Positions 1 to 34,137 of a DNA stretch of 34,137 nt are shown here, in pieces; position 1 is the stretch's first letter; each line of letters opens with the position of its first letter. Source of the DNA: Oscillospiraceae bacterium (GTDB lineage Bacteria > Bacillota > Clostridia > Oscillospirales > Oscillospiraceae); the NCBI GenBank assembly GCA_902767915.1, contig CACXJE010000037.1, forward strand, positions 1 through 34,137, given 5' to 3'. The position numbers and the translations under genes were made by a program. The notes below the pieces were generated by a model that ran no database searches, was not told the origin of the DNA, and saw only the letters and a program-made list of their open reading frames with translations.

Positions 1-522
1 GAGCTGGAGGGCATCATCCGGGAGATCACCCGTCACATGACGGACATCTTTACGGAGGAGTTTGCCAGGATCAATCATTATTTCGGCGAGACCTTCGTGG
101 AAATGTTCCACGGCGGAAAGGCTTCCCTGGAGCTGGAGGATCCCTCAGAGCCCCTGAGTTGCGGCATTGAGATCAAGGTCCAGCCTCCGGGCAAGCAGCT
201 TAAGACCATCACCCTGCTCTCCGGCGGCGAGAAGGCCTTTGTGGCCATTGCGCTGTATTTCTCGATTTTGAAGGTTCGCCCCACGCCCTTCTGTATGCTG
301 GACGAAATCGACGCCGCATTGGACGATCGCAACGTAGAACGGTTTGCGGAGTATCTGCGGCTGCTGTGTAAAAAGACCCAGTTTATCGTCATTACCCACC
401 GCAGAGGCACTATGGAGGAGGCCGACGCGCTGTTCGGCGTGACGATGCAGGAGCAGGGTGTTTCCAAGCTGCTGCAGCTGGATCTGGACCGAATGGAAAA
501 AGAACTTGGAATTGTAAACTGA
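1..522 (+). CDS. smc: Chromosome partition protein SMC, C-terminal end (partial)
   Basis: This is the C-terminal ATPase half-head of SMC, the condensin-like protein that organises and segregates the chromosome with ScpA and ScpB. The reading frame is open to the left edge, so about 1,000 upstream residues are missing and the first in-frame ATG at 37 is internal. Visible motifs are the ABC signature LSGGEKA, a Walker B with D-loop (CMLDEIDAALDD) and the switch histidine in VITHRRGTME. The protein ends 25 bases before ftsY, the usual smc-ftsY order in Firmicutes. RecN and SbcC share the fold, but the hinge-proximal sequence and the neighbour favour SMC. Confidence 0.96.
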   Translation, partial: ELEGIIREITRHMTDIFTEEFARINHYFGETFVEMFHGGKASLELEDPSEPLSCGIEIKVQPPGKQLKTITLLSGGEKAFVAIALYFSILKVRPTPFCMLDEIDAALDDRNVERFAEYLRLLCKKTQFIVITHRRGTMEEADALFGVTMQEQGVSKLLQLDLDRMEKELGIVN

Positions 523-546
523 TCCCGATGAGGAACGAGGTGCAAC

Positions 547-1449
547 ATGGGATTTATTGAAAAAATCAAAAAGGGTCTGTCAAAGACAAAGAACGCCATG
601 AAGGGCTTCGGAAATCTGTTTTCCGGCTTCTACGGCGTAACGGATGATTTCTATGACGAGCTGGAAGAAAGCATGATCCTGGCCGATATCGGCGTGGAGA
701 CCTCCTGCAAGGCCGTGGAACGGCTGCGGCAGGTTGTGAAGGAACGGGAGCTGCTGTCTCCCGAGGAGGTGCAGGAAGCCCTCCGTGAGATCCTGACGGA
801 GATGCTGGAGGTTGGAGATCCCAGCCTTCGGATCGGCACGAAGCCTTCTCTGATTCTTGTGATCGGCGTCAACGGCGTGGGGAAAACCACCACCATCGGC
901 AAGCTGGCAAATCAGCTCCATGACGAAGGCAATAAGGTGCTGCTTTGCGCGGCGGATACCTTCCGTGCAGCGGCGGCGGATCAGCTTGAGATCTGGGCGA
1001 ATCGGGCCGGTGTGGACATCGTTCGCCAGCATGAGGGCGCGGATCCTGCGGCTGTGGTGTTTGACGGCATCTCCGCTGCCAAGGCCAGAGGGACCGACGT
1101 GATCATCTGCGACACGGCGGGCCGCCTGCACAACAAGGCCAATCTGATGAACGAGCTGGGCAAGATCTCCCGGATCATTGATCGGGAGCTGCCGGACAGC
1201 GACAAGGAAGTGCTGCTGGTACTGGACGGCACCACCGGACAGAACGGTCTGATCCAGGCCAAGCAGTTCAAGGAGATTGCGGGCGTCACCGGCATCGTCC
1301 TGACGAAGCTGGACGGCACCGCCAAGGGCGGCATTGTGATTGCCGTGGCGGATACCCTGCAGATCCCTGTGAAGTATATCGGCGTCGGAGAAGGCATCGA
1401 CGATCTGATGCCCTTCCAGGCCAAGGAGTTTGTGGACGAACTCATCTGA
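547..1449 (+). CDS. ftsY: Signal recognition particle receptor FtsY
   Basis: FtsY is the membrane-associated SRP receptor. Its GTPase pairs with Ffh to deliver ribosome-nascent chains to SecYEG. The 300 residues comprise a short basic amphipathic N-terminus (about 1-25), the N helical bundle (to about 95) and the G domain. Seen motifs are the P-loop GVNGVGKTT (107-115), DTFRAAAADQ (137-146), DTAGR (189-193) and TKLDG (253-257). The long acidic A domain of the E. coli protein is absent, as is usual in Firmicutes. A GAGG-type ribosome site precedes the ATG. The gene is probably cotranscribed with smc. Confidence 0.97.
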   Translation: MGFIEKIKKGLSKTKNAMKGFGNLFSGFYGVTDDFYDELEESMILADIGVETSCKAVERLRQVVKERELLSPEEVQEALREILTEMLEVGDPSLRIGTKPSLILVIGVNGVGKTTTIGKLANQLHDEGNKVLLCAADTFRAAAADQLEIWANRAGVDIVRQHEGADPAAVVFDGISAAKARGTDVIICDTAGRLHNKANLMNELGKISRIIDRELPDSDKEVLLVLDGTTGQNGLIQAKQFKEIAGVTGIVLTKLDGTAKGGIVIAVADTLQIPVKYIGVGEGIDDLMPFQAKEFVDELI

Positions 1450-1467
1450 TTATCATCACGTAATGTC

Positions 1468-1500
1468 ATTGCAAGCCGGTGCGAGCACTGGCGCGGCAAT
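1468..1500. repeat. REP-like imperfect hairpin between ftsY and rph
   Basis: This is an imperfect inverted repeat in the short spacer. ATTGC (1468-1472) pairs with GCAAT (1496-1500), and GCCGGTG (75-81 of this hundred) pairs with CACTGGC (86-92) around a CGAG loop. No U-run follows, so it is not a standard terminator. It resembles small palindromic repeats scattered between genes in related Clostridia; that family link is from memory, and only this copy was noticed in the window. Confidence 0.5.
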
Positions 1501-1524
1501 CTCCACAGGAGGTATGAGAACAAC

Positions 1525-2250
1525 ATGACCCGTATCGACGGAAGAAGTCTTGATCAACTTCGTCCGGTGAAAATCACCACCGGCTTTTCAAAATTTGCCG
1601 AGGGCTCCTGCCTCATCGAGATGGGGAACACCATGGTCCTCTGCAATGCCTCCGTGGAGGAAAAGGTCCCGCCCCATGTGAAGGAGGGCGGCTGGATCAC
1701 AGCGGAGTATTCCATGCTGCCCCGGGCAAATCGGGAGCGCACCCGCAGGGACATTTCCAATCTGAAGCTTTCCGGCAGAAGCGCCGAGATTCAGCGGCTG
1801 ATCGGCCGCAGCCTTCGCAGCGCGGTGGATCTGAAAGCCCTGGGCATGCGGACCATCACCATTGACTGCGACGTTTTGCAGGGTGACGGCGGCACCAGAA
1901 CCGCTTCCGTCACCGGCGGCTTTATCGCCCTGGTGCTGGCCCTGCAGAAGCTGGTCCGGGAAGGGCTTTTGGAGCGCCTTCCTGTGTCAACCTACGTTTC
2001 GGGCATCTCCGCCGGGATCGTGGGCGGAACACCGATGCTGGATCTCTGCTACGCGGAGGACAGCCGGGCGGACGTGGATCTCAATTGCGTGATGACCGCA
2101 GAAGGCGGCATCATTGAGCTGCAGGCCACCGGAGAGGGAAGACCCTTTACCCACGAGGAGCAGGTGGCGCTGTTGAAGCTCTGTGCGGAAGGATGCAAAG
2201 CGCTATGTGCGCTTCAGAAACAATATTTGAAACTGCAGGTGGAAGCATGA
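1525..2250 (+). CDS. rph: Ribonuclease PH
   Basis: RNase PH is a phosphorolytic 3'-5' exoribonuclease that trims the 3' ends of tRNA precursors and other RNAs and works as a hexamer. At 241 residues it has the normal family length. It shows the conserved blocks NRERTRRDISNLKLSGRS (69-86), SGRSAEIQRLIGRSLR (83-98) and GDGGTRTA (120-127), which form the phosphate and active-site region. An AGGAGG sequence lies about 12 bases before the ATG. The stop codon overlaps the next start as ATGA, pointing to translational coupling with the XTP pyrophosphatase; the two are often paired or fused in Firmicutes. Confidence 0.97.
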   Translation: MTRIDGRSLDQLRPVKITTGFSKFAEGSCLIEMGNTMVLCNASVEEKVPPHVKEGGWITAEYSMLPRANRERTRRDISNLKLSGRSAEIQRLIGRSLRSAVDLKALGMRTITIDCDVLQGDGGTRTASVTGGFIALVLALQKLVREGLLERLPVSTYVSGISAGIVGGTPMLDLCYAEDSRADVDLNCVMTAEGGIIELQATGEGRPFTHEEQVALLKLCAEGCKALCALQKQYLKLQVEA

Positions 2251-2840
2251 AGGTAGTATTGGCAAGTCAGAACCGTCATAAGCTGGCGGAAATTCAGGCG
2301 ATCGTTTCGAAGTACGGCATCGAGCTGGTGCTGCAGTCCGAGCTGGGAATCCATATCGACGTGGATGAGACCGGAACCACCTTTGAGGAAAATTCTTATC
2401 TCAAGGCGAAGGCGGTTGTGGACGCCACCGGGCTTCCCGCCATGGCGGATGATTCCGGCCTGAGCGTGGACGTTTTGAACGGCGAACCCGGCATCTATTC
2501 CGCGCGCTACGGCGGCGAAGCCTGTCAGACCGATTATGATCGGCTGCGCTTTCTGCTGCAGAATATGAGAGGCGTCAGATCCGATGAACGAACCGCCCGG
2601 TTCGTGTGTGTGATCACGCTGCTTTACCCGGATGGGAAGAAGCTCGTTGCCCGCGGCACCTGTGAGGGCCTCATAACGACTGAGCCCCACGGGGACGATG
2701 GCTTCGGCTACGATCCTGTGTTCTATGTTCCCCGGGAGGGGAAAACCTTCGCCGAAATGGGAGCGGATCGAAAAAATGCGATCTCCCATCGGGCAAACGC
2801 CCTGTACCGACTTTCCCGTATGTTGGAGGAAACCGAATGA
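2247..2840 (+). CDS. rdgB: XTP/dITP pyrophosphatase (HAM1/RdgB family)
   Basis: This enzyme removes non-canonical purine nucleotides (dITP, XTP) by hydrolysing them to the monophosphate, which prevents their incorporation into DNA and RNA. At 197 residues it is typical of the family. Motifs are ASQNRHK near the N-terminus, DDSGL (68-72), the PGIYSARYGG block, GFGYDPVF (152-159) and SHRANA (180-185). The start chosen is the ATG that overlaps the rph stop; an in-frame start 54 bases upstream lies inside rph and lacks family homology. The stop overlaps the next gene in the same ATGA manner. Confidence 0.96.
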   Translation: MKVVLASQNRHKLAEIQAIVSKYGIELVLQSELGIHIDVDETGTTFEENSYLKAKAVVDATGLPAMADDSGLSVDVLNGEPGIYSARYGGEACQTDYDRLRFLLQNMRGVRSDERTARFVCVITLLYPDGKKLVARGTCEGLITTEPHGDDGFGYDPVFYVPREGKTFAEMGADRKNAISHRANALYRLSRMLEETE

Positions 2841-3280
2841 TTACAAGTAAACAGCGCGCTGAGCTGCGTGCAAAGGCAAATGAATTGGATACCACCCTTA
2901 TGGTGGGGAAAGAAGGCATCACTGATAATCTGGTGGCGGAGCTGGACCGTCAGCTGGAGGCCAGAGAATTGGTGAAAGGCAAGGTGCTGGAAACTGCCCT
3001 GATGACCGCCAGAGAAGTCTGTGACGAATTCTGCGAAAGACTGAACGCAGAAGGGGTCCAGTGCGTCGGCAATAAGTTTGTGGTCTACCGCAGATCTGAG
3101 ACTCTGGCAAAGAAGACCGGTACCGCAAAGGCCAAGGTCAAGGTGAACCCTGTTCGGGTGGGCATTCAGAAGCGTCGTGCCGCTGCCCGGGCAGAGCGGG
3201 AGCGTCGCAACGAGTATTTCCGGCAGTCTGCCATTGAATTCGCCAAGCAGCGCCGCCGCGGCGGCCAGGATGAATCCTGA
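2837..3280 (+). CDS. yhbY: YhbY-type (CRM domain) RNA-binding protein
   Basis: The first ~95 residues match the CRS1-YhbY (CRM) fold, including the LMVGKEGITDNL stretch that carries the conserved GxxG-like loop and the VQCVGNKFVVYRR strand. Family members associate with pre-50S ribosomal subunits. The 147-residue protein is longer than the ~97-residue E. coli YhbY because of a very basic C-terminal tail (KAKVKVNPVRVGIQKRRAAA and onward), which probably adds RNA contact. It is translationally coupled on both sides. Placement before nadD is common in Firmicutes. The ribosome-assembly role is inferred from the family. Confidence 0.9.
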   Translation: MITSKQRAELRAKANELDTTLMVGKEGITDNLVAELDRQLEARELVKGKVLETALMTAREVCDEFCERLNAEGVQCVGNKFVVYRRSETLAKKTGTAKAKVKVNPVRVGIQKRRAAARAERERRNEYFRQSAIEFAKQRRRGGQDES

Positions 3281-4482
3281 TGGCGCGGGTCGGCATTTAC
3301 GGCGGCAGCTATAATCCGCCTCACATCGGCCATTGTCTGGCGGCGGCGGAGATGGTCCGTCATCTGGAGCTGGATCGGCTGATCATCATGCCTGCCGCAA
3401 CACCGCCGCATAAATCCTTGGCTGCAGGATCTCCCACAGCGGAGGAGCGGCTGGAGCTTTGCCGTTTGAGCTTTGCCTCCATACCCCAGGCCCGGGTCAG
3501 TGATCTGGAGCTGCGCAGACAGGGCCCCAGCTACACGGTGGATACGCTGCGGGAGCTCCGGGAACTGTATCCCGAGGATGAGCTGTTTTTGATCATGGGC
3601 ACCGATATGCTGCTGAGCTTTGATCAGTGGCGCTGCCCGGAGGAGATTGCAGCCATGGCGACCCTTGCCGTGATGCACCGGGAGGATGACGAGGCCCTGT
3701 GGGAGCAGGTGCGAGCCAAGGCTGAAGCGCTCAGCAAAGCCATGAAGGCAAAGATCGTCCTGGTGCAAAACCGCTGCGTGGAGATCTCCTCCACAACGGT
3801 GCGCCGCCTGCTGGCCATGGGTGCGCCGGGGTATCTGGAACCCTCTGCGGAGAAGCTGATTCGGTCGAAGGGCTGGTATCTTTCCGGCGCAGATCTGAAA
3901 AACCTGCCGTTCGACGAGTTGAAGGAGCGTTCGCTCTCCCTGCATGATGAAAAGCGCAGGGCTCACGTTGTGGGCTGCAGCGAGACCGCCCAAGCGCTGG
4001 CCGAACATTACGGCGCCGATCCGGACCTGGCAGCCCGTGCGGGAATTCTGCATGATATTACGAAGGCGCTCGGCCCAACGGAACAGTTGCATCTTTGCGA
4101 AAAGTATGGTATAGTGCTGACAGAGCTGCAGCGTGCAAACCCAAAGCTCCTGCACGCGAAGACCGGTGCAGTGATCGCCCGGGAGATCTTCGGGGAATCC
4201 GACGAGGTCTGTGAGGCGATACGCTGGCATACCACAGGCAAGCCGCAAATGACCCTGCTGGAAAAGATCATCTATTTAGCGGACTATATTGAGCCGAACC
4301 GCGACTTCCCCGGTGTGGAAGCTCTCAGACAGGCAGTCTGGGAGGAACTGGACAAGGGCCTTTATCAAGGCCTGGACCTGTCTGTCCGGATTTTGCGGAA
4401 GCAGGGAAGGATCATTGATCCGGATTCTCTGCAGGCTTGGGAATACTATAAAAAATACACTGAGAGGAGCAATCAGCTATGA
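3280..4482 (+). CDS. nadD: Fusion of nicotinate-nucleotide adenylyltransferase (NadD) with YqeK HD-domain hydrolase
   Basis: Residues 1 to about 200 are NadD, which adenylates nicotinate mononucleotide in NAD synthesis: GSYNPPHIGH (9-18) is the nucleotidyltransferase motif and ISSTTVR (169-175) the second ATP motif. Residues about 215-400 are YqeK, an HD-family enzyme reported to cleave diadenosine tetraphosphate symmetrically. Probable metal ligands are H229, H258-D259, H292, H317 and D335. In many Firmicutes the two are adjacent separate genes; here one continuous frame joins them. The start overlaps the yhbY stop (TGATG). The linker around residues 200-220 contains no stop, so the fusion looks genuine. 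Confidence 0.94.
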   Translation: MARVGIYGGSYNPPHIGHCLAAAEMVRHLELDRLIIMPAATPPHKSLAAGSPTAEERLELCRLSFASIPQARVSDLELRRQGPSYTVDTLRELRELYPEDELFLIMGTDMLLSFDQWRCPEEIAAMATLAVMHREDDEALWEQVRAKAEALSKAMKAKIVLVQNRCVEISSTTVRRLLAMGAPGYLEPSAEKLIRSKGWYLSGADLKNLPFDELKERSLSLHDEKRRAHVVGCSETAQALAEHYGADPDLAARAGILHDITKALGPTEQLHLCEKYGIVLTELQRANPKLLHAKTGAVIAREIFGESDEVCEAIRWHTTGKPQMTLLEKIIYLADYIEPNRDFPGVEALRQAVWEELDKGLYQGLDLSVRILRKQGRIIDPDSLQAWEYYKKYTERSNQL

Positions 4483-5552
4483 AACTCTTTGGAAATCGTG
4501 ACGCCCAGAAACAGGAAGAACCCGAAGTTCGGGAAGAAGCCCTTGAAAAGGCGGAAGCTATCGCCAACAGCGGCCTTGTGCTCTCCATCGAAGGATTGCA
4601 TCAGGAATCTGATCCGGAGGAGCAAGTGCAGCTTTCCATGAATACCGAGCCGTTTCCCGAGCAGAATACGACTGACGAGGAGGATGATTTTCTGAAAGAG
4701 CTTCATGCGCTTCTGGACGAAAAGGAAAAGAGCGAGTCGGAGCCCGAACCTGCTGCGGCGCAGCCCGCTGCAGAAGAAGCGTCCGCGCCGGAATCCAAGG
4801 AAGCCGCTGCGATCGATCCCGTTCCCGAAGCAGAGCCCGCTGCAGAAGAAGCGTCCGCGCCGGAATCCGAGGAAGCTGCTGCGATTGATCCCGTTCCCGA
4901 AGCAGAGCCCGTCGAAGCGCCGACAGCCGAGGAAGAAACGGAATCCGACCCGGAGCCGACAGAACCTGTCCACGTCGAGGAGCCTGCCGCTGAAACGCAG
5001 GAGCCTGCTGAGGAAGCGCCCGCCGAGGCTGAGTCCTCTGAAGCCCCGGAAAAGGAATCCGTTTCCGATACGAAGAGCTTTGCCTCTGTTTCCTATGCCT
5101 CTATGGCGGAGGCCATGGAGCAGACCGGCAGATTGAACGTTGCTTCTCCCACCAGAAAAACCAGATCCGCCATCGATGATGAGACCCTGCTCGCAGAGAT
5201 CTACACCTTGATGGGGGAGACGCCGAAAACCAATCGGACCCGGAAACCCGAGGCCTCCGAACAGGCAGCTCCCGAAATGAATCGGGAAAACGAACAAGCT
5301 CCTGTACACATTTCTGATGATGCCGCCCCGGTTGTCCCTGCGCCCCAGGGCATGGACGAGCCCACCATCCGTCCGAACCCCATCGGTTATGCAGCCCGCG
5401 AGGCTGTCGATTCGGAGCCTGTTCAGAATGCCGCAAGAGAAGGCGGCGCTCCCGGCTGGCTGAAGGGCCTGTTCCTGCTGATCCTGTCTGCCGCTCTGAG
5501 CGGAATGACGCTCTACGCGGTCATGATGGATGTTTTTGGCAAGGTATTTTAA
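4479..5552 (+). CDS. Acidic, repeat-containing protein with one C-terminal membrane segment, unknown function
   Basis: I do not recognise this gene. The 357-residue product begins with a charged segment. It then has a long Glu/Pro/Ala-rich low-complexity region (about 80-195) containing a 24-residue repeat. A more ordinary region follows (about 200-300), and a single hydrophobic span (about 329-350) lies at the extreme C-terminus, leaving almost nothing beyond it. With no signal peptide, it is most simply a tail-anchored protein with the acidic part in the cytoplasm. The ATG overlaps the nadD-yqeK stop, and GAGAGGAGC supplies the ribosome site. In several Firmicutes an LCP-family gene occupies this slot before rsfS, but no LCP motif is visible here. 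Confidence 0.75.
   Translation: MKLFGNRDAQKQEEPEVREEALEKAEAIANSGLVLSIEGLHQESDPEEQVQLSMNTEPFPEQNTTDEEDDFLKELHALLDEKEKSESEPEPAAAQPAAEEASAPESKEAAAIDPVPEAEPAAEEASAPESEEAAAIDPVPEAEPVEAPTAEEETESDPEPTEPVHVEEPAAETQEPAEEAPAEAESSEAPEKESVSDTKSFASVSYASMAEAMEQTGRLNVASPTRKTRSAIDDETLLAEIYTLMGETPKTNRTRKPEASEQAAPEMNRENEQAPVHISDDAAPVVPAPQGMDEPTIRPNPIGYAAREAVDSEPVQNAAREGGAPGWLKGLFLLILSAALSGMTLYAVMMDVFGKVF
4762..4905 (+). repeat. 72-bp in-frame tandem duplication inside the acidic membrane protein gene
   Basis: Two consecutive 72-base units (4762-4833 and 4834-4905) encode nearly the same 24 residues, each running from PAAEEASAPES to IDPVPEAE. They differ at a few positions only, including K versus E after APES. 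A partial third unit starts at 4906. The length is a multiple of three, so the frame is kept. Near-identity suggests recent slippage or unequal recombination. Confidence 0.9.
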
Positions 5553-5590
5553 TGATTATGAACTGACTCAGAACAGAAAAGAGGGATTCT

Positions 5591-5932
5591 ATGACTACGT
5601 TGGAAATTGCTCTGACTGCTGCCAAGGCGTTGGAAAGCAAGAAGGGAATCGGCGTCAAGCTTTTAGAGGTTGCCGAGGTTACCACCCTTGCGGAATACTT
5701 TCTGATCTGCACCGGCACTTCGAATACCCATGTCAATACGCTTTGCGATGCGGTGGAGGAAGCCGTAGAAGCCTGTGGGGAACCCCTGCTGCATCGGGAA
5801 GGCCATCGGGGCGGCACCTGGGTGCTGCTGGATTTCGGAAGTCTGGTTTGCCATGTCTTCACGGATGAGACCCGCGCTTTCTACGATCTGGAGCGCCTTT
5901 GGAACGACGCCCGTCCCGTCGCGCTCGATTGA
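5591..5932 (+). CDS. rsfS: Ribosomal silencing factor RsfS
   Basis: RsfS (YbeB/Iojap family) binds ribosomal protein uL14 and blocks joining of the 30S and 50S subunits when nutrients are scarce. The 113 residues are standard length. They include the conserved core TTLAEYFLICTGTSNTHVN, the HREG region and WVLLDFGSLVCHVF, followed by FYDLERLW. A GAGGGA ribosome site precedes the ATG. The nadD-yqeK-x-rsfS-leuS order is typical of Firmicutes and supports the call. Confidence 0.96.
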   Translation: MTTLEIALTAAKALESKKGIGVKLLEVAEVTTLAEYFLICTGTSNTHVNTLCDAVEEAVEACGEPLLHREGHRGGTWVLLDFGSLVCHVFTDETRAFYDLERLWNDARPVALD

Positions 5933-5942
5933 GAAAATGAAC

Positions 5943-6083
5943 GTAGGGACAAGCCCTGCTTGTCCGGTTTGCGCAGCAAACAATCGCCCGGCGGGCGATC
6001 CCACGCAGCCGATTGCACCAATGGATATGCTTTCGGCAAATTGCATTCATTCCGAATGCCGGACGAGCGAGGCTCGTCCCTAC
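5943..6083. repeat. Chained-hairpin palindromic element with 13-bp terminal inverted repeats
   Basis: This 141-bp non-coding element fills most of the rsfS-leuS spacer. Its ends are GTAGGGACAAGCC and GGCTCGTCCCTAC, inverted repeats with one mismatch. Inside are four perfect hairpins: GGACAAGC/GCTTGTCC (5947-5965), ATCGCCC/GGGCGAT (5983-5999), GCATTC/GAATGC (6043-6059) and GGACGAGC/GCTCGTCC (6061-6079). No coding frame is convincing. The structure suggests a miniature mobile element or a REP/BIME-like array. Its left 24 bases recur exactly inside the TsaD-like gene. Confidence 0.8.
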
Positions 6084-6110
6084 ATGCTTTGAATAAAAGA
6101 GGCTGCAAAT

Positions 6111-8506
6111 ATGAAATACGATTACGAACAAATCGAAAAGAAATGGCAAAAGTATTGGATTGAAAACAAGACCTATCGCACCGAGGATATCAGCGAGAAG
6201 CCGAAGTTCTACGGCCTGATCGAATTCCCGTTCCCCTCCGGCATGGGCCTGCACGTAGGCCACGCCCGCCCCTACACCGCAATGGACGTCATCGCCCGGA
6301 AAAAGCGGATGGAGGGCTATAACGTGCTCTTCCCCATGGGATATGACGCCTTCGGTCTGCCCACTGAAAACTATGCAATCAAGAACCACGTGCATCCCAG
6401 GGCCGTTACCGAGCGGAACGTGGGCGTCTTCCGTTCGCAGCTCCAGGAGCTGGGCTACAGCTTCGACTGGGACCGGGAGGTCAATACCACCGACCCCAAG
6501 TATTACAAGTGGACCCAGTGGATTTTCCTGCAGATGCCTACAAGACCAAGATGCCCGTGAACTGGTGTACCTCCTGCAAGTGCGTTCTGGCCAACGAGGA
6601 AGTGGTGGAGGGCGTCTGCGAACGCTGCGGCTCTCCTGTCATCCGTAAGGACCGGAGCCAGTGGATGATGAAGATCACCGCCTATGCCGACCGCCTCATT
6701 GACGATCTGGACGAGGTCAACTTTCCCGAGCGGGTCAAGACCCAGCAGATCAACTGGATCGGCCGCTCCTACGGCGCCCAGGTGAAGTTCGCCACCACCC
6801 TGGGGGACGAAATCACCGTCTACACCACCCGGCCCGACACCCTGTTCGGCGCCACCTACATGGTGCTCTCTCCCGAGCACGCCCTGGTGGAGAAGTGGGC
6901 GGACAAGCTCACGAATCTGGACGAGGTCCGGGCCTATCAGAAGGCCGCCGCCTCCAAATCCGACATGGAGCGCACCGAGCTCAATAAGGACAAGACCGGC
7001 GTGAAGCTGGGGGGCGTCATGGGCATCAACCCCGTCAACGGCAAGGAAATCCCCATCTTCATTTCCGATTACGTTCTCTCCACCTACGGCACCGGCGCCA
7101 TCATGGCCGTGCCCGCCCACGACACCCGTGACTGGGAGTTCGCCAAGAAGTTCGGCCTGCCCATCGTGGAGGTCATCGCCGGCGGCAATGTGGACGAGGC
7201 CGCCTTCACCGACGTGGCCACCGGCACTCTTGTGAATTCCGACTTCCTGAACGGACTGTCCGTGGCCAAGGCCAAGACTGCCATCATCAATTGGCTGGTA
7301 GAGAAGGGTCTGGGCGAAGCGAAAAAGAACTTCAAGCTTCGGGACTGGGTCTTTGCCCGTCAGCGCTACTGGGGCGAGCCCATTCCGATTATCCATTGCC
7401 CCAAGTGCGGCATGGTCCCCATGGACGAAAAGGATCTGCCTCTGCTGCTGCCCGAGGTGGAGAGCTATGAGCTCACCGACGACGGAGAAAGCCCCCTGGC
7501 TGCCATTCCCGAGTTCGTGAACACCACCTGTCCCTGCTGCGGTGGACCCGCCAAGCGGGAAACCGACACCATGCCCCAGTGGGCAGGCTCCAACTGGTAC
7601 TATCTGCGCTATACCGATCCCCATAACGACGAAGCCCTGGCCTCCAAGGAAGCCCTGGCCCGCTGGACGCCCGTGGACTGGTACAACGGCGGTATGGAGC
7701 ACACCACTTTGCACCTGCTCTACTCCCGCTTCTGGCACAAGTTCCTCTACGACATCGGCGTGGTGCCCACCAAGGAGCCCTATGCCAAGCGTACCTCCCA
7801 CGGTATGATCCTGGGCGAGGGCGGCATCAAGATGTCCAAGTCCCGGGGCAACGTCATCAATCCCAGCGACGTCATCAAGGAATTCGGCGCCGACACCATG
7901 CGGACCTACATCATGTTCATTGGCGACTTTGAGAAACCCGCCGCCTGGGCTGCCAACTCCGTCAAGGGCTGCAAGCGCTTCCTGGATAAAATCTGGGCCC
8001 TGGCCGAGACCGTGGAGGACAGCGAAACCGAATACTCCAAGGCCAACGAGAACCTGATGCACAAGACCATCCGGAAGGTCACCTCCGATATTGACCAGCT
8101 GAAGGCCAACACCGCTCTGGCCCAGCTGATGACTCTGGTGAACCAGCTGGGGGACAAGGGCTGCAACCGGGCGGAGCTGAAGACCCTGCTGCAGCTGGTG
8201 AGTCCCTTTGCGCCCCACATCACCGAGGAGCTCTGGGAGCTCAAGGGCTTCGAGGGCCTCTGCTCTCTGTCTTCCTGGCCCCGGTATGACGAGGAAAAGT
8301 GCAAGGATCAGGAGCTGACTATTGCCATCCAGATCAACGGCAAGACCAAGGGCACCATCCAGGCCCCCGCGGGTCTCGGCAAGGAGGAGCTGGCGGCCTT
8401 CGCCCAGGACGATGAGTGGGTTCAGAAGGCCGTAGCAAGGGCCGGCGGCAATGTTTTCAAGGTGATCGCCGTACCCAACAAGCTTGTGAACCTGATTGTA
8501 AAGTAA
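6111..8506 (+). pseudogene. leuS: Leucyl-tRNA synthetase, disrupted by a small deletion that changes frame
   Basis: LeuRS charges tRNA-Leu and edits mischarged products. One frame carries residues 1 to about 142, with FPFPSGMG and HVGH (48-51), and ends after [10 protein letters not shown] near 6536. The protein resumes in another frame at [11 protein letters not shown]. There follow two CxxC zinc pairs (CTSC and CERC), the CP1 editing domain ([21 protein letters not shown]), the KMSKS loop (IKMSKSRGN) and the anticodon-binding C-terminus. Compared with the family, about five codons plus one base are missing at the junction, fitting a deletion of about 16 bases. Adding them back gives about 803 residues, the normal length. 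No T-box leader is present upstream. This may be a real lesion or an assembly error. Confidence 0.9.
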
Positions 8507-8521
8507 AAAACGTAAAATATT

Positions 8522-8553
8522 GCAGGCCGCCGGTTTCCCGACGGCCTGCTTTT
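8522..8553 (+). terminator. Rho-independent terminator of leuS, possibly bidirectional
   Basis: GCAGGCCGCCGG and CCGACGGCCTGC form a 12-bp stem with one mismatch around a short T-rich loop, followed by TTTT. The reverse strand also runs into an AT-rich stretch, so it may stop the convergent lipase transcript as well. Confidence 0.85.
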
Positions 8554-8565
8554 CAAATTGTTTGA

Positions 8566-9333
8566 TTACCAGTCAATAACAGGGGACTGATAGAAGGTCC
8601 GGGTGTCCAGATCCAGAATCAGCTTTGCGCCGCCGTACTTAGTACCGGTGACGTCATACTTGCCCCAGAGGTCGGTGCGGAAGTAGCTCTGGTTGTGGGC
8701 GGTGATGCCGAGGATGCCGTAGCCGCCGTCCTCCCGGTTCAGACCCAGGATGGCCCAGAGGGTGTTGTTGAAAAGGCTGCCGGACAGATATGGGACCGGA
8801 TCGGAGACGTCGCCCAGACGGCGGACTGTGCCTTCCCGGGAACCGGCGGCCAGCAGGGGAGAGCCGAAGCAGACGGTGTTGAGCACGTTGTAGCGGGACT
8901 TGATGTCTGAGTTAGCGGCAACCTGCTGTGCGATCATGCCGCCCAGGGAGTGTCCCGCGATGATCAGATTGGCGTTCTTGGGGACGTTGGCTTTGATGAT
9001 GGCGACGGTGTTGGCGTAGTAGACATTGTTGAGATTGAAGCCGGAGAGCAGATCCGTGAACACGCCGGTGGACTGGTTGAGCACCAGCTCCGTGCCGGAG
9101 AGCGTCACGAGATAGACGGTCTTGGAACTCAGGCCGGACTTCAGCGTACCCTTGGTGATGCTGATGGGGCCCTGGCTGCCTTGGTTGTAGCCGTCACGTA
9201 CGTAAGTGTAAATCTCAGGCGCGTTGGTGTAGGTTACCGTGTTAGATGCGGACGCAACGCTAAAGCCGACAAGCATGGAGATGACCAGCAGGACCGCCAG
9301 CAGGGAGCTGAGAATGCGGAAGGACTTTTTCAT
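8566..9333 (-). CDS. Small secreted class 3 lipase-like alpha/beta hydrolase
   Basis: The 255-residue product starts with a clear Sec signal peptide: basic MKKSFR, a hydrophobic core, and a likely cleavage after VASA near residue 29. The nucleophile elbow GHSLGG (127-132, Ser129), an acidic residue in GDVSDPVP (175 or 178) and a His in TAHNQSYF (213) could form the catalytic triad of lipase class 3 enzymes. The substrate is unknown; lipids or other esters are plausible. AGGAGG lies just upstream of the ATG. It is the only convincing - strand gene here and is convergent to leuS. It appears to be monocistronic, with its own promoter. Confidence 0.87.
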   Translation of the reverse strand: MKKSFRILSSLLAVLLVISMLVGFSVASASNTVTYTNAPEIYTYVRDGYNQGSQGPISITKGTLKSGLSSKTVYLVTLSGTELVLNQSTGVFTDLLSGFNLNNVYYANTVAIIKANVPKNANLIIAGHSLGGMIAQQVAANSDIKSRYNVLNTVCFGSPLLAAGSREGTVRRLGDVSDPVPYLSGSLFNNTLWAILGLNREDGGYGILGITAHNQSYFRTDLWGKYDVTGTKYGGAKLILDLDTRTFYQSPVIDW

Positions 9334-9412
9334 GACTTACGCCTCCTATTTAATTTCGTCAATCCGTGCCCGATCTATCCCGAAAAGCAAATAGGCAAAA
9401 TTGACTAAAATA

Positions 9413-9441
9413 ATCCTACCACAAGATTTGGAATTTGTCAA
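9413..9441 (-). promoter_or_regulatory. Sigma-A-type promoter for the small lipase
   Basis: Read on the - strand there is TTGACA (9436-9441), a 17-base spacer and TAGGAT (9413-9418) with an upstream TGG that fits an extended -10. Transcription would start near 9406, leaving a leader of about 70 nt. Confidence 0.7.
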
Positions 9442-9510
9442 TTATCTACGAGAACTTCATTACATAATCTTTTCAGAACACAAAATATACAAAATTTCTT
9501 GAATTTTATC

Positions 9511-9539
9511 TTGACAATTGGCGAAAAGCCCTGTATAAT
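9511..9539 (+). promoter_or_regulatory. Consensus sigma-A promoter for rpsU
   Basis: TTGACA (9511-9516), a 17-base spacer and TATAAT (9534-9539) match the consensus at every position. It lies in AT-rich DNA and is divergent from the lipase promoter. Transcription should start near 9546, right at a small hairpin. Confidence 0.9.
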
Positions 9540-9610
9540 AACCACGCCTTTTAGAAAAGGCCCTGAAAGCGTCAAGGATTGAACCGGGCGCATCGGAGGG
9601 AGGGAAATCA

Positions 9611-9793
9611 ATGTCTGAAATTCGGGTCAAGGAGAATGAATCCTTGGAGAATGCTCTTAAGCGTTTCAAGCGCAGCGTTCAGAAGGCTGGCATCCAGCAG
9701 GAAGTTCGTAAGAGAGAGCACTATGTGAGCCCCAGCCTGAAGCGCAAGCAGAAGAGTGAGGCTGCCCGCAAGAACAAGAGAAGAGGCTATTGA
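9611..9793 (+). CDS. rpsU: 30S ribosomal protein bS21
   Basis: The 60-residue basic protein matches bS21: [20 protein letters not shown] at the N-terminus, then the [20 protein letters not shown] stretch. bS21 sits on the 30S platform near the anti-Shine-Dalgarno region and helps initiation. The start is preceded by a very strong GGAGGGAGGG ribosome site. The leader is about 65 nt and opens with a hairpin, GCCTTTT-AG-AAAAGGC (9546-9561); whether it regulates anything is unknown. The gene has its own consensus promoter and terminator and so forms a monocistronic unit. Confidence 0.97.
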
Positions 9794-9817
9794 TTTTTCT
9801 CCGCACTTGTGAATGAT

Positions 9818-9847
9818 CCCCTCTGCCGTTTTCGGCAGAGGGGTTTC
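9818..9847 (+). terminator. Strong intrinsic terminator of rpsU
   Basis: A perfect 11-bp stem, CCCCTCTGCCG and CGGCAGAGGGG, closes a TTTT loop and is followed by TTTCT. Confidence 0.93.
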
Positions 9848-9877
9848 TGTATTGTATATATTTTTTGTATATTTTTC

Positions 9878-9906
9878 TTTACATTTAGACTTGAATATGC
9901 TATTTT
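9878..9906 (+). promoter_or_regulatory. Sigma-A-like promoter for the ECF S component gene
   Basis: TTTACA (9878-9883), a 17-base spacer and TATTTT (9901-9906) with a TG one base upstream give an extended -10 promoter in an AT-rich stretch directly after the rpsU terminator. The leader of about 47 nt is too short for a typical riboswitch. Confidence 0.6.
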
Positions 9907-9959
9907 ATAGATGCGCTGTATCCGACGTCAGGGCGGAACAGCAGCAGGAAGGAATTACT

Positions 9960-10832
9960 ATGAATCAAACAAAAACTGTTTCCGCAAATTCCGGCCGTAA
10001 GCTGGAAAAAGAGCAGATCCGCAAGCTGACCTTGGCAGCTATGCTGACCGCAATTGTCGTTGTGCTGCAGCTTCTTGGCAGTGCGATTCACATCGGTATT
10101 TTTTCTATCAATCTGGCTCTGGTTCCCATTGTGATCGGCGCCGCCATGCTGGGTGTCTGGTACGGCGCCTGGCTGGGCTTCGTGAATGCAGTCGTAATCC
10201 TGATTTCCGGAGATGCGGCCCCGTTTATGACAGTCAATGTCTTTGGAACCCTCGTTACGGTCATTCTCAAGGGCACCCTTGCCGGTCTTTGCGCCGGTCT
10301 TGCCTACCGGTTTGTGAAGCGCTGGAACAAATACGCTGCCGTGCTGGTTGCGGCTCTGGTCTGCCCGGTTGTGAACACCGGCATTTTCCTGATCGGCTGC
10401 AGAGTTTTCTTCTGGCCCACGATTACCGCCTGGGCAGAGGGACTGGGCTATAAGAGCGCCGGTTCTTACGCGATCCTCGGTCTTGCCGGCCTCAATTTCG
10501 TGACGGAGCTTGTGATTAACATTGTCCTTGCCCCGGCGATCGCACGGATCCTTGGTGAGTCCCAGGATAAGGATATGGGCGAAATCGTTTACGGTATCAT
10601 CCTTGCGATTCTGGGCGGCGGTGCGCTGTTAGGCGCCATGATTCTGCTCCGGATGGCATTTCTCGGCAGGATCCCGGCGGAATGGGGCGTTCAGCGTCCG
10701 GTTCTTCGTTACGCGATCATGGCTCTGATTTCCAATCTCGTGGAAATCAGCGGCATTGTCCTTCTGGTCATGGGTATTACCAGAAAGCAAACAAAGACAG
10801 ACCTGGCAAATCAAATTCAAAAGAAAAAATAA
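9960..10832 (+). CDS. ECF-type transporter substrate-binding (S) component, substrate unassigned
   Basis: This 290-residue, very hydrophobic protein has about six or more membrane spans. Its N-terminal motif, KLTLAAMLTAIVVVLQL, is typical of energy-coupling-factor S components. The IFSINLALVPIVIGAAMLG segment and the GALLG-rich loops also fit. Such proteins capture vitamins or other micronutrients and hand over to a shared EcfAA'T module, which is not encoded nearby. The resemblance is closest to the pantothenate/unknown-substrate group, but I cannot assign a ligand. The start is the ATG after AGGAAGGA; an in-frame start at 9813 would lie in the rpsU terminator. Own promoter and terminator. 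Confidence 0.82.
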   Translation: MNQTKTVSANSGRKLEKEQIRKLTLAAMLTAIVVVLQLLGSAIHIGIFSINLALVPIVIGAAMLGVWYGAWLGFVNAVVILISGDAAPFMTVNVFGTLVTVILKGTLAGLCAGLAYRFVKRWNKYAAVLVAALVCPVVNTGIFLIGCRVFFWPTITAWAEGLGYKSAGSYAILGLAGLNFVTELVINIVLAPAIARILGESQDKDMGEIVYGIILAILGGGALLGAMILLRMAFLGRIPAEWGVQRPVLRYAIMALISNLVEISGIVLLVMGITRKQTKTDLANQIQKKK

Positions 10833-10889
10833 TTCAGATCGTCTTTCGGATCTGTTTGATTCGGATTGACAATCAAGGATTTTTTCATC

Positions 10890-10930
10890 GAGAACTGCGG
10901 GCTTTTTCAGAGACCCGCGGTTCTCTTTTT
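10890..10930 (+). terminator. Intrinsic terminator after the ECF S component gene
   Basis: GAGAACTGCGGG pairs with CCCGCGGTTCTC (one T-G pair) around an 11-17 base loop and is followed by TTTTT. Confidence 0.9.
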
Positions 10931-10953
10931 ACCGGAAAATGGCGGTTTTTTGA

Positions 10954-10982
10954 TTGACGGATGAAAGTATTTGATGTATAAT
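10954..10982 (+). promoter_or_regulatory. Sigma-A promoter for the secDF leader
   Basis: TTGACG (10954-10959), a 17-base spacer and a perfect TATAAT (10977-10982). Transcription should begin near 10989, about 250 nt before secD, so a long untranslated leader is made. Confidence 0.85.
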
Positions 10983-10988
10983 ACATTT

Positions 10989-11228
10989 TCAGTCAGTTCA
11001 ATTCCGCCTTCCGGGCAGAACTGCAGAATCAGGGTTCAAATCTGTGAAGCTTTGCGAGCCTGACGCTGAACGAAAGCAAGCAGGCAGTTCTTGCGGAAAA
11101 TGGCGGAATATATGGCGCAGCGTCGAAGGTGGGCGCCTGGAAGCGGGATGGCGATGTTCTGTAAGGGACCTTTGAAGCGTAAGCCTTTCCGATTCAGATG
11201 AAAAACCTTCGACTGAATTTGGCAACCT
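10989..11228 (+). promoter_or_regulatory. Candidate structured 5' leader RNA of secDF
   Basis: This ~250-nt spacer has no convincing gene but many complementary segments. Domain 1 is nested: ATTCCGCC (11001-11008) with GGCGGAAT (11102-11109), AGAACTGC (11017-11024) with GCAGTTCT (11084-11091), and TCAGG (11029-11033) with CCTGA (11059-11063). In domain 2, GTCGAAGG (11122-11129) pairs with CCTTCGAC (11206-11213), enclosing a GGCGC/GCGCC hairpin partner at 11114-11137 only if refolded. A rival hairpin, ATTCAG/CTGAAT (11192-11218), would hold CCTTCGAC in its loop. Pairing of two exclusive kinds just before the ribosome site suggests a switch or autoregulatory leader. It matches no riboswitch class I know. 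No U-run terminator was seen. Confidence 0.5.
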
Positions 11229-11240
11229 GGAGGAAGAGAA

Positions 11241-12560
11241 ATGAAAAACAAAAAAATTGCGTCCGGCGGCAGCCCGGCAAAAAGTGCGATCTTGTTTGTG
11301 ATCGTCCTTTTGATTGTTGCCGGTATGGTTGCCGTCGCATTGTTCGGGATTCCCGGTGTGGTCCAGCCTGTGAGCAAGGGCGTTGTGTTGGGCCTGGATC
11401 TGGCAGGCGGTTCGGAGATTACCTATGAGGCAATCATACCCGAGGAGCTTTCCGATTCTGAGCTGAAAAGCGGCATGGAGGTCGCAAGGACCATGCTGCA
11501 GCAGAGATTGGATTTCCTTGGTTATACCGAAGCCCAGGCCTATATCTCCGGCGAGCGCAGACTCGTTGTGGAATTCCCCGACGTAGAGGATCCCGAGAAG
11601 GCAGTACAGCAGCTGGGCAGAACCGCTGTTGTCAATTTTGTGGATTCCGACGGCAAGATTTGGCTCACCGGCAAGGATATTGAGAAGGCCGAATACAGCT
11701 ACGGCCAGGTTGACATGTCCGGATTAAGCGAGCATCATGTGAAGCTGAAGCTTACGCCCGAGGGCCGGAAGGCTCTGCACGACGCCTCTGTCAGCGTGCT
11801 GAAAAAGGCCGATGAGGGAAACAACTATCTTGCCATCGAGATGGACGGCGAGCAGATTTCCGCGCCGAGCGTGAGAGAAGAGCTGGATGATGATTCCGTC
11901 GTCATTCAGGTTCGGCAGGAAAATGCGGCGGAAGAGGCAAAATACCTGGCAGATATCATTTCCGCCGGCCGTCTGCCCTTTGAGCTGACCACTGCCAAGC
12001 AGCAGACCATCGGCTCCAGCCTGGGTGAAAAGAGTCTTTCTACCAGCCTGCTGGCAGGTCTGATCGGCCTGATTCTGGTCATGATCTTTATGATCGTGGT
12101 TTATCGGCTGATGGGCGTCATGTCCTGCATCGCGCTTGTTGCCTATACTGCGCTGTTTGCCATTGCGATCTCCGTGTTCCATGTAAATCTGAGCCTGCCC
12201 GGCATCGCCGGCATTATCCTGACCATCGGTATGGCCGTGGACGCGAACGTGATTATCTATGAACGGATCAAGGAGGAGCTTCGCGTCGGAAAGACCCTTC
12301 GTTACGCCATTGAGTCCGGTTACAAGCGGGCGCTGATTGCGATTATCGACGCCAATATCACCACCATGATCGCAGGCGCTGTGCTTCTGTGGCAGGGCTC
12401 CGGCACGATTCTGGGCTTTGCGACAACGCTGCTGATCGGTGTTGTGCTGTCCATGATTGTGATGCTGGTTCTGACCCGGATTCTTCTGCGCTGCGCCGTG
12501 GGAATGAAGCTCACGAATCTGAAGCTCTACTGCGTGAATGAAAAGGAGGTTGCGCAATGA
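11241..12560 (+). CDS. secD: Protein translocase subunit SecD
   Basis: SecD works with SecF beside SecYEG, using the proton or sodium gradient to help pull secreted proteins across the membrane. The 439 residues show one N-terminal membrane span (about 16-36), the family motif GLDLAGGSE (51-59) and an extracytoplasmic P1 domain (LGRTAVVNFVDSDGK). A C-terminal bundle of five spans follows, with GMAVDANVIIYERIKEE. GGAGGAAG precedes the ATG. It overlaps secF by ATGA. SecD and SecF are separate here, unlike the fused SecDF of Bacillus. Confidence 0.97.
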   Translation: MKNKKIASGGSPAKSAILFVIVLLIVAGMVAVALFGIPGVVQPVSKGVVLGLDLAGGSEITYEAIIPEELSDSELKSGMEVARTMLQQRLDFLGYTEAQAYISGERRLVVEFPDVEDPEKAVQQLGRTAVVNFVDSDGKIWLTGKDIEKAEYSYGQVDMSGLSEHHVKLKLTPEGRKALHDASVSVLKKADEGNNYLAIEMDGEQISAPSVREELDDDSVVIQVRQENAAEEAKYLADIISAGRLPFELTTAKQQTIGSSLGEKSLSTSLLAGLIGLILVMIFMIVVYRLMGVMSCIALVAYTALFAIAISVFHVNLSLPGIAGIILTIGMAVDANVIIYERIKEELRVGKTLRYAIESGYKRALIAIIDANITTMIAGAVLLWQGSGTILGFATTLLIGVVLSMIVMLVLTRILLRCAVGMKLTNLKLYCVNEKEVAQ

Positions 12561-13474
12561 TGAAAAAGTTCAACCAATTTTCCTTCACCAAGCATTTTAA
12601 GCTGTTTACGATCCTTTCTGTCATTCTGATCAGTGCCGGATTGATCGGTTTGATCCTGTCGCTTTTCGGCGTGCAGAACGTCTTCAATTTCGACATTGAC
12701 TTTGTCGGCGGCACCACCTTCCAGTTTGAACTGAATACCAAGGTTGACAAGTCTGTGACGGATCATGCGTCCGAGCTCTTTACGGAAGCTTTGGGCAGAA
12801 AGCCCTCTTCCGTTACCTCTGTCGGCGACACCGGCATCCGGATCAAAACCTTGGAGCTGACGGACCAGGAGGTTGAGGCTGTCCGTGACGCGATCGCCAA
12901 CGCTTACGACGTGAGTATCGAGAAGGGCTATCAGGTAGACCGGGTTTCCGCTTCTGTCGGCAAGGATCTGACCAAGGCCGCTTTCCTGGCCTCCGGCGTC
13001 GCGGTTCTGCTGATTCTGATTTACATTGCGATTCGATTTGAGCTGCGCTCCGGCCTTGCCGCAGTGATCGCGCTGATTCACGATCTGCTGGTGATGCTGA
13101 GCGTATACGTGATTTTCCGGATCCCGTTCAATATCAACTTTATCGCTGCTGCCCTGACGATACTCGGCTATTCCATCAACGCCACGATCGTTGTATTTGA
13201 CCGGATCCGGGAGAACCGCAAGGTGATGAAGACCGGCAATTTCGCGGAGATCGTGGATGCCAGTATTCACAGCACCATGAGCCGTTCCATCAACACAACA
13301 ATTACGACGCTGTTGGTGATGGTCATGCTGCTGATCTTCGGCGTCAGCTCCATTCGGAACTTTGCGCTTCCGATCTGCGTAGGTATCATCTGCGGCTGTT
13401 ATTCCTCTGTCTGCATTTCCGGACCGCTTTGGAATAAGATGGTCAAAATCGGCGGCAGTCACAAAAAGGCTTAA
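12557..13474 (+). CDS. secF: Protein translocase subunit SecF
   Basis: SecF partners with SecD in the proton-motive-force-driven stage of secretion. The 305 residues start with a span at about 15-38 and the motif FDIDFVGGT (45-53), a short external domain, and five further spans including GYSINATIVVFDRIREN. The C-terminal span is cysteine-rich (ICVGIICGCYSSVCISG). The gene starts inside the last codons of secD and ends just before a strong terminator, which closes a two-gene operon. Confidence 0.97.
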   Translation: MMKKFNQFSFTKHFKLFTILSVILISAGLIGLILSLFGVQNVFNFDIDFVGGTTFQFELNTKVDKSVTDHASELFTEALGRKPSSVTSVGDTGIRIKTLELTDQEVEAVRDAIANAYDVSIEKGYQVDRVSASVGKDLTKAAFLASGVAVLLILIYIAIRFELRSGLAAVIALIHDLLVMLSVYVIFRIPFNINFIAAALTILGYSINATIVVFDRIRENRKVMKTGNFAEIVDASIHSTMSRSINTTITTLLVMVMLLIFGVSSIRNFALPICVGIICGCYSSVCISGPLWNKMVKIGGSHKKA

Positions 13475-13491
13475 TTGAATCAATCGAACCC

Positions 13492-13534
13492 CCCCGTCTG
13501 CGGTTTGCGTTTTTGCGCCGCAGACGGGGCTTTT
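13492..13534 (+). terminator. Intrinsic terminator of secDF
   Basis: CCCCGTCTGCGG and CCGCAGACGGGG form a perfect 12-bp stem around a 14-base loop, followed by CTTTTG. Confidence 0.93.
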
Positions 13535-13559
13535 GTTTGTCCGCTGATCGCAAAATCCC

Positions 13560-13589
13560 GGCATAGCAAAGCGATTCCCGGCATAGGCT
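13560..13589 (+). promoter_or_regulatory. Possible SigE-type promoter of the spoIIIA operon, embedded in a direct repeat
   Basis: GGCATAGC (13560-13567), 14 bases and CATAGGCT (13582-13589) resemble the mother-cell SigE consensus (GKCATATT, then CATACAAT). Both halves come from an 11-base direct repeat, TCCCGGCATAG, at 13556 and 13576. The predicted start leaves only about 10 nt of leader, which weakens the call. SigE control of spoIIIA is known from Bacillus subtilis. Confidence 0.35.
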
Positions 13590-13605
13590 GTGTCAGGTGA
13601 TGAAA

Positions 13606-14502
13606 ATGGAACGAACATTGGAAGGGATTCCGAATCTGTTTCCGGAACCCTTAAGGTCTTCTGTGGCTGCGCGATTGTCAGAGAAAAACGGGGAAATCGA
13701 GGAAATCCGTCTGCGAAACGGTTTTCCGCCAACCTGTCTTTACGGTCAGAGAGAGCTGCCGATTCAACCAGAGCCGCCGGGCTTTTCCGTGGACGGGAAA
13801 TTACTGTCAGAGGTCGTAACGAGAGCCTCTCGTTATTCGGCCTATGCGGTGCAGGATCAGCTGCGGCAGGGCTTTCTGACCATTCCCGGCGGCCACCGCC
13901 TGGGCGTCTGCGGACGGGTGATTTTGCATGAGAACGGGATCCACAGCATTTCAGAGTTCCAGTCTCTGAATCTGCGGATCGCCCATCAGAAGATCGGTGT
14001 GGCTGATCCGGCAACAAATCTGCTCTGGAGTGAACCGGGTTCTGCTCTGATTGTGGGCAGTCCCGGCAGGGGGAAAACAACGGTTTTGCGGGATTTGATC
14101 CGCCAGACTTCTGACCGTTTTTCTCAGCGCGTGGGACTTGTAGACGAAAGGGGAGAGCTGGCTGCCTGCCTGGACGGGATCCCGCAGCTGCGGATCGGCA
14201 GGCATACCGACGTACTGTCCGGCTGTCCGAAAAGCGTCGGCATCGAGCTGCTGGTCCGAACAATGAATCCAAATTGGATCGCGGTGGACGAGATCTCATC
14301 GGAATGGGATGCGGACGTTCTGATTCGGGCCTCCTATACAGGGGTACGCTTTCTTGCGACTGCCCATGTGTGGAAGAAAGCGGACCTGCAATACCGTCCG
14401 GTTTATCGCAGGCTGCTGGAGGCCGAAGTGTTTGCGTACTTGATTGAAATTCTGCCGGATCGAACGCTTTCCTGTGAAAGGATGAAGGATGCTTTCCGTT
14501 AA
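13606..14502 (+). CDS. spoIIIAA: Stage III sporulation protein AA, AAA-type ATPase
   Basis: SpoIIIAA is the only ATPase of the SpoIIIA-SpoIIQ channel (feeding tube), made in the mother cell and needed for late forespore gene expression; it resembles type II/IV secretion ATPases. Seen are the N-terminal IEEIRLRNGFPP block, GHRLGVCGR, the Walker A GSPGRGKTT, VDERGELA and a Walker B-like IAVDEI. The product is about 298 residues, the usual ~300. The ATG at 13606 sits five bases after AGGTGA; starts at 13597 (GTG) or 13600 (ATG) are alternatives. The end overlaps spoIIIAB by 14 bases. Confidence 0.95.
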   Translation: MERTLEGIPNLFPEPLRSSVAARLSEKNGEIEEIRLRNGFPPTCLYGQRELPIQPEPPGFSVDGKLLSEVVTRASRYSAYAVQDQLRQGFLTIPGGHRLGVCGRVILHENGIHSISEFQSLNLRIAHQKIGVADPATNLLWSEPGSALIVGSPGRGKTTVLRDLIRQTSDRFSQRVGLVDERGELAACLDGIPQLRIGRHTDVLSGCPKSVGIELLVRTMNPNWIAVDEISSEWDADVLIRASYTGVRFLATAHVWKKADLQYRPVYRRLLEAEVFAYLIEILPDRTLSCERMKDAFR

Positions 14503-15004
14503 ATTACTCGGCGCGATTCTGATTATCGGCGCCTCAACCTGGGTGGGGCTGCACGCCTCCCGCTCCGTCAAGCGTCTTGACAGACGTCTGCGGGAGCTCT
14601 GCGACAGCCTGGAATTGATGAAAAATGAGCTTTGCTTTACAAATACCAGCTTTGAACCTCTTTGCAGACGTCTGTCAGAGTCTGCGAGGGGAGAGGTCTC
14701 CACGTTTTTCCGGGAGCTGTCACAGCAAGCTGGAACAAAGGATTTCTCTCCGGTCGGCGCAGCAAAACGTGCTTCGGACGCCGCAAAGCTGAACCTCCCG
14801 CCGGCCTCCTTTTTCGCGCTGGAACGACTGATTGACGGCTTCGGACGTTATGATCTGGACGGCCAGCTTCGGCAAATCGAGCTTGCGCAGCAGGAGCTTT
14901 CCGCGCAACTGGCGCGGAATCGGGAAGATATGGACAGCAGATGCAGGACCTATGAGCTGCTCGGGATCTGTACCGGTGCGGCAGTTATCATATTGGTGAT
15001 TTAA
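14489..15004 (+). CDS. spoIIIAB: Stage III sporulation protein AB
   Basis: The 171 residues have an N-terminal hydrophobic span (about 3-20), a long helical cytoplasmic or intermembrane body (RLRELCDSLELMKNEL; LERLIDGFGRYDLDGQ) and a C-terminal span (LGICTGAAVIILVI). This two-end anchored helical layout is that of SpoIIIAB, which resembles GspF-type platform proteins. Its ends overlap spoIIIAA and spoIIIAC, so translation is coupled throughout. Identification rests on family pattern plus its place in a complete AA-AH operon. Confidence 0.93.
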   Translation: MLSVKLLGAILIIGASTWVGLHASRSVKRLDRRLRELCDSLELMKNELCFTNTSFEPLCRRLSESARGEVSTFFRELSQQAGTKDFSPVGAAKRASDAAKLNLPPASFFALERLIDGFGRYDLDGQLRQIELAQQELSAQLARNREDMDSRCRTYELLGICTGAAVIILVI

Positions 15005-15198
15005 TGGACATTGATCTGATCTTTAAGATTGCCGCCGTCGGCATTATCGTTTCGATTTTGAATCAGGTTTTGGTGCGTTCCGGCAGGGAGGAGCAGGCAA
15101 CCATGACGACATTGACAGGTCTTGTGGTTGTTTTGATGATGGTTGTGCAGAAAATCTCCGACCTATTTGACCTGGTAAAGGATCTGTTTCATTTTTGA
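15004..15198 (+). CDS. spoIIIAC: Stage III sporulation protein AC
   Basis: The 64-residue protein has two predicted spans joined by a short polar loop (VRSGREEQATM). This is the standard size and shape for SpoIIIAC, whose conserved IFKIAAVGIIVSILNQVL start is clearly visible. It is a small integral membrane part of the SpoIIIA channel complex. Its ATG shares a base with the spoIIIAB stop. Confidence 0.95.
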   Translation: MDIDLIFKIAAVGIIVSILNQVLVRSGREEQATMTTLTGLVVVLMMVVQKISDLFDLVKDLFHF

Positions 15199-15584
15199 TC
15201 ATCTCCTATTTCAAACTGTTTGTGCTTGCCCTGCTCTCGACGGTGCTCGTTTTAACCGTCAGAAAGCAAACCCCGGAGCTTGGGCTTTTGCTCTCTCTGG
15301 CAGCCTGCCTGCTTGCGGTTTTTCTGCTTTCAACCTGGTTGAAGCCGATTCTGGAGCTGTTTCACCGGCTCCGTGCAAAAACGGGATTGGACGAGTCTCT
15401 GACAGAGCCGCTCCTGAAGGTTCTGGGCATTGGGCTTCTGACGCAGATCACGTCCGCTTTGTGCAGCGACGCGGGACAGTCTGCTATGGCAAAGCTTTTG
15501 GAGCTGGGAGGCGGGCTGCTCTGCCTGTATCTTTCGATTCCTCTGCTGGATGCAGTTTTATCTTTGATTGAGGGCCTGCTATGA
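15195..15584 (+). CDS. spoIIIAD: Stage III sporulation protein AD
   Basis: This 129-residue integral membrane protein has about four spans. It includes LLKVLGIGLLTQITSALCSDAG, a block typical of SpoIIIAD: a polar, Cys- and Asp-containing stretch between hydrophobic segments. It is a membrane component of the mother-cell channel. The start is a TTG overlapping the spoIIIAC stop, with AAAGGAT about 10 bases upstream; no in-frame ATG lies near it. Confidence 0.94.
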   Translation: MIISYFKLFVLALLSTVLVLTVRKQTPELGLLLSLAACLLAVFLLSTWLKPILELFHRLRAKTGLDESLTEPLLKVLGIGLLTQITSALCSDAGQSAMAKLLELGGGLLCLYLSIPLLDAVLSLIEGLL

Positions 15585-16672
15585 AGCTTCTTTCACGAAT
15601 GATTCTGCTTGTGCTGACAATCATCCTTTTGACAGTACCTGTCTTTGCGGAGGATGTATCGGAGAGTCTGATAGAAGAGATCCATCCGGAAGATGGTTTG
15701 GATCCGGAGGTGATTTCCGGGATCGGCAGCTTTCCGACGGACGCGCCCCTCAGATTTGACCGCCGCCTGCTGGAGCTGATCGGCTACTGGCTGAAAAACT
15801 GGGAGCTGTTGGGCCTTGGCGACGGGCTTCGAACCATGGGCGTGATTCTTGCCTCCGGATTGCTTGGGGGGCTGCCGGATCCGGATACGCCCTTCGGCAA
15901 ATATGCCGGCACAGCCGCCTGCCTGGCAATTACAGCCGCAGTTGCCGGTGACCTGCACGCCATGATCGGCCTGGGCACCCAGACCGTGGGAAAGCTCCAC
16001 ACCTATCTGCGCATCCTGCTGCCCGGAATGGTATCCCTGATGGCGGCGTCCGGGGGCTTTACAGGAGCCGGGGCTATTTCCGGCGCAGCGGCCCTGTTCT
16101 TTGACGTGCTGATCGCCTTGATGGAGCGGCTGTTGATACCCTTGGTTTCTGTCTATACCGCCCTGACAGCGGCAGAGGCGATTCTTGCCAACGGCTCTCT
16201 GGAAAAGCTGCGGGATTTTGTAAAATGGATCTGCGTGAAGCTGATAAAATGGACGCTGTGGGGCTTTTCGGTGTTTCTGACGATGACAGGGCTCTTTTCC
16301 GACACCGTGGATTCCCAAAAGCTGAGATCCGTTCGATTTGCCATTTCCGGAATGGTTCCCGTAGTAGGGGGGATGGTTTCAGAAGCCTCCCAGACGGTTC
16401 TGAACGCAGCCGGGATGCTGAAAACCTCTGTGGGCGTATACGGGATGCTGTCGGTGCTCGGAATCTGCTTTGGGCCCTTTCTGCGTCTTTGGCTGCAGTA
16501 CCTCCTGCTGAAGCTTTCCGCGGCTGTCTGCGGTGTGTTCGGGAAAAGCAAGCCGGCGAATCTGACGGAAAAGCTGTCGGAGGCTTTCGGCATTCTTTTG
16601 GGAATTACGGGGGTGTGCTGTATTCTGGCCTTGTTGATTTTGACCTTATGTGTGCGGGCGGTCGCGCCATGA
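15581..16672 (+). CDS. spoIIIAE: Stage III sporulation protein AE
   Basis: SpoIIIAE is the largest membrane subunit of the SpoIIIA complex. The 363-residue product begins with a signal peptide or first span (ILLVLTIILLTVPVFA), then an acidic external segment, then about six to eight hydrophobic spans with small-residue-rich turns such as SLMAASGGFTGAGAISGAA. It overlaps both neighbours by ATGA. The conserved LMAASGGFTGAG and SGMVPVVGGMVSEA motifs fit the family well. Confidence 0.95.
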   Translation: MKLLSRMILLVLTIILLTVPVFAEDVSESLIEEIHPEDGLDPEVISGIGSFPTDAPLRFDRRLLELIGYWLKNWELLGLGDGLRTMGVILASGLLGGLPDPDTPFGKYAGTAACLAITAAVAGDLHAMIGLGTQTVGKLHTYLRILLPGMVSLMAASGGFTGAGAISGAAALFFDVLIALMERLLIPLVSVYTALTAAEAILANGSLEKLRDFVKWICVKLIKWTLWGFSVFLTMTGLFSDTVDSQKLRSVRFAISGMVPVVGGMVSEASQTVLNAAGMLKTSVGVYGMLSVLGICFGPFLRLWLQYLLLKLSAAVCGVFGKSKPANLTEKLSEAFGILLGITGVCCILALLILTLCVRAVAP

Positions 16673-17154
16673 ACAGCCTGCGCACCTATCTGCTGCGGAT
16701 CGTATTTTGTGCATTTTTTGTCAGTCTTGCCGGGGCGATTCCAATGCAGAAGGCTGTAAAGCGTGCTGTGACGCTGTGCGGCGGCTGCATTATGATTCTG
16801 GTTGTGCTTCGGCCCCTGATCGGTGCGGACTTTGCGCTCTTGCCGGATCGCTGGCTCCCCGACGAATGGAGCGCTGCCCAGTCGGAAGCCGATGCGGAAG
16901 AAGCTTATCAGGAAATCATGCAGGAGCTGATCGAGACGCAAACGGTCAATTTGTTGAAAGAACAGGCAGCGGAGCTTGGCGTTTCGGCGGACTTCCGGGT
17001 GGAATTGATCCAAGACGAGGCGTCCGGGCAGTTTGTGCCCTGGGCCGTAGAAACCATCGGCGTGTTCACGGCGGAGCAAAGGCAGGCGCTCAGCGCTTAT
17101 ATGACGGAAGCGCTGAATATACCGGGAGAAAGGCAGAGGTGGAGGATCGCTTGA
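16669..17154 (+). CDS. spoIIIAF: Stage III sporulation protein AF
   Basis: The 161-residue protein starts with two hydrophobic stretches (about 8-24 and 34-50), followed by a mixed domain with FRVELIQD and QRQALSAYMTEAL, as in SpoIIIAF; the C-terminal part has a ring-building-motif-like fold in related proteins. The start is the ATG overlapping the spoIIIAE stop; the reading frame itself is open from 16225, but that upstream part lies within spoIIIAE. Confidence 0.9.
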   Translation: MNSLRTYLLRIVFCAFFVSLAGAIPMQKAVKRAVTLCGGCIMILVVLRPLIGADFALLPDRWLPDEWSAAQSEADAEEAYQEIMQELIETQTVNLLKEQAAELGVSADFRVELIQDEASGQFVPWAVETIGVFTAEQRQALSAYMTEALNIPGERQRWRIA

Positions 17155-17699
17155 AGGTGGATTTGGACTGGGCAAAAAAGCTGCCTGTTTTTTTGAAGCG
17201 ATATCGCTATCCGGCCTTAATTCTGCTGCTGGGGCTCGGACTGATGCTATGGCCTTTCCACAGCAAGGAGAAGGATCAGCCTGTACAGGCCCTTCCCGTT
17301 CAGACAAAGGTATCGGAGGATGAGGAAGCCGGTTATCGAAAACGAATGGAAACAGAACTGGCAAAGATTCTGTCTGAGATCGATGGGGCCGGGCAGGTGC
17401 GGGTGATGTTGACGCTCCGATACTCAAAGACCGCCCAGTATCAGACAAATGAGGAATCTCAAACACAGAATGACGGCTCAAAAATCAATGCTTCCAAGCG
17501 AACGGAAACGGTGATTTTGTCCAGGGGCAGCTCATATAATGAACCAGCCGTGATCAGACAGGTCTATCCGGTCTTTCAAGGCGCGCTGATCGTCAGCCAG
17601 GGGGGAGACAATGCCGCAGTCCGGTATCAAATCGTCAATGCGGTTTCTGCTCTGCTGGGCATCGGAACGGATCAGATCACGGTGGTAAAAATGAAATGA
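17151..17699 (+). CDS. spoIIIAG: Stage III sporulation protein AG
   Basis: SpoIIIAG forms a large ring in the intermembrane space around the forespore, as shown structurally for B. subtilis. The 182 residues have one span (about 20-37), a linker, and the ring-building region with GAGQVRVMLTLRYS and a C-terminal VYPVFQGALIVSQGG segment and VSALLGIG. The TTG start follows GGAGGATCGC and overlaps the spoIIIAF stop; a GTG two codons later is an alternative. The upstream extension of this frame overlaps AE and AF and is not coding. Confidence 0.92.
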   Translation: MKVDLDWAKKLPVFLKRYRYPALILLLGLGLMLWPFHSKEKDQPVQALPVQTKVSEDEEAGYRKRMETELAKILSEIDGAGQVRVMLTLRYSKTAQYQTNEESQTQNDGSKINASKRTETVILSRGSSYNEPAVIRQVYPVFQGALIVSQGGDNAAVRYQIVNAVSALLGIGTDQITVVKMK

Positions 17700-17712
17700 T
17701 GGGGGAATCAAT

Positions 17713-18276
17713 TTGAAAATCTGGAAACGTAATGTGATTGTTGCGGCGGTTCTGGTTTTTGTCTGCGCGGGCATCTATTTGAACTGGCGCTTTGAGGAGA
17801 AGAAAAAGACGGACCTTGTGTCTACATTGAATGAGGACAAAATCATGAACGACGCTACGCTGGTGATCCAAACCGACGAGGATTTGCTGGAGGCCCTGGC
17901 CAGCAGCGAGCCCTCCGCGGATCAGAGAGCCGACTATTTCGCAAAAATGCGGTTGAGCCGTCAGCAGAGCCGGGACAATGCGGTACATCTTCTGCAGGAA
18001 ACCTTTTCTTATGCGGACGGAAACGAGGAGCTCGCCGCCGGATCTGTTCAGCTGGAGCAGATCGTAAACATGGCGCTTTCCGAAGCTTCCATTGAGAGCC
18101 TGATCGTATCCAAGGGCTTTCAGGACTGTGTGGCCTACATGACGGAGGAGGGCATTTCCGTGGCTGTGGCGGATGAAGACGGCCTTCAGGAAGCAGACAT
18201 CGCCCTTCTGACGGATATCATCCTGTCTCAGACGGATTACGATTTGCCGCAAATTCGAATTATCGAAGTAAATTAA
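17713..18276 (+). CDS. spoIIIAH: Stage III sporulation protein AH
   Basis: SpoIIIAH is the mother-cell protein that binds forespore SpoIIQ across the septal space, giving the zipper that drives engulfment and forms the channel. The 187 residues have an N-terminal span (about 7-24) and an extracellular ring-building domain with the family hallmark FAKMRLSRQQSRDNA and the EASIESLIVSKGF block. The start is TTG after GGGGGA, a 13-base gap from spoIIIAG. No terminator follows; the next gene has its own promoter. Confidence 0.95.
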   Translation: MKIWKRNVIVAAVLVFVCAGIYLNWRFEEKKKTDLVSTLNEDKIMNDATLVIQTDEDLLEALASSEPSADQRADYFAKMRLSRQQSRDNAVHLLQETFSYADGNEELAAGSVQLEQIVNMALSEASIESLIVSKGFQDCVAYMTEEGISVAVADEDGLQEADIALLTDIILSQTDYDLPQIRIIEVN

Positions 18277-18286
18277 GAAAAACCTG

Positions 18287-18315
18287 TTGTTATTTTCCTC
18301 CGTTTGTGTTAGAAT
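18287..18315 (+). promoter_or_regulatory. Sigma-A-type promoter for the Asp23-nusB operon
   Basis: TTGTTA (18287-18292), a 17-base spacer and TAGAAT (18310-18315) with a TG one base upstream (extended -10). This would restart housekeeping transcription immediately after the sporulation operon. Confidence 0.75.
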
Positions 18316-18352
18316 AGACAAAACTATGGATGCATCAAAAGGAGGATTCACC

Positions 18353-18709
18353 ATGGCAGATCATAAAGAATATATTACCAGCGCGCTGGAGAACGGAACC
18401 GTGAACATCAACGAGGACGTCATTTCCACCATCGCTGCCACCGCGGTCAAGGACGTTGACGGCGTAGTCGGCCTGCAGGGCAATTCCAGCCTGCTGAGCC
18501 GGAAGAACGATAATAAGGGGATTCATATTGTCCTGGGTGAGGATTCCGTGGAAATCGACTGTGCCCTTGTGGTGCTCTACGGGCATTCTGTTGTGGATGT
18601 GGCCCGGAATGTGCAGAACGCCATCACCAACGCTGTGGAGTCCATGACCGGTCTTCGCGTGACCAACGTGAACGTGAACGTCAGCGGCATCAGTATGGCC
18701 AAGGCCTGA
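18353..18709 (+). CDS. Asp23/Gls24 family envelope stress protein
   Basis: The 118-residue protein matches the Asp23/DUF322 (YqhY-like) family: GTVNINEDVISTIAATAVKD at the start, then GVVGLQG, and the closing TGLRVTNVNVNVSGI. YqhY in Bacillus sits next to accBC and nusB and is linked to control of fatty acid synthesis; Asp23 in staphylococci is an abundant membrane-tethered stress protein. Its role here is inferred only from family and place. AAAGGAGG lies seven bases before the ATG. It probably heads the transcript leading to nusB and xseA. Confidence 0.93.
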   Translation: MADHKEYITSALENGTVNINEDVISTIAATAVKDVDGVVGLQGNSSLLSRKNDNKGIHIVLGEDSVEIDCALVVLYGHSVVDVARNVQNAITNAVESMTGLRVTNVNVNVSGISMAKA

Positions 18710-18735
18710 GCGGACCTGAGAAACGGAGAGCCACT

Positions 18736-19188
18736 ATGACACGGTCAAACGCAAGGGAAATCGCCGTCCATCTCATCTATGCGGCCCAGTACAGCGACGA
18801 ACCGGTGGAGGTCGTGCTGGAATCCCGGCTGGAGCAGGCGTATTACGACTGCCTTGCCGGTGAAAATGAAGTATATTCCGAGCGGCCCAGCGAGCGGCAG
18901 CGCAGCTACATTGCGGCTGTTGTGAAGGGTGTGATCACCCATCAGGAGGAGCTGGAGGCTGCCATTTCCCGCTATTCCATCGGCTGGAATTTGAATCGGA
19001 TCTCGAAGCTTGCCAAGGCGATCATGGAGCTGGCCATGTACGAGGCCCTCTATGTGGAGGATGTTCCCGTCAACGTGGCTGTCCATGAGGCTGTTCTGCT
19101 GGCCCAAAAGTATGAGGAGCCGGAAACCGTTGCCTTTATCAACGGCGTGCTTGGCAGCTTTACCCGGTCCCAGGAGACGGCCCAATGA
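18736..19188 (+). CDS. nusB: Transcription antitermination protein NusB
   Basis: NusB binds the boxA element with NusE (uS10) to promote processive rRNA transcription. The 150 residues show the conserved AREIAVHLIYAAQYSDE start and the helical core ending in VPVNVAVHEAVLLAQKY and FINGVLG. The length is normal. It overlaps the following TsaD-like gene by ATGA, indicating coupling. In Bacillus the yqhY-nusB-folD-xseA order is similar; no folD is present here, and the TsaD-like gene takes its place. Confidence 0.96.
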   Translation: MTRSNAREIAVHLIYAAQYSDEPVEVVLESRLEQAYYDCLAGENEVYSERPSERQRSYIAAVVKGVITHQEELEAAISRYSIGWNLNRISKLAKAIMELAMYEALYVEDVPVNVAVHEAVLLAQKYEEPETVAFINGVLGSFTRSQETAQ

Positions 19189-20168
19189 TCACCGTCGGTT
19201 TCGATACCAGCAACTATACCACCTCCTGCGCTGCCTTTGACGGCATTGACGGAACCAATGTTTCTCAGCTTTTGCCGGTGAAGCCCGGCGAGCTTGGTTT
19301 GCGCCAATCAGACGCGCTCTTTTCCCACATCAAACGCCTGCCGGAGTTATCCGACAGGCTGTTTGCGCATATCCGGACAAATGAGCTTCGCGCAATCGGC
19401 GTCTCCGATCGGCCCAGGGCAGTGGAGGGATCCTATATGCCCTGCTTTTTGGCCGGAGACTGCCAGGCCTCGGTGCTTGCCTCAGCGCTGCATGTACCGC
19501 TGTACCGGTTTTCTCACCAGCAGGGGCATATCGCCGCAGTGCTCTGGTCTGCAAACAGATTGGAGCTTTTGCGCGAGTCCTTTTTGGCCTGGCACCTTTC
19601 CGGCGGCACCACGGAGCTGCTGCTGGTTCACGGGGGACCGGACGGCCCCGTTTGTGAAAAAATCGGCGGCACCACCGACATTTCCGCCGGTCAGCTCATT
19701 GATCGGACGGGACAGCTTCTCGGGCTGGATTTCCCGGCAGGGAAGGCCCTGGACGCCCTGGCAAATGAGGCTGCAGGGGTCCGGGAGCCGGGATCAGAGC
19801 ATGTAGGGACAAGCCCTGCTTGTCCGCCTGCGGCCGAAACGCGGCTTGATTTCTTCCGGGTGAAGGTCAACGGGACAGAATTCTCCCTGTCCGGGGTGCA
19901 GAATCAGGTACAGAACTACAGGACTAAGGGGGCCTCTGAGGCAGAAACCGCTTATTTCGCCCTGCGCTCTGTCATTGAGGCCGTGAAGAAGGCCACCAAA
20001 AACGCGCAAAAGCAATACCCTCTTCCCGTCATTTTCTCCGGCGGCGTGGCCTCCAATGCCATGCTTCGACGCATGATGCCGGAGGCTGTCTTCGGAGCGC
20101 CGCAATACTCCACCGACAACGCCATGGGCGTCGCGGTGCTCACCTATCTGAAATACCATAATGGATAA
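19185..20168 (+). CDS. TsaD/Kae1-like paralogue (peptidase M22-type ASKHA protein)
   Basis: The 327 residues belong to the TsaD/Kae1 ATPase superfamily: VGFDTSNYTTS at the N-terminus, HQQGH (111-115), LSGGTTELL, the GGTTDISAGQLIDR loop and FSGGVASN. H111, H115 and D311 match metal-ligand positions of TsaD (His-His-Asp). TsaD makes t6A37 in tRNA, but proteins located between nusB and xseA in Clostridia are a divergent paralogue commonly mislabelled O-sialoglycoprotein endopeptidase, and no tsaB/E/C is nearby. So true t6A function is unproven. Residues about 205-214 (EHVGTSPACP) derive from a repeat element. It overlaps xseA by 8 bases. Confidence 0.82.
   Translation: MITVGFDTSNYTTSCAAFDGIDGTNVSQLLPVKPGELGLRQSDALFSHIKRLPELSDRLFAHIRTNELRAIGVSDRPRAVEGSYMPCFLAGDCQASVLASALHVPLYRFSHQQGHIAAVLWSANRLELLRESFLAWHLSGGTTELLLVHGGPDGPVCEKIGGTTDISAGQLIDRTGQLLGLDFPAGKALDALANEAAGVREPGSEHVGTSPACPPAAETRLDFFRVKVNGTEFSLSGVQNQVQNYRTKGASEAETAYFALRSVIEAVKKATKNAQKQYPLPVIFSGGVASNAMLRRMMPEAVFGAPQYSTDNAMGVAVLTYLKYHNG
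19803..19826. repeat. Fragment of the chained-hairpin element, translated within the TsaD-like gene
   Basis: These 24 bases are identical to the left end of the 5943-6083 element and form the same hairpin, GGACAAGC-CCT-GCTTGTCC. The preceding GCAT also matches the flank of the other end of that element. The insert is in frame and adds about eight residues, VGTSPACP, at a site between the two ATPase lobes. Confidence 0.9.
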
Positions 20169-21354
20169 CATTCTTTCCGTCACACAATTGAACAATCTGA
20201 TCAAGGCCGCCTTCGACAATGTTCCGGCTCTGCAGAACGTCTGTGTTCGCGGCGAGATCAGCAATTACAAGCTCTATCCCTCGGGACACCACTACTTTAC
20301 GCTGAAGGACGCCGAGGGCAGCTTGAAGTGCGTCCTGTTCAAGGGAAACGCCTTCTCTCTGCGGTTTCGGCCTCAGAATGGCATGGCGGTATTGGCAGTG
20401 GGACGGATCTCCGTGTATCCGAAGGACGGCGTATATCAGCTGTATTGTTCGCGGCTGGTTCCGGATGGCGCGGGGGATCTGAATCTTGCCTTTGAACAGT
20501 TGAAGCAAGCCCTGTTCCGGGAGGGACTGTTCGATGCCTCCCATAAAAAAGCCTTGCCGTCCTATCCCCATCGGATCGGCATCGTTACCTCGCCTGCGGG
20601 AGCGGCAGTCCACGATATGCTGCGGATCCTCGGAAAGCGATATCCGCTGAGCAAGGTCATTCTGCTCCCGGTACGGGTCCAGGGGCAGGAAGCCCCGAAA
20701 GAGATTTCCCGTTCAATCGACTATGCCAACGCAGTCAACCTGTGTGACGTGCTGATCGTGGGCAGGGGAGGCGGTTCGCTGGAGGACCTTTGGGCCTTCA
20801 ACGACGAGCTTGTCGCCAGGACGATCTATCGTTCACAAATTCCGGTGGTGTCCGCAGTCGGTCACGAACCGGACGTGACAATCTCGGATTTTGTGGCGGA
20901 TCTGCGGGCTGCAACGCCTTCGAATGCGGCAGAGCTGACTGCTCCCGATCAGGCGGAGCTGAAAGCCCGTCTGGAGGCCCTGCAAAAGCACATGGCCGCC
21001 GCCCTGCAGCGACGGGCGCAAATTGCCAGAAGTCGTTTGGATGCCCTGCGCAGCCGCCCGGTATTGAAGGATCCCACCCGAATGATCCAGGACCGGAGGC
21101 TGCGGCTGGACCAGGCCTCTGAGGCTTTGTGCAGCGCTCAAAACAGCCGGGTCCAAAGAGACCGGGCGGCGTTTTCCCGTCTGACGGCCGCTCTGGACGC
21201 CATGAGCCCGCTGAAGGTCCTTTCCAGGGGATACGCCATTGTGTCCGACGAAAATCAAACCCCGATCACCCACGCTGCCGATGCCGTCCCCGGCCAAAAC
21301 ATTACGATCACATTCCGGGATGCCAGCGTTTCCGCGCAGATCACAGGTGTGTAA
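20161..21354 (+). CDS. xseA: Exodeoxyribonuclease VII large subunit
   Basis: XseA with XseB forms exonuclease VII, which degrades single-stranded DNA from both ends. The 397 residues begin with an OB-fold DNA-binding domain (about 5-100, VCVRGEISNYKLYPSGHHYFTLKD, which I note only in part) and continue to the catalytic domain with GIVTSP (140-145), RGGGSLEDLW (202-211) and GHEPDVT (234-240). A coiled-coil region and a C-terminal segment with VLSRGYAIV follow. The start overlaps the TsaD-like stop. The downstream xseB is separated by a structured 188-base spacer rather than the usual tight junction. Confidence 0.97.
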   Translation: MDNILSVTQLNNLIKAAFDNVPALQNVCVRGEISNYKLYPSGHHYFTLKDAEGSLKCVLFKGNAFSLRFRPQNGMAVLAVGRISVYPKDGVYQLYCSRLVPDGAGDLNLAFEQLKQALFREGLFDASHKKALPSYPHRIGIVTSPAGAAVHDMLRILGKRYPLSKVILLPVRVQGQEAPKEISRSIDYANAVNLCDVLIVGRGGGSLEDLWAFNDELVARTIYRSQIPVVSAVGHEPDVTISDFVADLRAATPSNAAELTAPDQAELKARLEALQKHMAAALQRRAQIARSRLDALRSRPVLKDPTRMIQDRRLRLDQASEALCSAQNSRVQRDRAAFSRLTAALDAMSPLKVLSRGYAIVSDENQTPITHAADAVPGQNITITFRDASVSAQITGV

Positions 21355-21359
21355 ATCGG

Positions 21360-21492
21360 GATTTGTCGAGCTCCGCTCGACAAATCAATGAAAATATGAA
21401 ACTATGAAAAAATGAAAAAATTATGGTATTTTCCATATCTCCGATATGGAACTCCGAAATTCTTTCATGCTTTCATCATTTCATTTTTTCAT
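21360..21492. repeat. Composite palindromic element between xseA and xseB
   Basis: It contains a perfect 12-bp hairpin, GATTTGTCGAGC-TCC-GCTCGACAAATC (21360-21386); a perfect 14-bp inverted repeat, ATGAAAAAATGAAA (21404-21417) with TTTCATTTTTTCAT (21479-21492); and inside this another perfect hairpin, TTCCATATC-TCC-GATATGGAA (21431-21451). The flanks are rich in ATGAAA and TTTCAT steps. Neither hairpin is followed by a U-run. An in-frame start at 21423 within it would extend xseB but has no support. The perfect symmetry suggests an inserted miniature element; read-through is likely needed for xseB. Confidence 0.75.
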
Positions 21493-21542
21493 TCTCCTCG
21501 CCAACTCCCAATTTGAAACTTCCGCTCAACAGGAGGACCAAA

Positions 21543-21788
21543 ATGCCGAATAATCGTAAATCTAAAAGCTTTGAGGCGGATCTTTCCCGCCTTGAGGAGA
21601 TCGTGAAGCTGCTGGAATCCGGCGAGCTGCCCCTGGAGGAGTCCATGAAGCTCTTTCAGGAGGGCACCGGCCTGGCCGCGTCCTGCGGAAAGCTGCTGGA
21701 CGAAGCCGAGCTGGAGATCGTAAAGCTGACCAAGGGTCCCGACGGGACCATTCAGGAGGTGCCCTTTGCCCATGATGACCTTGCATGA
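21543..21788 (+). CDS. xseB: Exodeoxyribonuclease VII small subunit
   Basis: XseB is the small helical subunit that binds the coiled coil of XseA. The 81 residues carry the classic pattern FEADLSRLEEIVKLLESGEL (19-21 region onward), then PLEESMKLFQEG, as expected. The ATG has AGGAGG eight bases upstream, which fixes the start against a longer reading from 21423. The gene overlaps ispA by 17-23 bases. Confidence 0.96.
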   Translation: MPNNRKSKSFEADLSRLEEIVKLLESGELPLEESMKLFQEGTGLAASCGKLLDEAELEIVKLTKGPDGTIQEVPFAHDDLA

Positions 21789-22644
21789 AACCTGGGCGGC
21801 CTTCAACGCCCGCTTTGGGTCGAAGCTGGAAGCTCTGTATCTGGGCCACGGCCAGCCCCAGGCACGGCTCTTTGAAGCCATGTCCTACAGTCTGAACGCG
21901 GGGGGCAAGCGTCTGCGCCCCTTCCTGGTGCATCTGTTCTGCCAGGCCTGCGGCGGTCGACCGGAGGACGCGTGGAATGCGGCCCTGGCCATTGAGATGA
22001 TCCACACCTACAGCCTGATTCACGACGACCTGCCCGCCATGGATAACGACGACTATCGCCGGGGCAAGCTCACCAACCACAAGGTGTATGGCGAGGGCCT
22101 GGCGATCCTGGCCGGTGACGGACTGCTGACCGACGCCTTCCGCGTGCTCTGCAGCGGAACGCTCTCCCCGGAGCAGACCGTTCGCTGCGTGAGGGTCCTG
22201 TCGGAGAACGCGGGGCCTTTTGGCATGGTTGGCGGACAGGTTTTGGATATTGAGGCCGAAGAACGGGAATGCACAGAACAGGAGGTTCTGGATATTCAGT
22301 CCAGAAAGACCGGCTGCCTGATCCGTGCGGCCTGCCTGATGGGTGTCATCTGCGCCGGCGGAACCGCGGAACAATCCGAAGCCGCCGTCGTCTATGCAGA
22401 CAGGATCGGTCTGGCCTTCCAGATCCGGGACGATATGCTGGACGTCATCGGTGACGCGGCTGCGCTTGGAAAAGCCGTGGGCGTGGATGCGAACAAGAAC
22501 ACCTTTGTGAAGCTCTATGGTCTGGAGGAATGCAGCAGGCTCGTATCTGCGTATACCAAGGAAGCCCTTGACGCCCTGTCAGTATTCTCCGAGCATCAAT
22601 TGCTTTCGGAGCTGGCAGCGTTCCTAACGGAGCGAAATCACTGA
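21772..22644 (+). CDS. ispA: Polyprenyl (farnesyl/geranyl) diphosphate synthase
   Basis: IspA-type enzymes condense isopentenyl diphosphate with DMAPP and GPP to give the C10-C15 precursor of quinones and undecaprenyl phosphate. About 290 residues are present. The first aspartate-rich motif DDLPAMDNDD and the second DDMLD are both seen, along with GGKRLRPFLV and the FQIRDD helix. AGGAGGT in the xseB end lies 6 bases before a TTG at 21766 and 12 before the ATG at 21772, so either may start it. With dxs downstream, the two isoprenoid genes flank the structured RNA. Confidence 0.95.
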   Translation: MMTLHETWAAFNARFGSKLEALYLGHGQPQARLFEAMSYSLNAGGKRLRPFLVHLFCQACGGRPEDAWNAALAIEMIHTYSLIHDDLPAMDNDDYRRGKLTNHKVYGEGLAILAGDGLLTDAFRVLCSGTLSPEQTVRCVRVLSENAGPFGMVGGQVLDIEAEERECTEQEVLDIQSRKTGCLIRAACLMGVICAGGTAEQSEAAVVYADRIGLAFQIRDDMLDVIGDAAALGKAVGVDANKNTFVKLYGLEECSRLVSAYTKEALDALSVFSEHQLLSELAAFLTERNH

Positions 22645-22682
22645 ATTACAAAAATAAATTCAGAAAAAATATTCAAATACTA

Positions 22683-22711
22683 TTGTATATTCATCACGAA
22701 TATGTTATAAT
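22683..22711 (+). promoter_or_regulatory. Extended -10 sigma-A promoter for the OLE RNA
   Basis: TTGTAT (22683-22688), exactly 17 bases, then TATAAT (22706-22711) with TG one base upstream. It lies in an AT-rich gap after ispA, and the predicted start (about 22718) coincides with the first base of the terminal pairing segment of the RNA, which strengthens both calls. Confidence 0.9.
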
Positions 22712-22717
22712 GCAATT

Positions 22718-23317
22718 GGTGGTGCTGTATCCTAGTCGGGATCAACGATTACCAGGAAGGGCCTAAAAATCCTTTGAAGGGCATATCGGTGAAGTCCCTG
22801 GTGCTTGCTTGTTTCGCCCAGATTCGGGTGGGTGCTGGGGGTTAAGGTTTCCGGGCGGCCAATAATGGCATATTGGTTACGACCCGGTTACCGTGGAGAC
22901 CTGTTTTCGTGCGGCCGCCGCACGACCCGTGGACAAGGACGGCGTACGGGACAGGAGATGAACCTGCATTGCGGTGCAGATAGTGTGCTGTGTGCAGTGT
23001 AGCCTGCCTTGCGTGGATCCGTGGGGAAAGAGGAGTCATGCGTACTTGCCTGTGGCCACAGGTGAAGACGATATTCTCTGGAAACCGTATCTGCAAAAGA
23101 GGCTAAGAATCGCTGAGACTCGGAGTGGAAATCACCTAGGCAGTCATTTCGGATTAACAGGGGATTACAGTGCGGACTCAGTGGCAATCGGGTACTGTGT
23201 ACAGGCAACGACACAGCGCAGGCATGAAAAGGGAACTGCCTCTCCGGCGACGGGAGGTTGCCTGCGGGGAAAGCCAACCCGACCTAAGCCGCAAGATTTA
23301 CCCTGTTAATTACCACC
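22718..23317 (+). ncRNA. ole: OLE RNA (ornate, large, extremophilic RNA)
   Basis: This ~600-nt region has no believable gene; apparent frames of 60-130 codons in it are poor and interrupted. The termini pair, GGTGGT (22718-22723) with ACCACC (23312-23317), and many internal helices exist: CGTGCGG/CCGCACG (22908-22924), CCTGTGG/CCACAGG (23049-23062), CGCAGGCA/TGCCTGCG (23217-23266). OLE RNA is known as a ~600-nt RNA lying between isoprenoid genes ispA and dxs and adjacent to oapA; all three hold here. It forms a membrane ribonucleoprotein with OapA and, in Halalkalibacterium halodurans, is linked to tolerance of cold, alcohols and magnesium stress. No terminator separates it from oapA, so processing or read-through is likely. 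The boundaries are inferred from promoter and pairing. Confidence 0.92.
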
Positions 23318-23353
23318 ATTCATTTTTAATATTCAGTAAGGCAAGGATTGTAC

Positions 23354-23959
23354 ATGAAAACGGACCCAAGCCCGGTAAAACATAAGAAAACCGCGCACCC
23401 CGTAAAGCCCGGAAACGCACGGGTGAAGTGGCTGATCACGATTTTTGTGATGGCGCTGCTGATCTCCGCCGTTTTTTCATTTTTGTCTCAGGAGCTCCTT
23501 GTGGCGGCTTCTTTGTTCGGGGCATTTATCGTGCTGTTTACGATTATTGTAACCGGCATCCTCTTCGATCTTTTGGGCATAGCGGTCACTGCCGCCGAAG
23601 AAAAGCCCTTTCATTCCATGTCCTCCAGGAAGGTGCGGGGCGCGTCGGAGTCCATCTGGCTGCTTCGCAACGCGGACAAGGTTTCCTCGATCTGCAACGA
23701 CGTGGTGGGAGATATCTGCGGCATTATATCCGGCGCAGCTGCTGCGGCAGTGGCAATGGAGGCCGTTTTCTACTTCCACAGCCTGTCGCTTCGGATCCTG
23801 CAGATTCTTCTTTCCGCATTTGTCGCCGCGCTGACGATTTGCGGCAAAGCCTTCTGTAAGCAGATTGCGCTGCAGAACAGCACGGCCATTGTGCACGGCT
23901 TTGCGAAAATCATTTATCGGTTCAAGCGCATTTTCCACCGAAAGAAAAAAACAAAATAA
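23354..23959 (+). CDS. oapA: OLE-associated membrane protein OapA
   Basis: The 201-residue protein has four likely membrane spans (about 25-45, 50-72, 124-141 and 146-163), a basic N-terminus and a very basic C-terminus (FKRIFHRKKKTK) suited to RNA contact. Two polar blocks are conserved in the OapA family as I recall it: EKPFHSMSSRKVRGA (83-97) and CNDVVGDICGIISG (114-127). OapA binds OLE RNA directly and anchors it at the membrane. The ATG is six bases after AAGGA; a TTG two codons earlier is an alternative. It follows the RNA by 36 bases and precedes dxs by 34. Confidence 0.92.
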   Translation: MKTDPSPVKHKKTAHPVKPGNARVKWLITIFVMALLISAVFSFLSQELLVAASLFGAFIVLFTIIVTGILFDLLGIAVTAAEEKPFHSMSSRKVRGASESIWLLRNADKVSSICNDVVGDICGIISGAAAAAVAMEAVFYFHSLSLRILQILLSAFVAALTICGKAFCKQIALQNSTAIVHGFAKIIYRFKRIFHRKKKTK

Positions 23960-23993
23960 CCGGTCGTTCCGGTTCGCATCAAAACAGACAGAT

Positions 23994-25841
23994 ATGAGCT
24001 ATTTACACGATTTGAAATCCCGCGCTGATTTATGTGCGCTGACAGATTCGCAAACAGAGGCGCTGTGCGCGGAAATTCGATCTTTTTTGATTGATAACGT
24101 ATCCCAGACGGGGGGGCATCTTGCCTCCAATTTAGGCGTGGTTGAACTGACTGTTGCAATCCACAGGGTTTTCGACACGTCCAAAGACCGTCTGGTTTTT
24201 GATGTAGGCCACCAGTCCTACGTGCATAAGCTGCTCTCCGACCGGGGAGATTTGTTCCCGACCCTTCGTAAGTTTAACGGCCTTGCCGGCTTCCCCAAGC
24301 CGAACGAGAGCTGCCACGACGCGTTCATTGCCGGCCACGCCTCCAATTCCGTCTCCGTAGCCCTGGGAATGGCCCGCGCCAGATCCCTGCAGAAGGAAAA
24401 CTACAGCGTCCTTGCGTTGATGGGTGACGGCGCTCTGACCGGCGGCCTGGCCTATGAGGGCTTGAATGACGCCGGCGCCAGTCGGGAGCCCTTGATCGTG
24501 ATATTGAATGATAACGGCATGTCCATCACCCCCAACGTAGGCGGCATGGCCAGACATCTGTCCAATATCCGGACCCGGCAAAGCTATTTCCGCATCAAAA
24601 AAACCTGGCGCGGAATGACCCGCGGAACCAGGGTCGGCAGATTTTTCTATCGGAAGGTCCATCGTCTGAAGGAATTTTTGAAGCGCCGTCTGATCGGCTC
24701 CAATATGTTCAACGATATGGGCTTTGAGTATATCGGGCCGGTTGACGGTCACGACGTGAAAAAGCTGACCTATCTGCTGCGGGAAGCCCGGGACATGAAC
24801 GGGCCCGTGATCCTCCATGTGCTGACGAAGAAGGGAAAAGGCTATGAGCCGGCCGAGAAGACGCCGGACCGCTTCCACGGCGTGGGCCCCTTTGATCCGA
24901 AAACCGGCCTGGTTTGCGCTTCCGGGAAGAAGACCTTTTCCGATGCCTTTGGCGACGCTCTCGTGGAGCTGGCCGAATCCGATGAAAGGATTTGCGCCAT
25001 TACCGCCGCCATGCAAAGCGGAACCGGTCTTGACGCCTTTGCCCAACGATTCCCTCGCCGTTTCGGAGACGTGGGTATCGCGGAGGGCCATGCTGTCAGC
25101 ATGGCCGCCGGCCTTGCAAAGCAGGGCATGATCCCGGTGGTAGCCATCTATTCCACCTTCCTGCAGCGGGCCTTTGATATGCTGATTCACGACGTTTCGA
25201 TCCTCGGTCTGCACATAGTTTTCGCGGTGGACCGTGCAGGACTTGTAGGGGCCGACGGAGAAACCCATCACGGAATTTTCGATATTGGGTATCTGCGGCT
25301 GATTCCCGGTATGCAGATCCTTTGTCCCGCCAATGCCGCCGAGTTGAAGGAAATGCTCCGTCAGGCAATCTATGAAACGACGGGCCCTGTGGCGATTCGT
25401 TATCCCCGGGGCGGGGACGGCCGGTGGAAGGAAGTGCCCGCTTCTCCCGTGCTGCGCACCGGAACGGATCTCACGCTCTGCGGTTACGGTACTACAGTGA
25501 ATACGCTGTTGGACGCAGCCGATCTGCTGCAGGAACAGGGGATAAACGCTGAGGTTGTTCAGCTTCGCCGGATCAAGCCTCTGTCGGATGCCTGGAAGGC
25601 CTCTGCACAAAAAACCGGCGCGCTCCTTCTGGTGGAGGAGTGCATGCCCCATTGCGGTGTGTTTGACGAGCTTGCGGCGGATCCTGCGGCTGCTTCCGTC
25701 AAAAAGGCCGGTTTGGATCTCGGCGCCGGCTTCCCCCAGCACGGCTCCAACGGCGAGCTGCTGCACGCTGCCGGCATGGATGCCGCCGGCGTGGCGGAGG
25801 CTGCCCGAAGGATTGTAAAGGAGGGGCGAGATGAAGCATAA
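23994..25841 (+). CDS. dxs: 1-deoxy-D-xylulose-5-phosphate synthase
   Basis: DXS makes DXP from pyruvate and glyceraldehyde 3-phosphate, the first step of the methylerythritol phosphate route to isoprenoids, using thiamine diphosphate. The 615 residues have the family length. Motifs are FDVGHQSYVHK (H73), GDGALTGG (144-151) and NDNGMS (172-177) for cofactor binding, a loop in the middle (about 193-240) with charged residues, and the transketolase C-terminal domain with GADGETHHG and IRYPRG. The start is the ATG after GACAGAT, with a weak ribosome site; the frame is open upstream into oapA but that part is non-homologous. It ends within the tlyA start. Confidence 0.96.
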   Translation: MSYLHDLKSRADLCALTDSQTEALCAEIRSFLIDNVSQTGGHLASNLGVVELTVAIHRVFDTSKDRLVFDVGHQSYVHKLLSDRGDLFPTLRKFNGLAGFPKPNESCHDAFIAGHASNSVSVALGMARARSLQKENYSVLALMGDGALTGGLAYEGLNDAGASREPLIVILNDNGMSITPNVGGMARHLSNIRTRQSYFRIKKTWRGMTRGTRVGRFFYRKVHRLKEFLKRRLIGSNMFNDMGFEYIGPVDGHDVKKLTYLLREARDMNGPVILHVLTKKGKGYEPAEKTPDRFHGVGPFDPKTGLVCASGKKTFSDAFGDALVELAESDERICAITAAMQSGTGLDAFAQRFPRRFGDVGIAEGHAVSMAAGLAKQGMIPVVAIYSTFLQRAFDMLIHDVSILGLHIVFAVDRAGLVGADGETHHGIFDIGYLRLIPGMQILCPANAAELKEMLRQAIYETTGPVAIRYPRGGDGRWKEVPASPVLRTGTDLTLCGYGTTVNTLLDAADLLQEQGINAEVVQLRRIKPLSDAWKASAQKTGALLLVEECMPHCGVFDELAADPAAASVKKAGLDLGAGFPQHGSNGELLHAAGMDAAGVAEAARRIVKEGRDEA

Positions 25842-26649
25842 GGAACGACTGGACGTATTGCTGACCGAAAAAGGACTGGCGGAATCCCGCTCCAAGGCGC
25901 AGGCAATGATCATGTCCGGCATCGTGTTTGTAAACGGCCAGAAGGTTGACAAGCCCGGCACCACCGTGGAGCTGGAGGCGGAACTTACGATCCATGGCTC
26001 CGCCTGTCCTTACGTCAGCCGCGGCGGATTAAAGCTGGAAAAAGCGCTGCGGGACTTCCGAGTGGATCCCACCGGCTATGTCTGCAGTGACTCCGGGGCC
26101 TCCACCGGCGGCTTTACGGACTGCCTGCTGCAGCAGGGTGCCCGGAAGGTGTTTGCGATCGACGTCGGTTACGGGCAGCTTGCCTGGAAGATCCGCAATG
26201 ACCCCCGGGTGGTCTGCATGGAGCGGACCAATATCCGGAACGTCACCCCGGAACAGCTGGGAGAGCCCTTGGATCTGTCCGTTGTGGACGTGTCCTTCAT
26301 CTCTCTGAAGCTGGTGCTTCCGGTGATCTGGAATCTGCTGAAGCCGGAGGGGCAGGTACTTTGCCTGATCAAGCCCCAGTTTGAAGCAGGGAAGGACAAG
26401 GTTGGGAAAAAGGGTGTGGTCCGGGATCCCGCCATTCATCGGGAGGTCCTGGAACACATGCTGGAGACCTTCCGGGAAATCGGCTTCACGCTGCGGAATC
26501 TGACCTTTTCCCCGGTGCGCGGACCGGAGGGGAACATTGAATTTTTAGCACATCTGACAAAAGCCTCCGGACAGTCGATTGAACCGGATCTGACGGCGCT
26601 TGTCGCCCTTGCCCACGAGACCCTGACCCATAGGGAGGAAACCGAATGA
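25831..26649 (+). CDS. tlyA: TlyA-family rRNA 2'-O-methyltransferase / hemolysin-like
   Basis: TlyA proteins methylate the 2'-OH of cytidines in 16S and 23S rRNA (the YqxC branch lacks a proven target). The 272 residues begin with an S4 RNA-binding domain (about 4-65: LDVLLTEKGLAESRSKAQAM, as partly quoted) and continue to an FtsJ-like Rossmann domain with SDSGASTGGFTD (86-97), a SAM site, then IDVGYGQLAWK. The hemolysin label in databases is historic. The AAGGAGGGG site precedes an ATG overlapping dxs by 11 bases. TlyA-nadK-argR-recN is a conserved Firmicutes block. Confidence 0.94.
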   Translation: MKHKERLDVLLTEKGLAESRSKAQAMIMSGIVFVNGQKVDKPGTTVELEAELTIHGSACPYVSRGGLKLEKALRDFRVDPTGYVCSDSGASTGGFTDCLLQQGARKVFAIDVGYGQLAWKIRNDPRVVCMERTNIRNVTPEQLGEPLDLSVVDVSFISLKLVLPVIWNLLKPEGQVLCLIKPQFEAGKDKVGKKGVVRDPAIHREVLEHMLETFREIGFTLRNLTFSPVRGPEGNIEFLAHLTKASGQSIEPDLTALVALAHETLTHREETE

Positions 26650-27506
26650 AGAAGGTCGTCATGACCCCGAACCCGTATCGTGATCGGAACTTTTCCTGTG
26701 TCACAGAAGCAAAACGCATTTTGGAGCAGGCAGGAATCGAGACAAAGGTCTGTCTGACCTTTGACGTGGATAAAAACTTTGAGCTTCCGAGCAGCGTAGA
26801 GCTGCATCCCCTGCAGGAGGAAATCCGAACTGCCGACGCCGTGATTTGCTTTGGCGGAGACGGAACCATTCTGCACACCAGCAAGGCTGCGGCCCGATAT
26901 AATATTCCGATCCTCGGCGTGAATATCGGAACCGTCGGCTTTATGGCGGAGCTGGAAAGCGGAGAGATGCAGCTGCTTTCCAAGCTTGCCAACGACGATT
27001 ATAAAATCGACGAGCGCATGACGCTGTTTGTCCGATTGATCCACGAGGGCACAACGATCTATCGGGAAACCGCCTTGAATGACGCTGTGATCACAAAGGG
27101 CGCCGTTGCTCGGGTGATCCAGACCTCAGTCTTTTTAGACGGCGTGGAAGCCATGAATTTCAGCGGAGACGGGCTGATTGCAGCCACGCCCACCGGCTCC
27201 ACCGCCTACTCCATGTCCGCCGGCGGGCCGATTGTGGAGCCCCAGGCCGACAATATTCTTCTGACGCCCATCTGCGCCCACAATCTGCAGCCCAGAAGTC
27301 TGATTGCCTCTCCGGATCGAAAAATTGAGATCCAGATCGGCAGAGTGAACCGGCGCAACGCCTTCTTGTCCGTGGACGGCGGGAAAGCCCTGCGGGTTTA
27401 CGGCGGCGACAGCATTCAGATCGAAACCGGCAGGCAGAAGATAAAACTGATCAAATTGAAAGATACATCTTTCTTTGATATTATTAAAGCAAAGCTCAAT
27501 AAGTAG
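26646..27506 (+). CDS. nadK: NAD kinase
   Basis: NadK phosphorylates NAD to NADP and sets the NADPH supply. The 286 residues carry GGDGT (70-74), GVNIGTVGF (91-99), the NDAV motif and TPTGSTAYSMSAGGPI, all typical. The length is normal. The start overlaps the tlyA stop (ATGA), so it is translationally coupled. The C-terminal region, which ends KDTSFFDIIKAKLNK, is also family-like. It precedes argR by 38 bases. Confidence 0.97.
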   Translation: MKKVVMTPNPYRDRNFSCVTEAKRILEQAGIETKVCLTFDVDKNFELPSSVELHPLQEEIRTADAVICFGGDGTILHTSKAAARYNIPILGVNIGTVGFMAELESGEMQLLSKLANDDYKIDERMTLFVRLIHEGTTIYRETALNDAVITKGAVARVIQTSVFLDGVEAMNFSGDGLIAATPTGSTAYSMSAGGPIVEPQADNILLTPICAHNLQPRSLIASPDRKIEIQIGRVNRRNAFLSVDGGKALRVYGGDSIQIETGRQKIKLIKLKDTSFFDIIKAKLNK

Positions 27507-27544
27507 AATTTCAGAAGACTGTGTATAAAGAATGAGAGGTAACT

Positions 27545-27997
27545 ATGAAATCCCAAAGACAAACCAAGATCCTGGAAATCATCGCCGCTAAGGACATCGA
27601 AACACAGGAGCAGCTTCTCCAGGAGCTGCGGGAAGCCGGATTCCACAGCACACAGGCAACCATTTCTCGCGATATCAAGGAGCTTCGCATTTTGAAGGAT
27701 CTCACAGCCATGGGTACATACCGGTATTCCATTGGTACGAAGGAGACCTCCGGCGCATTCTCCAACCGACTGAATACGATCTTCAAGGAGAGCGTGATCA
27801 GCTATGATTATGCCCAGAATATTGTGGTTATCAAGACCCTTCCGACCCTTGCGCCGGCTGCCGGTCGTGCCATCGACGCCATGAATATGTCTGTGGTGGT
27901 TGGTACGCTGGCAGGTGACGACACCCTTCTGATCATCATGCGTGACGTGCAGGCCGCCATCGGCTTCTGCATTGAAATTAAGAAGCTGCTGGATTAA
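27545..27997 (+). CDS. argR: Arginine repressor ArgR/AhrC
   Basis: ArgR is a hexameric, arginine-responsive regulator that represses arginine synthesis and can activate catabolism. The 150 residues have an N-terminal winged helix (about 1-70) with STQATISRDIKEL as recognition helix, and the C-terminal arginine-binding and oligomer domain with GTLAGDDTLLIIM. GAGAGG precedes the ATG. In Firmicutes argR lies in this operon, unlinked to arg genes, as here. A possible weak -10 (TATAAA near 27525) lies upstream, without a good -35. Confidence 0.96.
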   Translation: MKSQRQTKILEIIAAKDIETQEQLLQELREAGFHSTQATISRDIKELRILKDLTAMGTYRYSIGTKETSGAFSNRLNTIFKESVISYDYAQNIVVIKTLPTLAPAAGRAIDAMNMSVVVGTLAGDDTLLIIMRDVQAAIGFCIEIKKLLD

Positions 27998-28000
27998 ATC

Positions 28001-28118
28001 TACCTCCTTAAACCCTTCCCCCCGGTGGGCATTGTGCCCTTAACGGGTAGAAGGTGTCAGCCCTTAAGGGCTGACGGATGAGGGGCGTCCCGTTTCCGGC
28101 AAAGTGTCGGGGGAGGTA
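28001..28118. repeat. Palindromic mini-element between argR and recN with TACCTCC/GGAGGTA ends
   Basis: The ends TACCTCC (28001-28007) and GGAGGTA (28112-28118) are inverted repeats. Inside are the perfect 20-bp palindrome around GTCAGCCCTTAAGGGCTGAC (28056-28075) and the hairpin GGGCA-TTG-TGCCC (28027-28039). No gene is present. The right end supplies the GGAGG ribosome site of recN, placed six to eight bases before its ATG. The family resembles scattered small palindromic elements of gut Clostridia (recalled, not searched). Confidence 0.7.
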
Positions 28119-28123
28119 AACGC

Positions 28124-29773
28124 ATGCTGCAATTGTTGCATATTGAGAATATCGCGGTGATCGAGCAGGCGGATATCAGCTTCGATTCGGGCTTCAACGT
28201 CCTCTCGGGCGAAACCGGCGCGGGTAAATCCATTATCATCGACGCGATTTCCGCCATTTTGGGGGAGCGTGCCTACCGTGAATCTATCCGAACCGGCTGC
28301 GACAAGGCCTTCGTCAGCGCAGTTTTTGCCGGCGTGCCTGAGCTGCCCTGGTTCGAGCAGATGCATGTTCCCTATGAGCCGGAGCTGACGCTTCAACGGG
28401 AAATCTTCCTGGACGGTCGGAACGTCTGCCGTGTGAACGGACAGGGCGTTTCGGTTTCTGTGCTGCGGGCTCTGGGCCAGCAGCTGATCACGGTCCACGG
28501 CCAGCATGACTCCCAGCAGCTCTTTGATGAGGAGCGGCACATCGCGCTTTTGGACAGCTTTGCCCGGGATGAGTCGTTATTGGCGGAGTATTACGCCGCC
28601 TACGAGAAGGTCCGGGCCTGTCGTCAGAAGCTGGAGCATCTGTCTGTGGATGAGAATGAAAAGGCCCGGCGCCAGGAGATGCTCCAGTATCAGATCCGGG
28701 AGCTGGAACGGGCCGCTTTGAAGCCCGGGGAGGATGAGGCCCTGGAACAGCGGCAGAAGCGCTTGATGAATGCCGAAAAGCTTGTGAAAGGGCTTAATGA
28801 GTGCGCCGGGCGTCTGTTCGGAGATGAAGACGCCGACGGCGCCTGTGAGCTTTTGTCCCTGGCCCTGCGAAGCCTCGGCGGCGTATTGCGGTATGACGAC
28901 AGCCTGAGCCCGTTGAACGATCGGCTTCGGGACCTTTCTCTGCAGCTGGATGACGCTGCAGAATCTCTGCGGGACTATCGGGATCGCCTGTCTGATTCCG
29001 ACGAAGAGCTCGATGAAATCGGCGCTCGGTTGGATCTGATTCATAAGCTCCGCAGAAAATACGGTGCAACCTGCGTCGACATGCTCCAATTCCTGGAGAA
29101 TGCAAAAAAGGAGCTGGATGACATCGTATTTGCCGATGAAAAAATCAAGCAGGCTGAAAAGCTGCTCGCTGCGGCAACAGCAGCGGCCGAGGAAATCGCC
29201 CTGCGGTTACGGAAGGTCCGCCGGGCAGCCGCTGAGGAGATGCAGACCCAGATCAGTCGCGAGCTCACAGAGCTCAACATGCCAAAGGTCCGTTTCCTCT
29301 GCGAATTCACCGAAACTGCCCTGGGTCCCAACGGAATGGACAGCCTTCGGTTTTTGATGTCCGCCAACGTAGGTGAAAGCCTGAAGCCCTTGTCCAAGGT
29401 GGCCTCCGGCGGTGAGCTGGCCCGGATCATGCTGGCTCTGAAAAACGTCATGGCCCGGCAGGATGCTGTGGGCACGATGATCTTTGACGAGGTGGACGCC
29501 GGTGTTTCCGGTCGTGCCGCGCAAAAGGTGGCGGAGAAGCTTCGCCGTGTTTCTGAGGGAAGGCAGGTCCTGTGCGTGACCCATCTGCCTCAGATTGCTG
29601 CCCTGGCGGAGCACCACCTTCTGATCTCAAAATCCGAACGGCAGGGGAGAACCTATACAGAGGTTACGCCTCTGGATCGCAGCGGCCGTATTCAGGAGCT
29701 TGCCCGCATGATCGGCGGCGCCGAAATTACAGATACCACATTAAAAAGCGCGGAAGAAATGCTTTATTTATAA
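28124..29773 (+). CDS. recN: DNA repair protein RecN
   Basis: RecN is an SMC-like ATPase that works at double-strand breaks and aids recombination. The 549 residues comprise a Walker A half-head (GETGAGKS, 29-36), a central coiled coil (about 150-360) and a second half-head with [16 protein letters not shown], the Walker B-D-loop [12 protein letters not shown] and the switch [11 protein letters not shown]. Its length is typical (~550-570). It is the last gene of the xseA-recN cluster before tyrS. The ribosome site lies inside the preceding palindromic element. Confidence 0.97.
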
Positions 29774-29790
29774 TTACGAGGTATACGAAA

Positions 29791-31094
29791 ATGGGAATTT
29801 ATGAAGAACTTGTAGCCCGTGGGCTGATTGCACAGGTAACCAATGAGGAAGAGATCCGGGAGATGATCAACGCCGGAAAAGCGACCTTCTATATTGGCTT
29901 TGACTGCACGGCTGACAGCCTGACCGCAGGACATTTCATGGCCTTGACTCTGATGAAGCGTCTGCAGATGGCAGGGAATAAGCCCATCGCCGTCATCGGC
30001 GGCGGCACCACCATGATCGGCGACCCCTCCGGCCGCACCGATATGCGGAAAATGCTGACCAAGGCGGACATCGACCATAACGCGGCCTGCTTTAAGAAGC
30101 AGATGGAGCGGTTCATTGAATTCGGCGAAGGGAAGGCCCAGATGGTCAATAACGCCGACTGGCTTTTGAACCTGAACTACGTGGAGCTGCTGCGGGACGT
30201 GGGCGCCTGCTTCTCCGTCAACAATATGCTGCGGGCCGAATGCTACAAGCAGCGGATGGAGAAGGGCCTGTCCTTCCTGGAATTCAATTATATGATCATG
30301 CAGTCCTACGACTTCTACTATCTGTTCCAGCACTATGGCTGCAATATGCAGTTCGGCGGTGATGACCAGTGGTCCAACATGCTGGGCGGCACGGAGCTGA
30401 TCCGCCGCAAGCTGGGCAAGGACGCCCATGCCATGACCATCACTCTGCTGACGGATTCCCAGGGCAAAAAGATGGGCAAGACCGCCGGCAACGCTGTCTG
30501 GCTGGATCCCAACAAGACCTCTCCCTTTGCCTTCTATCAGTACTGGCGCAACGTGGGCGACGCGGATGTACTCAAGTGCATCCGGATGCTGACCTTCCTG
30601 CCGCTGGCGCCTTCTATCAGTACTGGCGCAACGTGGGCGACGCGGATGTACTCAAGTGCATCCGGATGCTGACCTTCCTGCCGCTGGCGCAGATCGACGA
30701 GATGGACAAGTGGGAAGGGGAGCAGCTGAACAAGGCCAAAGAGATCCTGGCCTATGAGCTGACCAAGATGGTTCACGGCGAAGAGGAGGCCAAGAAAGCC
30801 CAGACTGCCGCCAAGGCTCTGTTTGCCGGCGGTTCGGATGATTCCAACATGCCCACTACCGAGCTTGACGAGGCGCTGTTTGCCGACGGCACCGTAAAGG
30901 TTTTGGAGCTTCTGACTGCCTGCGGCCTGATTGCCACAAAGTCTGAGGGCAGACGTTTGGTGCAGCAGGGCGGTCTGGTTATCAACGAGCAGAAAATTAC
31001 GGATATTGATGCTGCTTATACTGCGGACGACGCAAAGGCAGGCATCAAGATCCGGAAAGGTAAGAAGGTCTATCATAAAGCAATACTCAGATAA
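29791..31094 (+). pseudogene. tyrS: Tyrosyl-tRNA synthetase, interrupted by an 80-bp tandem duplication
   Basis: TyrRS charges tRNA-Tyr. One frame runs from [13 protein letters not shown] through the class I signature (TAGH, 45-48), [10 protein letters not shown] and [11 protein letters not shown], to the KMSKS-type loop [10 protein letters not shown]. It stops at 30672 after entering the second copy of the duplication out of frame. The other frame continues correctly from copy 2 ([15 protein letters not shown]) to the C-terminal S4 domain ending KAILR. Removing 80 bases gives about 407 residues, the normal size. No T-box precedes it. As written, the product is truncated before the S4 anticodon-binding domain. 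The cause may be a real mutation or an assembly error. Confidence 0.92.
30531..30690 (+). repeat. Perfect 80-bp tandem duplication in tyrS
   Basis: Positions 30531-30610 and 30611-30690 are identical across all 80 bases, beginning CTTCTATCAG and ending CCGCTGGCGC. Both copies follow GC, a two-base match that fits a short-homology junction. Because 80 is not a multiple of three, the frame shifts. Confidence 0.97.
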
Positions 31095-31121
31095 TCATAC
31101 TATCTATTGGAGGTTACTGCC

Positions 31122-34100
31122 ATGAAACGGCTCCTATCCGCGCTTCTGATTGTGCTGCTCCTGGTCTCGGTCGTACCCGTCACCTACGCTGTGGAGGATA
31201 CACCGGCCGTTGTCACAGAAGCAGTCACAGATTCCGATTACGACGGCATTCCCGATGCTGTGGACGCTGATCCGAACAGCAACACCTTCTCCGGCACCTA
31301 CAAGAGCGGCAATTATACCATCAACATGACCTACACCATGGACTACCGGAATTTCTTCGGCAACAACAAGGTGTACAACGAGGATATTGCCGGCTTCTCC
31401 ACCTGGGCGGCTCAGTTCGCCTATGAGATTGAGGAGAAGGAATCCGACCGGGTCACCTATACGCCCGCTGTGCCCCTGCAGGATTCTGACGGCAGCACCA
31501 TCTCCAAAGTCTATCATGTGGACGAGCTGATGCGGGCCCACGGCATGGAGGACGTCATCGACTACCGCCTGGAAAACGGATATTTCGACGACTCCATTTC
31601 CCTTGGCGCCTACGCCGACGACGACATCACCGAAGTCTTCTTCGGTCACCACAACGTCACCTACAACGGCGAGACCATTGAGGTCATTGCCATCTTTGTC
31701 CGGGGCACCAACGCCACCGAGAAGGAGTGGTGCTCCAACTTTGACGTGGGCGATCTCAACCGCTTCGGCGACGAGTACGACTGCGTGGAAGGGAAGTCCC
31801 CCCGTCAGCTCAACGGCAGCTGGAACCGGAAGAGCAATCACCGGGGCTTCGACGTCTGCAGCAACCGGATCCGTGTGGCGCTGCAGACCTATATGGACAC
31901 CTATCTGGACGGAGAGGCCACCCCGGTCTTCTGGCTGACCGGTCATTCCCGCGGCGCTGCCATCGCCAACATTATTTCCTCTTACCTGGTTGACGAGACG
32001 CAAAAGGTCTTTGCCTATACCTTCGCCTCGCCCAACACCACCGCCAACACCGAGGCCTCCGCCGAAAAGTACGACTGCATCTTCAACCTGGTCAACGGCG
32101 ACGACTTCGTTCCCATGCTGCCCATGCCGGAATGGGGCTTCACCCGTTACGGCCGCAGCGCCACGGTCTATGCCTCCAGCGTCAGCTCCTCGGATCGGTC
32201 CAGCCTGCTCTCCAACACCTCCTACAGCTATTCCTCGGATTTGCAGACGCTGGTGAACAAATTCGTGAACATGACCAAGAATAACGCCGGTAAGATTGAG
32301 GGCTGGCGGGACGTCTATGTCTATCACTGTAAGGGCGGCTCCGGTGTCGACCACGATGAAATGCACCTGCATGCCGGCGAAACAATCGGAGAATTCCGTT
32401 CCGGTTCCAGAATGGATTTCGGCACCGACAGCAACTGGAACGGCTACAACGAGCATACGAAGAAATACAGCTATTGTGTAAAAGATAAGGACGGAGGCTT
32501 TTTGGGTCTTGGGAACAAGTATTCCTGCTGCCAGACCCCGGCCTACGCCATGCAGATCCTTGCCATCACCATGGGCAACCTGGGTCTCAGCGCCGGTTGG
32601 GATTTCCTGACCAGCTACAAGCTGGCGAATCGGTTCGACTTTGGGAAGACCAGCCTGATCACCAGCTACGCCACCAAGATCATTGATCCCCATTATATGG
32701 AGAACTATTACCTGATTCAGACGGTTCTGGAACGGGATGGAGATCCCGATACGGCCTTCTCCACGGCTTCTTCTTTGTATACCGACAACGGCAGACCCGT
32801 GCATACCCACAATTACACCTTTTATTACTATGAAGGCAAGGAACCCACCTGCACCCAGGAAGGGGAGGGATACAAGGTCTGCAACTGCAGCCAGATCAAT
32901 TCCGATTGGTATGACGATGTGGTCAACAACGTAAAGGTTCCTGCTCTGGGCCACAGCATGGAATATACCTATGCCGGCAGCAACACCCACACCGTTTCCT
33001 GCCAGCGGGGTGATCTGGAAACCGTCACCGAGGCCTGTGTTTACGACGAGAACAACGTCTGCACCCTCTGCGGCCACGTAAAGGCTGCTTCCCGGACTAT
33101 CTCCGTCTACGTGGTGGACGAGCTCAACGGCGAGAGCGTGTACGCCTGGGCCTGGGGCGATGCCGGCAACCTGGATGCCGCCTGGCCCGGCCACGCGCTG
33201 ACTGCCGTAGGCACCGACAAGGGCAACCATCCCTACTACAAGATCGATCTGGACGTTGCCGATTACGACAAGATCATCTTCAACCGGAACGGCCAGCCTG
33301 AGACCGCTACCCTGAACGTCGCCTCCGACGCCGGCGAGAACAACTACGTGGTCTACTACATCTACGGCGTCAACGGCAATGACCTGCAGGCCTCCCAGGG
33401 CACCGACATCTGGCCGGCTCCCGGCGTTGTCACCGATCCCACCTGTACCGAGGGCGGCTACACCACCTACACCGGCATGTTCACCGGCGAGACCCGCGTT
33501 GAGAACGAGACCCCGGCCCTGGGCCACAACCCCGGCGAGCCCGTCCGTGAGAACGAGGTTCCCGCCACCTGCTCCGCGGAAGGCTCCTACGACGAGGTCG
33601 TCTACTGCCAGCGCTGCGGTGAGGAGCTGTCCCGTGAGACCAAGACCATCGAGAAGACCGCGCATACCCCCGCAGAGCCCGTGATCGAGAACAACGTGGA
33701 TCCCACCTGCACCGAGGCCGGCCACTACGACTCCGTGGTCTACTGCTTTGAATGCGGCGAGGAGATCTCCCGCGAGACCGTCACCGTTCCCGCCCTGGGC
33801 CATACCCCCGCTGCCGCTGTGAAGGAGAACGAGACCGCTGCCACCTGCACCACTGCCGGCGGCTACGACATGGTGGTCTACTGCTCCGTCTGTAACGAGG
33901 AGCTGAGCCGCGAGCATACCGAGATTCCTGCTACCGGTCACGCCTACGGCGCCCCCGAATGGACCTGGACCGCGGACAACACCGCCGCCACCGCCAAGTT
34001 CACCTGCGCCAATTGTGGCGACGTCCAGACCCTGGATGCAGTCATCACCGAGACCGTGCTCACCGAGGCCAAGCCTCACGTGGCCGGCGAGAAGAAGCTG

Positions 34101-34137
34101 ATCGCCACGGTCACCTTCAACGAGACCGCATATACCG
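31122..34137 (+). CDS. Large secreted lipase-like surface protein with probable starch-binding domain and Cys-pair repeats (partial)
   Basis: The frame is open for about 1,005 codons to the right edge. A signal peptide (MKRLLSALLIVLLLVSVVPV, about 1-23) is followed by a calcium-loop-like DSDYDGIPDAVDADPN (37-52). A class 3 lipase-like domain follows (about 100-400) with nucleophile elbow GHSRGA (274-279, Ser276). Residues about 660-748 resemble a CBM26-type starch-binding module (SVYVVDELNGESVYAWAWGD, then YKIDLDVADYDKIIFNRN, quoted in pieces). Three or more 46-residue repeats with a CxxC pair follow. TTGGAGGT precedes the ATG. It is probably attached to or released at the cell surface; no anchor is visible yet. 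Lipase substrate and starch binding are inference. Confidence 0.85.
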   Translation, partial: MKRLLSALLIVLLLVSVVPVTYAVEDTPAVVTEAVTDSDYDGIPDAVDADPNSNTFSGTYKSGNYTINMTYTMDYRNFFGNNKVYNEDIAGFSTWAAQFAYEIEEKESDRVTYTPAVPLQDSDGSTISKVYHVDELMRAHGMEDVIDYRLENGYFDDSISLGAYADDDITEVFFGHHNVTYNGETIEVIAIFVRGTNATEKEWCSNFDVGDLNRFGDEYDCVEGKSPRQLNGSWNRKSNHRGFDVCSNRIRVALQTYMDTYLDGEATPVFWLTGHSRGAAIANIISSYLVDETQKVFAYTFASPNTTANTEASAEKYDCIFNLVNGDDFVPMLPMPEWGFTRYGRSATVYASSVSSSDRSSLLSNTSYSYSSDLQTLVNKFVNMTKNNAGKIEGWRDVYVYHCKGGSGVDHDEMHLHAGETIGEFRSGSRMDFGTDSNWNGYNEHTKKYSYCVKDKDGGFLGLGNKYSCCQTPAYAMQILAITMGNLGLSAGWDFLTSYKLANRFDFGKTSLITSYATKIIDPHYMENYYLIQTVLERDGDPDTAFSTASSLYTDNGRPVHTHNYTFYYYEGKEPTCTQEGEGYKVCNCSQINSDWYDDVVNNVKVPALGHSMEYTYAGSNTHTVSCQRGDLETVTEACVYDENNVCTLCGHVKAASRTISVYVVDELNGESVYAWAWGDAGNLDAAWPGHALTAVGTDKGNHPYYKIDLDVADYDKIIFNRNGQPETATLNVASDAGENNYVVYYIYGVNGNDLQASQGTDIWPAPGVVTDPTCTEGGYTTYTGMFTGETRVENETPALGHNPGEPVRENEVPATCSAEGSYDEVVYCQRCGEELSRETKTIEKTAHTPAEPVIENNVDPTCTEAGHYDSVVYCFECGEEISRETVTVPALGHTPAAAVKENETAATCTTAGGYDMVVYCSVCNEELSREHTEIPATGHAYGAPEWTWTADNTAATAKFTCANCGDVQTLDAVITETVLTEAKPHVAGEKKLIATVTFNETAYT
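33525..33938 (+). repeat. Three 138-bp tandem repeats encoding 46-residue Cys-pair modules
   Basis: Units start at 33525, 33663 and 33801. Each begins HTP or HNP, has a conserved TC about a third of the way in, and ends with VVYC, xxC (CQRC, CFEC, CSVC), then EELSRE or similar. They are exactly in register, which implies growth by duplication. A weaker related unit lies before them (PTCTEGGY) and a partial one after (HAYG, CANC). Confidence 0.95.

Follow-up and report, generated by a model that had tools for sequence, protein, structure and literature searches.

A stretch of 34,137 nucleotides from an Oscillospiraceae bacterium (contig CACXJE010000037.1; hereafter the window) carries what a preliminary description, made from the sequence alone, had taken for an OLE RNA, one of the large RNAs already known from bacteria, and its membrane protein OapA between ispA and dxs. 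The locus raises the question of what an OLE RNA and OapA do together in such a bacterium. Some close relatives appear to have lost ole-oapA, one of them carrying a magnesium-exporter protein instead, and provide a natural test of the role of OLE. The reading that we favor, and hold to be reasonably probable, is that the window contains an OLE RNA gene of full length and, beside it, the obligate partner gene oapA, and that the two act as an RNA-controlled, CNNM-like device for divalent metals.

The OLE RNA gene and its flanks

The Rfam OLE covariance model (RF01071) matched the forward strand end to end at positions 22703-23332 (model positions 1-616, 452.3 bits, E = 8.2e-130 by cmscan; the Rfam gathering score for this family is 50 bits), within a few bases of the interval 22700-23330 that the preliminary description had proposed for a search with this model. 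This was the sole Rfam match above threshold within the window, and a single OLE copy was found in the assembly of this genome (2.23 Mb, 99 contigs, 78% complete). Both flanking genes were confirmed, which bears out the placement given earlier: ispA, encoding farnesyl diphosphate synthase, lies upstream (21766-22644, forward strand; NF045485, 323 bits, cut-off 275), while dxs, probably in the same transcription unit, lies downstream (23994-25841, forward strand; TIGR00204, 662.5 bits, cut-off 466). Among 30 OLE loci fetched with up to 1.5 kb of flank, dxs was present in 29 and ispA in 13.

The Rfam structure, laid on the window sequence, yielded canonical pairs at 143 of the 154 mapped pairs. 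In an alignment of 35 OLE sequences (the window, 29 other loci of the family and five named loci), the Rfam pairs were formed in 88.9% of cells, compared to 39-48% when the partners were slid by 1-3 columns, and both sides had changed in 103 of the 154 pairs. One helix, number 11 (upper P9), belongs to a variable region and was paired in just 48.5% of cells. When folded alone, the OLE stretch was modestly stabler than its shuffles (z = -2.35), 1 of 20 of which was equally good; the case for OLE rests on the covariance model and on covariation. The window's RNA belongs to the full-length OLE type, with P7, P8, P9 and P13 all aligned and no large deletion (stem labels follow from their order); its transcript would extend from about 22718 to about 23320.

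In its full-length architecture, the loops of the cryo-EM dimer and the P13 loop, this RNA is similar to OLE of Halalkalibacterium halodurans and Clostridium acetobutylicum, and so is the locus, in which an oapA gene with a DxxxD motif adjoins ole and is followed by dxs. Unlike these RNAs, it carries 13 additional bases in the hairpin loop presumed to be that of P7 (again labeled from its order). The window shares a gut origin with OLE variants 1 (TANB77) and 2 (RF39), as the hosts of these are described (PMC11332333); however, in the variants P7-P9 are shortened or absent, or the OapB site in P13 is often missing, whereas the window aligns through all of these elements.

It is very improbable that the cassette is a decayed or silent copy. 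The assembly is a draft, 78% complete, and the nearby tyrS contains a frameshifting duplication, but the model match is full-length, nearly all of the mapped pairs are canonical, the oapA frame is open with the residues that are invariant in relatives, and the promoter block is conserved in congeners. The duplication in tyrS is an 80-base tandem repeat (30530-30690), seen by eye, which is either an assembly error or real.

Conserved sites in the RNA

The sites assigned functions in published work are conserved among the 35 sequences. In the A-rich P4 loop CCTAAAAATCC (22762-22772, all sites here being on the forward strand), a dimer contact in the published cryo-EM structures (PMC12265935), 10 of 11 positions are invariant and one is nearly so. 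The J4a/5 side of the kink-turn (22790-22794), reported as the OapC site (PMC9723947, PMC12286853), contains a GAA (22791-22793) found in 35/35. The CGCCCAG loop (22815-22821) is likewise invariant in all 35, as is the GGCAT of the AATGGCAT loop (22864-22871); we assign these two loops as the kissing-loop partners of the published dimer (PMC12265935). The self-complementary P9 loop TGGCCA (23053-23058), a further dimer contact (PMC12265935), retains GGCC in 34/35. The P13 hairpin (approximately 23237-23256), described as the binding site of OapB (PMC12054373), carries GGCGAC at 23246-23251, and its GG..AC is invariant in 35/35.

The J6/7 junction (GTGGAGACC, 22893-22901, forward strand) forms a side of the kink-turn in the cryo-EM model (PMC12286853), and its G.GGAG.C is invariant in 35/35. 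An extra hairpin-like stretch (alignment columns 143-170) is inserted in J5/6 of 18 of the 35 RNAs (17 of the 30 family loci, and L141), at the place where the window has UUAAG (22842-22846). A variable J5/6 together with an invariant J6/7 favors the kink-turn of the cryo-EM model, in which J4a/5 is combined with J6/7, rather than the earlier version, for which J5/6 was used.

In contrast to H. halodurans OLE, the window has no CCUCC in P6 (22881-22892), the motif that mimics an anti-Shine-Dalgarno sequence at the bS21 site. The same motif is missing from 34 of the 35 aligned RNAs, the window's included, the single carrier being that of Acetobacterium (L127). The mimic was described for H. halodurans, in which bS21 is reported as not essential for all functions (PMC12054373).

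OapA, the membrane partner

The oapA gene (23354-23959, forward strand) begins 21 nt beyond the end of the OLE match at 23332 and encodes a CNNM-like membrane protein of 201 aa. The earlier depiction of this product as a basic four-span protein is supported: its pI is about 10 (K+R 25, D+E 10), its hydropathy is compatible with four spans and four long helices are present in the AlphaFold2 model. Both OapA-type blocks named at the outset, EKPFHSM and CNDVVGDICGIISG, were found, the latter containing the DxxxD motif (D116/D120, 23699-23713), both Asp residues of which are invariant in all 29 OapA proteins identified in the 30 fetched loci. The coupling to OLE is complete in the 150 genomes searched, with OapA present in 41/41 OLE-positive and 0/109 OLE-negative genomes.

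In a fold comparison, the AlphaFold2 model (mean pLDDT 85) was closest to CNNM/CorC membrane domains, and it superposes on CNNM membrane domains, a feature shared with the MpfA, CorB and CNNM-CBS-CorC Mg2+ exporters. The Pfam CNNM family (PF01595) scored 20.9 bits, below its curated cut-off of 28.4. Unlike the MpfA and CorB exporters, the window's OapA gave no Pfam match to a CBS or CorC domain, and the DxxxD motif is reported to be absent from CNNM domains (PMC11332333). Searches of the PDB by sequence retrieved no CNNM protein: the single-protein search gave one weak unrelated match and the profile search three matches above E 0.6.

Among the best 80 of 577 matches to OapA, the five nearest named relatives (64-68% identity) come from metagenome bins of Ruminococcaceae, Oscillospiraceae and Clostridia, and the titles of two bins name cattle duodenum and buffalo rumen; this supports the suggested origin in gut Clostridia. 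Spore formation, proposed at the same time, is plausible: homologues of spoIIIAA, AB, AD, AE and AG lie in this order at 13597-17696 of the window, although all of them score below the NCBIfam equivalog cut-offs. For three of these five named relatives (L070, L072, L074), the contig starts inside OLE, at model positions 298-339, as if assemblers break at the conserved RNA.

OapC and OapB

Of the two partner genes that the preliminary description had suggested looking for elsewhere in the genome, only oapC was located. The OapC (YbxF) gene lies at L066:2542-2793 on the reverse strand, immediately before an S12-like and an S7-like ORF, and the best PDB match of its product is YbxF (4lck, E = 2.8e-15). 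A second L7Ae protein of this genome is encoded after nusA-like and ylxR-like ORFs (all four of these neighbors were named by eye), the same position as that of YlxQ. No match to OapB was obtained in the 78%-complete assembly, from which infA is likewise missing, and therefore the absence of OapB means little. Of the 41 OLE-positive genomes, 31 were searched, and OapB adjoins infA in all 26 that yielded infA; a congener (G096) carries an OapB that matches the OLE-associated protein B of PDB entry 7k9b (E = 3.6e-7). OapB was formerly named YbzG (PMC12054373).

OapB does not depend on the presence of OLE: a profile made solely from OLE-positive copies detected it in 31/41 OLE-positive versus 70/109 OLE-negative genomes of the same 150. 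The two groups differ at position 74 (G096 OapB numbering), which is Asn in 31/31 OLE-positive genomes and in 20/45 OLE-negative ones, the remaining 25 having Asp, in counts that are uncorrected for kinship and leave out four genomes of uncertain OLE state (G016, G059, G085 and G142). The equivalent position of 7k9b is Asn, and the residues of the KOW core do not vary in either group. A faster evolution of OapB after loss of OLE was also considered. The OLE-negative to OLE-positive rate ratio was 1.49, compared to 0.83-1.27 for seven neighboring genes, but the tip test gave p = 0.07 (31 and 44 tips), and the result is suggestive only; for one control, RpsM, p was 0.025. The residue pattern is clearer than the difference in rate.

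A proposed role in divalent-metal handling

By analogy with other species, for which the dimer and the membrane location are published, the OLE RNA of the window would fold and dimerize, and OapA would hold it at the membrane. OapA, as modeled a CNNM-like metal-transport domain without the CBS and CorC control domains of MpfA, may be the transport part. The OLE RNA, together with OapB and OapC, would stand in for these control domains, and the whole complex would then be an RNA-controlled device for divalent-metal (Mg2+/Mn2+) homeostasis. Transport by OapA, its control by RNA and a function shared with MpfA are all things that we infer.

A different role, along the lines of the alcohol or membrane-stress tolerance suggested in the preliminary description, was considered, in which the OLE ribonucleoprotein is mainly a device against alcohol, cold or membrane stress, and its effects on metals are secondary. 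H. halodurans deletion strains are indeed reported to be sensitive to cold and to alcohol (PMC10898510, PMC12054373). However, nothing in the present data links the presence of OLE to alcohol, nearly all of the aligned RNAs lack the bS21-site mimic, with which cold and ethanol responses have been associated, and the predicted fold of OapA is that of a metal transporter. We regard this explanation as rather improbable.

Distribution of OLE and MpfA in the family

The role in divalent-metal handling can be set against the distribution of MpfA, which has been reported to anticorrelate with OLE across Bacillota (PMC11332333). A sample of 400 genomes of the window's family (presumably Oscillospiraceae in the wide sense) was analyzed, with PF03471 alone as the MpfA marker, CNNM proteins without PF03471 being uncounted. 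OLE was found in 125 of the 400, a few of the matches being partial and lying where a contig stops. The preliminary description had expected the locus to widen the range of OLE; this is not supported, since 2,822 Bacillota hits, with uncultured gut clades named among their sources, are already published (PMC11332333).

The MpfA marker was detected in 30/125 OLE-positive versus 253/275 OLE-negative genomes, and two or more copies of it in 1/125 versus 170/275. Fisher's test gives p = 3e-43 for this anticorrelation, a value that is overstated because the genomes are related and shared ancestry is unmodelled. Among the 245 good assemblies (at least 90% complete, at most 5% contaminated), OLE was present in 86, MpfA in 177, both in 21 and at least one of the two in 242. 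In each of the 13 genera that include both OLE states, the OLE-negative members average more MpfA than the OLE-positive ones; pooled, the marker occurs in 21/61 OLE-positive and 23/26 OLE-negative members. This count is biased, since the genus of most OLE-negative members is known only through their MpfA match and 15 double-negative genomes were left out.

The anticorrelation might reflect shared ancestry, the OLE ribonucleoprotein and MpfA being no substitutes for each other and only marking different lineages or lifestyles. On the tree of the family OLE occurs in clusters, 30 genomes carry both devices and 22 carry neither, and in the worst case, with all 15 double-negatives placed in mixed genera, the pooled p value of the within-genus comparison rises to 0.04. 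On the other hand, all 13 mixed genera differ in the same direction (subject to the bias just given), the loss in the window's own genus is nested inside OLE-positive members, and just 3 of the 245 good assemblies are without both devices. This explanation seems to us unlikely, though less so than a stress device. The MpfA pattern points instead to divalent-metal handling, as Breaker's group proposed, and presence and absence at the finer grain of the family fit this proposal.

One genome (G032, locus L156) is OLE-positive within an OLE-negative clade (UFBoot 80) and has the top OLE score of the family sample; it represents either a horizontal gain or an error of the tree.

Probable loss of ole-oapA within the genus

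Nine members of the window's own genus were sampled. Six are OLE-positive, with G385 counted on a partial match where its contig ends, and MpfA is absent from all six. The other three are OLE-negative: G217 (100% complete) carries MpfA, while G295 and G328 (each 89% complete) do not. The MpfA of G217 is a CNNM-CBS-CorC protein that adjoins a related protein of 379 aa (32% identity over 335 residues).

In G217 and G328 the ispA-dxs junction lies on one contig, and neither OLE nor oapA was detected between the two genes; an Rfam scan of both loci at a relaxed threshold revealed no OLE remnant. The junction of G295 was not recovered. The spacer of G328 measures at most about 180 bases. That of G217 (L248, about 3322-4005) comprises ∼685 bases, including a tandem repeat of ∼40 bases and a stretch of N, ahead of the retained promoter described below. 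Short ispA-dxs gaps of about 150-200 bases were also found in OLE-less members of other genera (G053, G154 and G226).

In a tree of Dxs and TlyA, G217 and G328 form one clade nested within the OLE-positive members, as sister to a group composed of G359, G385 and the genome of the window (UFBoot 87; 61 and 95 at the next nodes out). A single loss is therefore the simplest reading.

A putative retained promoter and a probable transcription unit

A putative promoter of ole was read from the sequence at 22683-22711 (forward strand). It consists of a -35-like TTGTAT, whose first base, position 22683, is also where the preliminary description began the locus, a 17-nt spacer and TATAAT with a preceding TG, i.e., an extended -10 (TGtTATAAT, 22703-22711); a scanner for strict consensus promoters listed nothing at this site. 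Its position would place the start of the RNA near 22718, so that the Rfam match would include ∼15 bases of promoter at its 5' end.

This block is kept before dxs in the OLE-less congeners, over 48 nt at 90% identity in G217 and 43 nt at 84% in G328. In both genomes TTGTAT, a 17-base spacer and TGCTATAAT are located ∼45 bases upstream of the dxs start, which suggests that ole, oapA and dxs form one unit under this promoter. Co-transcription of the three genes from the single promoter at 22683-22711 is thus probable. The ole cluster of H. halodurans is described as polycistronic (PMC12265935).

These observations may be combined in one reading, which we put forward tentatively, as somewhat short of an even chance. 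In the window's genus, ole-oapA would have been excised from its place between the promoter and dxs, with MpfA doing the same job in at least one descendant. Across the family, where nearly every species keeps OLE or MpfA, a ribonucleoprotein and an all-protein transporter would have been exchanged for one indispensable function, and OapB, once freed from OLE, would lose its OLE-specific residues. No report of the OLE/MpfA pattern within a family or of the retained promoter was found in the open-license PMC literature; the loss at the level of the genus with the promoter retained, and the near-complete either-or pattern within a family, are additions to what is known. Close relatives that differ at ole-oapA constitute natural pairs that share the genus, the type of promoter and the neighboring genes, and with such pairs it becomes testable whether MpfA takes the place of the OLE complex as a device made of protein alone.

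A link between ArgR and OLE has been reported (PMC12265935), and an ArgR operator in the ole promoter was considered. The sequence TGWATATW or its reverse complement occurs in 52 of 93 OLE upstream regions (mean 5.6 and largest value 13 in 100 shuffles), but the spacing differs from that of the ARG box, and the operator remains a lead. A TTGWATAT element, a possible regulator site, overlaps the -35 sequence in the window (22683-22693) and is present in 45 of the 93 distinct OLE upstream regions. The same element also precedes dxs in several OLE-less congeners.
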